A stretch of DNA of 64,000 nt from Pirellulales bacterium (GTDB lineage Bacteria > Planctomycetota > Planctomycetia > Pirellulales > JACPPG01): contig DASZWQ010000050.1 of the NCBI GenBank assembly GCA_035546535.1, positions 1-64,000 on the forward strand. Reading direction: 5' to 3'. The position numbers and the translations under genes were made by a program. The notes under the pieces are model-generated. The model saw only the letters and a list, made by a program, of their open reading frames with translations. It was not told where the DNA came from and did not search any database. Shown here piece after piece: positions 1 through 64,000 of this stretch. Position 1 is the first letter of the stretch; the number at the start of each line of letters is the position of its first letter.

Positions 1-1511
1 TTGCCTTCGACCGGATCGCGCACGTCCCCCTCTTCGACCACGACGCGACCGGCGTGGATCACGTAGCGCGGCAGTTCGAACATCGTTTCGCGGTTGTCGT
101 CGGGCGTGTAGATCGTGACATCGGCGTCGGCCCCCACGCCCAGGTGCCCCTTGTTGGTAAGGCCGAGAATCCGTGCCGGGCCGGCCCGCGTGATGATGCA
201 GATTTCGCTTAGCGTGTACTCGCGATCGAGGTCCGCCAGCACGGTGCGCTCGCGCACGCTCGGGTGTGCCTGGCGGATCATGTCGCCCCGGTAGGTGCGG
301 TCCATCAGCAACCGGATGATCTGCGGATAAGCGAGGAACGACGCGCCGTTGGGATGATCGGTGCTCATCACCACGCGCCACGGATCGTCGACCAGCAGGT
401 ACCATTCCAGGCCGATCGCCCATTGCAGGGCGTTGATCAGGCTCTTGTTCTTGTATTCGATCGGCGCGATGCCGCAGCCGGCCTCCATCTCGGTATCACT
501 GCTGAACCACTTCGACTTGTACACCTTGCTCAGGAAGTAGCCCAGCGGCCCGTCGCCGGTCATGCTCGTGGTCTTGCCGAACAAAACCTGTCCGACGTCG
601 ATCGTCAGGTTGCTGTGCTGGTTCACGTAGTCGGCGAGCTGCACGACTTTCGAATTGAAAGTGTTCTCGTCCCCTTCGCCGCCGCCGTAGCTGTGGAACT
701 GGATATGCGTCATGTGGCCGCGATGCCCTTCCAAGAGGCGCATCGTTTCCAGCGTGGTGGTCCAGTTGCCCGGCAGCCCCAGGTTGTTGGCATGAATGTG
801 GACCGGATGCGGCAGGCGCAATTCGTCGACGGCCTGGGCGACGGTCTGCACGATTTGCCGCGGCGTGACGTCGTAGGGCGCAACGACATCGTCGAGCGCG
901 CTCACATTGCCCGAGGCACGGCTCTTCCAGACTTCGACGCCGCCGGGGTTCACCAGCTTCGCGGCGTATCCCTTGGCCGACGACAAGAGCCAGGCGATGA
1001 ATGCCTTGGCGCGTTCGTGCTCGCCCCGCTGGATGGCGCGCATGATGTAGTGATTGTTCCCCATCAAGACGTAGAAGCCCTTGTCCAAACAGGGCGTGTC
1101 GGCAAATTCTTCGTGCGCGTGCCGGGCCGAGAGGGCGGGGATCGCGGCGTCGAACGCCGTGGTGTAGCCGAGCACCGCGTACTTGTAGCCCGTGGCAAAC
1201 GTGCTCGGCACGCTCCCCATCGTGCCGCTGCGGGTAAGCGCTGTGCGGCGCACCGGCTCGGCCGTGCGTTTCTCCTCGGGCCGCAGCTTGCGGGCCATGT
1301 TCACCTTCGGCCCGGCAATGTGGCAGTGCATGTCGATGCCGCCCGGCATCACGACCAGCCCACGTGCGTCGATCACGCGCGCGGGCCGGACCGCGGGATC
1401 GGTCGGCGCGGCCACGATGCGCCCATTGTCGATCCACAGGTCGCGGACCTGGCCGTCGATCTTGTTGGCGGGGTCATAAACCGTGCCGCCCGAGATTTTT
1501 AAGAGTGACAT
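1..1511 (-). CDS. fhcA: Formylmethanofuran dehydrogenase subunit A, 3'-truncated by window edge
   Basis: An amidohydrolase-fold subunit of the formyltransferase/hydrolase complex, which handles formyl groups in tetrahydromethanopterin-linked C1 transfer. About 503 residues are visible and the frame is open to the left edge, so the C-terminus is missing. It begins at an ATG (1509-1511 reversed) with MSLLKISGGTVYDP, a typical amidohydrolase N-terminus. Metal-site motifs follow: GIDMHCHIAG with His62 and His64, a later HIHANN, and STDHPNG near residue 370. The stretch around HIQFHSYGGGEGDENTF is characteristic of FwdA/FmdA/FhcA rather than of dihydroorotases. Planctomycetes are known to carry this pathway. 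The other fhc subunits are not in view and could lie beyond the left edge. Nothing upstream on the same strand suggests an operon. Confidence 0.9.
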   Translation of the reverse strand, partial: MSLLKISGGTVYDPANKIDGQVRDLWIDNGRIVAAPTDPAVRPARVIDARGLVVMPGGIDMHCHIAGPKVNMARKLRPEEKRTAEPVRRTALTRSGTMGSVPSTFATGYKYAVLGYTTAFDAAIPALSARHAHEEFADTPCLDKGFYVLMGNNHYIMRAIQRGEHERAKAFIAWLLSSAKGYAAKLVNPGGVEVWKSRASGNVSALDDVVAPYDVTPRQIVQTVAQAVDELRLPHPVHIHANNLGLPGNWTTTLETMRLLEGHRGHMTHIQFHSYGGGEGDENTFNSKVVQLADYVNQHSNLTIDVGQVLFGKTTSMTGDGPLGYFLSKVYKSKWFSSDTEMEAGCGIAPIEYKNKSLINALQWAIGLEWYLLVDDPWRVVMSTDHPNGASFLAYPQIIRLLMDRTYRGDMIRQAHPSVRERTVLADLDREYTLSEICIITRAGPARILGLTNKGHLGVGADADVTIYTPDDNRETMFELPRYVIHAGRVVVEEGDVRDPVEG

Positions 1512-1726
1512 GCAGGAATTCGGTTACATTCGATGCGCTGGGCCGGCGAACCATCGATCCGCTGCCGCGTCCAGGCGTTCCGTCACCTTCGCCCGCTCGG
1601 ATCGATTGGTCAAGGGGAGTGGCAGGAAGGGGCGCGCGAACCGGCGACCGTGAAGCCGCGTCTTTCCGCGCAAGCGCCAACACGGCGCGAGATTCGTCCG
1701 GCCAGAAACTTGCGAGGACTACTTAT

Positions 1727-2230
1727 ATGTCAGCACGCGATATCGCCTGGGGAGAAATCGACGCGGCACGCCGCTATTCGCTCGGGCTTTTGGAAAGCGT
1801 TCACGAGCGCGACTGGTTCCGGCAGCCGACCGAAGGCATCACGCACATTGCCTGGCAGATGGGGCACCTGGCCGCGGCCCAGTATTCGTTGTGCCTGCTG
1901 CGACTGCGTGGCGCCCAGGATACCGACGCACAGATTCTGCCCCCGAAGTTCACCGAACTTTTCTTGCGCGGCACGGCACCTGTTCCCGACCCGGCGAAAT
2001 ACCCGGCGCCGGCCGAAATCCTGGAAACGCTGGGCCGAGTCCAGGCGGCCGTCGAAACAGAACTGGCACGACATGCGGACGCCGACCTTGAACAACCGCA
2101 ACGCGGCAAACCGCATCCGCTCTTTACGACAACACTCGGCGGACTCTTCTGGTGCGCCCGGCACGAAATGCTGCACGCCGGCCAGGTGGGTCTGCTCAAG
2201 CGACTGCTCGGCTACGCCCCCAAATGGTAA
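1727..2230 (+). CDS. DinB-like four-helix putative metalloenzyme
   Basis: A 167-residue cytoplasmic protein of the DinB/YfiT type, probably a divalent-metal-binding four-helix bundle of unknown substrate. The N-terminal helix contains a His in ITHIAWQMGHLA and the C-terminal helix contains HEMLHAGQVGLLKRLLG, the arrangement of metal-ligand histidines seen in DinB-superfamily proteins. Related members include thiol transferases and DNA-damage-inducible proteins of uncertain role. The ATG at 1727 is chosen because the conserved fold begins immediately after it. Longer in-frame extensions upstream are Arg-rich and look non-coding. It converges on the reverse-strand gene ending at 2245, with a 14-bp gap. 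Confidence 0.7.
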   Translation: MSARDIAWGEIDAARRYSLGLLESVHERDWFRQPTEGITHIAWQMGHLAAAQYSLCLLRLRGAQDTDAQILPPKFTELFLRGTAPVPDPAKYPAPAEILETLGRVQAAVETELARHADADLEQPQRGKPHPLFTTTLGGLFWCARHEMLHAGQVGLLKRLLGYAPKW

Positions 2231-2244
2231 TCCGGGTTTGACGG

Positions 2245-3480
2245 CTAGCGCCGCCGCTCGGCCGCGCGCGGCTCCTCGTTGTCGGCCGTGATCTCGAGGA
2301 TCAAGTACAACTGCTGGTCCCCTTCGGCCATGCCGACGTCGAGGCTCATTCCGCCCACGAGCACGAGTTTGCCCAATGGCAAGTTCAAGCTGGTGGCCAA
2401 TTGCTGGGCCCCCGATTGAATGCGATCGATCTGCACCGCCGGGTCTTTCGTGTCGTTCGGCCCGGTCAGCTTGATGGCATCCGTTTTTTCGTCCGATTGC
2501 GTGACGGCGCTGTGCAGGTCCACGAGCACCATGTCCTGGTCGGGCAGAATCAGCGGCGTCAATTGCAAGAGGGCACCGAAATGCGGCGTCAGGATCGTGG
2601 CCTGGTAGCCCGGGCTCGTACCGACGACCGGAATGGCGCCTTGCACCTTGGTGTCCAAGCGACCCGAAATCACGTGAACCGTCTGGCCATTGATGCACGT
2701 GACACGGCCGCTGGCATGCCGCGCCCCGGGCGGCAGCGCTGTCAGCCGTTCGCGCGAGATTTCACCGCCGCGAGATACTTGCTTATCGGCTGCACCGGTG
2801 AGCGCGGCCAGTTGCTCGCCGTTCACAAGCACCCAGTGCGCTTCGACCGACACCTGGCGCAGGGTGCCGATCTCGCGCCGCAAATCCTTGAAGAACGTTT
2901 CGATCTTGGCGTGTACCGGCAGCGTCTGGCTGATGGCGAGCGCTCCGCCGATGGGCGAAATCGAGCCCGAGCCGCCTTGTTCGTCCCAACTCTCAGGATC
3001 GATCAGGCTGGTGATGGTGTTCATCAACGGGCCCCAGGAAATACGCTGCGAGATCGACGGGCGCGGTGGCGTACCGCCCAGTCCGCCTCCCAACCCACCG
3101 ACCTGGCCGAGAATGTGATCGGGGACGCGAAACATCCCGCCCCCCATGCCGCCGCCCCCTCCGCCTCCGGCCGCGGGGGCAGCCCCGCCGCCCCCCCCCA
3201 TGCCACCCATGCCGCCGCCCATTCCTCCCATGCCACCGCGGAAGCCTGTTGGGTTGACGCCGGGTGCTGATTTGCCCATGCCCGGCAAAAAGGTCCCTTC
3301 GTACGGGTAGTTGGGCACCGGCACGACCAGGTCGATGACGCGATAAACTTTCACGACCAGCGGCAGCTCTTCGTCATTGTCTTCGTCGGCAGCCGCGGCT
3401 TGCTGCGAGAGGGCCGCGAGAATCGCTGCGGTGATCGTCAATAAAGCCAGCCAGGTCTTCCTTCGTGTAAAGCGCGTCAT
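2245..3480 (-). CDS. Exported Gly-rich protein with secretin-N-like motif
   Basis: A 411-residue secreted or periplasmic protein. A Sec signal peptide (Arg/Lys-rich n-region, hydrophobic stretch, cleavage near residues 28-31 at QQAAAADE) is followed by an acidic segment and a low-complexity Gly/Met-rich stretch at about residues 80-120. The central region reads TSLIDPESWDEQGG, then ALAISQTLPVHAKIETFFKDLR. That order recurs in planctomycete proteins related to the N-domains of type II secretion secretins. No secretin pore domain follows, so a secretin itself is unlikely. The C-terminal half appears beta-rich. It lies 3 bp downstream of the HEAT-repeat gene and is probably the last gene of the sigma-factor operon. 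Function not known. Confidence 0.75.
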   Translation of the reverse strand: MTRFTRRKTWLALLTITAAILAALSQQAAAADEDNDEELPLVVKVYRVIDLVVPVPNYPYEGTFLPGMGKSAPGVNPTGFRGGMGGMGGGMGGMGGGGGAAPAAGGGGGGGMGGGMFRVPDHILGQVGGLGGGLGGTPPRPSISQRISWGPLMNTITSLIDPESWDEQGGSGSISPIGGALAISQTLPVHAKIETFFKDLRREIGTLRQVSVEAHWVLVNGEQLAALTGAADKQVSRGGEISRERLTALPPGARHASGRVTCINGQTVHVISGRLDTKVQGAIPVVGTSPGYQATILTPHFGALLQLTPLILPDQDMVLVDLHSAVTQSDEKTDAIKLTGPNDTKDPAVQIDRIQSGAQQLATSLNLPLGKLVLVGGMSLDVGMAEGDQQLYLILEITADNEEPRAAERRR

Positions 3481-3483
3481 AGC

Positions 3484-4629
3484 TCACCTCGTATGTGCGT
3501 TGGTTACGTGTTGCAGTTCGAATTCGGCGGCGCGAACGCTCGCCATCAGGTAAAGATCCCCACGAGCCTCTTGCAGGACGGCGGCCGCCTGGGCCGAGGG
3601 ATTCAGAAGTAGCGCGACAAGGGCTGGTTGCCGCTGCCCTGCGTCTCCCAGTGCGGCGGCAAGCGCCGCGATGACTTCGGGATTGGTCGAGTTCGCTAGC
3701 GCCAGCGCCGCGGCGTTCCGCACCTCAGCTTGCGGCGAGCGTAGAAACGCGAGCAGTGCAGCGCTGGGTTGCGGCCCGACGGTTTCGAGCGCCGCCAGCG
3801 CCTCGGCTCGACTCTGCGGCAGCGCGACAAACGTCAGGAACGCGCCGACCGACTCTTCGGTTCCACGGACAAGCAGCTCCCTTAAAAGCCGGCGCCGCAG
3901 CTCGCGGTGCGGTTGCCGCACGAGCATATCGACGATGTTGGCGACTTCCCCGGTCCGCACGACCGACTCAACGGCTTTGCCTGCGGGCGATGCAGCTAGC
4001 GCCACGGCTTGTGATCGGCGCGCAAGCGCCGCCGTACGGGCCACCAATTGTTCGCCCCGGCGCCGGGCGGCCGTCCGAAACTGCTCGTAATAACGAAAGC
4101 CGGAGACGATCAGATTGCCGGCGCGCTGGGCGATTGAATCCGCAGAGAGTGGCAGATTCGCAAGCGGCCCGTTCGACGACTTGTCAGCGGCGATATGAGC
4201 CGCCGACGCGCGTTTGCTCTTCGCCGCAACCTTTCGCGGCCGCACATGTCCCTCGGCATAGCTGGCCAGAATCACGCGCTCGTACAGCGTGGGATCGCGC
4301 ACCAGGGGCGCCGCCGAAGGTTCCTTTCTCTCCTGTTTGACCACCGCCGGCGGCTTAGGGCGCACGACGGCAATTTCCGGAGCCACGGTTGCGGTCATCG
4401 AGCCGCGTTCGGTACGCCACAGAGCCGTCACTCCCGCGATTGCGAGCACGGCCGCCGCCACCGCCGCGCCGGCAAGGACGAACTGCCGACGCCGGCGAGC
4501 GCGACTCAAGCCACGCCAGTGGTCGCGCAGTCGGGCCAACTGCTCGGGGGCAGGCTCGGGCCAGCGGGCCTCGGCCAGCAGCCGATCGAGCGCCGCGTCC
4601 TGCTTGTCGTGAGAGTGACGTTCGTTCAT
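3484..4629 (-). CDS. Single-pass membrane protein with HEAT-like repeats, candidate anti-sigma factor
   Basis: A 381-residue protein. A cytoplasmic N-terminus (about 50 residues) precedes one transmembrane helix (QFVLAGAAVAAAVLAIAGV). The C-terminal half, about residues 240-370, contains repeated Leu/Ala-rich helical pairs such as SVGAFLTFVALPQSRAEAL and VRNAAALALANSTNPEVI, typical of HEAT/PBS-lyase repeats. Its position 4 bp after an ECF sigma gene, together with its membrane topology, suggests it tethers or controls that sigma factor. No zinc-binding HxxxCxxC anti-sigma motif is visible. The ATG at 4629 is preferred; an in-frame ATG at 4647 would overlap the sigma gene by 14 bp. Anti-sigma function is inferred from context only. 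Confidence 0.7.
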   Translation of the reverse strand: MNERHSHDKQDAALDRLLAEARWPEPAPEQLARLRDHWRGLSRARRRRQFVLAGAAVAAAVLAIAGVTALWRTERGSMTATVAPEIAVVRPKPPAVVKQERKEPSAAPLVRDPTLYERVILASYAEGHVRPRKVAAKSKRASAAHIAADKSSNGPLANLPLSADSIAQRAGNLIVSGFRYYEQFRTAARRRGEQLVARTAALARRSQAVALAASPAGKAVESVVRTGEVANIVDMLVRQPHRELRRRLLRELLVRGTEESVGAFLTFVALPQSRAEALAALETVGPQPSAALLAFLRSPQAEVRNAAALALANSTNPEVIAALAAALGDAGQRQPALVALLLNPSAQAAAVLQEARGDLYLMASVRAAEFELQHVTNAHTR

Positions 4630-4633
4630 CGGA

Positions 4634-5155
4634 TCACTTTTCGGCAAAGCCCAGGTAAGCAGCGAGCCGGCTCCGCAGCCGCGCCCGCGCCGCCGACAAG
4701 GTTGCGTGAACGTTCTGCTCGGTGATGTCGAGCAGCCCGGCGGTTTCCACGATCGACAATCCTTCGAAGGCCGTAAGCACCATCACTTCGCGCTGCCGTA
4801 GCGGCAGCCGGGAAACTTCGGCCGCCACGCGATCGGCCAACTCGTTCGTTGCCGCGGCGGTCGGCGGGCTCACGGACCGGGGGTCGGGTGTTTCCTCGGC
4901 CTCGTCGATCGAGGCGATCGAGAACGTTCGGTTGCTGCGTAGTCGATCGCGAAACACGTTGATCAACACTCGATAGAACCAGGTGCGAAACGTCGCGCTA
5001 CCGCGAAAGGTCTGCCAGCTGCGCGCGATACGGAGCAAGGCGTCCTGCACGAGATCTTCGGCCGCGTCGCGGTCTCCGGTCATCCGTGTGGCGAACCGCA
5101 AGGCTGCCGGCAGATGCTCGAGGACCAGTCGATCAAGCTCAGCGAAGTCCGCCAC
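4634..5155 (-). CDS. ECF-family RNA polymerase sigma factor
   Basis: A 173-residue sigma-70-family factor with only regions 2 and 4, the ECF layout. Region 2 (about residues 20-75) contains DRDAAEDLVQDALLRIARSW and FRTWFYRVLINVFRDRLR, covering core binding and -10 recognition. Region 4 (about 110-165) contains LPLRQREVMVLTAFEGLS and ITEQNVHATLSAARARLR, the helix-turn-helix for -35 recognition. It is the first gene of a reverse-strand set with the membrane HEAT protein and the secreted Gly-rich protein. This suggests an envelope-linked signalling unit. The target promoters cannot be seen here. Confidence 0.92.
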   Translation of the reverse strand: MADFAELDRLVLEHLPAALRFATRMTGDRDAAEDLVQDALLRIARSWQTFRGSATFRTWFYRVLINVFRDRLRSNRTFSIASIDEAEETPDPRSVSPPTAAATNELADRVAAEVSRLPLRQREVMVLTAFEGLSIVETAGLLDITEQNVHATLSAARARLRSRLAAYLGFAEK

Positions 5156-5379
5156 GAGTCGCCTCTGGTTGCTCCCTCGTGCCTTTGCGGAACTCGTCTA
5201 CCATTTAGACGCAGAAACGGTCCCCACTCTCAAAGGCAAAAGCCAGAATAGTCGGAAAATATGCCGCCGGGCCGGGGACGGCGGCGATTTCGCAGTCGCA
5301 AGGACGAAGGCCGAAGCCTGGCCCCAGGGTGCAAGGGAGAGCCGAGGCCGCCATGGGGATAAATCCCGCGGACTTACCT
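5156..5379. other. Intergenic region upstream of the sigma operon
   Basis: This stretch separates the start of the ECF sigma gene from the stop of the last permease gene of the metal-transport operon. It should hold the sigma-operon promoter. No clear -35/-10 pair, hairpin or open frame with coding character was recognised. Confidence 0.4.
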
Positions 5380-6681
5380 TCACCCGCCGGGGATTTCGCG
5401 GCCGTGCGGGTCCTTCTGAGCATCGCTCAGGTCGGCCACGATCTGCTCTTGCAGCCGACTGTCGATAAAATGTTCCATTCGTTCGGCCGGGTCGTGGACG
5501 TGATCGGCCGCCAGTCCCAAATGCTCGACCAGATACGCTTCCCAGAGGCGGTGCGAGCGGACGAGCTCCGCGGCCCGGCGGCGGCCCTGATCGGTCAGTT
5601 GCAAGCCTACGGCCGAGCGCTGCAATTCGCCGCGCCGCAACAGCGACCACAGCCCGACGTTGGCCAGTACCCCGGCGCCCACGGCCTGCGTCGCTTCGCG
5701 CGGGCCCAGCCGGCGCTCGATGCGCAATTCTTCGAGGCGATAGAGCATGGCCAGCAAATCTTCGCGCACGATGCGGAGCGAAATCTGGGCGTTGCGCAGC
5801 ATGGCGCTCAGGATGCCATAGCGCGGCGACACGAGCGCCGCCAAAGCGTAGCAGGCGCCGGCCACTACCGCCATGGGACCCGCGGCGGCAACGTTCCAGG
5901 CCACCGACAAGGCGTACCCCAGCACGGCCGCCACGACTCCGACGAGGGCGGCCAACAGCATCATGTTCCGCAACCGGTCGGTCAACAGCTGCGCCGTGGC
6001 GCCGGGAACGATCAACATGGCGATCACCAGGATCGAACCAACCTGCTCGAACGAAGCCACGGTCGTCAGCGCGACAAGCGCCATCAGCAAGTAAAACAGC
6101 CGATCGGCATTGATCCCCATCGTCGTCGCAAGCGCCGGGTCGAAGGCGCTGATTTTCAGCTCCTTCCATAAGGCGATGATCACGGCAACGTTCAATAACA
6201 AAACAGGAAGGATCGATACCAGCGCCCGCGGCACGTCGTAACCCCACAAGGGAACGGTGTAAAACTCCACCAAGTCGATCTGGCCGTACAGCACGCAATC
6301 GGGATCGAGATCGACGCCTTGCCCATAGCGCTTGATGAGGATCACGCCCAGGGCGAACAAGGAAGTGAAAACGACGCCGATCGAAGCATCGGCCGACACG
6401 CCCCCTTGGCGATGAATGGTCTGGGTCAAAAATGTCGTCAGCAGCCCGACGGCCAGGGCGCCGGCGAACATGAAGACGATGTTCATGCTGCCCGCCGCAA
6501 CGAAGGCCACGACCAGTCCCGGCAGCACGGCATGCGACAGGGCATCGCCCAATAGGCTCATGCGCCGCAGCACCAGGTAACAGCCCAACAGGGCGCAAGC
6601 CACGTTGGTCATCGTGGCAATGCCGATCACGAGAATCGCGTCCTGCACGCCGGCGTCGAGCGAGTAGAACCAGCTAGCCAC
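5380..6681 (-). CDS. Metal ABC transporter permease fused to DtxR/MntR-like domain (YtgD/TroD position)
   Basis: A 433-residue inner-membrane permease of the ABC-3 family (Mn/Zn/Fe uptake). Residues 1 to about 280 form the multi-helix permease, with motifs LRRMSLLGDALSHAVLPG and VGSILVIAMLIVPGATAQLL. The remaining about 150 residues form a winged-helix plus DtxR dimerisation domain: REDLLAMLYRLEE, LTDQGRRRAAELVRSHRLWE, then VHDPAERMEHFI. That last motif keeps the Glu-x-x-Glu-His metal ligands of MntR. The GTG start at 6681 has a GGGAGG Shine-Dalgarno 7 nt upstream and overlaps the preceding permease gene by 8 bp. Last gene of the operon. The fused domain may act as a metal sensor or, if cleaved, as a soluble repressor. 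Confidence 0.9.
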   Translation of the reverse strand: MASWFYSLDAGVQDAILVIGIATMTNVACALLGCYLVLRRMSLLGDALSHAVLPGLVVAFVAAGSMNIVFMFAGALAVGLLTTFLTQTIHRQGGVSADASIGVVFTSLFALGVILIKRYGQGVDLDPDCVLYGQIDLVEFYTVPLWGYDVPRALVSILPVLLLNVAVIIALWKELKISAFDPALATTMGINADRLFYLLMALVALTTVASFEQVGSILVIAMLIVPGATAQLLTDRLRNMMLLAALVGVVAAVLGYALSVAWNVAAAGPMAVVAGACYALAALVSPRYGILSAMLRNAQISLRIVREDLLAMLYRLEELRIERRLGPREATQAVGAGVLANVGLWSLLRRGELQRSAVGLQLTDQGRRRAAELVRSHRLWEAYLVEHLGLAADHVHDPAERMEHFIDSRLQEQIVADLSDAQKDPHGREIPGG

Positions 6682-8101
6682 GGGTCGCCTCCCTGCCGGC
6701 GGCGCCGGGGTCGGCCGCGGCCGGTATCTCGTGAGGCGAATGCGGCACCACCGTTTCCGACGGTGGCAATTGACCGGCCGCCGCGAGCTGGGCTTCGAGC
6801 CGGGCGACAATCTCGGGCGTGAGGAAATGCTCGATCGAGTCCGCGTCGCGGTCGACGTGATCGGGCGCGATATCGGCGCCCGAGATCAGATAGAGCTCCC
6901 ACAGGCGGTGCGTCCGCACGAGTTGCTCGGCGCTGACCAGACCCGCGGCCGTAAATCGCGCTCCTGCGGGTGTTACTTCTGCCAGACCCGCACGCGCCGC
7001 CCAGCGGGCCAGCCGGCGCACATTCGTCGCGGTCCAACTGCGATCGTCAACCAATTGCTGCCAAGCGACCGTCGTCCGTTCAGGCAATTGCGGCTCGGCA
7101 AGTTCGTAGAGCGACCGCAAAAGATTTTCGCGCTCGATGCGCCGCCGCACGCTCCATATTCTCACAACGCGGGCAATCACACCCCGCTGTGGGGCGAAGA
7201 GCATCGAAATGAAAAACAAAAATGTGCCGCAAAGCACGATCACCGGCCCGGTCGGCAGATTGCGCGTATTGTGACCAAAGGCTAACGGGTCGAAACCCAA
7301 TACTTCTTCGATCGTGCCGGCCGAGATCATCGTTCCAAGAATGCCTGAGCCCGCGCCGATCAGGCCAGCGATCACCAGCATCGTGCCCAAGCGGTTCGTC
7401 CAGAAGCGCGCGGCGGCGCCAGGGATAATGAGCATCGCCGCCATCAGCACCACGCCCACGCTCGGCAGTCCCACGACGGTCACCAGCGCCAGCGTTCCCA
7501 TCATCGTCATATCGATGGCCAGTGTCGGCCAACCCTGCGCGCGGGCAAAGCCTGGGTCGAAGCTGAAGACCTGGAACTCTTTGTAGAGCAATGTGACCAG
7601 CACCAGGCAGGCCCCGGCCACGATGGCGATGAAGCGCACATCCTCGCGCGTCATGCCGGCCGCCTGGCCATAGATGTAAGTTTGCAGTCCTGCTTTGCTG
7701 CTGGCCGTCGGTAGATTTTGAATAAGACTCGCGAGCACGACGCCCGCGCCGAAGAACGTGCTGAGCACGATGCCGATCGCGGCATCTTCCTTGGTGCGCG
7801 TGTAGCGGCACAACAGCGTGACGCAGGCAACGCCGGCCAGCCCGGTCACGAAGGCGCCGGCGAGCATGGCGGTAAATTGCCAGCCGCCGGCAATGGCTTC
7901 TGCCCCAAACCATCGCGCGGCGAGCGGCCGATAGCCGAGCACCAGGAACGCCAGGCACAAGCCCGGCAGCGCCGCGTGGGCCATCAAATCGCCGACGAGC
8001 GCGCGACGGCGGAGCACTGCGAAGCTGCCGACGATCGCGGCCACGGCGCCCAAGAGCGACGTGCCGAGCATCACCAGCAGAGTATTCGAGAGCGCGATCA
8101 C
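6674..8101 (-). CDS. Metal ABC transporter permease fused to DtxR/MntR-like domain (YtgCR-like)
   Basis: A 475-residue ABC-3 family permease with a cytoplasmic C-terminal regulator-like domain. The permease part carries [18 protein letters not shown], the [18 protein letters not shown] helix and [19 protein letters not shown]. The tail (about residues 300-455) shows [13 protein letters not shown], a winged helix ending [12 protein letters not shown], then [12 protein letters not shown] and DADSIEHFL. In this last motif one MntR metal-ligand Glu is replaced by Asp. Chlamydial YtgCR has the same permease-repressor architecture and releases its repressor by proteolysis; whether that happens here is unknown. 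Starts at GTG 8101, sharing GTGA with the ATPase stop codon. Confidence 0.9.
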
Positions 8102-8937
8102 CGCGGCCCTTCTCCCAGCCGCACGGCCTCGGCAACCTCGTCGAGAATGGTCAGGCGGCCACCGTACGTCTGCTGCAGGTTTTGTTTCGTAAAGGTCGTC
8201 GCCGTGGGTCCGGCCGCGACGAGCCGCAGGTTCAGCAGAATCACGAAGTCGAAATAGTTGCGCACCGTTTGCAACTCGTGATGCACGACGAACACCGTCT
8301 TGCCGCTGTTGCGCAGTGATTGCAGCAGGGCCACGATGGCTTGCTCGGTCGCCGCATCGACGCCGGCAAACGGCTCGTCCATGAAATAAATCTGCGCATC
8401 TTGCGCAAGCGCCCGCGCCAGAAAGATTCGCTGCTGTTGCCCGCCGGAGAGTTGCTGAATCTGGCGATGGGCAAATTCGGCCATGCCGACCTTTTCCAGG
8501 CATGCCGTGGCGAGGGAGCGCTCGGCCGCGCCCGGTCGGCGGAACCAGCCCAGCCGGCCGTAGGTTCCCATCATCACCACGTCGAGCGCGGTGACGGGAA
8601 AATCCCAATCCACCGTCTCGCGCTGCGGCACATAGCCGACCAGGTGGCGCTGCTCGGCGTACGGCCGGCCGTAGATCTGCACCTTGCCGCTGGCCAACGG
8701 AATGAGTCCCAACACCGCCTTGATGAAAGTGCTTTTGCCGGCCCCGTTGGGCCCGATGATGCCGATCAAGTGTCCCTCGGGCGCGACCAGGTCGATATCC
8801 CACAGCACCGGCTTGCGGTGGTAGGCCACGGTCATGTCGTGGACCTCGAGGGGCGGCGCCGCCGAGCGTGGTCGTTCGGCGGCAGGCGTATCTTCTGCAG
8901 GCGCCGCGGTCGGCTTGTCGTCGGCCATTCGTTTCAT
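8098..8937 (-). CDS. Metal ABC transporter ATP-binding protein (YtgB/ZnuC-like)
   Basis: A 279-residue cytoplasmic ATPase that energises the two adjacent permeases. It has Walker A GPNGAGKS, a Q-loop at [14 protein letters not shown], the ABC signature LSGGQQQR, Walker [13 protein letters not shown] and the switch His in VVHHEL. The PQRxxVDWxFP sequence is typical of the Mn/Zn/Fe chelate branch (family 15). An extra about 40-residue Pro/Ala-rich N-terminus precedes the domain. The ATG at 8937 shares ATGA with the stop of the binding-protein gene, supporting translational coupling. Confidence 0.95.
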
Positions 8938-9896
8938 CGCAGCGCCCCCACGATCTGCTCGACGTTGTAATCGATCATGCCGACGTAGGTCGCCGCCGGC
9001 GAGTCGGCGGGGCCCAATGCGTCGGAATAGAGTTCGCCGCCCAGGCGCAGCTCGTGCCCCGCGGCCTCGCAACCTTGAATCAGGCTGCGGATGTTCTTCG
9101 AAGGCACGCTCGTTTCGATGAAGACGGCTTTCACGTGTCGAGCCACCAGCAAGCGGACCAGGTCGTTGATAGCTCCCAGATCGGCTTCGTCGGCCGTGCT
9201 GATTCCTTGCAGTCCGTGAACCTCAATGTCGTACGCTCGGCCGAAGTATCCGAACGCATCGTGCGCCGTGACCAGCACGCGTTGCTCGACAGGAATCTCG
9301 GCGATGCGGTTGCGCGTGGCAGCGTCGAGCGCGCGCAGCTCGGCGATGTAAGTGTCGGCCTGGCGGCGATAATCCTCGGCGTGGCCGGGATCAACCTCGA
9401 TCAATTTCCGCGCGGCGTAGTCGGCGCAGTCGGCCCACAAGCCCACGTCGAACCACACGTGGGGATCGTAGTTGGCGGCGAACTCCGGGGCTTGCCGCAA
9501 GCGGTCGGGCGAATGCGCGCGAATCTCGTCGGTAACGGCGAACGTCGGCTTACGCTCGGCCAATCGCTCGAGCACGTCCGCCAGACGTCCCTCGAGGTGG
9601 AGACCGTTATAGAAAATCGCCTTCGCGCTCTTCAGCAGTCGGATGTCGCCGGGCGTAGCCTTATACAAATGCGGATCGACGCCCGGCCCCATGAGCGCTC
9701 GCACCTCGACGTGCTGGCCACCGATATGTTCGAGCATGTCGCCGACCTGCCCGGTCGTACAGACAATTCGAATACGATCGGTAGGTGCGACGATTTCCCC
9801 CACCCCCTCACAGCCGACGGCGAAGATCGGCAAGAGCCAAAGCACGAACTGAGCCAGGCCTTGGGGACATCGGGTTAGTGCGGAGATTGTCGTCAT
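8934..9896 (-). CDS. Metal-binding lipoprotein of Mn/Zn/Fe ABC transporter (ZnuA/MntC/YtgA-like)
   Basis: A 320-residue cluster A-I solute-binding protein. The signal peptide ends in a lipobox, FAVGC, with Cys29 as the likely lipidated residue. The metal ligands expected for the family are present: His76 ([10 protein letters not shown]), His146 ([10 protein letters not shown]), His212 ([10 protein letters not shown]) and Asp292 (LYSDALG). No long His-rich loop of the zinc-specific ZnuA kind is seen, which leans toward manganese or iron, but the metal cannot be fixed from sequence. First gene of the four-gene operon. Its ATG at 9896 is followed 963 bp later by the overlapping ATPase gene. Confidence 0.92.
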
Positions 9897-10223
9897 AGGC
9901 AGGGGCGGTCTTTTCCGCTCGGAAATTATGCGTTGTTGCAGGCAATTATTCAATGCCAAGAAATTATGTTTTTGATTGCTCAAAATCCGACCTGCCGTAG
10001 TGCAGGCGGAACTTGCGGCAGCGCCCAAGGCCGGCGATCGTGAGTTTCCGTCGCAAGGCATGGGCTGATCGGCAATGCTTGCCCAGGCCTCCATCAATCG
10101 CGCCTGCAACGACTTGCGAGAATTTGACCGGTCCCGAATCGAGGGATACGATTGCCAGTGCGGGCAGTTGCTGGCCACTGGTGAGGGTCTTGCCGTAGGA
10201 AGGGCACGTCGGGGGCTTGCCGC
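9897..10223. promoter_or_regulatory. Divergent intergenic region, putative promoter/operator of the metal-transport operon
   Basis: An AT-rich pocket at about 9920-9985 stands out from the GC-rich surroundings, immediately upstream of the binding-protein ATG. It contains an imperfect dyad, GGCA-N9-TGCC (9941-9957), and repeated AAATTATG words (9922-9929 and 9960-9967). A metal-responsive DtxR/MntR-type repressor could bind here, but no standard MntR or Fur box is recognisable. The remaining part toward 10223 upstream of the GNAT gene shows nothing distinctive. Confidence 0.35.
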
Positions 10224-10790
10224 ATGTTAGGTCTCACGTATTTCAAGCGTTACCGCATGGAGATCGACCTCGACCAGGGTCTCCCTGCGCCCGAGGTCCC
10301 CCTGGGATACCGCCTGGTACCGTGGCGATCCGACTTGCAATCGGCCCATGCCGAGGCCAAGTACCTCAGCTTTCGCAACGGCATCGATGCCAACGTCTTT
10401 CCGTGCCTCGGCGAGCATGAGGGGTGCCAGCGCCTGATGCGGGAAATCAGTCTGAAGGACGGTTTCTTGCCTGGCGCCACCTGGTTGGCCGCCACCGACG
10501 GCTTTGATCAGCCACTCGAGTATTGCGGCACCATCCAGGGGATTCGCGACCGCTCGGGGCTGGGAGCGATTCAGAATCTGGGCACCACGCCGGAGCATCG
10601 CGGCCAAGGTTTGGGCCGGGCCCTGATGCTGGCGGCCCTGGCGGGTTTCCGGGCGGCCGGCTTGCGGCGCGCCTATTTGGAAGTAACCGCCCAGAACGAT
10701 AGTGCCATTCGCTTGTATCGCCACATCGGCTTTCACAAGGCGCGCACGGTATATAAGGCCGTCGAAAGCGCGTCGCCCGCGCTGCGCTAA
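10224..10790 (+). CDS. GNAT-family N-acetyltransferase
   Basis: A 188-residue cytoplasmic acetyltransferase. The acetyl-CoA-binding motif A is seen as LGTTPEHRGQGLGRALM at about residues 117-133 (the R/Q-x-x-G-x-G signature). It is followed by a beta5-like YLEVTAQND and the helix SAIRLYRHIGFHKART. This order is that of the RimI-like branch. The N-terminal half is less conserved and should set substrate choice. The acceptor (protein N-terminus, small amine or antibiotic) cannot be assigned. It is a single gene between the divergent metal operon and the M16 peptidase pair. Confidence 0.88.
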   Translation: MLGLTYFKRYRMEIDLDQGLPAPEVPLGYRLVPWRSDLQSAHAEAKYLSFRNGIDANVFPCLGEHEGCQRLMREISLKDGFLPGATWLAATDGFDQPLEYCGTIQGIRDRSGLGAIQNLGTTPEHRGQGLGRALMLAALAGFRAAGLRRAYLEVTAQNDSAIRLYRHIGFHKARTVYKAVESASPALR

Positions 10791-11016
10791 GCCGGCGGCT
10801 GTTCTTCGCGATTGTCGTCTCTACGATTGAACATCGCGCACACTAGCGCGACTTGTGCATCGTGCCGCGGGTCCTGCCACGTCGGTTGCCATCCTGCACA
10901 AGCGCGGCTAGGCTCTATCGTTCTTATATGGTCGGATGCCCTACGGAGTGGGGACGCCGCCGGCCGATTGCAGCATCGCCCCCGTCGCAAAGCGTCGCCC
11001 CTGGGAGAAATGTCGC

Positions 11017-12261
11017 GTGAGCGACCCGATTCTTACACATTCGTTCAAAAATGGCCTGGTCCTGCTGGGCGAGCCGATGGAGGGGGTCGAGTCGGCTGCC
11101 TTCACCATTCGCGTCCCCGCCGGTACCGCCTACGAACCGGAATCGCTGGCCGGGCTGAGCACGCTGTCCTGCGAGCTTGCCTTGCGCGGCGCCGGGGAAC
11201 GTGACAGCCGGCAGTTCGTCACCGATCTCGACAACCTGGGAATCGAGCGCGACGCCAATGTTTCCGACGCGCACACCAGCTTCAGCGGCGCGACGCTCGC
11301 GCGCAATTTGTTTCCAGCGCTGACGATCTACGCCGACGTTTTGCGCCGCCCGAGATTGCCGGCCGATCAGTTGTCGGCGGCTCGGGCTGTGGTACTGCAC
11401 GAGTTGAGCGGCATCGAGGACGATCCGGCGCAGAAAGTCATTCTCGAGTTGCGCCGCCGCCACTTTCCCTCGCCTTGGGGGCGCCCCAGCCAAGGGCGCG
11501 AGGAATCGGTCAAAGCCGTCACGCTCGACGATGTACGTCGATATGTGGCCGGCAGCTTCCGCCCGAACGGCGCGATCGTGAGCGTGGCCGGAAACTTCGA
11601 TTGGAACGCGGTCCGCGACCTGGTCGCGAAGCTCTACGAAGACTGGGCGCCCCAGCCGGCCAGCGAACCGACGTTGGGTAAGCCGGGCAAGCGCTGGGAA
11701 CACATCGAGCAAGAGTCCAATCAAACGCAGATCGGTATCGCCTACAGCAGCGTGCCCTATCGCGATCCTGATTATTTTCAGGCCTGGGGTTCGGTCGGCG
11801 TGCTGTCGGGAGGAATGAGCTGCCGGCTGTTTACCGAGGTGCGCGAGAAGCGCGGGCTGTGCTACAGCGTCTACGCCTCGCATCAAACGTTGCGTGATCG
11901 CGCCGCCGTGCTGTGCTACGCGGGCACGAGTTCGGAGCGGGCCCAGGAAACGCTGGATGTCACGCTCGGCGAACTGGTGCGATTGAGCAAGGGGATCGAA
12001 AGCGAAGAACTCGGCCGCTTGAAGGCGCGCATCAAGAGCGGCCTGGTGATGCAGCAGGAATCGACTTCCGCCCGCAGCGCCGCGATTGCCCGCGATTGGT
12101 ACTACCTGGGGCGCGTGCGGACGCTGGACGAGGTGGCGGCGCTCGTGGACGGGCTGTCGCGCGAAAGCATCAACGCCTTCCTGGCCGAACATCCACCCCG
12201 GGATTTCACGATTGTCACGCTGGGACCAAAGCCCTTGGAGGTGCCCGTTGGAATTTCGTGA
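11017..12261 (+). CDS. M16-family peptidase subunit lacking the zinc-binding motif
   Basis: A 414-residue M16 (pitrilysin/MPP-like) domain pair, about residues 10-180 and 190-400. The inverted zincin signature HxxEH is absent; the corresponding region reads GLSTLSCELALRG. The C-terminal half keeps the substrate-binding Arg/Tyr region, EVREKRGLCYSVYA. This is the pattern of the non-catalytic partner in heterodimeric M16 peptidases. The GTG at 11017 has GGGAGA 9 nt upstream; an in-frame ATG at 10936 would add a non-conserved 27-residue leader. It overlaps the catalytic partner by 14 bp. Confidence 0.88.
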   Translation: MSDPILTHSFKNGLVLLGEPMEGVESAAFTIRVPAGTAYEPESLAGLSTLSCELALRGAGERDSRQFVTDLDNLGIERDANVSDAHTSFSGATLARNLFPALTIYADVLRRPRLPADQLSAARAVVLHELSGIEDDPAQKVILELRRRHFPSPWGRPSQGREESVKAVTLDDVRRYVAGSFRPNGAIVSVAGNFDWNAVRDLVAKLYEDWAPQPASEPTLGKPGKRWEHIEQESNQTQIGIAYSSVPYRDPDYFQAWGSVGVLSGGMSCRLFTEVREKRGLCYSVYASHQTLRDRAAVLCYAGTSSERAQETLDVTLGELVRLSKGIESEELGRLKARIKSGLVMQQESTSARSAAIARDWYYLGRVRTLDEVAALVDGLSRESINAFLAEHPPRDFTIVTLGPKPLEVPVGIS

Positions 12262-13486
12262 GCATGTGCTGCCCAATGGCCTGGAGGTGGTGGCGGAATG
12301 CAATCCGCGGGCGCATTCGATGGCGTTGGGCTTCTTCGTGAAGACCGGCGCGCGCGACGAATCGAGCGCCGTGGCGGGGGTCAGTCATTTTCTCGAGCAC
12401 ATGCTGTTCAAAGGGACGGCGCGCCGCACGGCCGACGATGTAAACCGTGAATTCGACGAAATGGGGGCGCACTACAACGCCTTCACCAGCGAAGAAAAAA
12501 CCGTTTACTACGCCGCCGTTTTGCCCGAGTACCAGGCGCAGGCACTGGACTTGCTCGCCGACATCATGCGGCCGGCCTTGCGCGAAGCCGACTTCACGAC
12601 CGAAAAACAGGTGATCCTGGAAGAAATCCAGATGTATCAGGATCAGCCTCCTTTCGGCATGGACGACCGCTGCAAAGCGATCCATTTCGGCAACCATCCT
12701 CTGGGACATAGCGTGCTGGGGACGCTGGAAAGCGTCGGCCAACTGCCGGTGGACGCGATGCGCGAGTACTTCAAGCGCCGCTACTGCCCGACAAACATTG
12801 CGCTCGTGGCGTCGGGGCAGGTCGATTTCGACGCTCTGGTCAAGCTGGCTGAGCAACACTGCGGTGCCTGGGAGAGGGCGGACGCCGAGCGGAAGATCGA
12901 GCCCGCTAGCGCACGTTGCGCTTTCGAGTGCGTGGTCAAAGACGGTGTGACGCAGCAATACGCCATCCAATTGGCCAATGGCCCCAGCGCTACGCAGAAC
13001 GAGCGCTTCGCCGCCAAGCTGCTGGCCACGATCCTGGGCGACGACTCGGGCAGCCGGCTGTTTTGGGCGCTGGTCGACCCTGGGCTGGCCGAGCACGCCA
13101 GCATCGGCCATTACGATTATCTCGGCACCGGAATGTTCATGACCTATCTCAGCTGCGATCCGGAGGCCGCGGCGAGCAACTTGCAGAAAGTGCTCGATAT
13201 TTATCGCGCCGTTGAATCGCAGGGAATCACCGATCAAGAGCTCGATCAGGCCAAGAGCAAGATCAACTCGCGCGTCGTTCTGAGCAGCGAACGGCCGCGC
13301 GGACGACTGTTCAACGTCGGCGCCAACTGGGTGCATCGCCGCGAATATCGGTCGGTGAAAGACGACCTGGCCGCCGTCGACGCCGTCACTCCGGCCGACA
13401 TCGCGGCCGTGCTGAAGCAATATCCGCTCACCAAAAGCACCACCGTCACCGTAGGCCCCGCCGCCAATGTCGCGCAGCCCAAGTAG
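12248..13486 (+). CDS. M16-family zinc peptidase, catalytic subunit (TTG start)
   Basis: A 412-residue pitrilysin-type metallopeptidase. The zinc and catalytic motif HFLEH appears at about residue 50 (SHFLEHMLFKGT), with the distal Glu in EKQVILEEIQMY. The start is a TTG at 12248, because residues just after it (EFREHVLPNGLEVVAE) match the family N-terminus. A GGAGG sits 6 nt upstream, inside the end of the previous gene. The two overlapping M16 genes probably form a heterodimer handling unfolded or oligopeptide substrates. Cellular location is uncertain, as no signal peptide is visible. Confidence 0.93.
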   Translation: MEFREHVLPNGLEVVAECNPRAHSMALGFFVKTGARDESSAVAGVSHFLEHMLFKGTARRTADDVNREFDEMGAHYNAFTSEEKTVYYAAVLPEYQAQALDLLADIMRPALREADFTTEKQVILEEIQMYQDQPPFGMDDRCKAIHFGNHPLGHSVLGTLESVGQLPVDAMREYFKRRYCPTNIALVASGQVDFDALVKLAEQHCGAWERADAERKIEPASARCAFECVVKDGVTQQYAIQLANGPSATQNERFAAKLLATILGDDSGSRLFWALVDPGLAEHASIGHYDYLGTGMFMTYLSCDPEAAASNLQKVLDIYRAVESQGITDQELDQAKSKINSRVVLSSERPRGRLFNVGANWVHRREYRSVKDDLAAVDAVTPADIAAVLKQYPLTKSTTVTVGPAANVAQPK

Positions 13487-13534
13487 CGCGAGAACGACGA
13501 ATCCGATGGCGGCCAACGATTGCAGGAAGGCAAC

Positions 13535-14467
13535 ATGCCGGCACGCCCGTTGAGCAAGATCAGTCCTGACTGGTGGGACTATACGACGCTCGATCGCGAG
13601 ATCCTGGATGACGCCGCGCGCCTCACACCCGAAGACATGCTGGCGCTCGCGCGGCCCGGCTTTGACGTGCGCTTTTATGACACGCTGGAAGATTTTTACC
13701 TGGCCGAGGCGCTGGAATACATCACCAGTTGGCGGGCGGCCACGCCGGAATCGCCGGCGGGCATTTGCGGACCGATCGGTCCCACGGAGCAGTTGCCGCT
13801 GGTCGCCCGGCTGGTGAACGAGCTCGAGCTGAACTTGCGCCACGCCCATTTCTGGGGCATGGACGAATGGGTCGTCGACGGCCGCGCGGCGTCGCTCGAA
13901 TTTCCGCTCTCGTTCGCCCGGGCTGATCTCGAGTTGTGCTTCAATCGCATTCGGCCTGACTTGCGGATGCCGTCGGCCAATATTCATTTTCCCAACGAGA
14001 ACCTGGCGGCCTACGTGGCCAGTTATTCGCAAGCGCGCTGCCTGGTGATGCAGGGAGGGCAGGGGGAAGTCAAGCATTGGGCGTTCAATGACCCGCCGCG
14101 CCGCGTGGCTCCCTATCACGATCAGCCCCCCGCGCCCGAAGAATACCGACGCCTTTCGACGCGCGTGGTCGAACTGCATCCGATGACGATTATTCAAAAC
14201 GCCCGCACCTCGGGCGGCGGTGTGGTAACCAACGTGCCGACGCACGCGATCACGGTCGGTCCGGCCGAGACGTGGCGTGCCGAAAAGGTTTCGATCTGGC
14301 ACGCCGGCTGCCATGACAATCCGTTCGGACAGCGGCTGACGACCTTGATGATTTCGAAGCGATTGCCCGACGCCGCGGTGCCCATGTCGCTGTTGGCCGA
14401 CCATCCGCAGGTGCAGTTCAATTTCTACCGCCCTGGCATCGGCACCTGCGATGCCGAAATGCATTGA
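13535..14467 (+). CDS. NagB-like sugar-phosphate isomerase/deaminase family protein
   Basis: A 310-residue cytoplasmic protein with features of the glucosamine-6-phosphate deaminase/6-phosphogluconolactonase superfamily. The family-type HFWGMDEW and RIRPD segments occur around residues 108-150, and the C-terminal part contains [19 protein letters not shown]. It is longer than E. coli NagB (266) and several active-site words differ, so the exact reaction is unclear. The ATG at 13535 has GGAAGG just upstream. It heads a co-directional cassette with an SDR oxidoreductase (25 bp apart) and a PIG-L deacetylase, suggesting amino-sugar catabolism or modification. Confidence 0.72.
14051..14066 (+). 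repeat. GGGNAGGG polar motif cluster L1
   Basis: GGGCAGGG at 14057-14064, inside the NagB-like gene where it encodes QGGQGE. Confidence 0.8.
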
Positions 14468-14492
14468 CACTTCCGCGTTAAGGGGCCGACCC

Positions 14493-15281
14493 ATGAACGT
14501 GTCGGGCAAAGTCGCGATTGTCACCGGGGCAGGGGGGAGCGGTTCCGGGCGCGCGTACGCTCGCCGGCTGGCCCGCGAAGGTGCGTCGGTTGTCGTGTGC
14601 GACGTCGATGAGGCGGGCGGGCGCGAGACGGTTCGCCTGATCGAATCCGACGGAGGTCGCGCGTTGTTTTGCCGCGCCGATATTGGTCGCCGTGACGAGG
14701 TGCGCGAGCTCGTCGACTTTACGGTTCGAGAATTCGGCGGCGTGGATATCTTGATCAACAATGCGTCGCCGGCATACCATCCGAATGAACCGCTGGACTG
14801 GTGGTTCGAGCCGGTCGAGATCGACCTGTTGGGCGCCATGGCCGCGATGAAATTCGCTATTCCCGCCATGCGCAAGCGCGGCGGCGGAGCGATCGTCAAC
14901 ATCGGCTCGACGTCGGCCGTGGGTCACGGCCGAAAGCATGCCAAATCGCCCGCCTATGACGTGGCCAAGGCAGGGCTTGCGCGTTTGACGACCACGCTGG
15001 CCTGGCTGCGGGAAACGGACAACATCCGTGTCAATTGCCTGGTGCCCGATTGGATCGCCGTGCCCGAGGTGCTGGAGTATTGGAACGCGCTCACGCCTGA
15101 CGAGCGCCGCGCGCAGGACGTGCCCGAGGTTTTAACGACGCTCGACGAAGTGGCCGACGCCATGCTGGAACTGGTGACGAACGAAACGCTGGCCGGGCGA
15201 ATCATGATCTGGTGGAGCGGCCAACCGCGGCAACTGATCGCGGCCGATGATCGAGGCTATGCTGCGGTCGAGGATTTCTAG
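14493..15281 (+). CDS. Short-chain dehydrogenase/reductase
   Basis: A 262-residue Rossmann-fold oxidoreductase. The coenzyme-binding glycine motif is TGAGGSGSG (residues 11-19), with Asp at the end of beta2 (VVVCDVDEAG) suggesting NAD preference. The NNAS motif, the catalytic Ser in NIGSTSAVG and YDVAK (Tyr and Lys) are in order. The alcohol or ketone substrate is unknown; neighbours imply a sugar derivative. The glycine loop is encoded across one of the G-rich polar motifs (14527-14534). The start at 14493 was chosen because MNVSGKVAIVTG is the canonical SDR beginning. Confidence 0.93.
   Translation: MNVSGKVAIVTGAGGSGSGRAYARRLAREGASVVVCDVDEAGGRETVRLIESDGGRALFCRADIGRRDEVRELVDFTVREFGGVDILINNASPAYHPNEPLDWWFEPVEIDLLGAMAAMKFAIPAMRKRGGGAIVNIGSTSAVGHGRKHAKSPAYDVAKAGLARLTTTLAWLRETDNIRVNCLVPDWIAVPEVLEYWNALTPDERRAQDVPEVLTTLDEVADAMLELVTNETLAGRIMIWWSGQPRQLIAADDRGYAAVEDF
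14526..14539 (+). repeat. GGGNAGGG polar motif cluster L2
   Basis: GGGCAGGG at 14527-14534, coding for part of the SDR glycine loop. Confidence 0.8.
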
Positions 15282-15343
15282 ACTCCATAACTTCCACGCC
15301 TTGTGTTTTCTCCTCTCCCTGCTCTTCGTGTCCCCGTGGTGCA
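15282..15343 (-). repeat. Degenerate dispersed intergenic repeat (CACCACGG...ACACGAAGAGC type)
   Basis: Read on the reverse strand this stretch begins ATGCACCACGGGGACACGAA and continues with purine-rich GAG/AGA words. It resembles the accaCGGAGacacGGAG intergenic sequences common in environmental Planctomycetes and related genomes. It fills most of the gap between the SDR and PIG-L genes and does not look coding. Only one copy was noticed in this window. Confidence 0.5.
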
Positions 15344-15374
15344 TACCTCTTACTAACGTGCCAACAAGCTCGCC

Positions 15375-16151
15375 ATGCCTCCACGTGTTTTTGCGATCGC
15401 CGCGCATCCGGATGACATCGAGTTCGTGATGGCCGGCACCCTTTTGCAGTTGCGCGAAGCCGGCTACGAGCTGCACTACATGAACGTCGCCAACGGTTGT
15501 TGCGGGTCGAGCGTGACCGACGCCGCGACGACGGCCCGCATCCGCCGCGACGAGGCGCGCGCGGCCTGCCGGCTGCTCGGCGCGACGTTTCACGAAAGCC
15601 TGACGAACGATTTGGAGATCTTCTACGATCGGCCGACGCTCGCCCGCCTGGCGGCGATCGTACGCGAAGTGGCGCCCGAGATCGTGCTGACGCATTCACC
15701 GAGCGACTACATGGAGGACCACACCAACACGTGCCGGCTGGCCGTGACGGCGGCCTTTGCCCGCGGCATGCCGAATTTCGCAGTTGCTCCACCGACCGCG
15801 GCTATCGAACAGCCGGTGACGGTTTATCACGCACAGCCGCACGGCAATTGCGATGCGCTCGGGCAGCCGGTGCGGCCCGGCATCTTTGTCGATATCGGTG
15901 CGCAGCTCGAAACCAAGGCCGCGCTCTTGGCCGCACATGCGAGCCAGAAGCAATGGCTCGACGAAAGCCAAGGGCTGGATTCGTACATCGTCTCGATGCG
16001 CGATCTGTGCCGTGAAGTCGGCCGCATGTCAGGCCGCTTCGAATACGCCGAAGGTTGGCGGCGGCATAGCCATCTAGGTTTCTGCGCAGCCGATGCCGAT
16101 CCGCTGGTGAAGGCGCTTAAGCCGGAGCGGGTGGCCCTCGCGCGACGGTAG
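15375..16151 (+). CDS. PIG-L family deacetylase
   Basis: A 258-residue zinc-dependent N-acetylglucosaminyl deacetylase-like enzyme. The family signature AHPDD occurs at residues 10-14, giving the first two zinc ligands and the general-base Asp. The third His lies in EDHTNTCR at about residue 116. Relatives deacetylate GlcNAc-phosphatidylinositol, mycothiol/bacillithiol precursors or chitobiose-like sugars. Its position after the NagB-like and SDR genes supports an N-acetyl-amino-sugar substrate. No signal peptide. No clear Shine-Dalgarno is seen before the ATG. Confidence 0.92.
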
Positions 16152-16174
16152 TTCGGCGATGGGGCCTGTGCTAC

Positions 16175-16262
16175 GCCAGGAGAACTGCAAAGTCGGTAGC
16201 CGGGGTTGTGACCCCGGAAGCGGCACGTGAAATCCAGGCCTCACAGAGGCCGGCTACAGAAG
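16175..16262 (+). repeat. Intergenic repeat R1, copy 1
   Basis: This shares about 80% identity by eye with a second copy at 20952-21041, including GCCAGG, AACTGCAAAGTC, a CCGGGG...CCCGGAAGCGG block and GCCTCACAGAGGCCGG. It contains two short hairpins (CCGGGGttgtgaCCCCGG and GGCCTCacaGAGGCC) and may form a structured RNA or an attenuation element. It lies 23 bp after the PIG-L stop. Confidence 0.75.
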
Positions 16263-16565
16263 ATACGCGCGCAGAATCTCAACTTTGCAGGTCTCTGTGT
16301 GCTTCGCCCGAAACTTTGACACGTCCCCCCGCAAGGCATTAAAATCCAGGCATGCGTTTTTAGGCCGCCGGTTCGCCGGCCGGTGGCCGCTTGAGTGCAA
16401 CGGACAAGGCTTGGTGCGCTGAGCACACGAAGTTTTGTCCGTCCGGCCCTCAAAAGCGCCCCACCTGCGACCGGCCCCCGCCCGAAGAGGATGTTCTTCC
16501 GCCTGCCACACCTGAAGCGGAAGAAACGCCATCGAGCCTGAAAGTCTGACAAGGAACGGACGTTC
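16263..16565. other. Intergenic region upstream of the planctomycete cytochrome gene
   Basis: No coding frame is supported here. A GCCGG-TTCG-CCGGC stem with a UUCG tetraloop (16367-16380) lies in the middle. The rest should contain the promoter of the cytochrome/DUF1501 pair; no convincing -35/-10 boxes were recognised. Confidence 0.4.
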
Positions 16566-19445
16566 ATGCGGCTTGCCCGCGCGCTTACTCTTGCTCTTCT
16601 CGTGATCGCGCTAGCGACCGCGGTGTTGCGCGCCGAAGAAGCCGCCGTGAACGCGGCGAATCCGACGCCCAGTGCGGCCGATGCCGAGCGGTTCTTCGAG
16701 ACCGAAGTCCGCCCGATGCTCGTGGCCCGCTGCCTGGAATGCCACGGCCCCGACAAGCAAGAAGCCGGCCTGCGGCTCGACTCGCGCGAGGCGCTGCTTA
16801 AGGGGAGCGATGCCGCGGTGGTGGTTGTGCCGGGCGAGCCGGACAAGAGCCCCTTGATTCACGCGGTGCGCTACGAAGGCAACGTGCAGATGCCGCCGGC
16901 CGGCAAACTGGCTGACCATGAACTGGCCATGCTCACCACCTGGGTGAAGCTGGGCGTTCCCTGGGGCGCCGCAGCGCCGGCGGCCACGGCCGAGACGATG
17001 CAAGAGCGCACCGTCCGCGCGAAGGCAACGCATTGGGCTTACCAACCGATTGCGCATCCCGAAGTTCCTTCGGCGAACGATCCGGCATGGAACAATAACC
17101 CGATCGATCGCTTTGTTTTTGCCGAGCTTGCACGGCAGGGGCTAGCCCCCTCTCCCACGGCCGATCGCCGTACACTGCTGCGCCGCCTGTCGTTCGATCT
17201 GACCGGTCTGCCGCCGACGGTCGCCGAGGTCGAAGAGTTCGTCAACGACACCGCGCCGGACGCCGTGGCCAAGGTCGTCGATCGGTTGCTCGCTTCGCCG
17301 GCGTACGGCCAGCGCTGGGGCCGGCATTGGCTCGATCTGGCCCGCTATTCCGACACCAAGGGCTATGTCTTCACCGAAGATCGCCGCTATCCGTACGCGT
17401 ACACGTATCGCGACTACGTGATCCGCGCGCTGAACGAGGATCGCCCGTACGATCAGTTCCTCATGCAGCAACTGGCGGCCGACCAATTGAACGTCGCCGA
17501 TCGTCGCGACCTGGCCGCGATGGGCTTTTTGACCGTCGGCCGACGATTCAGCAACAATACGCACGACATCATCGACGACCGGATCGACGTCGTGACGCGC
17601 GGCCTGATGGGCTTGACCGTCACTTGTGCGCGCTGCCACGACCACAAGTACGATCCGGTGCCGACCGACGACTATTACTCGCTGTACGGCGTGATGGCCA
17701 GCAGCATCGAGCCCGGCGAGCCCCCATTGATCGGCGACCCGCAAGATGGCGAGGCGTATCAAAAGTTCGTCACCGAGCTGGCCAATCGTGAAAAGGCTCT
17801 GAATGATTTTCGCGACACGAAATATCGCGGGCTGCTCGACGACCTGCGCGCCCGCGTCAAGGACTACCTGTGCCAGGTCGTGATGGACACGATGAAGGAT
17901 TCGCTGCCCGACGACGCGGACCTTTCTTTCAATCCCGACGAGTTGCGCCCGGCCGTGGTGCGGCGCTGGAAACAGTATCTGGAGCGCACGGCGCGCGACC
18001 CGGAGCCGATCTTCGGCCTGTGGCACGAATTCGCGGCTGTTCCGCGCGACATGTTCGACGAGCGGGCTCGCGCAATCGTCGAACGCTTGCGAGGCGGCGA
18101 CGATGCGGCGCGGCCGGTGAACCGCCTGGTGCGCGAAGAGTTCGTCAAACGACCGCCGCCCGATTCGATGCTCGACGTCGCCCGGACGTATGGCGACGTG
18201 CTGGCCGAAGTGGAAAAGCAGTGGCGCGCGGCGCAAACGCCGGCTGTGGCGGCATCGGGCGACGCGTCCAAGCCGCCCGAGCGTTTGCCGGATGACGCGG
18301 CCGAGCAGTTGCGACAGACGCTCTACGCGCACGGCGCGCCTGCCGCGGTTCCGGCCGACGAAGCACGCCGCGTGTTCGATCGAGCGACGCAAAACGAATT
18401 GAACAAGCTGCGCAAGAGCGTCGACGAGCTGAAGATCAACTCGCCGGCCGCCCCGCCCCGGGCGATGGTGCTCAACGAGCAGCCGACACCGCACAATCCG
18501 CATGTCTTTTTGCGCGGCGACCCGGCCCACCCCGACCGTGAAGTACCGCGCCGCTTCGTGCAGTTCCTGGCGGCCGAGCCGGGGAAGCCGTTTGCCCAGG
18601 GGGGCGGTCGGTTGGAAATGGCCCAGGCCATCACGAGCGCCGACAACCCGCTGACGGCGCGGGTGATGGTCAATCGTGTATGGATGCACCATTTCGGTAG
18701 CGCGCTGGTCCGTACGCCCGGCGATTTCGGGTTACGAAGCGAGCCGCCGACGCATCCGCAACTGCTCGACTATTTGGCCCGCTGGTTTATCGACGAAGGG
18801 TGGTCCCTGAAGCGACTGCACCGCTTGATCGTGCTGTCGAACACGTACGCGCAGTCGAGCGACGATCGGCCGGAATGTCGTGCGGTTGATCCAGAGAATC
18901 GCTGGCTGTGGCGCGCCAACCGGCGCCGGCTGGACTTCGAGGCCATGCGCGATTCGCTTCTCGCCGCGGCCGGCCGGCTGGATACCGCGCTCGACGGACG
19001 ATCGATCGACATTTGGGCGCAGCCCTACAGCACACGTCGCTCGGTGTATGCCTTTGTCGATCGCCAGGACCTGCCAGGCATCTTCCGGATGTTTGATTTC
19101 GCCAGCCCCGACGTGAGCACGCCGCAGCGTCCCACGACTACGGTGCCGCAACAGGCGCTGTTCGGCATGAACGCGCCGTTTGTGTTGGAACAAGCGCGAC
19201 ACCTGGCGGCTCGCCCCGAGGTGGCGGCGGCAACCGACCCGGCCGCGAAGGTGCAGGCGCTTTATCAAGCGGCACTGGGGCGATGGGCCGAAGCGGACGA
19301 GGTGCAATTGGGCGTCCAGTTTTTGGCGCACGTACAACCGGCCGCGACGGCGGGCGCCCCGGTCGATCAGGCGGCGCGACTCTCGCCCTGGGAACAGTAC
19401 GCCCAGGCGCTGCTTTTGTCGAACGAGTTCATGTTTGTGGATTGA
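16566..19445 (+). CDS. Exported PSCyt1-DUF1549-DUF1553 planctomycete cytochrome-like protein
   Basis: A 959-residue exported protein of the planctomycete-specific family. It has a signal peptide (residues 1-23), then a PSCyt1 haem-c domain with CLECH at about residue 56 and a distal Met in NVQMPPAGKL. DUF1549 (PSCyt2) follows from about 155, beginning HWAYQPIAHPEVP and including the second haem-like motif CARCHDHKYDPVP near residue 355. A variable middle region leads to DUF1553 (PSD1) from about 690: NRVWMHHFGSALVRTPGDFG. The role is not established in the family; it is generally found next to DUF1501 genes, as here (9 bp apart). The haem motifs suggest a periplasmic redox function, perhaps in polysaccharide breakdown. 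Confidence 0.95.
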   Translation: MRLARALTLALLVIALATAVLRAEEAAVNAANPTPSAADAERFFETEVRPMLVARCLECHGPDKQEAGLRLDSREALLKGSDAAVVVVPGEPDKSPLIHAVRYEGNVQMPPAGKLADHELAMLTTWVKLGVPWGAAAPAATAETMQERTVRAKATHWAYQPIAHPEVPSANDPAWNNNPIDRFVFAELARQGLAPSPTADRRTLLRRLSFDLTGLPPTVAEVEEFVNDTAPDAVAKVVDRLLASPAYGQRWGRHWLDLARYSDTKGYVFTEDRRYPYAYTYRDYVIRALNEDRPYDQFLMQQLAADQLNVADRRDLAAMGFLTVGRRFSNNTHDIIDDRIDVVTRGLMGLTVTCARCHDHKYDPVPTDDYYSLYGVMASSIEPGEPPLIGDPQDGEAYQKFVTELANREKALNDFRDTKYRGLLDDLRARVKDYLCQVVMDTMKDSLPDDADLSFNPDELRPAVVRRWKQYLERTARDPEPIFGLWHEFAAVPRDMFDERARAIVERLRGGDDAARPVNRLVREEFVKRPPPDSMLDVARTYGDVLAEVEKQWRAAQTPAVAASGDASKPPERLPDDAAEQLRQTLYAHGAPAAVPADEARRVFDRATQNELNKLRKSVDELKINSPAAPPRAMVLNEQPTPHNPHVFLRGDPAHPDREVPRRFVQFLAAEPGKPFAQGGGRLEMAQAITSADNPLTARVMVNRVWMHHFGSALVRTPGDFGLRSEPPTHPQLLDYLARWFIDEGWSLKRLHRLIVLSNTYAQSSDDRPECRAVDPENRWLWRANRRRLDFEAMRDSLLAAAGRLDTALDGRSIDIWAQPYSTRRSVYAFVDRQDLPGIFRMFDFASPDVSTPQRPTTTVPQQALFGMNAPFVLEQARHLAARPEVAAATDPAAKVQALYQAALGRWAEADEVQLGVQFLAHVQPAATAGAPVDQAARLSPWEQYAQALLLSNEFMFVD

Positions 19446-19454
19446 GGGACGGGG

Positions 19455-20951
19455 ATGTCGCACGCGCAAGATAACCGCCGACAGGATAGGCGAAACGATC
19501 GTACCGCGATCGCCGCCGGCCAATCCGCATTGTCGCGCCGCGAGATGCTTCGCCGCTCGGGGCTGGGGCTGGGCATGCTGGGCCTGGCTGGATTGTTGGA
19601 CCCGGCGTCCACGAGTGCGGCCACCGCGGAGCCGAACACCGGCCTGGCCAGTCCGATGGCCGTTCGTGCGCCGCACTTCGCCGCCAAGGCGAAGCACGTC
19701 ATCCACATTTTCGCCAACGGCGGCCCTTCGCACGTCGATACGTTCGATCCCAAGCCGTCGCTGGCCAGGCATGCCGGCCAGATGTTGCCGATGGAGAACC
19801 TGCGGACCGAGCGCAAGACCGGCGCCGCGTTCCCCTCGCCGTTCAAATTCGCGAAGTATGGTCAAAGCGGGATCGAAGTCAGCGAGCTGTTTTCGCACGT
19901 GGCCGAACACGTCGACGATATGGCGATCATTCGCTCGATGCACGCCGACGTGCCGAATCACGAGCCATCGCTGATGCTGATGAACTGCGGCGAATCGCGG
20001 CTCACGCGCCCCAGCTTCGGATCGTGGACCACGTATGGCCTGGGCACCGAAAACCAGAATCTGCCCGGCTTCATTGCCATGTGCCCCGGCGGATATCCGA
20101 TCAAGGACGCCGAGAACTGGCAATCGGCCTTCTTGCCTGGTGCCTTCCAGGGGACGTACATCAACACCCAGCACACCGAGCTGGAGAAGCTGGTCGAGAA
20201 CGTACGTAACACGGCGATCTCGCGCGAAGACCAGCGCCGCCAGCTCGACCTGGTTCAGGAGTTGAACCGCCGCCACCTGGCCCGCCGCGCCGGCGACGAA
20301 GCGCTCGAATCGCGGATTCATTCGCTCGAGCTGGCCTACCGCATGCAGGTCGAAGCGGCTGACGCCTTCGACGTGACGCGCGAGCCGCAGCACATTCTCG
20401 AAGCGTACGGCGAAGGCGTGCAGGCCCGACAACTGCTGATTGCCCGCCGGCTGGTCGAGCGCGGCGTGCGCTTCGTGCAATGCTGGCACGGAGCCGGCCA
20501 GCCCTGGGATAACCACGACGATATCGAGGTCAACCACCGCAAGCTCGCCGGCCAGTGCGACCAGGCGATCGGAGCGCTATTGCGCGATCTGAAGCAGCGC
20601 GGGCTGCTCGGCGAGACGCTGGTCGTGTGGGGTGGCGAATTCGGCCGCACGCCCACCGTCGAATTGCCGCAGGCTGGCGCCAATGCAGGCAAGATCAATG
20701 GTCGCGACCATAACCATTACGGCTTCACGATGTGGCTCGCCGGCGGTGGCGTGAAAGGCGGGCAGGTGTACGGCGCCACGGACGAATTCGGCTTTCAAGC
20801 CGTCGAAAACAAGGTACACGTGCACGACCTGCACGCGACGCTCTTGCACCTGTTGGGATTCGACCACAAGCGGCTGACCTACCGCTACGCCGGCCGCGAC
20901 TTCCGTCTCACGGACGTACACGGCCAGGTCGTCAACGCCCTGATCGCGTAA
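19455..20951 (+). CDS. DUF1501 family exported protein (sulfatase-like fold)
   Basis: A 498-residue protein with a Tat-like N-terminus, SRREMLRRSGLGLGMLGLAG, at residues 29-48. The conserved DUF1501 course follows: AKHVIHIFANGGPSHVDTFDPKP, the helix around EHVDDMAIIRSMHADVPNHEPS, WHGAGQPWDNHDD, and WGGEFGRTPT before the end. DUF1501 proteins have an alkaline-phosphatase/sulfatase-like core, but their activity is unproven. Co-transcription with the cytochrome-like gene is implied by the 9-bp spacing. The pair is a hallmark of planctomycete genomes. Confidence 0.95.
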   Translation: MSHAQDNRRQDRRNDRTAIAAGQSALSRREMLRRSGLGLGMLGLAGLLDPASTSAATAEPNTGLASPMAVRAPHFAAKAKHVIHIFANGGPSHVDTFDPKPSLARHAGQMLPMENLRTERKTGAAFPSPFKFAKYGQSGIEVSELFSHVAEHVDDMAIIRSMHADVPNHEPSLMLMNCGESRLTRPSFGSWTTYGLGTENQNLPGFIAMCPGGYPIKDAENWQSAFLPGAFQGTYINTQHTELEKLVENVRNTAISREDQRRQLDLVQELNRRHLARRAGDEALESRIHSLELAYRMQVEAADAFDVTREPQHILEAYGEGVQARQLLIARRLVERGVRFVQCWHGAGQPWDNHDDIEVNHRKLAGQCDQAIGALLRDLKQRGLLGETLVVWGGEFGRTPTVELPQAGANAGKINGRDHNHYGFTMWLAGGGVKGGQVYGATDEFGFQAVENKVHVHDLHATLLHLLGFDHKRLTYRYAGRDFRLTDVHGQVVNALIA

Positions 20952-21041
20952 GCCAGGAAACTGCAAAGTCTGTGGCCGGGGTCTAGGATTCCCGGAAGCG
21001 GTACGGTGAAATCCCGGCCTCACAGAGGCCGGCCACAGAAG
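20952..21041 (+). repeat. Intergenic repeat R1, copy 2
   Basis: Second copy of the element at 16175-16262, in the same orientation, starting at the stop codon of the DUF1501 gene. It keeps AACTGCAAAGTC and GCCTCACAGAGGCCGG but differs in the first hairpin, CCGGGGtctaggattCCCGG. The two copies bracket the cytochrome/DUF1501 gene pair. Confidence 0.75.
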
Positions 21042-21060
21042 GTCCCTCGCCAAGCGCACG

Positions 21061-21324
21061 CTACTTGCGCTTGTATTCCTTGTACGAGAGCGACTTGTTT
21101 TCGTCCCGATCCAGATTCTTGAAGTCGCGCCGGGCTCGCTCTTTGGCTTCGCCCGTTTTCTTGCCGACATACTCCTGTTCGGACAACCTCTTGTCGCTAT
21201 TGCGGTCGAGCCGGGAGAATTCCTCGTCGTACTGCGTTTTCGTCCTGGCCTGCGCTTCCACGGCAGAACCAATGCCGACCAGCAGCATCGACAGGACCAG
21301 GATCCAAGAGAGCACAGACTTCAT
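21061..21324 (-). CDS. Small exported EF-hand protein
   Basis: An 87-residue protein with a signal peptide (MKSVLSWILVLSMLLVGIG, cleavage near AVEAQA) and two calcium-binding EF-hand loops, DRNSDKRLSEQE and DRDENKSLSYKE, separated by a Lys/Arg-rich linker. It is probably a periplasmic or secreted calcium-binding peptide. The ATG at 21324 is chosen because the signal peptide starts there; an upstream in-frame ATG at 21366 would add a 14-residue polar extension. Planctomycetes encode many such short EF-hand proteins. No partner is indicated. Confidence 0.82.
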   Translation of the reverse strand: MKSVLSWILVLSMLLVGIGSAVEAQARTKTQYDEEFSRLDRNSDKRLSEQEYVGKKTGEAKERARRDFKNLDRDENKSLSYKEYKRK

Positions 21325-21458
21325 GATCGTGTTGTCCTCGTTGTTTCGGCATGATCGCCGGGCCATGGCTGGGTTGCTTCCAGACTAACAAGGGCCACAC
21401 GCCGACACAAATCGCATGGCGCGGTTATTCCTATTTTATGCCGTATTAGGCCGGGCAG

Positions 21459-21671
21459 TCATCGTTTGGTCCCCTCTCGCCACGTCATGATTCCGCAGAC
21501 CCCGGCGCACGCGAACATGAAACCGAAGATGAGACCAAGGGGCCAGTGTACGCTCGCGACACAAGCAGCACTTCCGGCAAACGCGAGGACGCCGAGCACG
21601 AAGGACGCCTTGGCCGCCCGAGGAGAAGGGATTTGCCGACACTGCTGCTTTTTTAAATCAAAGTGTGTCAT
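21459..21671 (-). CDS. Small two-helix membrane protein, unknown function
   Basis: A 70-residue protein. A polar, basic N-terminus (MTHFDLKKQQCRQIPSPRAA) is followed by two predicted membrane helices, ASFVLGVLAFAGSAACVASV and LGLIFGFMFACAGVCGIMTW, and a short basic tail. The composition and Cys content look protein-like, but the length gives no family assignment. It resembles DUF4190-type small membrane domains. It stands alone between the EF-hand gene and the PEP-CTERM gene. Confidence 0.55.
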   Translation of the reverse strand: MTHFDLKKQQCRQIPSPRAAKASFVLGVLAFAGSAACVASVHWPLGLIFGFMFACAGVCGIMTWREGTKR

Positions 21672-22180
21672 TAGGGTGAAGCGGGTTGATCTTGGATTCT
21701 CCGAATCGAACGCATTAAGGATACCGGGACGAATCGGTCTGTCGAATTTCCGACGCTAAAACCACTGGGGATTATCGGCGCCCCCGTGAATCGACGGCAA
21801 TCCATCGCCGGCGCAACTGGCCCGTGAGCCACTGAAGGTCCGGGCGCGGCCCAATCCGCCCGAGGGCGCTCATGGATTTCTAGCGCGGTTTTTATCCGCC
21901 GCACACGAGCCGCTAACGTTCGCTGGCTACGATCCGGCCAAGTTAAGTGGCCCGTGCCCTCTGAAGCTGCACGCCAATGATCCGTAGCACGGACACCTAG
22001 GTGTCCGAACTTCTAACGCCCCTGTCGGCCGTTGTCGGCATTTAGTTGCAGGGAGTCTCGCGTTTTACGGATTCGACTGTTGCGCTGGTTCTTCGCGCGT
22101 TCGTGCGGCGACTCCGTCCACCCGTCCGCGCGGTTTTCGCATGTTTACGACTCTTTCGGACTCTCACCTGGAGAAAGCAA
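21672..22180. other. Long intergenic region with a perfect 18-bp palindrome
   Basis: About 500 bp separate two divergent small genes. No frame looks coding. The only clear structure is the perfect palindrome CGGACACCTAGGTGTCCG at 21990-22007, which has no loop and no T-run, so it suits an operator better than a terminator. It lies 174 bp before the PEP-CTERM gene start. Confidence 0.5.
21990..22007. promoter_or_regulatory. Perfect 18-bp palindrome, candidate operator
   Basis: CGGACACCTAGGTGTCCG is identical to its reverse complement over all 18 bases and its flanks do not extend it. Dimeric repressors often use such sites. No cognate regulator lies nearby, and chance cannot be excluded. Confidence 0.4.
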
Positions 22181-22993
22181 ATGAAACGAACTGTGGAATT
22201 CAAAGCCGTGTTGGTCGCCCTGGTCGCTGTCTGCGTTTTGGCAGGGCGGGCCGCTGCTTCGACCATTTCGGATATCCCCGGCGGTGCCGCTGCCAGCGCC
22301 CCCTTTACCCTGAATAACGTGGAAGTCGTCGGCATCCTCGACTACAGCACCTCGTTCAACAACGCCACCATCATCCTGCGGGACGGAACCGGTTCGATCA
22401 TCGATTTCCGCGTCCCCTTCGCTGTCTACAACCCCACGCTGGGCGACGTCATCAACCTGACGGCGAACAACACTCCCTTTCAGGACGGTCCTGAGCTGGC
22501 CGGCAGCTCGATGACCGGGGTCAGCCTTGTCTCGCAGGGCAATCCTCTCAATATCCCCGTCGTGACGATTCCGCAGGTCAACGCCGCATCGGGCACCACG
22601 GGCAGCTTGACGTCGACAGGCGAGGCGGTGGTGACGCTGCATAACGTTCACTTCGCGGCCGGAACGCCCGCGACGCTCGCGCAAAACACCAGCTACACGC
22701 TGACCGATGGTACGAATACGGCGATCTTGTTTGCCAACAAGAGCTACGGCAACGTGGGCGCCACGCCGTCGACCACCAACGGCCTGGCCCAGCTCAACGC
22801 TTTGGGGGGTGGCAACGCGCCGGCCCTGGATATCACCGGCTACGTCAGCAACTTCTTCGGCACATCGGAGTTCTATCCGCTTTCCGCCACCCCCTCGGTG
22901 CCCGAGCCGGCGACGTTTGCACTGGCGGGCTTCGGACTGGCGGCGCTGCTGGTCGCGGGCCGCAAGCGCTTGATCGATCGCAATCGCCAGTAA
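22181..22993 (+). CDS. PEP-CTERM sorting-domain exported protein
   Basis: A 270-residue secreted, probably cell-surface protein. The N-terminal signal peptide (MKRTVEFKAVLVALVAVCVL, cleavage near AAAS) and a beta-rich Thr/Asn/Gly-rich body precede the C-terminal sorting signal. That signal consists of VPEPATFALAG, a hydrophobic helix and the basic cluster AGRKRL. PEP-CTERM proteins are processed by an exosortase, often in exopolysaccharide-producing bacteria; no exosortase gene is in the window. GGAGA lies 7 nt before the ATG. The body has no recognised domain. Confidence 0.88.
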   Translation: MKRTVEFKAVLVALVAVCVLAGRAAASTISDIPGGAAASAPFTLNNVEVVGILDYSTSFNNATIILRDGTGSIIDFRVPFAVYNPTLGDVINLTANNTPFQDGPELAGSSMTGVSLVSQGNPLNIPVVTIPQVNAASGTTGSLTSTGEAVVTLHNVHFAAGTPATLAQNTSYTLTDGTNTAILFANKSYGNVGATPSTTNGLAQLNALGGGNAPALDITGYVSNFFGTSEFYPLSATPSVPEPATFALAGFGLAALLVAGRKRLIDRNRQ

Positions 22994-23321
22994 TTCCGGC
23001 TGCCTGCCAGCGCGAGAGCGCTCGATTTTCACCGAGGCGCAATGAGAGTCGCGAAGGGCCCTGTCGCCGTAATCACGGCGGCGGGGTCGCTTCGTTTCGT
23101 GGATGGCCCCCCGCTCCTTAACCTCGATCGCGCGTCAATTGCTGGCAGCAAGCGCCGGGGCTTGAATGCCGATATCCACCGCGCAAACCACCTTCTTCGC
23201 CGGCTCGCTTACGCAAAGGTAATGATGCACGGTGAAACATTCCCGGCGCTTTTTCGCTGACAGACGTATAAGATCTGAGTGGAGCGGCAAATCCTCACCT
23301 TAAGAAGGGGAAGGTTCGATC
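22994..23321. other. Intergenic region after the PEP-CTERM gene
   Basis: Apart from the hairpin at 23009-23029 nothing is recognised. A 72-codon open frame at 23042-23260 has no family resemblance and poor coding character. The part near 23270-23321 should hold the promoter and leader of the next small secreted protein. Confidence 0.4.
23009..23029 (+). terminator. Short hairpin terminator of the PEP-CTERM gene
   Basis: A stem AGCGC-GAGA-GCGCT with a GNRA-type loop is followed by CGATTTTC. It begins 16 nt after the stop codon. The stem is only 5 bp and the T-run is short, so termination strength is uncertain. Confidence 0.45.
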
Positions 23322-23648
23322 ATGTGTCGATCTCTGGTTCGTTCTGTAGCAGCCGCTCTCATGGTCACGGCTTCGGTCGTTGGTCAGGCTTTTGCCGATG
23401 GCCCGACGGCGAGCGCTTCCGCACCACAACCGACAACGGTTCAGCGTCCTACGACGACGCCGGTTGCTGCCCGTGCGGTGAATCGCGCCCCGCGACGCGG
23501 ACGCACGAACTACCGCTACTCCAACAATAACAACACGGGCCGAACCGGACGTCGCTGGAGTTACAACTACAGCGGTGTCGGCTTTCCGCGCATGGAAGGC
23601 GGATTGACCGCAGCGGCCAACCGCACGACTTGGGGCCGCAATCCCTAG
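23322..23648 (+). CDS. Small exported basic protein, unknown function
   Basis: A 108-residue protein with a signal peptide (MCRSLVRSVAAALMVTASVV, cleavage near AFADG). A Thr/Pro-rich linker and an Arg/Asn/Tyr-rich C-terminal half (RRGRTNYRYSNNNNTGRTGRR) follow. The mature protein is strongly basic. A purine-rich Shine-Dalgarno (AGAAGGGGAAGG) precedes the ATG at good spacing, supporting translation. No family was recognised. It stands alone between intergenic regions. Confidence 0.65.
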   Translation: MCRSLVRSVAAALMVTASVVGQAFADGPTASASAPQPTTVQRPTTTPVAARAVNRAPRRGRTNYRYSNNNNTGRTGRRWSYNYSGVGFPRMEGGLTAAANRTTWGRNP

Positions 23649-23723
23649 TCGTAGCGCGCGGTTAGTTCTGGAGCTTGCTAAACGGCTAATGAGGGCTTTG
23701 ACGGTGCCGGTGCGCGCCTTCCC

Positions 23724-24521
23724 TTAGCCGCACGGCAGATTCAGCCGGTGCGAGAGCAAATCGAGTCGCGATTTCAACTCGGCCATAAGTTGCCGCTCGT
23801 CACCCGGCGGCGGCACCTCATCGGCCGTGGTGGGTGCGAGTTCCGCGGCCAGCGCTTCGAGATCGACCAACCGCTTTTGGAAGCGATAGAGCTTGCTGGC
23901 CGTTTCGCGCTTTCCCTTCCACGCCAGGTCCAACTGCATCATCATTCCCAACAACAGTGCGACCTGGCCCAGCAGGGTGATCGGCAGGCCGGTGCTCTGC
24001 CAGGCGGAGCGTCCAAGAAATACGCCCGCACACAACAGGACGATTCCCGTGGCCAGCGCAGCGGCCCCCGTGGCGACGATCAGCCAGGCGGCGCGCGAGC
24101 GTCCCCGGCGAGCGGCGGTCGCCGGATCGCCGACCGGCGGCGCTGTCGATGGTTCGACCTGGTCATGCGCGGGAGCGCCGGCCGATTCGGCCACTTCGGT
24201 CGAGAAGCGGGCCCCCGACAGGATGCGATCGACGTGACGAAGCTGCTCTTCCAGCTCCCACGTGTCAAACGTGGACAAAGGCGCGCGGATCGTCACCGTG
24301 GGGGCATCGCAAACAAAGGCGGATGTCTCTCGTCGCGGCTCATCGCGCCGGCTGGCATGCGATACCGTGACCCGCGCCGCGCGAGAACGGGCAAGCGCGG
24401 TCGGCCCCTGCAAGCCGCGTGCGCCATGCGCCACCGTCGCGCCGCACCGCACGCAGCGCGGCTCGTCATCGGCCCCTTCGCAAACGGCCGGAACCTCTTG
24501 TCGGCAGCTTTTACACCACAC
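23724..24521 (-). CDS. Zinc-ribbon membrane protein, unknown function
   Basis: A 265-residue protein. Its N-terminus has paired CxxC motifs, MWCKSC and RCVRCG (residues 3-6 and 22-25), forming a likely zinc ribbon. A long disordered Ala/Arg/Pro-rich stretch to about residue 145 precedes two transmembrane helices (AAWLIVATGAAALATGIVLL and a following Leu-rich segment around GQVALLLGMMMQ). A C-terminal coiled-coil-like region contains RFQKRLVDLEALAAEL. This zinc-ribbon plus two-helix layout is frequent in planctomycete proteins of unknown role. It may sense or scaffold at the inner membrane. Confidence 0.7.
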   Translation of the reverse strand: MWCKSCRQEVPAVCEGADDEPRCVRCGATVAHGARGLQGPTALARSRAARVTVSHASRRDEPRRETSAFVCDAPTVTIRAPLSTFDTWELEEQLRHVDRILSGARFSTEVAESAGAPAHDQVEPSTAPPVGDPATAARRGRSRAAWLIVATGAAALATGIVLLCAGVFLGRSAWQSTGLPITLLGQVALLLGMMMQLDLAWKGKRETASKLYRFQKRLVDLEALAAELAPTTADEVPPPGDERQLMAELKSRLDLLSHRLNLPCG

Positions 24522-24662
24522 GGCACAACCACCACGCGTCAGGAATCACGGCACCGCGCCGCTAGTCATTGCGTCGGCCACGAGCCGCGCGAGACTTTAC
24601 CTGCCGTGTAGGTTGTAGCGATTGCGCGGACCGCAAAGCGCGAGATGGGTGTTAAGCAAGCG

Positions 24663-26615
24663 CTATTCGGCCGAAGCGGTCGCGCTTTCGGACGCATCGG
24701 CCGCGCCCGCCGCCGGCACGAACCATTCGCCGCGCAACCAATCGGCGAGGAGCGACAATTCCTCGGCCGTCAAGCGATGCTGCGTAGGATCGTCCCCCGC
24801 GGCAAATTCCGGCATGCGGTCGTTCTTGTCGCCGTAGAAGCGCTCGTGCCCGGGGTTGCTGATCATACCGATCAACCATTCGCGCGAACCAAAGCCGGTC
24901 AGGTCGGGCGCGGCGCCCAGATCGCCCGCGTCGTGGAAATGATGGCAGTTCGTGCAACCCGCGGTTTCCTTGATCAGCGCGGCGCCGGCCGTGATCGTGG
25001 CGGCGTCCTTGGCGTCGACCGTGGCTTGCGCGGGCAGCTTTGACTCGGCCGAAAGCGCGACGACGACGTCGTGCCGCTGGGTGTCGGAGAGCGCTTTGAA
25101 CTCATCCCCCTGCACGAAGCCGACCATGTCGCCTTCCTTGTGCGCGGTATGGCCGAAATACCGATCCGAGGCAATCTTGTCCGGGTCCAAAAGGCCCGCG
25201 ATCCAAGCGCGGCTGGCGAAGCCGAACAGGTCCGGCGCGGTAGATTTCTCGATTTGCTGGCTCTCACGCGCCGGATCAACATGCGTGTGACAGGCGGCAC
25301 AATGCTGTTCGAATAGCTCCGGCCCGCGCGTCTTCGCGTCGCTGCGCAACAAGGAGAGCGCGCCGGTCGGCGGAATCTCGAGCCCGCGCGCCAGTTCCAC
25401 GGCGCGGCGCGAGGCGGCTTCGGCGTGCTCGACCGCCTCGAGATAATCGCGTGACAAAGTCCAGCGCTCGTGCGCCTTCTCGTTGTCCGGACTTGGCTCG
25501 GCGATCCACCGCGACTGCCGGTCCGCCCACATGGCCTGGCCGGTCAAGATCGTGACGCCGATCAGCAAGCAAAGAAGCAGCCCAACATTGAAGCGATGCC
25601 CCAGCTTCCAGCGACCGAGAAAGGGCATCAAGAACAACAGCCCCATGACGGCGCCGGGGATAATGATGCCGCCGATCAGCTCGCCGGTTTCGGGATTCGA
25701 TTCGAACAGCTTCAAAAACTGAAACAGGAACAAGAAATACCATTCCGGGCGCGCAGCGGAATAGGGCGTGGCACCATCGGCAGGCGCTCCCAGCTCGGCG
25801 CCCAACACGTCGCCGGCCTTATCCGAAACGAGCAAGTTGGCGATGCCCTGTTCACTGCCCAAGCCCGGCAAGATCGTGAGGAACAACACGACCGCCAGCA
25901 CCGCCAGGCAAGCCACGGCGTCTTTCAACACCTGGTCAGGCCAGAAGCTGCCGTGCTCCCCCTTCAGCGGTTGCTTGGCGTGCAAGCCGTGGCGGCGGAA
26001 GAGCGCGACGTGCAGGACCAGAAATCCAACGAGCGCCCCCGGCAGTACGCCGGCGTGCAAAGCGAAGAAGCGCGTCAGCGTGTGATGACCATATTCCGGA
26101 CCGCCGACGATGAGCCGCTGCAGTTGCTCACCCACGCCGGGCACGATGCTGGCGATATTCGTGGCCACGATCGTGGCCCAGTAGCCCTTCTGATCCCACG
26201 GCAGCAAGTAGCCGGTCAGCGACAAGCCGAGCACGATCTGCATCAGCATCAGGCCGAGCCAGAAGTTCACTTCGCGCGGCGCGCGATAGGCCCCGTCGAT
26301 GACGACCTGCATCAGGTGCAGCGCCAACAAGACCACCATGGCCTGGGCCATGAAGTGATGGATGCCGCGCAGCAGCCAGCCGCCTTGCATTTCGTGCTGG
26401 ATGTAATAAACGCTTTCCCAAGCCGTCTGGCTGCTGGGCGCGTACGACATCCACAGAAACACGCCCGTGATCGCTTGCACGGTGAAGGCAAAGACCAGCG
26501 TGCTTCCCCACACGTAGCGCCAGCGCGCGCCGCCGGGCACGTGCTCGTACAGGGCCGCGTGCAGAAGATCGGCGATGCCCGTGCGATGATCGAGCCATTT
26601 TACAAGAGCTTTCAT
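24663..26615 (-). CDS. Cytochrome b fused to a dihaem cytochrome c
   Basis: A 650-residue quinol-oxidising membrane protein. Residues 1 to about 370 are a full-length cytochrome b, with haem-ligand His pairs (HHFMAQAMVVLLALH and FALHAGVLPGALVGFLVLH) and the Qo-site PEWY motif in RPEWYFLF. The C-terminal portion has two c-type haem sites, CAACH (about residue 453) and CTNCH (about 575), in periplasmic domains. It replaces a separate cytochrome c1/c. It shares ATGA with the upstream Rieske gene, so the two form a minimal bc-type complex that should pass electrons from menaquinol or ubiquinol to a terminal oxidase or carrier. Confidence 0.95.
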   Translation of the reverse strand: MKALVKWLDHRTGIADLLHAALYEHVPGGARWRYVWGSTLVFAFTVQAITGVFLWMSYAPSSQTAWESVYYIQHEMQGGWLLRGIHHFMAQAMVVLLALHLMQVVIDGAYRAPREVNFWLGLMLMQIVLGLSLTGYLLPWDQKGYWATIVATNIASIVPGVGEQLQRLIVGGPEYGHHTLTRFFALHAGVLPGALVGFLVLHVALFRRHGLHAKQPLKGEHGSFWPDQVLKDAVACLAVLAVVLFLTILPGLGSEQGIANLLVSDKAGDVLGAELGAPADGATPYSAARPEWYFLFLFQFLKLFESNPETGELIGGIIIPGAVMGLLFLMPFLGRWKLGHRFNVGLLLCLLIGVTILTGQAMWADRQSRWIAEPSPDNEKAHERWTLSRDYLEAVEHAEAASRRAVELARGLEIPPTGALSLLRSDAKTRGPELFEQHCAACHTHVDPARESQQIEKSTAPDLFGFASRAWIAGLLDPDKIASDRYFGHTAHKEGDMVGFVQGDEFKALSDTQRHDVVVALSAESKLPAQATVDAKDAATITAGAALIKETAGCTNCHHFHDAGDLGAAPDLTGFGSREWLIGMISNPGHERFYGDKNDRMPEFAAGDDPTQHRLTAEELSLLADWLRGEWFVPAAGAADASESATASAE

Positions 26616-27184
26616 GCCTTGGGGTCCTTCGCCGTGCGGCCCGTGAAGAAGTTCTCGAATTTCACCCACACCGCCGTGCCCGACCCGTCGTCGCGCACTT
26701 CACACTCGAGCGTGTCCAACCCGCGCGGGCTGGGGCCGGAGAGCACCTTGCCCTCCAGGTCGAAGGCGCTCGTATGGCAAGGGCATTGGAAAATGTCGCG
26801 CGGGGCGTCGAACGAAACCGAACAGCCCAGGTGCGGGCAGATGACGTTAAAGGCTTCGACCTTGTCCTGGCCGCTTTCGCGCCGCAGATACACCGCGCCG
26901 ATCGGGGCAGGGGGGTGTTTCGTCCAAGCATCGCGCCGATCGGCCACCACCGGAAAGCGGCGCGGCTTGCCATCGGCCGGCAATGCGTCGAGCCGCGCGA
27001 CCCGCAAGAACTGACCGTTACCTCCTTTGCGCCGCAACGGATCGGCAAGCACGGCGAGGCCCGCCAAAAACGGGCAAACCACGAGCAGCCCACCAATCAC
27101 GACCGCGCTGAACTTGGCGAAGAATCCCCGCCGGTCATCCGCCGGGGGCGCGGAGGGCAGGGGAGGGGAGGGGGATGCGGACAT
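26612..27184 (-). CDS. Rieske 2Fe-2S protein of the bc-type complex
   Basis: A 190-residue membrane-anchored iron-sulfur protein. The N-terminal transmembrane helix (AVVIGGLLVVCPFLAGLAVL) precedes the cluster-binding boxes CPHLGC and CPCHTSAF, which give the Cys/His ligands and the stabilising disulfide Cys. The short Pro/Ser-rich N-terminus (SASPSPPLPSAPP) is encoded by a cluster of G-rich polar motifs. The gene is first of a two-gene operon and overlaps the cytochrome b-c gene by 4 bp. It transfers electrons from quinol to the fused cytochrome c domains. Confidence 0.95.
   Translation of the reverse strand: MSASPSPPLPSAPPADDRRGFFAKFSAVVIGGLLVVCPFLAGLAVLADPLRRKGGNGQFLRVARLDALPADGKPRRFPVVADRRDAWTKHPPAPIGAVYLRRESGQDKVEAFNVICPHLGCSVSFDAPRDIFQCPCHTSAFDLEGKVLSGPSPRGLDTLECEVRDDGSGTAVWVKFENFFTGRTAKDPKA
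26904..26915 (+). repeat. GGGNAGGG polar motif cluster L3
   Basis: GGGCAGGG at 26905-26912, antisense to the Rieske gene (encodes PPAP there). Confidence 0.8.
27152..27174 (+). repeat. GGGNAGGG polar motif cluster L4
   Basis: Three overlapping matches (27155-27162, 27160-27167, 27165-27172), antisense to the Pro/Ser-rich Rieske N-terminus. Confidence 0.85.
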
Positions 27185-27391
27185 GGCGAAACTCCTTACG
27201 TCGCGGCCGATTCCAACGAATGCATTTCCTTACGCAATCGAACGACTTCATGGCGGCCCGACCCCGGCACCAGCACACGAGCCCCAGGGCTCGAGCGGGC
27301 GCGGGTTCGACGGCAACAATACGGCAAACGACGAATCAATTTGTGGGAACGAGATCGAGGCGGGAATCGTTGGCGGGGCGAACGCCCAGGA

Positions 27392-28375
27392 TTATCGCAT
27401 CGCCGCGCGCACGGCGTCAAGCACGCGTGGCTCGGCCGTGGCCAACGGTCCCGGCACCATCGCGCCAGCCGCGGCTTTGTGCCCGCCGCCGCCGAAGGTC
27501 TCGGCCATCCGGCTGCAATCGAGCCCCGCGCGGCTACGAAAGCTGACTTTCACGCGGCCATCCTGCTGCTCGACGAAAATCACCGCGACCTCGGTCCCGG
27601 CGATGACGAGCGTCATGTTCACGACATCCTCGGTATCGGCCGGCGCGGCGCCCGTGGCCTCGAAGTCTTCGCGCGTCACGGACGTAAACACCAGGCGTCC
27701 GTTGAGCTCGGTCTGTGTGCGCGCCAAAATCCGCCCGCGCAGTTGCACGCGCGCCAGCGTGTCCTGCTCGTAGATGGTGTTGTAAATCGCGTCGGGCCGG
27801 GCCCCGGCATCGACGAGCGCCCCCGCGAAGCGGAACGTATCGCCCGTGGTCGAGGCAAAGCGCAGCCAGCCGGTGTCGGTGGCGATCGCCGCGAAGAGTG
27901 GCCTGGCGATCTCGGGGGTCAGTTGAACGCCCAGCTCGCGGGCGGCCTCTTGCACCAGGCGGCCGGTCGCCTCGGCCTGCGTGTTGCGAAACACCTCGGC
28001 GCCGAGATCGTCGCTGCTGATGTGATGATCGAGGATGACTTTCTTGGCCTTCGTGGCGCGGATGACGTCCCCCATCTCGCCCAGCTGCGCCCAGGCGCTT
28101 GTATCGAGCACCATCAGGCAGTCGTAATCCATGAGCTCCGCGAGCGTCACGTCGCGCCCCAGAACCTGAATGCGATTCTGGGGATCGATAAACGCCAGGT
28201 TGGCGGGCGTGGCCTGCGCGTTGACGATGCGCGCCTCTTTGCCGAGCGCGGCGAGCACTTGCGCCATTCCCAGCTCGCTGCCCAAAGCGTCGCAATCGGG
28301 ACGCAAGTGGCTGGTCAGGATGAAACGCTGATGCGCCTGCACCAGTTCGACAAATCGACGCCAGTCAATCGACAT
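27392..28375 (-). CDS. nrnA: DHH-family phosphoesterase, NrnA-like oligoribonuclease/pAp phosphatase
   Basis: A 327-residue cytoplasmic Mn-dependent phosphoesterase. DHH-domain motifs appear in order: SHLRPDCDALGSE (motif I), VLDTSAW, then LDHHISSDDLG (the DHH box). The C-terminal DHHA1 domain ends with GGGGHKAAAG. NrnA relatives degrade nanoRNAs and 3'-phosphoadenosine 5'-phosphate. The ATG at 28375 precedes the conserved region; an upstream start at 28390 would add five residues. It lies 56 bp downstream of ribF on the same strand, a linkage seen in other bacteria. Confidence 0.9.
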   Translation of the reverse strand: MSIDWRRFVELVQAHQRFILTSHLRPDCDALGSELGMAQVLAALGKEARIVNAQATPANLAFIDPQNRIQVLGRDVTLAELMDYDCLMVLDTSAWAQLGEMGDVIRATKAKKVILDHHISSDDLGAEVFRNTQAEATGRLVQEAARELGVQLTPEIARPLFAAIATDTGWLRFASTTGDTFRFAGALVDAGARPDAIYNTIYEQDTLARVQLRGRILARTQTELNGRLVFTSVTREDFEATGAAPADTEDVVNMTLVIAGTEVAVIFVEQQDGRVKVSFRSRAGLDCSRMAETFGGGGHKAAAGAMVPGPLATAEPRVLDAVRAAMR

Positions 28376-28431
28376 TGCGCAATCAACCACTCGCGGTGTG
28401 GGACCAAAAATCCATCATAACCCGCGATCGA

Positions 28432-29364
28432 TCAACTGCGATACGCGGTCGCCATTTGTCGCGCCTGGACGACGTCGCGGCGCAGCTGTGCCTGCAACTC
28501 GTCGACATTGGCAAACGGATGAATGTCCCTTAGCCGGCCCAGGAAGTCAACCTCCAGGGGCTGGCCGTAAAGCGTTCCTGCGAAGTCGATCAGGTGTACT
28601 TCGAGCTTGAGGGCTTGCTCGCCGAAGGTCGGGTTCGGGCCGACGTTGATCGCCGCCGGCCAGGAACTTCCGCCGTGCCATGCCAGCCCTGCGTAGACAC
28701 CCAAGCCGGGAAGTAACGTGTCGACGGCGGCGAGGTTGGCCGTCGGGAAACCAATCTTGCTACCCCGTGCGGCGCCGTGGGTGACCATGCCGCGCAGTCG
28801 ATAAGGGGCCGTCAGCAGGTCGCGAGCCGCGTCAACCTGACCGGCGCTCAGCAGGCGCCTCACGCGCGAACTGGAAACGATTTCCCCGTCGATGACGACC
28901 GGCGGAACGATTTCCAGCTGCATCGCAGCGGCCGTGGTCAATTGCCGTAACACGTCGATCGTGCCACTGCGATTGCGACCAAAATAAAAATTCGGTCCCT
29001 CGACCATGGCCCGCGCGTCGAGCGCGCCGCGGACGATCTGATCAAAAAACTGCTGCGCATCGAGCGCCAGCAGGGCCTCGTCGGTGGGATAGGCAATAAT
29101 GGCGTCGACGCCCAGGCTGGCTAATAGCTCCGCCTTGTGATCGGTCCAGGTCAACGGCGGCGGGGCTTCGGCTGGGCGCAACAGCCGCACCGGATGCGGA
29201 TCGAATGTGAAAACCACCGCCGGGCCGTTTACGTCCCGCGCCTTGGCCAGCAGCCGTTCCACGATCCGCGCGTGGCCGCGATGAACGCCATCGAAATTGC
29301 CGATCGCGATCGCGCCCGAGCGCAACTCGGAGGGAAGCGTGGCCAGATCGCGAAAGAGCTTCAC
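28432..29364 (-). CDS. ribF: Bifunctional riboflavin kinase / FAD synthetase
   Basis: A 310-residue enzyme making FMN and FAD from riboflavin. The N-terminal nucleotidyltransferase domain has GNFDGVHRGH, FTFDPHPVRL and the YFGRNRSG segment. The C-terminal kinase domain has GAARGSKIGFPTANL and NVGPNPTFGE, with its catalytic Glu in LKLEVHLIDF. Length matches the family (about 305-315). The leader upstream of the ATG carries a cluster of G-rich polar motifs at 29375-29393, with no clear Shine-Dalgarno. Likely co-transcribed with nrnA. Confidence 0.95.
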   Translation of the reverse strand: MKLFRDLATLPSELRSGAIAIGNFDGVHRGHARIVERLLAKARDVNGPAVVFTFDPHPVRLLRPAEAPPPLTWTDHKAELLASLGVDAIIAYPTDEALLALDAQQFFDQIVRGALDARAMVEGPNFYFGRNRSGTIDVLRQLTTAAAMQLEIVPPVVIDGEIVSSSRVRRLLSAGQVDAARDLLTAPYRLRGMVTHGAARGSKIGFPTANLAAVDTLLPGLGVYAGLAWHGGSSWPAAINVGPNPTFGEQALKLEVHLIDFAGTLYGQPLEVDFLGRLRDIHPFANVDELQAQLRRDVVQARQMATAYRS

Positions 29365-29374
29365 AGTCGCCAGA

Positions 29375-29393
29375 GCAGGGGAGGGCAGGGGGG
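29375..29393 (+). repeat. GGGNAGGG polar motif cluster L5
   Basis: Two overlapping matches (29378-29385, 29383-29390) in the ribF leader, 11 bp from its ATG and antisense to it. Confidence 0.85.
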
Positions 29394-29482
29394 TTCAAGA
29401 CGCGCCAGGCCCATTATGGCTAGGGGGCGTCCGGCCGGTCAAACCGCGAAGGCCGGATCCGCAAGCGTTGCCGTGCAGTGGT

Positions 29483-30319
29483 TCATTCCAGAATCCACTC
29501 CACAACCTGGGCCAATCCGTCGCTATTATTGCAAGGGGCAATGCGGTCGGCCGCGGCTTTGACTTCCTCCTGGGCGTTTCCCATAGCGACCCCCAGACCG
29601 GCCGCGCGAATCATCGGAATGTCGTTGACGTCGTCGCCGACGGCGCAGATTTCGTCATCCGCGATTTGCCAATCGCGGGCCAGCCGCTCGATGCCACTCC
29701 ACTTCGTCGCGCCGGCCGGAGCAATCTCGCACATGTAGCCGACATAGCGCGGGCTGCGCAACACATGCACGTATAGATCTTGCGGATAGCGAGCTTCCAG
29801 CTGCGCGGCGAGCGCGAGCATCTCGGACCGCGTCCCCATGGCGAAACCGGAAAAAATGCCTTCCGGCGGATTTTCGACCAGCGTCGGACACAAACGCTGA
29901 CAATCAGGATTCATCCGAAAGAATTCGGCCAGCTCCGGCTTCGCGCCTTCGATGCTGCGGCAATACATGTCGAAGCCTTGCCCATACGTATCGGCGTATA
30001 GCACCGGCTCGTACCCGGCCGCGGCAACGAGTTGCAGCGAACCTTCGAGCACGCCCGGCGCGAACGCGGCACGATAGAGCGTGCGATGATCGAGCGGGTC
30101 CTTGATGAGCGCCCCCGAGGCCGTGACGAGCGGAACGTCGAGCTTCAAGGGTTCGACCAGCGGCAGCGCACGGCTGTAGCGCCGGCCCGTGGCCAGCACC
30201 ACACGAATGCCGGCCCGCACGGCGCGGGCGAGTGCCTCGCGCGTCGCGTCGGTCAGTTGATCCTGGCTGTTGACCAGCGTCCCGTCGATATCAATGGCCA
30301 GCAAGCGGTAACGAGACAT
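29483..30319 (-). CDS. Cof-type HAD-IIB phosphatase
   Basis: A 278-residue cytoplasmic hydrolase. HAD motif I is DIDGTLV (nucleophile Asp near residue 9), motif II TASGA, the sugar-phosphatase-like ATGRR follows, and motif IV is GDDVNDIPMI near residue 230. The cap domain at about 85-190 is the C2B type, typical of Cof/YidA phosphatases acting on sugar phosphates, FMN or pyridoxal phosphate. The substrate is not predictable. It is adjacent to the riboflavin genes but separated by 118 bp, so FMN hydrolysis is only a possibility. Confidence 0.9.
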   Translation of the reverse strand: MSRYRLLAIDIDGTLVNSQDQLTDATREALARAVRAGIRVVLATGRRYSRALPLVEPLKLDVPLVTASGALIKDPLDHRTLYRAAFAPGVLEGSLQLVAAAGYEPVLYADTYGQGFDMYCRSIEGAKPELAEFFRMNPDCQRLCPTLVENPPEGIFSGFAMGTRSEMLALAAQLEARYPQDLYVHVLRSPRYVGYMCEIAPAGATKWSGIERLARDWQIADDEICAVGDDVNDIPMIRAAGLGVAMGNAQEEVKAAADRIAPCNNSDGLAQVVEWILE

Positions 30320-30328
30320 GCAATTCGA

Positions 30329-30343
30329 GCAGGGGAGGGCAGG
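30329..30343 (+). repeat. GGGNAGGG polar motif cluster L6
   Basis: GGGGAGGG at 30332-30339 in the gap between the Cof-type phosphatase and radical SAM genes. Confidence 0.8.
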
Positions 30344-30360
30344 TAGGTAAAGTTCTTTCG

Positions 30361-32190
30361 TCACACCGCGTCGGCCATCGAGGCCAGCTGCAACACGGAA
30401 CGCGCTTGCTCCTTTTCGAGATACGTCCGTCCCTTGCGGACGTTGATGTGATCCCAGGGCAATCGCGCATCGAGCGGCTCGGTGTGGTGCAGCACGGTGG
30501 GAACGTCGATGCCGGCGTCCGCAAAAGCCTGCCACCAGCGGGCCGCGTCGAAATGCTCGCCCCAACTATCAAGCCGCGCTCCGCGCTGCCAGGCGAGCAA
30601 GATCGCGGCTCCGACCCGCCGGTCACCCCGGCTCAAGACCCCTTCGACGAGCGAGTCTTCGATCGGATGGCACTTGATGTCGACGGCACGGATGCGCCGC
30701 TTCTTCATCAGGTAGCCGCGCGCCCACCGCAAATACTCGCGCGACTGCATCCCATTCCACTGGTAAGGCGTATGCGGCTTGGGAACGAAGTTCGACACGC
30801 TGGCCGTGACTTTCGCGTAATGACCAAGTTCCTCCTTGCCGATGCGCGAGATCGTCTCGGCCATTTCGACAATGCCGTCCAGGTCGACCGGGCGCTCGCC
30901 GGGCAATCCGCACATGAAATACAGCTTCACGTGCCGCCAGCCGTGACGAAAAGCCTCGCGGCAGCCGACGTACAGATCCTCGTTCGTGATCTTCTTGCGA
31001 ATCTGCTCGCGCATGTCGTCGCGGGCGACCTCGGGCGCCAAAGTCAGCCCACGACGATCGCTCGACAACAGGGCCGCCACGCCGCGCAATTGCTCGTTGA
31101 CGCGCAAACTGGGCAAAGCCAGCTTCACCCCCAGCGGCTGAAACGTCTCGTGCATCCGCTCGAGCAACTCGCCGAACCACGGGTAGTCGCTCGAAGAGAG
31201 CGACAAGAGCGAAATCTCGCTGAAGCCCGTGTTTTGATAGGCGGCCAGCGCCGCGGCCACGATCGTTTCCACGCGCCGTACGCGTAGCGGCCGCTTGATT
31301 ACCGTGCTCTGGCAGAAGCGACACTGCCAGGGGCAGCCGCGCATGATCTCGATCGCAATGCGGTCGTGAACGCATTCCACGACCGGCACGATCGGCGCCA
31401 ACGGCAGCGGAAACCCATCGAAATCATCGATCACCGACGGTTCGATCGTCTGGGGCACCAACGCATGCGTGGGGCGCGTCGCGACCAGGTGACCGGCATC
31501 ATCATATTCGGCTTCGTACCAGCGCGGCACGTACGCAAACGGGAGCCGCGCGGCCAATTGCAATAGCGCGCGCTCCCGCTGATCGCGGCCGGCCATGCCG
31601 GATCGAGTCCCCTCGTCGGCCCTCATCGCTTCGCGGATGTCGAGCCAGGCGTCGCACAGCCGCGGCAAGCTCGGCTCGCCATCGCCAATGACGAACACAT
31701 CGATGAAATCGGCGAGCGGTTCCGGGTTCTGCGCACAGGGGCCGCCCGCGATCACGAGTGGATCGTCGAGCGTGCGGGCTTCGCCGGAAAGCGGTATGCC
31801 CCCCAGGTCGAGCATCGTGAGCACGTTGGTATACGACAGCTCGTATTGCAGCGTGAAGCCGAGGACGTCGAATTCCGAGAGCGGCGTGAAAGTCTCCAGG
31901 CTGTAGAGGGGCAGGGGAGCGGCGCGCAGCTCGCGCTCCATGTCGCCCCAGGGCGTGAAGACCCGTTCGCAGGACCAATCCTCGCGAGCGTTCATCAGCG
32001 TATACAGCACCTGCAGGCCGTGATGGCTCATGCCGATGGTGTACGTATCGGGAAAGGCGAGACAGAGCGTGCCGCGCACCTGGTCGTGGCGCTTGCGGAC
32101 CGAATTCAGCTCGCCGCCCAGATATTGCGCCGGCCGCTGCACCCGTGGCAGCAGTTGTTCGACCGATCTCTTCAGCCGCTCGTTGAGCAT
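30361..32190 (-). CDS. TIGR03960-family B12-binding-like radical SAM protein
   Basis: A protein of about 609 residues with an N-terminal cobalamin-binding-like region (about residues 30-180, containing PDTYTIGMSHHGLQVLY) and a radical SAM core. The 4Fe-4S cluster motif CxxxCxxC occurs in RGCPWQCRFCQ at about residue 290. Later segments ISLLSLSSSDYPW and VKLYFMCGLPGE match the family. The function of TIGR03960 proteins is unproven; tRNA or ribosomal modification has been suggested from neighbourhoods in other genomes. The ATG at 32190 (MLNERLKRSVE) fits the family start better than the GTG at 32238. Confidence 0.88.
   Translation of the reverse strand: MLNERLKRSVEQLLPRVQRPAQYLGGELNSVRKRHDQVRGTLCLAFPDTYTIGMSHHGLQVLYTLMNAREDWSCERVFTPWGDMERELRAAPLPLYSLETFTPLSEFDVLGFTLQYELSYTNVLTMLDLGGIPLSGEARTLDDPLVIAGGPCAQNPEPLADFIDVFVIGDGEPSLPRLCDAWLDIREAMRADEGTRSGMAGRDQRERALLQLAARLPFAYVPRWYEAEYDDAGHLVATRPTHALVPQTIEPSVIDDFDGFPLPLAPIVPVVECVHDRIAIEIMRGCPWQCRFCQSTVIKRPLRVRRVETIVAAALAAYQNTGFSEISLLSLSSSDYPWFGELLERMHETFQPLGVKLALPSLRVNEQLRGVAALLSSDRRGLTLAPEVARDDMREQIRKKITNEDLYVGCREAFRHGWRHVKLYFMCGLPGERPVDLDGIVEMAETISRIGKEELGHYAKVTASVSNFVPKPHTPYQWNGMQSREYLRWARGYLMKKRRIRAVDIKCHPIEDSLVEGVLSRGDRRVGAAILLAWQRGARLDSWGEHFDAARWWQAFADAGIDVPTVLHHTEPLDARLPWDHINVRKGRTYLEKEQARSVLQLASMADAV
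31907..31919 (+). repeat. GGGNAGGG polar motif cluster L7
   Basis: GGGCAGGG at 31909-31916, antisense to the radical SAM gene (encodes APLP). Confidence 0.8.
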
Positions 32191-32392
32191 GGAATCGAAA
32201 GCGACGGGAACGACCGCCTGCCATAAGTCAGGGACCACCGGGCAGAAGCGCCCTCGGGCAATCTATCCCGTGGCGCCGTCGGCGACAACACAAGCGGCGT
32301 AGACAATTGGCCCGCGGCCGGAGAGGATAGGGTTAGAGGGGTTCGAGGTTCCTGCGCCGCCGCGTACCAGCCCCGCGCTTGTCATCCACATC

Positions 32393-33640
32393 ATGCGATA
32401 TATGCGAACGTTGCCCTACCAGATCGCTAGCGTCGTGTTGCTGGGCCTTACTTTCCTTGGCACTCGCGCGGTCACCGCGCAAACGCCGGGCGAGTTCCAG
32501 CAAGCCCGCGAGCGCATGGTCGACGAAGACATCGTAGCGCCCGGAATCACCAACCGAGGCGTCATCGACTCGATGCGAAAAACGCCGCGGCACGAGTTCG
32601 TCCCGTCGGGCGAGCGGCAAAACTCGTATTACGACATGGCGCTGCCAATCGGGGCGGGACAGACGATCTCGCCTCCCTTTATCGTGGCCTACATGACCGA
32701 GCAGCTCGATCCGCAGCCAACCGACAAGGTGCTCGAGATCGGCACCGGCAGCGGCTTTCAGGCCGCCATTCTTTCGCCCCTGGTCGACAAGGTGTACTCG
32801 ATCGAGATCGTCGACACCTTGGGCAAGCGCGCCGCGGCAACGCTCAAGCGCCTGAAATACACGAACGTCACGACCAAGATCGGCGACGGCTACCAGGGCT
32901 GGCCCGAACATGCGCCGTTCGACAAGATCATCGTCACCTGTTCGCCCGAGAATGTGCCGAAGCCCTTGATCGAGCAACTCAAGGAAGGGGGCCGTATGAT
33001 CGTGCCGCTAGGGCAGCGCTACCAGCAGGTGCTGTACATGTTCCGCAAGGAGAACGGCGAGCTGGTTTCCGAAGCTTTGCGACCGACGCTCTTCGTCCCC
33101 ATGACCGGCACGGCCGAAGACCAGCGCAAGGTACTGCCCGACCCGCTGCACCCGTCGATCATCAACGGCAGTTTCGAAGAAACGAACCAGGCGGAAGACG
33201 CGCCGATCGGCTGGCACTACTTGCGGTTCGGCGAATTAACCGGCGGCGCGCCCGAAGGAAAACGGGCACTGACCTTTACCAACGACGTGCCGGGACGCGG
33301 CTGCCAGGCGCTGCAGGCTTTTCCGGTCGACGGACGCAAGGTCGATCAGCTCGACGTTTCCGCCTGGGTGAAGGTCAAAGATGCCGAACCCGGCCAGAAT
33401 CCCGATCAATTGCCGATGATGGCCATCACGTTTTACGACACGAAACGCGCGATGGTCGGGCAGCGCGGACTGGGGCCGTGGCGCGGTACCGCCAACTGGA
33501 AGCACGAGGAAGGGCGCGTCCGCGTGCCGAGTAACGCCCGCGAAGCCATCGTCCGCATCGGCCTCTTGGGCGGAGTGGGCGAAGTGTCGTTCGACGACGT
33601 GCAAATTCGCGGCGTGCTCAAGGGAGAGAAAGCGAAATAG
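32393..33640 (+). CDS. Exported protein-L-isoaspartate O-methyltransferase with C-terminal beta domain
   Basis: A 415-residue protein. A signal peptide (about residues 1-30, ending AVTAQ) is followed by a complete PCMT domain to about residue 240: VDEDIVAPGI, YYDMALPIGAGQTIS, the SAM-binding VLEIGTGSGFQAAI and IIVTCSPENVP. The remaining 170 residues resemble a jelly-roll carbohydrate-binding module (SIINGSFEE near its start, VSFDDVQIRG at its end). The enzyme would repair isoaspartyl residues in exported or envelope proteins, but SAM supply outside the cytoplasm is unexplained. Divergent from the radical SAM gene. ATG at 32402 is an alternative start. Confidence 0.88.
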   Translation: MRYMRTLPYQIASVVLLGLTFLGTRAVTAQTPGEFQQARERMVDEDIVAPGITNRGVIDSMRKTPRHEFVPSGERQNSYYDMALPIGAGQTISPPFIVAYMTEQLDPQPTDKVLEIGTGSGFQAAILSPLVDKVYSIEIVDTLGKRAAATLKRLKYTNVTTKIGDGYQGWPEHAPFDKIIVTCSPENVPKPLIEQLKEGGRMIVPLGQRYQQVLYMFRKENGELVSEALRPTLFVPMTGTAEDQRKVLPDPLHPSIINGSFEETNQAEDAPIGWHYLRFGELTGGAPEGKRALTFTNDVPGRGCQALQAFPVDGRKVDQLDVSAWVKVKDAEPGQNPDQLPMMAITFYDTKRAMVGQRGLGPWRGTANWKHEEGRVRVPSNAREAIVRIGLLGGVGEVSFDDVQIRGVLKGEKAK

Positions 33641-33662
33641 CGCCGACTGCAAATCGTTTTCT

Positions 33663-34892
33663 CTAACGAGCCGCGCCGCGTTGGACGAAGCGGAACGGCA
33701 TCGTCCCTACTTCAAAGCCGGGACGCAGCGAGATATTTACGAGCAGCCCCAGCGCCACGCCGTGGGTGAGCAAGCCCGACCCGCCGTAACTCAAAAGCGG
33801 CAGTGACAATCCCGTGACCGGCAAAAGGCCGACGGTCATGGCCGTGTTGATAAACGCCTCGACGCCGAAGAGCGTACCAATGCCGATGGCAGTCAATCGG
33901 CCGAATGGTTCGCGGGTGCGCGCGGCAATCGACATCGCGGCCAGCACGATGCCAAATTCCAACAACAGCGCCGCGAGCGCACCACTCCAGCCCAGGCGCT
34001 CGACCAGCACGACGAAAATGAAGTCCGTGTGATCTTCGGGCAATTGATAGACGGCGCGATCAAGGACAAAGTCGCCCGCCCACAGGCTGCCGCGTTTTCC
34101 GCCGAGCGCGAGCATCTGCTTCGACTGGTGCAGATGATAGCCGTCGTCGCTGGGCGCTTGCTCGGGGCCGGTCTGTTCGAACAAGGCGGTGACCCGCGAC
34201 CGCTGCTCGCCGCTCATCTGCGACCACAAGACCGGCAGCATCGCTACCCCGCATAACGCAAGAGCAGCCAGGTGTGTCTTGCGAGCTCCGGCGGCGTACA
34301 ACATCGCAAACAATAGGGGAAAAAAGACCAGGGCGGTTCCCAGGTCGGGCTCGCGAAGGATCAAAACGACCGGCACCAGCGTGAGGGCCAGCGGCGCAAC
34401 CAGGCCGCGAAAATGCCGGTAATTCTCGGCGCGCATCAGGTAGCGGGCGAGCGCTAACACGAAGACCAGCTTCGAGATCTCCGACGGTTGAAAGCCGATC
34501 GACCCCAGCCGAATCCAACGTTGTGCCCCGTGCGAGGCTGGAAAGAAATAGACCGCGATCAACAGCACCAGCGTCGTGCCAAAAAGCGGATAGGCATAGT
34601 CGCGCAACACACGGTAGCCAGGCAGCGCGGCCAGCCACACCGCCGCGCCCGCGAGCAACGAGCATAAAACCTGGTGGCGCAGCAAGCGCCCTTCGCCATC
34701 GGCCAATTCTTCACTGCGCGCAATTCCGCACCAACCGACGAGCAAGAGCGCGCCGGCCGCCAGCAGCAAACCCCAGGGCAATCGTTGTGGCCAGGCGCGA
34801 GGGAGCATCGTGCAAAAGAGATCGTGCCAGGAATGGTGCCACGTTTCTTGATTCACCGCGAGCGAGCGGATTGTAGGACGTGTATCGAACAT
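33663..34892 (-). CDS. RodA/FtsW-type SEDS peptidoglycan polymerase
   Basis: A 409-residue polytopic membrane protein. SEDS signatures are present: HGAQRWIRLGSIGFQPSE, LREPDLGTALVF (including the catalytic Asp region), PEDHTDFIFVVLVERLG and PVTGLSLPLLSYGGSGLL. These favour RodA-type elongation over FtsW, but the split is not decisive. SEDS proteins polymerise lipid II with a partner PBP2, which is not in the window. The conserved start may be the ATG at 34808 (MLPRAWPQRLPWG). The longer frame from 34892 is reported because it is open and contiguous. It converges on the methyltransferase gene with a 22-bp gap. Confidence 0.9.
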   Translation of the reverse strand: MFDTRPTIRSLAVNQETWHHSWHDLFCTMLPRAWPQRLPWGLLLAAGALLLVGWCGIARSEELADGEGRLLRHQVLCSLLAGAAVWLAALPGYRVLRDYAYPLFGTTLVLLIAVYFFPASHGAQRWIRLGSIGFQPSEISKLVFVLALARYLMRAENYRHFRGLVAPLALTLVPVVLILREPDLGTALVFFPLLFAMLYAAGARKTHLAALALCGVAMLPVLWSQMSGEQRSRVTALFEQTGPEQAPSDDGYHLHQSKQMLALGGKRGSLWAGDFVLDRAVYQLPEDHTDFIFVVLVERLGWSGALAALLLEFGIVLAAMSIAARTREPFGRLTAIGIGTLFGVEAFINTAMTVGLLPVTGLSLPLLSYGGSGLLTHGVALGLLVNISLRPGFEVGTMPFRFVQRGAAR

Positions 34893-35134
34893 GAAGCCAG
34901 GGCATCCGCTGCGCCCCTTTGCGACGACAGTGACCGCCTATGCTACCAACGCAGGCATAGCTTGCGCTTTCTATCGATTATGCACAGCTTGCGTCCCTTA
35001 CATTTTTCCAGGCTTTTCCATTCTCGATGATCGAAAAAAACTACGCATGTTGCTTGAATTGCATGCTAGGGTTGGTATGTTCGTGGGGGAAACTGAGTCT
35101 ACAGGTCTCCGTTATCCAAGGGAGCAAACAAGTT

Positions 35135-36166
35135 ATGTTCTTCGGCAACGTAAAGAAATTGGCGCTGGGCGTGGTTGTCGCCGGCGTAGCCTGGTCGATG
35201 ACTGCGCCGGAAGCTGACGCGTTCTGGCATCATCGTCGCTGGGGCTCGTCCGGTGGTTCGTGGGGCTCGTCGGGCAGCTACGGCGGCTGGTATTCCAGCG
35301 GTGGCTCGTCGAGCTCGTCGGGCTGCTGGGGCGGCTACTACTACGGTTCGTGGGGTTCGTCGGGTGGCTCGTCGTCGAGCTCGAGCGGCGGCTGGTATTC
35401 CAGCGGCGGCAGTTGGGGTTCGAGCGGCGGTAGCAGCAGCAGCGGCGGATCGAGCGGCGGATACGGTGGTTACACCACGGTTCGCGACGTGCCGGCTGGC
35501 ACGCCCGTCACCCCGGCTCCGCAGACGACGCCGACGGAACCGCCGACCTTGGACCAGAATGCCCCGATGCCCGCCACCGAAGCTCCTCAGACGGGCATCG
35601 GCAACGGCAGTGCGGCCGTCCTGAGCGTACATGTCCCGACCGACGCCAAGGTCTACGTCAACGGCATGTTGACCCGTAGCACCGGCAGCGACCGTCGTTA
35701 CGTGTCGAACGGCCTGCGTCCGGGCTATAACTACACCTACGAAGTGCGGGCCATCACCGAGCGCAACGGCCAGCCGGTCGAAGAGCGCAAGGTCGTCCAG
35801 TTGCAAGCTGGTCAATCGGCCGACGTGAACTTCCCGCTCCAAGGCCAGGACAACGCCGACGAGCGGACGGCCACCAAGCCGGTCATCAAGACCACGCTGA
35901 AGCTGAATGTTCCGGCCGACGCCAAGGTCTTCCTGTCGGGCAACGAGTCGAAGAGCACCGGCGCGAGCCGTGAGTTCGTCACCACGAAGCTCGGCGAGGG
36001 CCAGAGCTGGGACAACTACACCGTGCGTGTCGAGCTCGAGCGCAACGGCCAGAAGCTCTCGAAGGTCGAGCGGATCACGCTCAATGCCGGCGAGTCGCGT
36101 GAGCTGACCGTTGACCTCGACGCCGCCCAGGTTGCCCAGGCCTCGACGGGCTCGGACATCCAGTAG
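35135..36166 (+). CDS. Exported Ser/Gly-rich protein with two TIGR03000 domains
   Basis: A 343-residue secreted protein. A signal peptide ending near APEADAF leads into a low-complexity Ser/Gly/Trp/Tyr stretch (about residues 30-112) and a Pro/Thr linker. Two tandem copies of the planctomycete domain TIGR03000 follow at about 165-240 and 255-330. Each starts L-V-P-DAKV and contains a STG triplet, a YTYEV or NYTVRVE strand and a final AG-S/E-E strand. The domain has no known function; a surface or matrix role is plausible. The ATG at 35135 is preceded by AGGGAG. A strong terminator lies 78 bp downstream of the stop codon. Confidence 0.93.
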   Translation: MFFGNVKKLALGVVVAGVAWSMTAPEADAFWHHRRWGSSGGSWGSSGSYGGWYSSGGSSSSSGCWGGYYYGSWGSSGGSSSSSSGGWYSSGGSWGSSGGSSSSGGSSGGYGGYTTVRDVPAGTPVTPAPQTTPTEPPTLDQNAPMPATEAPQTGIGNGSAAVLSVHVPTDAKVYVNGMLTRSTGSDRRYVSNGLRPGYNYTYEVRAITERNGQPVEERKVVQLQAGQSADVNFPLQGQDNADERTATKPVIKTTLKLNVPADAKVFLSGNESKSTGASREFVTTKLGEGQSWDNYTVRVELERNGQKLSKVERITLNAGESRELTVDLDAAQVAQASTGSDIQ

Positions 36167-36244
36167 TCACTACGATTAAGTTTGCCGAAGACGCCGGCCC
36201 TGCGGCCGGGAGAAATCGGACCAAACAATCGACGCAACAATCAG

Positions 36245-36275
36245 CCCTCGCACGGGATACGTTCCCGTGCGAGGG
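36245..36275 (+). terminator. Intrinsic terminator after the TIGR03000 gene
   Basis: A perfect 12-bp stem (CCCTCGCACGGG / CCCGTGCGAGGG) with a 7-nt loop ATACGTT is followed by TTTGTCGTTT. It is the strongest simple hairpin in the left half of the window. Confidence 0.8.
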
Positions 36276-36433
36276 TTTGTCGTTTGACGGGGGCGTAGCG
36301 TGCGGCGTCGAATCGCTGCTTGCACAGTCGAAGCGGCTCCGATATCGGAAGAGAAGCATCGGACCGTCTGCGCCGCCGACGACAGGCGGGCGGCCGCTCG
36401 GAAAAGCCACCTACTGCAGACCACGGAAATCGG

Positions 36434-37060
36434 ATGGCCACCGTCGTAATGAATTCCGAACCGCCGGAGCAACCGGCGGCGACTGCCGGTAAACCGTGGA
36501 GCCTGTGGGCGAAGCTGGCCGTCAGCGCTCTTCTCGTCTGGCACCTGACGGCGGTGCTCGTCGGCCCCTTCATGCGACCGCCGACCGTATTGGGTGAGGT
36601 CGCTCTGCCGATTTTCGGTCCCTATCTGGGTGCTGCCTATATGGGGCACAGCTACAAGTTCTTCGCTCCCGACCCCGGTCCAAGCCACCTCGTGCGGTAC
36701 GACCTGGAATTCGCCGACGATTCGCATCGCACCGGAGTGTTTCCCAATCTCGACGAGGAGTGGCCACGACTGTTCTATCACCGCCACTTCATGCTCAGTG
36801 AGTTCGTTAACCTCGCCCCGCCGGATCCGAATATCCCTCCCACGACCGAGTGGGCGCAGCTTCCGCTGGCGTCTGGGCAACAGCAATACGCCCGCAGCTA
36901 CGCCGACCACTTGCTGGCGAAGTACGACGCGCGCCGGGTCACGCTGTGGTTGCAGGAGCACTTGATACCCGAGCCCGAGCAAGTGGCTAAAGGAATGACG
37001 CTCAAGGATCCCAGCCTGTACCGCGAACGAAAACTGGGCAGCTACGTGAGGATGCCATGA
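36434..37060 (+). CDS. Membrane-anchored protein paired with HTTM gene, unknown function
   Basis: A 208-residue protein with an N-terminal membrane helix (LAVSALLVWHLTAVLVGPFM, about residues 25-45). A soluble domain follows, with SYKFFAPDPGPSHLVRYDLEF and RLFYHRHFMLSEF. Such proteins recur immediately upstream of HTTM genes in planctomycetes and are presumed partners. The gene shares ATGA with the HTTM gene, indicating translational coupling. The start is uncertain: ATG 36434 or 36449. No catalytic motif was recognised. Confidence 0.75.
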   Translation: MATVVMNSEPPEQPAATAGKPWSLWAKLAVSALLVWHLTAVLVGPFMRPPTVLGEVALPIFGPYLGAAYMGHSYKFFAPDPGPSHLVRYDLEFADDSHRTGVFPNLDEEWPRLFYHRHFMLSEFVNLAPPDPNIPPTTEWAQLPLASGQQQYARSYADHLLAKYDARRVTLWLQEHLIPEPEQVAKGMTLKDPSLYRERKLGSYVRMP

Positions 37061-38097
37061 TCCGGGCGGTAACGAATTATCTGCGCGATCTCGCGGTGTG
37101 GCTGGTCGAAGGGTGGAACCGCTTCTGGTTCACGCCCAGCGATCCGGCAACGCTGTCGTTGATTCGTATGCTGGCCGGCGGCATGCTGCTGTATACGCAC
37201 CTGGTGTGGTCGATCGGGCTCGAGGATTTCTTTTTGCCCGACGGCTGGATCTCGGCCGAGGCGGCCAGCATTTCGCAGTTGCACCCGTGTACGTGGAGCT
37301 ACTTCTGGTGGATCCAAGATTCAACCACGCTGTGGGTCGTCCACATCGCGGCACTCGTTGCTTTTGCGATGCTGACGATTGGGCTCTTCAGCCGCGTGTC
37401 CGCGGTCGTTTCGTTTCTGGCCGCCGTGTCGTACGTCAATCGCGTGCCGGGTGCTCAGTTCGGGCTTGATCAGATCAACGTGATGCTCGTGACCTACTTA
37501 ATGCTCGGTCCATGCGGCGCGCGTTATTCGGTCGATCGCTGGCTGGCCGATCGCGAGAGGGCCGAAGCTCCGCCCGTGCCCCCCATGGTTTCGGCGAACC
37601 TGGCGATTCGATTGATCCAACTGCACATGTGCGTAATCTACTTTTTCGCCGGCCTCTCGAAACTGCAGGGCGATCACTGGTGGCGCGGCGACGCCTTCTG
37701 GGGCGCCGTGGCGAATCTGGAATACCAGTCCTGGGACCTGATCTGGCTGGCCAACTGGCCGGTCCTGGTGGCGCTGCTGACAAGCATCACGGTCTACTGG
37801 GAATTGTCGTTTTGCGTGCTGGTGTGGGTGCCCAAGCTGCGACCACTTATCCTGGCCTTGGCCGTTCCGCTACACATGGGAATCGCGCTGGGCATGGGCA
37901 TGATTACTTTTGGTTTGGTCATGCTGTTCGGCTGCCTGTCGTTCGTTTCGCCGAGCCTGGTGCGGAAGCTGATCGAGCGCGACAAAAGTGAGCAGGGCAG
38001 GGGGGGAGCGACCAAAACCGCCGCGCCGCAGCCCCCGGCCCGAGGACAACAACAGCGGCGACGTCCGCCGGCAGCCCGCGCCTCGAAACTCGCCTGA
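37057..38097 (+). CDS. HTTM-domain membrane protein (vitamin K gamma-carboxylase-like)
   Basis: A 346-residue polytopic protein with the horizontally transferred transmembrane (HTTM) layout. A first helix follows SDPATLSLIRMLAGGMLLYT, and later helices include RLIQLHMCVIYFFAGLSKL, the family's most conserved piece with H and K, and HMGIALGMGMITFGLVML. HTTM proteins are distant relatives of vitamin K-dependent gamma-carboxylase, but most bacterial members lack a proven reaction. The cytoplasmic tail is Gln/Arg/Pro-rich, and its SEQGRGGATK part is encoded by a G-rich polar motif (37995-38002). Confidence 0.9.
   Translation: MIRAVTNYLRDLAVWLVEGWNRFWFTPSDPATLSLIRMLAGGMLLYTHLVWSIGLEDFFLPDGWISAEAASISQLHPCTWSYFWWIQDSTTLWVVHIAALVAFAMLTIGLFSRVSAVVSFLAAVSYVNRVPGAQFGLDQINVMLVTYLMLGPCGARYSVDRWLADRERAEAPPVPPMVSANLAIRLIQLHMCVIYFFAGLSKLQGDHWWRGDAFWGAVANLEYQSWDLIWLANWPVLVALLTSITVYWELSFCVLVWVPKLRPLILALAVPLHMGIALGMGMITFGLVMLFGCLSFVSPSLVRKLIERDKSEQGRGGATKTAAPQPPARGQQQRRRPPAARASKLA
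37992..38008 (+). repeat. GGGNAGGG polar motif cluster L8
   Basis: GGGCAGGG at 37995-38002 in the cytoplasmic tail of the HTTM gene. Confidence 0.8.
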
Positions 38098-38120
38098 GAG
38101 AATACTGGTCCTTGGCCGCG

Positions 38121-38136
38121 GGGCGGGGCAGGGGGG
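38121..38136 (+). repeat. GGGNAGGG polar motif cluster L9
   Basis: GGGCAGGG at 38126-38133 in the non-coding gap upstream of asd. Confidence 0.8.
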
Positions 38137-38342
38137 CAAAGCGTTCGAAAATGCTGCCGGAAATGCCAGAACCTGGCAGCACCTTCCGTTGTCTGCACGA
38201 GCGGGCTTATACTGGCACGAACTAGCCACCGACCAGGATTTCCGGCCGACCGCATCCTTTGCCGCCCGGCCGACGCAACCTCGATGGTCATCCGAGACGC
38301 ATACGGCGTCACGACAGCTTTCATTTTCCGGGGAGATTTTTC

Positions 38343-39377
38343 GTGTTCGATGTCGTAGCAATTGTCGGCGCCACGGGAGCCGTGGGCAGGATCATTCGCG
38401 AGCTGCTGGAGGAGCGGAATTTCCCGCTCGAGCGGATCAAGTTTCTCGCCTCGAAGCGATCGGCCGGTGCGAAGATCATGTTCCGCGGCCAGGAACACAC
38501 GGTCGAAGAGCTGACGCCCGATTCGTTTGTCGGCGTCGATCTGGCCATCGGCAGCACGCCGGACGAGACGGCCCGCGATTTCGCTCCCTGGGCGGTCGAG
38601 CGCGGCACGGTCGTGGTCGACGAAAGCGGTTACTGGCGCATGGATCCCAAGGTGCCGCTGGTAATTCCTGAAGTGAATCCGGCCGACGCCTTCAAGCACC
38701 GGGGAATCATCGCCAGCCCCAATTGCTCGACCACGCAGTTGGTCGTGGCGCTCAAGCCGTTGCACGACGCAGCCAAGGTGCGCCGCGTGGTCGTCAGCAC
38801 CTACCAGGCGACGAGCGGGGCGGGGGTGGCCGGGCAGCGTGACCTCGAAAATGGCACTCGCAAGAAGTTGAACAACGAGACGCACGCGAACGAGACATTC
38901 GCGCACGATATCGCCTTCAACCTGATTCCGCAGATCGGCTCGCAAAAGCACGCGGGCTACACCTCGGAAGAGATGAAGATGGTGTACGAGACGCGGAAGA
39001 TCCTCGGCGACGAATCGATTCAGGTCTGTCCGACCTGCGTTCGCGTGCCGGTCAGCAACTGCCACAGCGAAAGCATTCTGGTCGAAACCGAGCGACCGCT
39101 AAGCGTCGAGGAAGCGCGCGAGCTGTTTGCCGCGGCGCCGGGGATCGTCGTCGTCGACGACTTGCCCGCCAAGCAATATCCGATGCCGCTGACATGCGAT
39201 GGCCGTGACGAGGTGTTCATCGGCCGCATCCGTCAGGATATCAGCGGCAGCGGCGGCATCGCTTTCTGGTGCGTCAGCGACAACCTGCGCAAAGGCGCGG
39301 CCACGAACGCCGTGCAAATTGCCGAGCTCTTGGCCAACGCGCGCACAGCACAAGGTGCGGCCCAGGCGGCAAGGTAG
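38343..39377 (+). CDS. asd: Aspartate-semialdehyde dehydrogenase
   Basis: A 344-residue NADP-dependent enzyme reducing aspartyl-4-phosphate to the semialdehyde, feeding lysine/diaminopimelate, threonine and methionine synthesis. The Rossmann motif GATGAVG begins at residue 9, the active-site Cys is in SPNCSTTQ, and a substrate-binding region ends NCHSESI. The GTG at 38343 is taken as start because GGGGAG lies 8 nt upstream and the protein then begins at the first beta-strand (VFDVVAIVG). The last lines carry a dispensable Ala-rich tail. Followed 56 bp later by truA. Confidence 0.96.
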   Translation: MFDVVAIVGATGAVGRIIRELLEERNFPLERIKFLASKRSAGAKIMFRGQEHTVEELTPDSFVGVDLAIGSTPDETARDFAPWAVERGTVVVDESGYWRMDPKVPLVIPEVNPADAFKHRGIIASPNCSTTQLVVALKPLHDAAKVRRVVVSTYQATSGAGVAGQRDLENGTRKKLNNETHANETFAHDIAFNLIPQIGSQKHAGYTSEEMKMVYETRKILGDESIQVCPTCVRVPVSNCHSESILVETERPLSVEEARELFAAAPGIVVVDDLPAKQYPMPLTCDGRDEVFIGRIRQDISGSGGIAFWCVSDNLRKGAATNAVQIAELLANARTAQGAAQAAR

Positions 39378-39392
39378 GGGAGGGCAGGGGGG
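39375..39392 (+). repeat. GGGNAGGG polar motif cluster L10
   Basis: Overlapping matches 39377-39384 and 39382-39389, overlapping the asd stop codon and running into the asd-truA gap. Confidence 0.85.
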
Positions 39393-39433
39393 CGCAGCGC
39401 GGCAGAGCACGGCGCCGCGACCGTCTGTTGGCC

Positions 39434-40204
39434 ATGCGCACCTTCAAGCTCACCCTGGCCTACGACGGCACCGCCTACGCCGGCTGGCAGTTGCAGCCCG
39501 GCAAGCCGACTATTCAGGCCGCCTTGGAAACCGCGCTGCACAAGGTCACGGGCGAGACGATCCGCGCCGCGGCCAGCGGCCGTACCGATGCCGGCGTTCA
39601 CGCGCTCGGCCAGGTCGTGAGCTTTCACAGCAGCACGGCGCTTTCGTGCGAGACGCTGTGCAATGCGCTCAACGCCGAGCTGCCGCGCGACATCGCGGCC
39701 CTCGCGGTGCGACCGGCCGCCGATGGCTTTCACGCGCGCCGTGACTGCATCCGCAAGCGATACCGTTATTTGATTCATGACGGGCCAGTGGCCGACGTTT
39801 TTCGTCGCCGCGTTGCCTGGCAATACAGGCAGCCGCTCGATGCCGGCCGGATGTCGCGCGCGGCACAAGCGTTCGTCGGCACGCACGATTTTCGCAGTTT
39901 CGAGTCGCGCTGGCCGCAGCGCTCGTCGAGTGTCCGCACGATTTACGAAGCGACCGTCGAGCGGGGCAGGGGGGAGCGAACGCATCTGCTGGCGTGCGAA
40001 TTCTCAGGCAACGGGTTTTTGTACAACATGGTCCGCGCGATGGTGGGCACGCTGGTCGAAGTAGGGCGCGGCGTAAGGCCCGAGGGCTGGCCGGCCGAGG
40101 TAATCGCGGCCGGCGCCCGCAGCGCTGCGGGCATGACCGCGCCCGCGCACGGATTGTTTCTGGTGCGCGTTGATTACCCATCCGCGGAAGGTCCGACAGA
40201 GTAG
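39434..40204 (+). CDS. truA: tRNA pseudouridine(38-40) synthase TruA
   Basis: A 256-residue enzyme converting uridines 38-40 of tRNA anticodon arms. The catalytic Asp lies in SGRTDAGVHA (about residue 52). Conserved FHARRDCIRKRYRY and GNGFLYNMVRAMVGTL segments complete the fold. Length is normal. The loop VERGRGERTH carries a G-rich polar motif within the coding sequence (39964-39971). The ATG at 39434 follows the asd gene with a motif-bearing gap. Confidence 0.96.
   Translation: MRTFKLTLAYDGTAYAGWQLQPGKPTIQAALETALHKVTGETIRAAASGRTDAGVHALGQVVSFHSSTALSCETLCNALNAELPRDIAALAVRPAADGFHARRDCIRKRYRYLIHDGPVADVFRRRVAWQYRQPLDAGRMSRAAQAFVGTHDFRSFESRWPQRSSSVRTIYEATVERGRGERTHLLACEFSGNGFLYNMVRAMVGTLVEVGRGVRPEGWPAEVIAAGARSAAGMTAPAHGLFLVRVDYPSAEGPTE
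39963..39974 (+). repeat. GGGNAGGG polar motif cluster L11
   Basis: GGGCAGGG at 39964-39971 inside truA, coding for RGRGE. Confidence 0.8.
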
Positions 40205-40356
40205 ACTAAACGTGATGCGGCGGTCTTTGTGCCACTGACAATTTCCCTGCCAGCGCTGACGCGAAATTCCGCACTGGTCGACGAGCCACCAGGGACACCC
40301 ACTGCATAGGTCTACGCAGCGTATTACGCTTTCTCGGTCAATCCTGTAAATACCCC

Positions 40357-41535
40357 ATGCGCGTCGCGCACATCATTACCCGGCTGATCCTCGGCGGCGC
40401 GCAGGAAAACACACTTCTGAACTGCGAGGATTTGATCCGCGACTACGGCGACGACGTGCTGCTCGTGACCGGACCGCCGCTGGGCCCCGAGGGGAGCCTG
40501 CTCGATCGGGCCCGGTCCAACGGGGTGCCCGTCGAGATCATCGATTCCCTGCGTCGATCGATCCACCCGACCCGCGATTGGCGCGCCTATGCCGCCCTGA
40601 AGAACGTGCTACGTCGCTTTCACCCCGAAGTGGTGCATACCCACAGCGCGAAGGGAGGCATGCTGGGACGGATGGCCGCTGCGGCGACGGGTGTTCCGGT
40701 GATCGTACACACGGTACACGGCGCGCCGTTTCACGCTTATCAATCAGCGACGGCGCGGCAATTCTTTCGCGCCTGCGAACAGTTCGCCGCGCGCCGCTCG
40801 ACGGCTCTCATTAGCGTGGCCGACGCCATGACGGATCAACTCGTGGGCGCGGGCGTGGCGCCACGCGACAAATTCACCACCATTTACAGCGGTATGGAAG
40901 TCGAGCCGTTCTTGCGCGCCAATGAACATCGCGACACGTTGCGTGCTGAATTAGGGTACAAGCCCGAGCACGTGGTAATCGGCAAGATCGCGCGGCTGTT
41001 TCATCTCAAGGGGCATGAATATGTAATCGCCGCGGCGCGCGAGATCGTCGTACGGCATCCGCAGGCCCGGCTCCTGTTCGTGGGCGACGGCATCCTGCGC
41101 GGGCAGCTTGAACGGCAGGTGGCAGAAGCCGGGCTGGCCGGTCACGTGCGCTTCGTCGGCCTCATACCACCAACACACATCGCCGATTATCTCGGCGCCA
41201 TGGACGTTGTCGTTCATGCCAGCTTGCGCGAAGGACTGGCGCGCGTCCTGCCGCAAGCATTGATCGCGGGCAAGCCGGTCGTGAGCTACGACGTCGACGG
41301 AGCGCGCGAAGTGGTGCTACCGCGCATCACGGGCTACCTGATTCCGCCGTGTACGGTCGAACCGATGACCGCGGCGATCGAAGAACTGATCGCGAAACCG
41401 GATTTGCGTGAGACGTTCGGGCTCGAAGGGCGACGCCGTTTCGCGGAGCAATTCCGTCACCAGAATATGACCCGCCAGATTCGCGCGTTGTACGAGCGTT
41501 TGCTCGCCGAGCGGTCGGCGGAGCATTCTTCGTGA
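40357..41535 (+). CDS. Glycosyltransferase family 4 (GT-B)
   Basis: A 392-residue cytoplasmic or membrane-associated retaining glycosyltransferase. The N-terminal GT-B domain starts RVAHIITRLILGGAQ, with VVHTHSAKGGMLGRMAA. The C-terminal domain has IGKIARLFHLKGHEY, LLFVGDGILR and the donor-binding EGLARVLPQALIAGKPVV, matching the EX7E-type region. The sugar donor and acceptor are unknown; a polysaccharide or glycolipid role is likely. No glycan cluster surrounds it. The intergenic stretch 40205-40356 shows no tRNA or hairpin. Confidence 0.93.
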   Translation: MRVAHIITRLILGGAQENTLLNCEDLIRDYGDDVLLVTGPPLGPEGSLLDRARSNGVPVEIIDSLRRSIHPTRDWRAYAALKNVLRRFHPEVVHTHSAKGGMLGRMAAAATGVPVIVHTVHGAPFHAYQSATARQFFRACEQFAARRSTALISVADAMTDQLVGAGVAPRDKFTTIYSGMEVEPFLRANEHRDTLRAELGYKPEHVVIGKIARLFHLKGHEYVIAAAREIVVRHPQARLLFVGDGILRGQLERQVAEAGLAGHVRFVGLIPPTHIADYLGAMDVVVHASLREGLARVLPQALIAGKPVVSYDVDGAREVVLPRITGYLIPPCTVEPMTAAIEELIAKPDLRETFGLEGRRRFAEQFRHQNMTRQIRALYERLLAERSAEHSS

Positions 41536-41681
41536 TCACTCCTCGTCCCGATCGAGCGATTTGTCGCCGCCGGACGGTCGGACTAAAATTGAACCGATGG
41601 CTCGCGCCGACCGGCGGCGCGCCGTTGGCCATTTCTCGCTAACGCCCCAGAAGGGGCGCCGGTAGGAGTAGCACCGCGATC

Positions 41682-42563
<882 letters not shown>

Positions 42564-42672
42564 CCGATTCACCGATTCGGTGTAATGTACGGTGCGTTCG
42601 GCCCTTGCGGGATTGGCCGGCCGGTGGGTCTTTGGCAGGCCTAAGGCAACGGCTTGTCGTCGCGACGCGTGT

Positions 42673-42689
42673 CAGGGCAGGGGAGGGGG
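42673..42689 (+). repeat. GGGNAGGG polar motif cluster L12
   Basis: Overlapping matches 42675-42682 and 42680-42687 in the accA leader. Confidence 0.85.
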
Positions 42690-42735
42690 CGCGCGTCAGC
42701 AGCAGGCGAGCAAACAAACGCTTCGAGTTTTCATC

Positions 42736-43740
42736 ATGGCAATACCACTGCAGCAGTTGGCCTTCGAGCAGCCGATCTACGATCTCGAAGCCCGGCTGGC
42801 CAAGCTGGAAAGCACGGCCGACGACAGCCTGGCCACGCGCGACGAAATTCGTCGGCTGCGGCGCGAGCGCACCGACCTGATGAAAAAGATCTACAGCCAG
42901 CTCGAGCCCTGGCAGATCGTGCAAGTGGCGCGGCATCCGCAGCGGCCGATGACGACCGATTACATCGAGCTGGTGTTCGACGATTTCGTCGAGCTGCACG
43001 GCGATCGCTCGTTCGGCGACGACCGGGCCATTCGCACCGGCATGGCCAAGCTCGACGAATACAAGGTCATGGTGATCGGCCACCAAAAAGGCAAAGACCT
43101 GAAGGAACGGATCGCCTGCAATTACGGCTGCGCCCATCCCGAGGGCTATCGCAAAGCCATCGCAAAGATGAAATTCGCCGCCAAGTTCGGGCTGCCGATC
43201 ATCACGCTGATCGACACGCCGGGGGCTTATCCTGGCATCGGCGCCGAGGAGCGCGGCCAGGCCCAGGTGATCGCTGATGCGATTTTCGAAATGTCGCGTC
43301 TGTCGTGCCCCGTGATCTCGGTCGTCATTGGCGAAGGCGGGTCCGGCGGCGCGATCGGCATCGGGGTCGGCGACAAGATCGCGATCCTCGAGTTTGCCTA
43401 CTACTCGGTGATCAGCCCCGAAGGATGCGCCGGCATCCTCTGGAAGGACGCCGCTTACTCCAAACAAGCAGCCCAGGCCCTGCGGCTGACGTCGAAAGAC
43501 CTGCTCCGCTTGGGCGCCGTCGACGACGTGATCGAAGAACCGATCGGCGGCGCCCACCGGGACCACCACCAGATCGCCGGCCGGCTGAAACTGTACCTGG
43601 TGAAGGCCCTGCGCGAGCTGATCCAAAAATCCCCCGAGCAGATCATCGAAGGCCGGTATGAGAAATACCGGCGGATGGGGATGTATCTCGAGCACCGCGG
43701 GGATCCGGCCCCTGCCGGAATCTTTCATCAACCGGCCTGA
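42736..43740 (+). CDS. accA: Acetyl-CoA carboxylase carboxyltransferase subunit alpha
   Basis: A 334-residue subunit of the carboxyltransferase that moves CO2 from biotin to acetyl-CoA, the first step of fatty-acid synthesis. The N-terminal coiled coil (FEQPIYDLEARLAKLE) and HGDRSFGDDRAI are characteristic. The oxyanion segments around IDTPGAYPG and GEGGSGGAIGIGVGDKI are intact. Length matches E. coli AccA (319) with a short C-terminal extension. accD is not adjacent. The leader contains a G-rich polar motif at 42675-42687. Confidence 0.97.
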   Translation: MAIPLQQLAFEQPIYDLEARLAKLESTADDSLATRDEIRRLRRERTDLMKKIYSQLEPWQIVQVARHPQRPMTTDYIELVFDDFVELHGDRSFGDDRAIRTGMAKLDEYKVMVIGHQKGKDLKERIACNYGCAHPEGYRKAIAKMKFAAKFGLPIITLIDTPGAYPGIGAEERGQAQVIADAIFEMSRLSCPVISVVIGEGGSGGAIGIGVGDKIAILEFAYYSVISPEGCAGILWKDAAYSKQAAQALRLTSKDLLRLGAVDDVIEEPIGGAHRDHHQIAGRLKLYLVKALRELIQKSPEQIIEGRYEKYRRMGMYLEHRGDPAPAGIFHQPA

Positions 43741-43774
43741 CCGCCCTGCCGATGGGCGGCGAAAATCCCTTTTG
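43741..43774 (+). terminator. Putative terminator of accA
   Basis: Starting at the base after the stop codon, CCGCCC-tgccgat-GGGCGG forms a 6-bp stem, followed by GCGAAAATCCCTTTT. The modest T-run makes this a weak intrinsic terminator. Confidence 0.45.
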
Positions 43775-44616
43775 CCCGGCGGCGCCGAAATTCAGATTTT
43801 TTCGCTCACGGAATTCCGCTGCCGGGTTTTAGCGCAGCGCGATCGGATTATTTTTGGCGGGCGATTTTTTCGCGCCTCGCCACCGCCTCGTTAGACACGC
43901 GCCGAGGTCGATCCATGAGTCCGAACTCATTCCCAGGTGCCCAAAGTGGTCAGCGATGATTTCTCGATTTCTGACCCGCCGAGGGCGGCAGGAGCCCCAG
44001 TTTCGGCCGATAGCCCAACGTCCGATAATGTTTCTTATGTTCGGTTGTTGATGCTGGATTTCCCGGGAAATCGTGGGTTCTGCGCTTCGCCGCCCCTTCC
44101 ACGCGCCCTTCGATTTGGACGTCGGATGCCCAGGCTCGGTGGCTTGTCAGCAAATCCATGAGATCGATTTTGGACTATGAAAAAAACCGCCACCGGCCCC
44201 CTGCCGCGGCACCGGTAACTGGTCAGAAATTGACGGTCGAAATTCATCGCGGCGATGAACGCGAGAGCACGGCGCGAGCAGGGTTGATCCGTCGTCTGCC
44301 AACGATCTGCGCACCCAAAAAAGCGGCGCCGCGGCAGGGGGCTGACTCGCTCGATGAAGCCACGTGCGACTCAAAACGCCAACAAGGCCACGGGGTGCGT
44401 GCCCGTCACAATCGCGCCAACCCCACCTCGAGAGGAATCGCCGCGTGCTGGGCCAGCTTCGTGATGCCGCTACCGGACAAACGGGCGCTTCCGTCACGAC
44501 GCTAGCAGGTCGACACGGAAAGTCGCCCTTTGCGCGGCTTCGCTTCTTCGCTAGAGTTCCGCCTCGCTTGGCCCAAACTCCGCGCGGCCGTGACGCTCCA
44601 AGGAGGGATGCAGGAC
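43775..44616. other. Long intergenic region with no recognised gene
   Basis: About 840 bp have no frame with family resemblance or convincing coding pattern on either strand. Local T-rich runs (about 43798-43870) contrast with the GC-rich flank, and the second half is more even. No tRNA-like T-loop, long hairpin or repeat copy was recognised. The last 30 bp hold the AGGAGGG ribosome-binding site of the next gene. A small RNA or decayed gene is possible. Confidence 0.4.
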
Positions 44617-45318
44617 ATGCCCGGCTTCAAGATTCATATCTCGGCGAGCACGACCCTCGGTATTGCCTACGGCGGCACCGCCTTCGCCGTGTATCACCAG
44701 CCGCTGGAAACCAGCGTCCTGGCGGCAGGGCTGTGCGCGGTTTCCGGCATGTTTCCCGATTTCGATAGCGGACCAGGCCGCCCGCTACGCGAGAGCGTGA
44801 CCTTTGGCGCCGCGGTCGTGCCGATGCTGTTGATCGACCGCTTCAAGCACATGGGCATGTCGAACGACGCCATGGTGCTCACCGGCGGATTGATCTACTT
44901 GGCGATCCGCTTTGGCGTGGCTTGGATATTGCGCCATTACAGCGTGCATCGCGGCATGTTCCACAGCTTGCCCACGGCCCTCATATTCAGCGAGCTGGCA
45001 TTCCTGCTTTGTTCCTCGGGCGGGCTACCGGTGCGTTTCTTCGAAGCCGGCGCCGTGATGTTGGGTTTCCTCTCGCACCTGATCCTCGACGAGATATGGA
45101 GTATCGAGTGGAAAGGATTGCGCCCGCATCTTAAGTACACGTTCGGCACGGCGTTCAAGTTCTGGGGACCGTGCATGTGGTCCAACGCCCTGACGTACGT
45201 GCTGATGCTGGCCACGACCGTCGTGGTGTTCAACGACCCGATCTGGTCGAACGAGTCTGCCGCCGCGCAAGAAGCGCACGAGATCGCGTCCTCCTTGATG
45301 CAGCATCTCAATCGCTAG
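44617..45318 (+). CDS. Membrane-bound metal-dependent hydrolase (YdjM/DUF457-like)
   Basis: A 233-residue inner-membrane protein with several helices. It shows the putative metal-site pattern of the LexA-binding/YdjM-like hydrolase family: HISASTTLG at the N-terminus, FPDFDSGPGRP near residue 50, HRGMFHSLP near 108 and a final LSHLILDEIW. The reaction is unknown. AGGAGGG lies 9 nt before the ATG at 44617; an in-frame ATG at 44608 is too close to that site. It converges on dtd across the candidate terminus region. Confidence 0.82.
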   Translation: MPGFKIHISASTTLGIAYGGTAFAVYHQPLETSVLAAGLCAVSGMFPDFDSGPGRPLRESVTFGAAVVPMLLIDRFKHMGMSNDAMVLTGGLIYLAIRFGVAWILRHYSVHRGMFHSLPTALIFSELAFLLCSSGGLPVRFFEAGAVMLGFLSHLILDEIWSIEWKGLRPHLKYTFGTAFKFWGPCMWSNALTYVLMLATTVVVFNDPIWSNESAAAQEAHEIASSLMQHLNR

Positions 45319-45327
45319 CGACAACAG

Positions 45328-45337
45328 AGGGGCAGGG
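45328..45337 (+). repeat. GGGNAGGG polar motif cluster L13 (last rightward copy)
   Basis: GGGCAGGG at 45330-45337, 12 bp past the hydrolase stop codon; immediately left of the inversion point. Confidence 0.85.
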
Positions 45338-45364
45338 TGCGCGTCCCTTGGCACATAGCCCATG

Positions 45365-45386
45365 CTCCCCTGCCCTCCCCTACCCT
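45365..45386 (-). repeat. GGGNAGGG polar motif cluster R1 (first leftward copy)
   Basis: Three overlapping reverse-strand matches (45368-45375, 45373-45380, 45378-45385); immediately right of the inversion point. Confidence 0.85.
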
Positions 45387-45389
45387 CTT

Positions 45390-45435
45390 GGCATCGTCGC
45401 CGTCTTGTTTCGACGCGTGCTGGCACGACGATGCC
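45390..45435. terminator. Inverted repeat between convergent genes
   Basis: GGCATCGTCG (45390-45399) and CGACGATGCC (45426-45435) are perfectly complementary across a 26-nt spacer that itself contains CGTC/GACG. It could terminate transcription of the convergent hydrolase and dtd genes. No T-run follows in either direction. Confidence 0.45.
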
Positions 45436-45446
45436 GCTCCGCGTAA

Positions 45447-45887
45447 TCACCGGCTCTCAACAAGCAGCGTCACCGGACCGTCGTTCGTCAGGGTCACGTC
45501 CATGTGCTGGCGGAACTTTCCGGTCGCCACCGTAATGCCCTGCTCGCGCACGCGCGCGACGAAGGCTTCGTACAAGCGTTCGGCGACCTCCGGCGGCGCA
45601 GCGCCCGTGAAGCTGGGCCGGCGACCGTGACTGCAATCGCCCAAGAGCGTGAATTGGCTGACGACGAGCATCGCGCCGCCGACGTCGGCCAGCGCCAGGT
45701 TCATCTTTCCCGCCGTGTCGTTGAACACCCGCAGCCCGACAATCTTGTCGGCCAGCGCGCGTACGTCACTCTGGTCATCGCCGGCGGCCACTCCTAAGAG
45801 CACCAGCAGGCCGGCAGAAATCTGGCCCACGACCTCTCCGGCCACGACGACCTCGGCGGACGAAACTCGTTGCACACAGGCACGCAT
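45447..45887 (-). CDS. dtd: D-aminoacyl-tRNA deacylase
   Basis: A 146-residue cytoplasmic enzyme that removes D-amino acids (and glycine mischarged on tRNA-Ala) from tRNA. The family blocks are intact: [31 protein letters not shown] (active-site Thr/Gln region) and NDGPVTLL carrying the cross-subunit Gly-Pro. Length equals the family norm. The frame is open upstream to 46094, but the conserved N-terminus fixes the ATG at 45887. Confidence 0.95.
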
Positions 45888-46184
45888 GGCGCTCGTTCGC
45901 TTTCTGGCTGGCGGGGGTTTGTCGAATTCCGAAAAAGGGCACTTCTGGCCGCGTTTGCCGGCGCTAACGGGTGTGTGCCACGATAAAACACGCCACGGCG
46001 CCCGGCAACCGCACCGAGGGTAAGTGGTTGCTGCTAACTCGCGCGCCGCGAACTCCCTCTCCCGAAGGGAGACGGAAAGCTTTTGCTCGGCCAATACATC
46101 ACACGCTAAACGCCCACTACCGCGTCGCGGCGCGGCTTGCCGAAGTTGGCCCGCAGTGCCATACTCGGCGTTTGCGCCTTGTTC
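45888..46184. other. Divergent intergenic region between dtd and ZIP gene
   Basis: This region carries the promoters of both genes. A CTCCCTCTCCCGAAGGGAG hairpin-like palindrome at about 46053-46071 resembles common intergenic repeats. Nothing else was recognised. Confidence 0.4.
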
Positions 46185-47162
46185 ATGGCGAGCCCGCAGG
46201 AGAATACGTTGCCGCAGACCGCGCTACTGACGATTTATTGCTTGCTGATCGCCGGGGCCGCGCTTCTTGGTGGCTGGCTGCCGATGTTGTTGCGCTTGAC
46301 GCACACCGGCATGCAACTGGCCATGAGCTTCATCGGCGGCGTGATGCTGGGCGTCGGCATTTTGCACCTGCTGCCACACGCTTATTTCGAGTTGCACGAT
46401 ATCTATCCCTGTGTGTGGTGGATGCTGGGCGGCTTTTTGACGATGTTCTTCATCGAACGCGTCTTTCATTTCCATCATCATGACGCGCCCGACGGTTCTG
46501 CGCGCGCTGGCGGCGATGAAATCGAGCACGACCACGATCACACTACCGATCATGCCCACGCGCATCATCACGGGCACGCTCATGCGCCCGGCCGGTCACA
46601 GAATCGGGCCTGGCAAGGCGCTCTGGTGGGTCTCGCCTTGCACAGCGCGGCCGATGGCATGGCGCTGGCCGCCAGTGTCGCGGCCGAAACCGAGCACGAG
46701 GGTCCGGGCCCCGTCTTCGCAGGCCTCGCGGTATTTCTCGTGATCTGGTTGCACATTCCCTTCGACTCGCTGGCGCTGAGCACGCTGATGACCGTCAGCC
46801 ATGCAACGGGTCGCGCGCGGCACGTGGCGAATTTTCTCTTTGCACTCGCGGTGCCGCTGGGCGCGGTGCTGTTTCTGTTCGGCGCCCAGCATGCTCTCGG
46901 CCCGGACCAGCCGATCCTGGGCGCGGCGCTGGCTTTCTCGGCGGGCACGTTCCTGTGCATCGCCACGAGCGATCTGTTGCCCGAGTTGCAATTTCACGCG
47001 CACGATCGCGTGAAGCTCTCGGCGGCGCTGCTGCTTGGGTTGGCGCTCGCCGCCGGAATGGTGATCGTGGAATCATCCACACACGATCATGGTCATGAAC
47101 CCGAACACGATCATGGACCGGCCGTCGAGCATATCGACCATCACGAGCACGTCCACGAGTAA
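46185..47162 (+). CDS. ZIP-family divalent metal transporter
   Basis: A 325-residue polytopic membrane transporter for zinc or related cations. The central binuclear-metal helices are clear: [13 protein letters not shown] (TM4) and [12 protein letters not shown] (TM5). Between them and the preceding helices lies a His/Asp-rich cytoplasmic loop ([19 protein letters not shown]), and a second His-rich tail ends the protein. Both probably buffer metal. The ATG at 46185 is preferred; a TTG at 46137 would add 16 residues. It is adjacent to the CbiQ/CbiO genes on the opposite strand. Confidence 0.93.
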
Positions 47163-47239
47163 GGGGCGTGGGTGCGGTTCGCGGCGCGGCGATTGATCCG
47201 GCCAGTACGCCGTGTCGTTAGGCCGGTAGGCCGTGCGAT

Positions 47240-47803
47240 CTATGCGGGCAGACCGCGTTCGGCGCGGATGCGTCCGACTTCGCTCATCACGTCGGTGATG
47301 ACGGCGTGGTTGGCCACGATGTTGTGGTATTGTGCGAACGACGCCCAGGCGATGAAGCAGATACCCAAGACCGCGCTCATGAAGTGCACGTTGGTCCAGG
47401 TCAGCCCCGGCGGCGGCGTACCGCGAAACGTGCCGGCCGGGTCACCGGCGCCGCCGAGGGCCACGATACCCACGACGATCAACATATTGGCCACGCACAG
47501 GGGAAAAGTGCGTCGTTTGATGGCGTTTGAGCGCGCGACGAACGTCGGAGGCAATTGATAAGTCTCGGCAACTTCCTTGCACCAGCGGCTGGTGCCGACG
47601 AAATAGGTCACCACGATGCTGTTGACCAGCACCACCGCGAGCGCCGCAGCAACGCCGGAAAGCCGATGGACAGTGGCCCACCGCTGACCGGCCGAATCTT
47701 GCACATCGCGAATGTCGTACCCGCGCAGCGACAGCCCGAGTAACAATGTCGCCACGACAAACGTGACGGCAAAAGCAGCCAGCACCCGAAAGATCTTATT
47801 CAA
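47240..47803 (-). CDS. Four-helix membrane protein, unknown function
   Basis: A 187-residue protein with four predicted membrane helices: VLAAFAVTFVVATLLLGLSL, VAAALAVVLVNSIVVTYFVG, LCVANMLIVVGIVALGG and HFMSAVLGICFIAWASFAQY. Scattered His residues lie near helix ends (TVHRLSG, NVHFM, QYHNIVANH), a pattern reminiscent of membrane haem or quinone proteins, but no family was identified. It lies downstream of cbiO on the same strand with a 121-bp gap. Confidence 0.7.
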   Translation of the reverse strand: MNKIFRVLAAFAVTFVVATLLLGLSLRGYDIRDVQDSAGQRWATVHRLSGVAAALAVVLVNSIVVTYFVGTSRWCKEVAETYQLPPTFVARSNAIKRRTFPLCVANMLIVVGIVALGGAGDPAGTFRGTPPPGLTWTNVHFMSAVLGICFIAWASFAQYHNIVANHAVITDVMSEVGRIRAERGLPA

Positions 47804-47924
47804 CGCCGCGAAACTCCCCAGTTGTGACGTGCAAAGGGCTCATTTTAATCGAAAGAGCTGCCCTGCACGACCGGGCTGCCATGACGCGTTTTGCTAGCCT
47901 GCGGCGTCCGCAAGAAGGCACCCT

Positions 47925-48707
47925 TCACGCGCGTTCCCGCAACCGCGGCGGCAGTTCCAGTCCGTGCGCCTCGAGCAATGCCTCGTCGCGCAGGATTTCC
48001 GCTGTCGGCCCATCGGCACAAACGCGCCCTTCGTCGAGCAGGATCACGCGTGGACAAATATCGAGAATCATTTCCAGGTCGTGGCTGGCGATCAGCTTGG
48101 CGCAGCTCAGCTCGCCGAGCAAGCGCATCAACTGTCGCCGGGCGCGCGGATCGAGGTTCGCCGTTGGCTCGTCCAGCGCGAGCAACTTCGGCTCGCAGGC
48201 GATGATCCCCGCCAGGCAGGCGCGCTTCCGTTCCCCCATGCTCAAATGGTGCGGCACGCGATCGGCGAGCGCGGAAAGGCCTACCACGGCGAGCGCTTCG
48301 TCCACGCGGCGGCGTACTTCCTCGGCCGCCAATCCCAGATTCAAGGGGCCGAACGCCACATCCTCGCGCACGGTGGTGCCGAACAACTGATCGTCGGGAT
48401 CCTGAAACAAGAGCCCCACCGCGCGGCGGATTTGCGGTAGGTGCGCGTGATTCACGTCCAGACCCTCGATACGCACGGCCGCGGGCGCATGGTGGTGTGC
48501 CGCGCCATTGCGATGGTGATGGTGCCCATCGCGCAGGCGATCGGGTAAGAGCCCATTCAAATGCCAGAGCAACGTCGATTTGCCGGCTCCGTTTGGCCCG
48601 ACAAGTGCAACACACTCGCCCGCATCCAGCGCGAAGCTGACGCGCGACAGGGCCAGCAGACCGTCGGGATAGCGATAATCGAGATCGACGACTTCGACGA
48701 GCGGCAT
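47925..48707 (-). CDS. cbiO: Cobalt/nickel ECF-type ABC transporter ATP-binding protein with His-rich insert
   Basis: A 260-residue ATPase of the energy-coupling factor type. Walker A GPNGAGKS (about residue 37), the Q-loop GLLFQDPDDQLFG typical of CbiO/EcfA, signature LSMGERKR, Walker B LLALDEPTANLD and the switch His in ASHDLEM are all in place. An unusual insertion (DGHHHHRNGAAHHHAPA, about residues 61-77) sits between Walker A and the Q-loop and may bind metal. It lies 7 bp downstream of cbiQ. The S component and CbiM are not in view. Confidence 0.93.
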   Translation of the reverse strand: MPLVEVVDLDYRYPDGLLALSRVSFALDAGECVALVGPNGAGKSTLLWHLNGLLPDRLRDGHHHHRNGAAHHHAPAAVRIEGLDVNHAHLPQIRRAVGLLFQDPDDQLFGTTVREDVAFGPLNLGLAAEEVRRRVDEALAVVGLSALADRVPHHLSMGERKRACLAGIIACEPKLLALDEPTANLDPRARRQLMRLLGELSCAKLIASHDLEMILDICPRVILLDEGRVCADGPTAEILRDEALLEAHGLELPPRLRERA

Positions 48708-48714
48708 GGGCAGT

Positions 48715-49413
48715 TCAGGCTTCTTCTTCCAGCATGCGGATTTCGCCGTCAAAGCCACGAGCGATCATCGCGGCGTGGACGCGCTCGGCGCGGTCGCTGG
48801 CGCGTACGAGCAACATTCCCACCGCCCGCGAGCCGTTGCGAACCGTCACGGGCGACAGCCGTCGTGGACAATTGAATGTGCGTGCGTACTGCGCGCGGCG
48901 CATACGTTCCAACTCGTGCGACAAGACGAAGACGAAGCGATGCATCGAGGCGAGCACGGCGACCATCAGCTTCGGCGCGCCGCACTGCCGCATGGCCTGC
49001 AACAGCCGCTCGAAAGAAGTCGTGTAAGCCAGACACAGAATCACCGTGAACGACAGCAATCCTTTGGTAAGAACGCCCGCCATGACCGGCCCCCCTGCCC
49101 TGCCCTGTGCCAGCGGGATCGACAGCGCGACTAGTGTCAGCGGCACGGCAAAGACGAGCAGCCGCGCGAGCAGGTAGCGTGCCGGGATACGCGCGAGTAA
49201 CACCAGGCAAACAACGACGACGACGGCCGCGGCATGAATTGCGCTCAGCGGAACCCCCGGCGCGACCGACCACATCCACGGTTGCGCCACGCTGATCACG
49301 ATCAAGAGCGCCATGGCGCCCAGCAACTTCGCGCGCGCCGAAACACGATGCAGCGGGCTCTGCGCGCCGCCCCCTTGATCCAGAGTGTCGTGTTCGATGC
49401 GATCGGGCAACAT
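48715..49413 (-). CDS. cbiQ: Energy-coupling factor transmembrane protein CbiQ
   Basis: A 232-residue polytopic T component that couples the CbiO ATPase to a substrate-binding S unit. Membrane segments are followed by the coupling helices: FERLLQAMRQCGAPKLM and SHELERMRRAQYART, with the Ala-Arg type motif of the family, then VRASDRAERVHAAMIARGF. Together with the His-rich CbiO and the neighbouring ZIP gene, it points to cobalt or nickel uptake. The loop LAQGRAGGPV carries two copies of the polar motif on the opposite strand (49093-49105). Confidence 0.9.
   Translation of the reverse strand: MLPDRIEHDTLDQGGGAQSPLHRVSARAKLLGAMALLIVISVAQPWMWSVAPGVPLSAIHAAAVVVVVCLVLLARIPARYLLARLLVFAVPLTLVALSIPLAQGRAGGPVMAGVLTKGLLSFTVILCLAYTTSFERLLQAMRQCGAPKLMVAVLASMHRFVFVLSHELERMRRAQYARTFNCPRRLSPVTVRNGSRAVGMLLVRASDRAERVHAAMIARGFDGEIRMLEEEA
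49090..49107 (-). repeat. GGGNAGGG polar motif cluster R2
   Basis: Matches 49093-49100 and 49098-49105 inside cbiQ, in the coding sense of that reverse-strand gene. Confidence 0.8.
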
Positions 49414-49567
49414 GGCGATTCGGGAGCGTGCGGGAGGGGCGCTCGTGAAGCAACGAAAGCTGCGGCCTCCACTTGTCCCGCTTATCGTACCACGCCAAGC
49501 TGCCTTTCGCGCGAGCGGAAGGGCGAACGCGTACCTTCTTGCCCTGGCCCGGGCCGAGTAGAATCGC

Positions 49568-50620
49568 ATGATGCGCGCGAGCAAGCCACTTGTTGCACTG
49601 ACCATGGGCGATCCGGCCGGCATCGGGCCGGAGGTGATTGCCGGCATCTGGTCAGTCCCCCAAATCCACGAATGGTGCCAACCGGTGGTCGTGGGCAGTC
49701 CGGCGGTGCTGGAACGCGCCTGCAAGCTCGTGGCCCGCAATGTCAAAGTGGTCGAGGTTCGCGCGCCCGACGAGGTCGCTGCCACGCCGGCCCTGGCGCC
49801 CTGCCTGGCGGCGTGCGCTACTGACGCCGCGAGCGTGCCGGCCGGCAAGGTCGACGCGCGCGGCGGCCAGGCAGCTTACGACGCTCTGATCGCCGCAGCG
49901 AAGATGGCACTCGCGGGCGAGATCGACGCGATCGTCACCGCTCCTTTGAGCAAGGCCGCGCTGTGGCAGGCCGGGCATCATTATCCGGGCCACACCGAAT
50001 TGCTGGCCGAACTGTGCGGCGTCAACGATTTCGCGATGATGCTCTACTTGGGTCCCGACGAGCAGGTGCGCGGCCCGCACGGCTTGGGAGTGATCCATGT
50101 GACGTTGCACACGGCGCTACGCGATGCGATCGCGGCGCTCGACGAAGAGGCGATCCTCGCCAAGATCGAGCTGGCGCACGCTTCGATGCGCCCGCTGACC
50201 GGCGGCCCGCCGCGATTGGGTGTCTGCGCCTTGAACCCCCACGCGGGCGAAGAAGGATTGTTCGGCGATGAAGAGACACGGCTGATTGCACCGGCGGTCG
50301 CGCGAGCGCGCGGTCTCGGCATCGACGCGGCGGGCCCCTACCCTGCCGATACGCTCATGGCTCGCGCGCGCGATGGAGAGTTCGACGCCGTCGTCGCCAT
50401 GTACCACGACCAGGGGCACATTGCGTTGAAGCTGTTGGGGATGCACCGGGCGGTAAACGTCACGCTGGGACTCCCCATCGTGCGCACGAGTGTCGCGCAC
50501 GGCACGGCTTTCGACATCGCCTGGCAAGGCCGGGCGCGCACCAGCAGCATGACCGAGGCCGTACGCGTCGCCTGCCAGTTGGCGCGCTATCGATCGATAC
50601 AAGCTTCGCCACTCAAGTAA
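49568..50620 (+). CDS. pdxA: 4-hydroxythreonine-4-phosphate dehydrogenase
   Basis: A 350-residue NAD-dependent enzyme of the DXP-dependent pyridoxal 5'-phosphate route, oxidising 4-phosphohydroxy-L-threonine before condensation by PdxJ. Signatures: MGDPAGIGPEV, TAPLSKAAL, the zinc-ligand HYPGHTE region and YHDQGHIALK. Length is as in the family. Paralogues used in terephthalate or 4-hydroxythreonine catabolism exist (PdxA2), but no catabolic neighbours are seen. Divergent from cbiQ with a 154-bp gap. Confidence 0.93.
   Translation: MMRASKPLVALTMGDPAGIGPEVIAGIWSVPQIHEWCQPVVVGSPAVLERACKLVARNVKVVEVRAPDEVAATPALAPCLAACATDAASVPAGKVDARGGQAAYDALIAAAKMALAGEIDAIVTAPLSKAALWQAGHHYPGHTELLAELCGVNDFAMMLYLGPDEQVRGPHGLGVIHVTLHTALRDAIAALDEEAILAKIELAHASMRPLTGGPPRLGVCALNPHAGEEGLFGDEETRLIAPAVARARGLGIDAAGPYPADTLMARARDGEFDAVVAMYHDQGHIALKLLGMHRAVNVTLGLPIVRTSVAHGTAFDIAWQGRARTSSMTEAVRVACQLARYRSIQASPLK
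50336..50343 (-). repeat. GGGNAGGG polar motif R3
   Basis: Single match with N=T (GGGTAGGG on the reverse strand) inside pdxA. Confidence 0.6.
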
Positions 50621-50687
50621 CACCAACCTACGCGCTACGCTTCGCCGCAATGACGGATTTCCTTTCCCATCGGACACCGAAAACCTG

Positions 50688-51356
50688 ATGACAACGCCTG
50701 CCGCGGAATCGCGCCCCCCCTCCCCTGCCCCGGACTCTTGCTACGCCTACTTAATCCGTCATGGGGCGACGGCAGCCAGCGCCGCGCATCCGGTGATCAT
50801 GCAAGGGCGGACGATGGACTCGCCTTTGTCGGAAATTGGCCACCGGCAGGCCGCGGATGTCGGTCGTTTCCTGGCGGATCGGCGCGTCGACGCCGTTTAC
50901 GCGAGCCCCATGGTTCGTGCGCAGCAGACGGCTGCCGCCGCCGGCAAAGCCCACGGCCTCAGCCCTGTCGCGGTCGAGTCTCTGATCGAAGCGGACCTGG
51001 GCCGCTGGGAAGGTTTGAGCTGGGACGAAATCAAACAGCGCGAGCCCGAAGAGTACGAGCGGTTCGTTTCGCGTCCTGACGTACACGGGTATGGTGGCGG
51101 GGAAAGCATCGCCGACGTTCGCCAGCGCGCGCTACCGGCGCTGGAGCAGGTAATGCAGCAGCACCTGGGCGGGATCGTGGCGATCGTCACGCACCGCATC
51201 GTGATCCGGGCTTGCGTCGCTTATTTGATCGGCATGCCATTGGCCGAAGCGCGACGGCTATCCCCCTCGACGTGCGGAATATCGCTGTTGCGCTATCGGC
51301 GTGGCGAGATTGAAGTGACGACCTTCAATGCGCTGTTCCACTTGAGCACGTGGTAG
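50688..51356 (+). CDS. Histidine phosphatase (phosphoglycerate-mutase-like)
   Basis: A 222-residue cytoplasmic phosphatase. The catalytic RHG motif is in YLIRHGATAAS (about residue 25), a second-Arg region is DAVYASPMVRAQQTA, the proton donor Glu is in EADLGRWEG, and the second His lies in AIVTHRIVIRA. Substrate unknown; relatives act on alpha-ribazole phosphate, phosphoglycerate or sugar phosphates. The N-terminal SRPPSPAPDS is encoded across a polar motif cluster. It follows pdxA by 67 bp on the same strand. Confidence 0.92.
   Translation: MTTPAAESRPPSPAPDSCYAYLIRHGATAASAAHPVIMQGRTMDSPLSEIGHRQAADVGRFLADRRVDAVYASPMVRAQQTAAAAGKAHGLSPVAVESLIEADLGRWEGLSWDEIKQREPEEYERFVSRPDVHGYGGGESIADVRQRALPALEQVMQQHLGGIVAIVTHRIVIRACVAYLIGMPLAEARRLSPSTCGISLLRYRRGEIEVTTFNALFHLSTW
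50714..50731 (-). repeat. GGGNAGGG polar motif cluster R4
   Basis: Matches 50718-50725 and 50723-50730, coding for the Pro-rich N-terminus of the histidine phosphatase. Confidence 0.85.
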
Positions 51357-51380
51357 CGCGCAAACTCGCGCGGTGGGTGC

Positions 51381-51409
51381 CATGCTTTTCGCCGCAGGCG
51401 ATAAGCATG
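51381..51409 (+). terminator. Hairpin after the histidine phosphatase gene
   Basis: CATGCTTTTCGCC and GGCGATAAGCATG pair at 12 of 13 positions around a GCA loop, 24 nt after the stop codon. There is no T-run. The GCATGC...GGCGATAAGCATGC pattern resembles a dispersed planctomycete intergenic hairpin. Confidence 0.55.
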
Positions 51410-51514
51410 CCTTCCGTAAGCGGCTATCGGGAACGGTGCCGCAAAACCCTCGCTGGCGCTTCGGGCTAAAATCGCGCTCGCCGTATTCGACGCCTTTGGC
51501 GTCTTTGGCGAACG

Positions 51515-52477
51515 CTAGCGCTTGATGACGCGCCGCAAGTAGGCCTCGGTATCGTCGATCGGAATCGTGTTGCCGCCGGGATTCGTGAACTGGCCCGCGT
51601 CGATCGGCGCGTTGAAGTGTACGTCGACCAGTTTCATCCGCGCAAGCAATCGATCGCTGTCGCGGCGTTTCCCTGGGGCCGCCGCGCGCAGATAGTCGAC
51701 CTGGTAGGGAAACAGGTCATCGCGACCGATGTAGATCTCGATCTGGTTCGGCAAATACACAGGTAGGGCGGCAGGCTCAGGGGGCGTGGCCGCCTCGCCG
51801 GCAGACTCTTCGCCCGCCATCAGCCGCGCGAGCGCCTCTGGCTTCCACACGCCCAGCACGACATAGGTCGGGGTCACCCCTAGTTTTTCGCTGCGCATCG
51901 ATTGAAACTCGAACGACCGATTCAAACTGTCGAGCAGTACCGACAAGCCACCGAGGGCCAGGACGTCGATCCCGGCGCGAAACCCCGATTGCTGCATCGC
52001 CGCCAACGCCCGCGGCAAGTCGACCCGACCCAGGCGCGACTGCTTGATCGTGGTCTGCAGGGTCCAAACGCCCGCGCCGTCGCTCACCTGCTGCAAGCTG
52101 CACACCTTTTCGCCCAGCTTGAGCTTCAGTTCCAAGCGCATCTTCCGTGTGTCGGCGGGCCCTTGCAGGTATTGGCCGAGCGCCGTGAGCGACTCGCCAA
52201 ACAGTTCGGAGTGCAAGTTGATCTTGGCCGAGACCGAGTCGTGGCTGGCCAACTGGCGGGCCGCCTGTCCGATGATCTCGTCAGCGCGCGGAGCAGGAAC
52301 CAGATTCTCACGGTGCGAGGGGGGAAGCGCGGCGCCGGTCGCAGCCGGAGCATCACCACGGGCGGCAGCATTGCCAGCAGCATCACCGTGGCGATGCCGG
52401 GCCAGAAAAACCCCGGCGGCGACTGCGCCCACAATGCCCAATACGATCGCCGGCAGAATGGGCAATCTGTGCTTCAT
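51515..52477 (-). CDS. LolA-like exported protein
   Basis: A 320-residue protein with an N-terminal signal anchor (LPILPAIVLGIVGAVAAGVF), an Ala/Pro-rich linker to about residue 60, then a LolA/LolB-like beta domain. That domain is recognisable from DSVSAKINLHSELFG, VCSLQQVSDGAGVWTLQT and YQVDYLRAA. Planctomycetes have several such lipid-binding-like proteins of uncertain partner. It may carry lipids or lipoproteins in the periplasm. A short GACGCC-TTT-GGCGTC hairpin lies at 51489-51503, downstream of its stop. Confidence 0.68.
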   Translation of the reverse strand: MKHRLPILPAIVLGIVGAVAAGVFLARHRHGDAAGNAAARGDAPAATGAALPPSHRENLVPAPRADEIIGQAARQLASHDSVSAKINLHSELFGESLTALGQYLQGPADTRKMRLELKLKLGEKVCSLQQVSDGAGVWTLQTTIKQSRLGRVDLPRALAAMQQSGFRAGIDVLALGGLSVLLDSLNRSFEFQSMRSEKLGVTPTYVVLGVWKPEALARLMAGEESAGEAATPPEPAALPVYLPNQIEIYIGRDDLFPYQVDYLRAAAPGKRRDSDRLLARMKLVDVHFNAPIDAGQFTNPGGNTIPIDDTEAYLRRVIKR

Positions 52478-52759
52478 TGTGGGGTTTTAACGGATTTGCC
52501 AAAGAAACCGGTTATGCAAGGCCGACCATATCACTCAGAGGTGCGTTGCGCAAGCGGTGTAGCCGTCGCGGCAGAGTCCGTCGGCGATTCTTTCGCCGGC
52601 GCCGGATCTGCCTGGCGCTGTTACCCGCGAGGCGACGCATTGTAAGCGGGGCCGCTGCGCGCGGTCCACGTCAAAACCGTCGAACAACGGGCTGCCGCGC
52701 CGGCCGAGAATGCCGCGTGCGCGCCGCTCGCGTCGCTGAGTTTTCCAAGGGGGGAAACG

Positions 52760-53887
52760 ATGAAGTATCAAATGGTAGTTTTTGGCTTGATTCTGGCGGC
52801 CGGCGGTTGCGCCGTACCGCTGGGTCATAACTTGCCGCCGGCCGAGCAGATCATGCATCCCGGCCCCGGCGTCGATGGCCCTGGGCCAGGCGTGATGATT
52901 CCCGGCGGCGGAGCCGTGATGCCGTTCCCTGGTGCGACTTCGCAGATCGCATTCATCGGGCCCGACGGCATGCAAGTGACTTGGGACATTAGCGGCCCCG
53001 GCGCCTTCGATGCCGAACCGCTGGTCGTGCCCGGCCGCTACAACTTCCCCCAAGGCGCGATCTTTCGGCTGAAGCTGACGTCGATCCCCGGTCGCCCGGG
53101 CGTCGAGTTGTATCCGACCTTGGAAGTGGCTCCGACCTTGCCGCGTACCGACGCGTACCTCGCGCACAACGCGATTCCGTTCCAGTTGACGGATGAGGAC
53201 TTCGACCAGGTGCTCAGCGGCAACTTCGTCACCAAGGTGATCTATCTGCCGGATGCCGAGTTCCAGGAACTGGCGCTGGCTGGTGTAGAAACCCTGGTCA
53301 GCACGCGACTCGATCCGGGCGTCGACCCGATCGTCGAAGCGGATCGCCGCGGCTCGATCCTGTCGATCATCCGCATCGGTAACAAGGACCTGCAAATCGC
53401 CGGCGGAGGAGACGCCTACGCCGCGGGCGGCGGAATACCCTTCGGTGTCGGTCCTGACGGTGCACCTTGCGGCATGTGCGGCCCGGGTGGCATGGGTGCC
53501 GGACCGGGAAGCCAGAATCCGCCTGAGCTGGTTTCGGGCATGACGGCGCCGCAATACGGCTTGCCGTACTCGGGCACTCCGATCGGTTTGCCGGGCCCGC
53601 CGCACATTCCGTTCGGCGTGCCGGCCGGCTTGCAGAAGCACGTGATGAAGAACCACACGTTCATGGATATTCCGGGTCCGGTCGCGAAGATGAAGATCGA
53701 CGTGAAGCAGAAGCCGGGCCTCACGTATCCGAAACCTGTCAGCCACGTCCATATCACCGAAGAGGTGAAACCCGGACCGGCTCTGTATAGCCATCCGCTG
53801 TCGACGAAGATGCAGCTGATCGGCTCGGGCCCGATTCCTCCGCCGCCGGCCCCCGTGGCATGCGACGCGGAATGTGCCAGCCCGTGA
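52760..53887 (+). CDS. Putative lipoprotein of a tandem paralogous family
   Basis: A 375-residue exported protein. The signal peptide ends at a lipobox-like AAGGC (Cys17). A Pro/Gly-rich segment, a beta domain at about residues 55-190 and a C-terminal Pro/Gly-rich tail follow. The segment GVELYPTLEV, then the ITE/LTDEDFDQVLSGNFVTKVIYL block and the ADRRGSILSIIRIG strand all have counterparts in the next gene, showing duplication. No family name recognised. AGGGGGGAAACG precedes the ATG. It begins a three-gene exported cluster. Confidence 0.75.
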   Translation: MKYQMVVFGLILAAGGCAVPLGHNLPPAEQIMHPGPGVDGPGPGVMIPGGGAVMPFPGATSQIAFIGPDGMQVTWDISGPGAFDAEPLVVPGRYNFPQGAIFRLKLTSIPGRPGVELYPTLEVAPTLPRTDAYLAHNAIPFQLTDEDFDQVLSGNFVTKVIYLPDAEFQELALAGVETLVSTRLDPGVDPIVEADRRGSILSIIRIGNKDLQIAGGGDAYAAGGGIPFGVGPDGAPCGMCGPGGMGAGPGSQNPPELVSGMTAPQYGLPYSGTPIGLPGPPHIPFGVPAGLQKHVMKNHTFMDIPGPVAKMKIDVKQKPGLTYPKPVSHVHITEEVKPGPALYSHPLSTKMQLIGSGPIPPPPAPVACDAECASP

Positions 53888-53910
53888 CGTGAATGAGTGA
53901 AGTCGAAAGC

Positions 53911-53942
53911 CGCTTCCTCTCCCCGCGCGGGGAGAGGAAGCG
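53911..53942. repeat. Perfect 32-bp palindrome (16+16)
   Basis: CGCTTCCTCTCCCCGC is followed directly by its exact reverse complement. It lies 24 bp after the first paralogue's stop codon. It could be a terminator stem without a T-run or a dispersed intergenic palindrome of the CTCTCCCCGCGCGGGGAGAG kind. Confidence 0.75.
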
Positions 53943-53967
53943 ACAAAGGAAAGAAGTCGTTTGTTCG

Positions 53968-54879
53968 ATGTCATCCACGAGATCCACGGCTATGGTCAAT
54001 CAACTCCGCAGCTCGGACGTTCCGCACAGATCGGGCCGAGAGAGGGTTGCTTGCATGGCAGCGATGAGTGTCGTTCTGAGTCTGGTCGCAAGTACGCAAC
54101 TCGCCGCGCAGAATCAGAACGTGCACTATCGCTACCAAGGCAACGAGCCTCCGGGAGCGATTGGCAGTTGGCAACTCCTGCGGGGAGGACCATTGCCTGG
54201 ATATTTCCAGCCGGTTGAGATCAAGGCTCCCCAGGGGGCCTTGATCTCGCTGGCCGTGGACGGAAGCTTCTTACCCTCGGTTCCCACGCCGGTTCGCGTC
54301 GGCATGCTGATCGCGCCGGTCTATCGCTTGCGGGTCACGCGGATTCCGCAGCACGAAGGGCAGGAAATCTATCCGACGATCGAGGTCATCGATCGGCTGT
54401 ATCCACCGGTGGGTCAAGTGATGCGGTTTGCCGTGCCGATCGAGATCACGCAAGAGGACCTCGAATTGGCGCTAGAAGGCAACTACGTGACGCGGGTGAT
54501 CTATCTCGAAGACCCCGAGCACGTGCTACCGGCTTGTCCCGGCGGCTGTTGCAAGGAACAAGCCTGGTTCGACGCCGGACCAGGATCGAACCCCGTGGAA
54601 ATGGCCGACCGCCTGGGGCGCCCGATGGCGATTCTGCGCTTGGGCGGACGCGTGCCGGATAGCCGCACGGGGCCCGATTCGCAGTTCCTGGGACATTGTC
54701 CTCCGTTTATTCCGCTGCCCGGTTGCCTGCCGCTTTTGAAGCCGATGGGCGAACCGGTGCCGGCCTCTCCGCCCGCGGGCGCCGAGAAGACGGAAGCTCT
54801 GCCGCGCACGGCATCAAGCAAAACAAGCAAGAACTCGCAGATCCGTTTCGCCGCGGCGAACCAAGAACCACAGAAATGA
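53968..54879 (+). CDS. Exported protein paralogous to the preceding gene
   Basis: About 303 residues. It shares with the upstream gene the order GQEIYPTIEV, then PIEITQEDLELALEGNYVTR, VIYL and the VEMADRLGRPMAILRLG strand. The N-terminus has a hydrophobic stretch, MSVVLSLVASTQLAAQ, preceded by Arg-rich residues. The true start is uncertain: ATG 53968, 53992 or 54055, the last having AGAGAGGG 8 nt upstream. A longer frame from 53893 would read through the 32-bp palindrome and is unlikely. A Cys-rich ACPGGCCKE appears in the middle. It overlaps the next gene by ATGA. Confidence 0.75.
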   Translation: MSSTRSTAMVNQLRSSDVPHRSGRERVACMAAMSVVLSLVASTQLAAQNQNVHYRYQGNEPPGAIGSWQLLRGGPLPGYFQPVEIKAPQGALISLAVDGSFLPSVPTPVRVGMLIAPVYRLRVTRIPQHEGQEIYPTIEVIDRLYPPVGQVMRFAVPIEITQEDLELALEGNYVTRVIYLEDPEHVLPACPGGCCKEQAWFDAGPGSNPVEMADRLGRPMAILRLGGRVPDSRTGPDSQFLGHCPPFIPLPGCLPLLKPMGEPVPASPPAGAEKTEALPRTASSKTSKNSQIRFAAANQEPQK

Positions 54880-56069
54880 CGAGCGGCAACCGGCAATTCG
54901 TTGGCGGCGCAAGTGCGGCGCGCGTTCGCATGGCGAGCGTGGCCATGCTGTCGCTGGCCCTCTGTTCGTGCCGGGCGCCCTTGCATCCGTCGGGCCTGGC
55001 GCCGGCGGCGGCGACGCCCCCCTGCCCTGCCGGCGAAGAATGCATGCCGGCGGTGGCCCAAGTCGCTCCGGTCATGGCGCCGATGATGCCGGGATTCGCC
55101 CCGACTCCCCTCCCCTACGAAGTACAGGGTTCGTGGGCTCCGCCCGGGATCGCGCTTCCGTGGCCCGAGGATGAGTATGTCCGCGACGGCGGTGACGACG
55201 GGCCGCCGGTGCTCGTGTCGCCTGATTGGCAGGTCTACAACCTGGAGATGGAAGACACCGTCGCGCATTACGACACGGAGGACGGCCGGACGCTGGTCGA
55301 ACCCTCGAACAAGGTCAACGTTTACGCGCCGTGCTTCGGCGCCGTGCGTACCGTGACGCGCCTGGCGGGCAACGAACAAACCCAGCCACCGCTGGGCGTC
55401 GACACCCCGATACGCATCGCGCGGAACGACGAAACCCTAATTCCTGCCTCGAGCTTGCAACGTGTGCAGGCCGAGCGGCAGGCAGGCATGCGCGTGCCGA
55501 GCCTGGCGCGCACCTATCAGGGCGAAGGCGTATTGGGCCAGGCCCAGATCATCACCGCCTTCCAGGACGCGTTCCTGCCGTACGAAAACTTCACCGTCTT
55601 GCGGACGGGCGAGTTCGCCAACAACGAGAAGGCGCGGCTGGCGACGGCCGCGCAGGCGGCGATCACCTGGACTGCCGATCAAGGCGCGCAGGTCGTAATC
55701 GACAACCGCGCGGCACAGGTGGTCGAAGGCGATCGTCGGGCCCAGGCCACGTACATGGTCGAAGACTTCAAGAAGCCGAAGTTGCGCGTGATCAAGGTGG
55801 CTTCGACCCAAACCGCTTGCTGCGGCGAGCCGGTCGACTTCACGGTACGCTTCGACAATGTCGGCACCCAAGTGCTGGGCAACGTCGTGATCCTCGACAA
55901 TCTCTCGCCGCGGCTGGAATACGTGCCCGACAGTGCCCAATCGAGCCTGGAAGCGGCCTTCAGCGTCGAGCCGAACTCGGGCAATTCCCTGGTGCTGCGT
56001 TGGGAAATCGACAAGCCGATCCAACCCGGCGACGGCGGCGTGGTGCGTTTCCGCTGCGTGGTGCGGTAG
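54876..56069 (+). CDS. Exported protein with C-terminal DUF11-type domain
   Basis: A 397-residue exported protein. A signal sequence ends near SLALCSCRAP, and a lipid anchor is possible. The Pro-rich N-terminus contains PCPAGEECMP. A central region (about 120-290) has no clear family. The C-terminal about 100 residues match the DUF11/conserved-repeat beta sandwich: CCGEPVDFTVRFDNVGTQVL, then NVVILDNLSPRLEYVPDSA. Such domains occur in cell-surface proteins. The ATG at 54876 overlaps the previous stop, so the three exported genes form one transcription unit. Confidence 0.8.
   Translation: MTSGNRQFVGGASAARVRMASVAMLSLALCSCRAPLHPSGLAPAAATPPCPAGEECMPAVAQVAPVMAPMMPGFAPTPLPYEVQGSWAPPGIALPWPEDEYVRDGGDDGPPVLVSPDWQVYNLEMEDTVAHYDTEDGRTLVEPSNKVNVYAPCFGAVRTVTRLAGNEQTQPPLGVDTPIRIARNDETLIPASSLQRVQAERQAGMRVPSLARTYQGEGVLGQAQIITAFQDAFLPYENFTVLRTGEFANNEKARLATAAQAAITWTADQGAQVVIDNRAAQVVEGDRRAQATYMVEDFKKPKLRVIKVASTQTACCGEPVDFTVRFDNVGTQVLGNVVILDNLSPRLEYVPDSAQSSLEAAFSVEPNSGNSLVLRWEIDKPIQPGDGGVVRFRCVVR
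55018..55032 (-). repeat. GGGNAGGG polar motif cluster R5
   Basis: Match 55021-55028 in the N-terminal PPCPAG of the DUF11-type gene. Confidence 0.8.
55105..55118 (-). repeat. GGGNAGGG polar motif cluster R6
   Basis: Match 55108-55115, coding for TPLPY in the same gene as R5. Confidence 0.75.
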
Positions 56070-56126
56070 CGGGACGCAGTCAACGCGACGTCTCCTCGGA
56101 TTGCTCTAATCGCACGGCATCCATGA

Positions 56127-56254
56127 TTTGTGGTGCAGGCGTCTCACCTGCCTCCTCCACGCTCCGCTTATCAAAGCAGTCGGATATGGCCGGATTCTGA
56201 ACGCTCGCCTGGTCCAGGCGAGCAGGAGTGCAGCCGAGACGGCCGCACCACAAA
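56127..56254. repeat. Imperfect inverted repeat of about 25-bp arms with internal palindrome
   Basis: Left arm 56127-56151 starts TTTGTGGTGCAGGCGTCTC. The right arm (56230-56254), reverse-complemented, starts TTTGTGGTGCGGCCGTCTC. The arms agree at about 20 of 25 positions. Between them lies CTCGCCTGG-T-CCAGGCGAG. It resembles the GCAGGCGAGACGCCTGCACTACAAA intergenic repeats of environmental planctomycetes. The rest of the gap 56070-56377 holds a polar motif cluster at 56340-56357. Confidence 0.6.
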
Positions 56255-56337
56255 AGAGCCTGGTTGCATGGCCCGGCGATCCTCGCCCCCTGCGGACCTG
56301 ATGCCCTCGCTGCGTTATGATGTCGAGGTCGTTCGGT

Positions 56338-56358
56338 CCCCCTCCCCTGCCCTGCCCC
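56338..56358 (-). repeat. GGGNAGGG polar motif cluster R7
   Basis: Three overlapping matches (56340-56347, 56345-56352, 56350-56357) in the leader of the aminotransferase gene. Confidence 0.85.
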
Positions 56359-56377
56359 GCGAGCTTGATGGCCACCC

Positions 56378-57481
56378 ATGCACGGATCGTGGATTGCGCA
56401 GCGTATGCGAGCGCTCGATAGCTCGGGTATACGCAAGATATTCGACCTGGCTGCGCAGATGAAAAGCCCGGTCAACCTGTCGATCGGCCAGCCCGATTTC
56501 GACGTGCCCGAGCCGATTCGCCAGGCCGCCGTCGAAGCCATCGGCTCGCGCAAGAATGGCTATTCACCGACGCAAGGCATCGGCGCGCTCGTCGAGAAGC
56601 TGCAAGCTCGCGTTAGCGCTCAATACGGCCATGCCGATCGCAAGACTTTGGTGACCAGCGGCACCAGCGGCGGGCTGGTGCTGGCTCTGCAAGTGCTCGT
56701 GAATCCCGGCGACGAAGTGATCGTTTTCGATCCCTACTTCGTCAGCTATCCGGCGCTTGTGGAACTTGCCGGCGGGCGCCCCGTGCTGGTCGATACTTAC
56801 CCGACGTTCCGCATCGATTTCGACAAGTTGCGGGCGGCGATCACACCGCGGACGAAGGCCATTATTTTCGCCAGCCCGGCCAACCCCACGGGCGTCACGG
56901 CCACCGAAGCCGACGTGCGCGCACTCGCCGCGCTGGCGGCCGAGCGCGATATCGCGCTGATCAGCGACGAAATCTACGAGCGGTTCTGCTACGACGCGCC
57001 GTTCGTTTCGCCGGCGCGCTACAACGATCGCACGATCGTCGTCGACGGGTTCAGCAAGACCTACGCCATGACCGGCTGGCGGCTGGGCTTTGCGCATGGG
57101 CCGGCCGAGATCATTCAAGAGATGGGCAAACTGCAGCAATACACGTTCGTGTGCGCGCCGCAGCCGGTGCAATGGGCCGGCATCGCGGCCCTGGACGTCG
57201 ACATGACGCCGCACATCGCCGACTATCGCCGCAAGCGCGACCGGCTCGTGGCCGGCTTGGCGGGCAAGTACGAAGTCGTGACTCCCGGCGGCGCCTTCTA
57301 CGCCTTCCCGCGCGTGCCGCAAGGCACGGCGAGCGACTTCGTCGAACGAGCCATCGCCCGCGAGCTATTGATCATCCCGGGTAAGATTTTCAGCCGGGCC
57401 GATACTCATTTCCGCATCTCTTACGCGGCCAGCAACGAGACGATCGACCGCGGCGTGGAGATTCTTCGATCGATAGCGTGA
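56378..57481 (+). CDS. Pyridoxal-phosphate-dependent class I/II aminotransferase
   Basis: A 367-residue fold-type I aminotransferase. The N-terminal INLSIGQPDFDVPE-like stretch (VNLSIGQPDFDVPE), the YSPTQG cap, ASPANPTGV, SDEIYERFCYD and the PLP-Lys in DGFSKTYAMTGWRLGF are all present, as is the FRISYAAS C-terminal Arg. It falls in the aspartate/aromatic/MalY-like group, but the amino donor cannot be told. It is slightly shorter than AspC. A single gene facing the clpX terminator. Confidence 0.93.
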   Translation: MHGSWIAQRMRALDSSGIRKIFDLAAQMKSPVNLSIGQPDFDVPEPIRQAAVEAIGSRKNGYSPTQGIGALVEKLQARVSAQYGHADRKTLVTSGTSGGLVLALQVLVNPGDEVIVFDPYFVSYPALVELAGGRPVLVDTYPTFRIDFDKLRAAITPRTKAIIFASPANPTGVTATEADVRALAALAAERDIALISDEIYERFCYDAPFVSPARYNDRTIVVDGFSKTYAMTGWRLGFAHGPAEIIQEMGKLQQYTFVCAPQPVQWAGIAALDVDMTPHIADYRRKRDRLVAGLAGKYEVVTPGGAFYAFPRVPQGTASDFVERAIARELLIIPGKIFSRADTHFRISYAASNETIDRGVEILRSIA

Positions 57482-57509
57482 AGAGTACGCCATTGCATGC
57501 ACGCGAGTG

Positions 57510-57554
57510 AAAAAAAACGAGCCCGGTGACGGCCGTAGCCAGCACACCGGGCTC
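57510..57554 (-). terminator. Intrinsic terminator of clpX
   Basis: The 10-bp perfect stem GAGCCCGGTG/CACCGGGCTC (57519-57528 and 57545-57554), read on the reverse strand, is followed by a run of eight T (57510-57517). It lies about 60 bp past the clpX stop codon. Confidence 0.88.
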
Positions 57555-57613
57555 GTGAAATAGCGCGATTGACTTAACCCCCACGGCCAGCAAGCTGGGA
57601 GTGGGCTTGAACG

Positions 57614-58903
<1,290 letters not shown>

Positions 58904-59166
58904 ACCAACTCCTTTTCGAATCAGACTTCGCGGTGGCGCGTCGTGGATACCGCGAAGAATGAAGGGACTCCAGTTGTCGCTCGAGAGGCTTGGCCTGACC
59001 GTCCTAGTCTGGGAATTGCGTCGAGCCGCATTTGCTTACGAGATCACGTGGTCGCGTGTTCAGCCAACCTGCCCTCTCCGATCCTGGCAGATTGTCTCAC
59101 AAGAGTGGTGCTATCGGCAAAGAGATTACCGGCGGTCGATTTCGTTACAATCTAGCGCCAGCGGCC

Positions 59167-59430
59167 TTAACCCTCTTTGCCGCTATCCTTTAACTCGTCT
59201 TGCAGACGGGCTGACAGCGTTGCTTTTATTGTTCGGTATTCGACGTCCGTTAGCTCACCCTGGCTGTGCAATTCTCGGAAATTCGTGAGCATCTCGTTGG
59301 TGGTCATGCCGTCTTCGCGGAAGCTGCTTTTCACTCTGCCAACGACGTAAATTCCGATGGACGCCAGAATGGCGACTGCGGCAACTCCCAGGGTCACCTG
59401 CGCCGTCGGCGATCGCAGAAAATCCCACAT
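59167..59430 (-). CDS. Small membrane protein with SHOCT-like C-terminus
   Basis: An 87-residue protein. One N-terminal membrane helix (AQVTLGVAAVAILASIGIYVVG) is followed by a linker and a C-terminal helical segment, NEMLTNFRELHSQGELTDVE plus YRTIKATLSARL. This has the LxxLxxLhxxGxIT-xE-Y pattern of SHOCT (short C-terminal oligomerisation) domains. Probably an inner-membrane oligomerising protein of unknown role. It is a single gene upstream of clpX. Confidence 0.72.
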   Translation of the reverse strand: MWDFLRSPTAQVTLGVAAVAILASIGIYVVGRVKSSFREDGMTTNEMLTNFRELHSQGELTDVEYRTIKATLSARLQDELKDSGKEG

Positions 59431-59462
59431 AGATTAGCGTCACGGGCGTACGAAGGATGCGT

Positions 59463-59477
59463 GCCCCGCCCTCCCCT
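59463..59477 (-). repeat. GGGNAGGG polar motif R8
   Basis: Match 59469-59476 upstream of the SHOCT-like gene. Confidence 0.7.
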
Positions 59478-59642
59478 TTTGCCTCACTCAACTATTATGC
59501 ATATGCGGCCCGCTACCGTCTAGCATTGCGCGCACTTCCGGCCATGATAGCGAAGTTAAGATCGGCCGTGGCCCGCCCGTAGCACAGTTGCGACCGAACC
59601 GCCGCACCATTTCGCTTTTACGCTAATCAATCGAGGAATTTG

Positions 59643-60302
59643 ATGGATAAGGAAAGCAGCCTGCAACGGATTTTGCGCACCGGCATCGTCGCCATCCTGC
59701 GCGCCGACGACGGCAGCCGATTGGCCGACGCGGCCGAGGCTTTGGCCGAGGGGGGTGTCGACATTGTCGAGGTCACGTTCACGGTTCCACGGGCCGAGAA
59801 GGTTCTGGCCGAGGTCGCCGAGCGCTTGGGAGACCGCGTGCTGTTGGGCGCCGGGACGATCCTCGATACCGAGACGGCGCGCGTGGCCCTGATGTCCGGG
59901 GCACGGTTCCTCGTTTCGCCGGTCGTGCGTCCGTCGGTGATCGAGCTGGCCCGGCGCTACGCGGTCCCCGTTTTTCCCGGAGCCTTTACGCCTACCGAAG
60001 TTCTCACAGCCTGGGAGGCGGGCGCCGACGTCGTGAAGGTCTTCCCGTCCGATGCGGTGGGGCCTGGCTATTTGAAGGTGCTGCGCGGACCGCTTCCGCA
60101 AGTGCGGCTAATGCCCACCGGCGGCGTGAATCTGCAGACCATCGGCGATTTCCTTCGCGCGGGTGCCTGCGCCGTGGGGGTGGGCAGCTCCCTGGTCGAG
60201 CCCCAGGCGCTGGCGGCTGGAGACTTTGCCCGCATGCAATCGCTGGCGCGGCAATACATCAAAGCCGTCGCGGAAACGCGCGAGCAGCTAGCGAAGAAGT
60301 GA
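59643..60302 (+). CDS. eda: 2-dehydro-3-deoxy-phosphogluconate / 4-hydroxy-2-oxoglutarate aldolase
   Basis: A 219-residue class I aldolase, the final step of the Entner-Doudoroff path or of hexuronate breakdown. The Schiff-base Lys is in DVVKVFPSDA, the catalytic Glu in VDIVEVTFTVP, a phosphate-binding Gly region in MPTGGVNLQTIGDFL, and RADDGSR is near the start. The ATG at 59643 has GAGGA 6 nt upstream; the TTG at 59640 is a less likely start. No edd or kdgK lies nearby. Length matches the family (about 210). Confidence 0.93.
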   Translation: MDKESSLQRILRTGIVAILRADDGSRLADAAEALAEGGVDIVEVTFTVPRAEKVLAEVAERLGDRVLLGAGTILDTETARVALMSGARFLVSPVVRPSVIELARRYAVPVFPGAFTPTEVLTAWEAGADVVKVFPSDAVGPGYLKVLRGPLPQVRLMPTGGVNLQTIGDFLRAGACAVGVGSSLVEPQALAAGDFARMQSLARQYIKAVAETREQLAKK

Positions 60303-60606
60303 CCGGCCGCCGGCCGCGACTTATTGTCCTGGCACCGACCATATTGGCTTGCCACAAACATTCAGATTCGCCGTGACGGTCCCCTCGTTTGCCCGGCGGA
60401 GGACACTGGCAACTGCCAGCCTCCCACCCCTGACCATTCAGTTTACGCAGTTCCGCGCGGCGGTGCTCTCTACTCAAGCCGCACGATCGGCAAAGCCGAT
60501 ATCTGATTGCGTGACGGTGCGCCCTTGCGCTTCGGCGGCGCTCGGAATGCGCCGCGCGCAAACGACGCCAATCGCTTCCACCGAGAGACAATCTGTCACG
60601 TCAAAG

Positions 60607-62469
60607 ATGCGGCTTAGCTTGAGCGTCCTCGCGATTCTGTTTGCTGCTCCCGTCGTGGGCTGGGCTGAGAATGCGCTTGTGCCCGAGGCACCAAAGCCCA
60701 TCTACACGCGGCAGAATTCGTTTGGCGTTCCCTTCGTCATGGATCCAGCCGAGCCGGGGGCACGTAAGGCGACGGAAGTGCAACTGCACGTCTCGGAAAA
60801 TGGCGGCCCCTGGCGTTTGTATGCGAAAGCGGCTCCCACGAGCGGCAGCATTCTCTTCCGCGCGACGCGCGACGGAGACTATCGCTTCCTGGTGCGCACC
60901 AAGGATGACCATGGCGAGTTGCAGCCGGCCGGGCCGCCGCATCCCGAGCTGACAGTCGTCCTCGATACGGATCCGCCGGTGCTGGAATTGCTCGCCGAGC
61001 GCGGCCAGGGGGGCGAGATGCACGCCCGCTGGCGCGTGCGCGACGCCCATCTCAAGCCCGACAGCTTGCGCCTCGAGTACCAGGTCGGACCCGATGGTCC
61101 GTGGGTGCCCGTGGCGATCGACCTGCCGGTGGTCGGCGCGACGACGTCGGCGCGCGAGGCGACCTGGGTTCCCGAGGCCCGCAGCGTGCCGATCACGGTT
61201 CGCGCGGAAGTCAGCGACTTCTCCGGTAACTTCGCCAAGACGCAACGCACGGTGGCCGGGATTGTTGCCAAGCCGGATCCGGCGGCCGAGAAGGAAGACA
61301 CTTTTGCGCACTGGCCGGGCGAGCGCACGCAAAGCACGCCCCTCGGCCCGCATGATCCCCCCGAGATGCCCGGCAATTTCCCTTCGCGGTATGGCGACGT
61401 TCGAAATCTCGCGGGCGTTAAACGATACGGCACTATCGCTGAGCAGATTGGTCCGGGCCTGCTCCCTCCTGCGGCCGAAGTACTGCCAGCGCCCCCAGCC
61501 GCGGAAGAAGTGGCCGGCGTGCCGGCCGCCGAACGGGCCCTACCGATTCCCAATCAGCCCGAAGAGGTCGGCCTGCCGCCTTCGGCCAATGAAGCACGCC
61601 AAAGCGCACCGCGCACGCGTCGCGATTTGGAACAAATCGATGGACCACGTCTGCCGGGACCAGCCGCGCTTCCCGCGTCGACAGAGGCTGGCGTTGCGAA
61701 TCCCGGCACACCGCCCACAAACGGCGCGGCCACGTCGCCCGCGGATGAATCGCTGCCGCCCGGTGTGCAACCGCGCATGTTCAACACGCGGCGCATCGAG
61801 CTGGACTACGACGTCGAATCGATGAGCCCGGGCAGTGTTCCCACGATTGAAATTTGGGGCACGCGAGACAGTGGCCGCACGTGGGCGAAATATGGCAGCC
61901 ACGACAACGAGCATGGGCCGGCCTCGGTCACCGTCGACGGCGACGGTCTGTACGGCTTTCGCATTCTTGTATCCAACACCGGCGCCACGACCGAGGATGC
62001 GCCACGATCCGGCGACACGCCCGACATCTGGATCAATGTCGACACGCAAAAGCCTGCGGGCCGCATCGTGTCAGCCGCGGCGGATGCGAGCGCACCGGGC
62101 ACGCTCGTCATTCGCTGGGAAGCCGGCGATTCGTTCCTGGCCGCGCAGCCCATCTCACTCTATTGGAGCACGACGGCCACCGGCCCTTGGGCGCCGATCG
62201 GACTGGACCTGGCCAACAGTGGCACGCACGCCTGGCAGCCCAACGCGAACACACCTGGCCCGGTCTTTCTGCGGCTGGAAATCCGCGACCGGGCGGGCAA
62301 CTTGCACGTGACAGACACTCCCTCGCCCGTACCGCTCTCACCCGCTCGTCCGAAAGTTCGCATTCGCGACGCGCGCCCGGCGGCAGCGCCCGCGGCTCAA
62401 TCGCCTGCTGTCCCAGCGACAGCACCTGCGGCGCAGGCACAGCCGGTGTGGCAGGAATTCCGCCGCTAG
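60607..62469 (+). CDS. Large exported beta-rich protein, unknown function
   Basis: A 620-residue secreted protein with a signal peptide (MRLSLSVLAILFAAPVVGWA). Two regions contain Ig/fibronectin-like strands: about residues 40-220, with repeated YRFLVRTKDDHGELQP-type words, and about 400-570, containing SGRTWAKYGSHDNEHG, GLYGFRILVSNTG and LRLEIRDRAGNLHVTD. The Pro/Ala-rich linker between them and the Ala/Pro tail look disordered. Such paired domains recur in planctomycete exported proteins; no catalytic residues were seen. The gene's leader region 60303-60606 shows no clear promoter. Confidence 0.75.
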   Translation: MRLSLSVLAILFAAPVVGWAENALVPEAPKPIYTRQNSFGVPFVMDPAEPGARKATEVQLHVSENGGPWRLYAKAAPTSGSILFRATRDGDYRFLVRTKDDHGELQPAGPPHPELTVVLDTDPPVLELLAERGQGGEMHARWRVRDAHLKPDSLRLEYQVGPDGPWVPVAIDLPVVGATTSAREATWVPEARSVPITVRAEVSDFSGNFAKTQRTVAGIVAKPDPAAEKEDTFAHWPGERTQSTPLGPHDPPEMPGNFPSRYGDVRNLAGVKRYGTIAEQIGPGLLPPAAEVLPAPPAAEEVAGVPAAERALPIPNQPEEVGLPPSANEARQSAPRTRRDLEQIDGPRLPGPAALPASTEAGVANPGTPPTNGAATSPADESLPPGVQPRMFNTRRIELDYDVESMSPGSVPTIEIWGTRDSGRTWAKYGSHDNEHGPASVTVDGDGLYGFRILVSNTGATTEDAPRSGDTPDIWINVDTQKPAGRIVSAAADASAPGTLVIRWEAGDSFLAAQPISLYWSTTATGPWAPIGLDLANSGTHAWQPNANTPGPVFLRLEIRDRAGNLHVTDTPSPVPLSPARPKVRIRDARPAAAPAAQSPAVPATAPAAQAQPVWQEFRR

Positions 62470-62508
62470 CGTGCCGCGCTTGTTAAGTTCCACGCAAGCC
62501 AAGGGCCG

Positions 62509-63873
62509 CTACTTCAAGAGCTTTTCCATGGCCCGCAGCAACACGGGCTCGACGCTCGGCGCCACGCGCGAGGCGATACCCGTTTCGTAGCCTCCCTGCG
62601 AATAGGATATTTCGGTGCCGATGTAGCCGGGACCGTAATCGCCGTAGGCCGCCATGGCCACGATCGATTGCGGACGCATCCGCTGGGCGGCCAATTGGTA
62701 CTCGATAAATAGCTCCGCCGGCATGTGCATCACGTAGGTGTCGCCCAGCCGCAGGCAGCCGATATCGACCGGGTCGCGGCGCTGCGAGCGCGCGAGCCAA
62801 GCCAGATCCATGCCCGCCCGCACACGCTGCTTGATGTCCGCCGCCGCATTGCTCAACTCTTGACGTAGCGAGTCTTCGTTCATGCGCGGGCTGACGGGCA
62901 GGGTCACCGGCTCAAAAGTCCAGGCTACGTCGGCGCCTTTGATCGGCCGCCGCTCGACCGCCTCCCACGCCTGGCGCATTCCGGCGGCGACCCGCTCGGC
63001 CAGTTGATCGCGGCTCTCACGCGTGCCGTCGTAATACTTGCCGACCGTGACGTTGCCCGAGGCCCCGTCGAAATGAATGTGCGCCACGCCGGGAAGCGCG
63101 CGCTCGCGCATCGCGCGGGCCAGCCCCACCGTGTCGCCGCTGACAGCTCCTTTGCCGTGATAGCTCTGCGGGTGTGTCGCGTAATACGTCACAAGGACGA
63201 GCGGCCGGTCGCCGTCCCAAAAGCTGATGAGCTGCATGTAAGGGTCAATCAAGCCCTCGGGCGCGTCGCGCGCCTCGCGATCGGCCGTGAAGCTCCAGCG
63301 GACATGCTTGACGTTGCCGTCCGGCCCGAGGATGCGGCGGTTCGCGGCAACTTTTTCGACCTTCGCGCGCCCCAACCCCAAGTGGCTCACCGGCTGAGGA
63401 TGTTTGATGCAATCGCGAATGGCGTCGGCCGTAGCGGCAATCGTCCGGCGCGCGAAATCGGCATCGAACATCTTGTTAGCCAGGCCAACGCCCGCCAGGA
63501 TTTCATCGGCCAGAAAATCGCAACCCGGCGCGTCGTGCTGGTGTAGCGTTTGCACGGCCACGCGATGAATATCGGTGCCGGCGGCGTCGGCCAAGGCCTG
63601 GCGCCAGGCGCGATGCCCGTCGTTGCCGATGCCGACCCAATCCACGGCACACAGCACGATCGGCTTTTCATCGGTCAATAGCACCACGCCGCGCGCCGAG
63701 AGCGGATCGTCGATCTTTGCCACCGGCGGCACGGCAGCGTCGCACAGCGGAGTTCCCAAGGGGGGCGTCGCGTCGACGCGGAATGTGGCAATGCGCAACG
63801 TTCCTTCCGCGGCCACCACGGCGCCGGCGACAAGGCCGCAAAGCACGAAGACGGCGGGCACAACTCGGCGCAT
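62509..63873 (-). CDS. Neutral-ceramidase-like exported protein
   Basis: A 454-residue exported protein with a signal peptide (MRRVVPAVFVLCGLVAGAVV, cleavage near AAE). It resembles the N-terminal catalytic domain of neutral/alkaline ceramidases: IATFRVDATPPLGTPLCDA at the start, the His-containing LHQHDAPGCD, and THPQSYHGKGAVSGD in place of the zinc and nucleophile region. The C-terminal ceramidase immunoglobulin-like domain is missing, so the substrate may be a non-sphingolipid amide. The stop lies 39 bp from that of the preceding large gene. Identity is moderately sure, reaction unsure. Confidence 0.75.
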   Translation of the reverse strand: MRRVVPAVFVLCGLVAGAVVAAEGTLRIATFRVDATPPLGTPLCDAAVPPVAKIDDPLSARGVVLLTDEKPIVLCAVDWVGIGNDGHRAWRQALADAAGTDIHRVAVQTLHQHDAPGCDFLADEILAGVGLANKMFDADFARRTIAATADAIRDCIKHPQPVSHLGLGRAKVEKVAANRRILGPDGNVKHVRWSFTADREARDAPEGLIDPYMQLISFWDGDRPLVLVTYYATHPQSYHGKGAVSGDTVGLARAMRERALPGVAHIHFDGASGNVTVGKYYDGTRESRDQLAERVAAGMRQAWEAVERRPIKGADVAWTFEPVTLPVSPRMNEDSLRQELSNAAADIKQRVRAGMDLAWLARSQRRDPVDIGCLRLGDTYVMHMPAELFIEYQLAAQRMRPQSIVAMAAYGDYGPGYIGTEISYSQGGYETGIASRVAPSVEPVLLRAMEKLLK

Positions 63874-64000
63874 GAGGTCACCTTTCGAAAGAGCGGGGTT
63901 ACCGAGCCTTGGGTCACCTTCGGGATTGTCCTAACGCCACGGCGGAGTATGAACCATGCACGAGCGATTGCAAGCGCGCCGCGGTTGCCATCGCGTAACC
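63874..64000. other. Right-edge intergenic sequence
   Basis: Sequence upstream of the ceramidase-like gene. No feature was recognised; it continues beyond the window. Confidence 0.3.

Follow-up and report, generated by a model that had tools for sequence, protein, structure and literature searches.

In E. coli, KOPS orient the loading of FtsK, which then moves to dif where its gamma domain activates XerD (PMC5357621, PMC2680272). A polarity switch of the octamer GGGNAGGG at dif has been used as a hallmark on large replicons (PMC13342612), in a paper that leaves the Planctomycetes unmentioned, while Kono et al. (2011), the only dif survey across several phyla found in the open-access literature, predicted dif in 16 phyla with none in the Planctomycetes, for which 0/1 genome gave a site (PMC3025954). 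Planctomycetes are described as being without FtsZ and many members divide by budding (PMC5147048).

We analysed a stretch of 64,000 nucleotides (here, referred to as the window) on a 212,941 bp contig of a Pirellulales bacterium. The window is, with high confidence, the terminus junction of the chromosome, in which KOPS on both sides would orient FtsK to a dif site at 44018-44045 for dimer resolution by XerC and XerD. The system is of a known kind; in the open-access literature, no description of dif or KOPS in this phylum was found, including after Kono et al. (2011). The sites reported here belong to the same class as those predicted by Kono et al. (2011) and fill the Planctomycetes gap, and the KOPS hallmark is the same as that used for large replicons. 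Features shared with the E. coli XerCD-dif/FtsK-KOPS system are a single-copy 28 bp site of 11-6-11 layout with an ATAA...TTATGT core, the octamer GGGNAGGG aimed at dif from both sides, and genes for XerC, XerD and the FtsK gamma domain. In contrast to E. coli, the outer arm bases of the site differ (ACGTCCG / CGGT), FtsZ was not found above cut-off, and the octamer density near dif is approximately 1 per 3 kb, against a published E. coli value of approximately 1 per 12 kb (PMC3140498). The features of the window are as follows:

14057-42687, plus strand: left-arm KOPS, all plus, at 14057, 14527, 26905, 27155, 27160, 27165, 29378, 29383, 30332, 31909, 37995, 38126, 39377, 39382, 39964, 42675 and 42680
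42592-43740, plus strand: accA, acetyl-CoA carboxylase carboxyltransferase alpha (Pfam PF03255, E 6e-137), left neighbour of dif
42675-42687, plus strand: final KOPS pair of the left arm ahead of dif, GGGCAGGG at 42675 and GGGGAGGG at 42680
44018-44045, plus strand: dif, ACGTCCGATAATGTTTCTTATGTTCGGT, with XerC arm 44018-44028, central hexamer 44029-44034 and XerD arm 44035-44045
44530-45318, plus strand: ydjM-like membrane protein gene (Pfam PF04307), which in the order normally follows dif on the right
45329-45376, no strand: hairpin that the facing motifs can form between the convergent genes; it has no T run and may be a two-way terminator
45330-45337, plus strand: stray GGGCAGGG, pointing away from dif from 1.3 kb beyond it, the wrong side for its direction; no copy in the congener G003
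45368-45385, minus strand: first right-arm KOPS, an overlapping triple GGGCAGGG/GGGGAGGG/GGGTAGGG (also listed as overlapping CCCTGCCC, CCCTCCCC and CCCTACCC); a triple lies in the same gap of G003
45447-45887, minus strand: dtd, D-aminoacyl-tRNA deacylase (Pfam PF02580, NCBIfam TIGR00256), start picked from the domain limits, ORF open to 46094
49093-59476, minus strand: further right-arm KOPS, all minus, at 49093, 49098, 50336, 50718, 50723, 55020, 55108, 56340, 56345, 56350 and 59469

The initial annotation had described motifs facing each other in a 128 bp gap between two convergent genes. Its motif coordinates were all confirmed, as was the gap (45319-45446), which separates the ydjM-like gene from dtd. 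The facing motifs are copies of GGGNAGGG, which is the KOPS consensus of E. coli, and most octamers in the window take the form GGGCAGGG or GGGGAGGG. There are 33 of them in the window against a mean of 7.8 expected under a first-order Markov model (maximum 15 in 100 runs), and their convergence is real, with 18 plus and 0 minus copies to the left of 45350 and 1 plus and 14 minus copies to the right. Among 7,553 7-mers, GGGCAGG had the top convergence score at the break (5.19), while the best 7-mer outside the GGGCAGGG/GGGGAGGG family scored approximately 3.3. On the remainder of the contig the right-side octamers continue mostly on the minus strand; across the genome, the density of GGGCAGGG is roughly one sixth of that in the window, with mixed orientation on the contigs listed. 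The spacing of 30 bp between the converging arms was noted from correct coordinates, but it depends on the one plus copy at 45330. The polarity switch common to relatives is a wider interval (42687-45368) with dif inside, bounded by the last left octamer at 42680 and the first right-arm element, the triple at 45368.

Since converging copies are mutual reverse complements, the facing motifs can fold as a hairpin, and the motifs at 45330 and 45368 could instead be a two-way transcription terminator for the ydjM-like gene and dtd. We consider this explanation unlikely, though it deserves some weight: folding of 45322-45392 gave a stem of -26.7 kcal/mol within the convergent gap, and a terminator role would be compatible with a KOPS role of the triple, but the stem is without a T run, its plus arm is missing in G003, and KOPS orientation accounts for the triple unaided. 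A second strong hairpin (GGCATCGTCG...CGACGATGCC, 45389-45437), also without a T run, lies beside the KOPS triple in the same gap.

The reading of the motifs as KOPS was also set against the view that strand composition or gene direction produces their polarity as a by-product, unrelated to FtsK. G-rich KOPS-like words can in general track leading-strand skew, but the window shows flat GC skew, near zero on both sides, and the left motifs lie within genes of both strands as well as between genes, so that gene direction offers no explanation of the polarity. Furthermore, in nine genomes from six families the polarity changes at the conserved site, with 232/268 clusters of GGGNAGGG pointing at dif (60 kb on each side where the sequence extends; sign test 1.5e-36, uncorrected for relatedness), which makes a by-product very improbable. 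Taken per genome, the flip was below 1e-4 in seven, moderate in G016 (0.003) and weak in G106 (0.036; 25/38 clusters). The octamers of G003 run as 27 rightward copies followed by 13 leftward with zero exceptions, and the switch in G001 is nearly as clean. When 8-mers were ranked by convergence summed over the nine genomes with no motif assumed, GGGCAGGG came top and GGGCAGGG and GGCAGGGG were the most convergent. The octamer is over-represented in the window and directed at dif in the nine genomes, as KOPS should be. In the complete genome G078, the sampled skew shift lies approximately 0.7-1.4 Mb from dif, under sparse sampling and weak skew. This counts against the terminus reading, as do the flat skew of the window, the weak flip in G106 with the moderate one in G016, and the partial retention of KOPS-contacting residues in FtsK; dif can, however, lie apart from the skew shift (PMC3025954, PMC13342612).

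The dif site ACGTCCGATAATGTTTCTTATGTTCGGT sits between accA and the ydjM-like gene. It was found as a short noncoding block upstream of the latter, perfectly conserved in a comparison with four congeneric genomes that have the same ydjM-like gene, while the surrounding noncoding DNA is not conserved in these congeners. The block has two 11 bp arms and a 6 bp centre, with arm matches of 5 + 8 of 22 to E. coli dif and 8 + 7 to that of B. subtilis, and in the window it is the joint best match to the B. subtilis site and the joint third best to that of E. coli. With up to 3 mismatches, one match was present in the source genome, a draft assembly. A possible second site at C90:2096 (2 mismatches in the 17 bp core) disappeared when the full 28-mer was searched.

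At the same threshold of 3 mismatches, the 28-mer was present in 246/297 genomes of the order, almost always as a single copy, whereas the reversed 28-mer pattern had no matches in these 297 genomes. The records carrying the site bear names such as Pirellulales, Pirellulaceae, Pirellula, Rhodopirellula and similar. A looser dif pattern was found in 378/398 genomes of the class and in 333 of the 340 good ones. When loci were collected by protein rather than by site, AACGTCCGATAAT and TTATGT were nearly invariant and the flanks variable. In genera of family f16 where the 28-mer was not matched, the variant ACGTCCGATAATGCCTCTTATGTTGTAT or a form near to it takes its place, and lies upstream of the ydjM-like gene in 10/12 genomes checked; this variant (L232-L241) has the same XerC arm with the outer XerD arm changed, and could help account for the earlier failure of dif searches if those genera are near Rhodopirellula. 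Several genomes of family f21 have many matches to the looser pattern, with 16 in G328. Because most of the class keeps the 28 bp site, it can serve to find the terminus in draft genomes.

The ydjM-like gene lies 1-2 kb downstream of the site in 22 of the 33 loci with room for it; in G008 the two are on different contigs. The habitual position of the site, upstream of the gene and in the same orientation, would suit an element that is not dif but an operator or promoter for the ydjM-like gene. Such a role appears highly improbable, as the distance from the element to the start codon is 485 bp here, more than 1 kb elsewhere and 19 kb in G016, and the site is kept in G021, G029, G034 and G054, where no ydjM-like match was found; an operator would also leave the KOPS flip and the match to Xer arms unexplained. 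The initial annotation was right in kind in expecting a chromosome-dimer-resolution site nearby, dif lying 1.3 kb to the left of the facing motifs, but its own candidate for dif, the 28-mer 45336-45363, can be given practically no credence: it shares its GGTGCGC start with E. coli dif and sits precisely between the two facing motifs, yet it agrees with E. coli dif at only 8 + 4 of 22 arm positions (12/22; rank 95 of 127,946 window 28-mers), the same gap in relatives holds nothing resembling it, and a far better, conserved site, a clear dif of the kind that the annotation had said would refute its candidate, stands 1.3 kb away at 44018-44045.

The dif site at 44018-44045 is accompanied in the genome by its cognate recombinases. 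XerC scored 345.5 bits against TIGR02224 (cut-off 335.15) and XerD 331.5 bits against TIGR02225 (cut-off 329.6), both being NCBIfam equivalogs. The FtsK gamma domain (PF09397, 90.2 bits) is of the KOPS-binding kind, with its best PDB matches in 2ve8 and 2ve9 and its closest solved relatives in the FtsK gamma of P. aeruginosa and E. coli. With respect to three residues named as KOPS-contacting in E. coli FtsK, the aligned domain keeps R1300 and has E1303 replaced by D and E1306 by A (numbering counted by hand). The presence of XerC, XerD and FtsK gamma is as much established as the site, its conservation, its single copy and the polarity flip, while loading, translocation, activation and recombination are inferred from E. 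coli. By analogy, copies of GGGNAGGG on both sides would load the FtsK translocase and orient it toward 44018-44045, where XerC would bind ACGTCCGATAA and XerD would bind TTATGTTCGGT. On a chromosome dimer, FtsK arriving at dif would activate XerD through its gamma domain, and a crossover at dif would resolve the dimer ahead of daughter cell separation.

A search for FtsZ gave no match above cut-off in 20 genomes including the source genome, with 13/14 control genomes positive. Given the strong polar KOPS and the FtsK gamma domain, this part of the system seems to be independent of an FtsZ ring. The conserved dif makes tagging or deletion feasible in cultivable species, and the coupling of chromosome resolution to division in a budding bacterium without FtsZ becomes directly testable.

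A different arrangement of dif was observed in family f23, which is probably Gemmataceae. Two dif sites lie head to head in 18/20 loci (L284-L301; e.g. G512:C1:8738683 and 8738754), XerC arms inward and XerD arms outward, mostly 47-49 bp apart, and with the looser pattern most f23 genomes show one plus and one minus match. In every pair at least 2 of the 6 central positions differ, while the arms differ at 0-6 of 22. The polarity of GGGNAGGG flips at the pair in all three genomes tested, although GGGCAGGG did not emerge when k-mers were ranked de novo in three f23 genomes. A third dif-like site stands approximately 4 kb from the inverted pair in L293, L294 and L295 (G308, G324 and G345) and at G453:C3:360376.

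An inverted dif pair with differing centres looks new. Its architecture is directly visible, and its functional reading is offered as a hypothesis. FtsK acts on the XerD side of dif, and the outward XerD arms of the pair would present this side to FtsK from either direction, while the unlike centres would stop the paired sites from recombining with each other. It may tentatively be proposed, with a little less than even confidence, that the Planctomycetia keep the whole FtsK-KOPS-XerCD-dif machinery though FtsZ is gone, so that another scaffold must place FtsK at the bud neck, and that in f23 dif has been doubled head to head with incompatible centres and XerD arms outward, such that FtsK from either side would meet an XerD arm first.

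RHS-core cassettes (DGHGSTRVLTD...RYYDPATGRF) whose C-terminal ends vary were also seen to carry extra dif-like 28-mers, antisense and at the 5' end, at loci L255-L281 (G265, 28 copies), L258 (G235), L068/L080/L115 (MAG JAITIZ01), L124 and L131. Most of these copies have approximately 50 bp of flank in common and a stop codon immediately ahead of the site, and this suggests that RHS tips are moved or exchanged by XerCD at the dif-like site. In L258 and L274, the RHS frame reads through the site.
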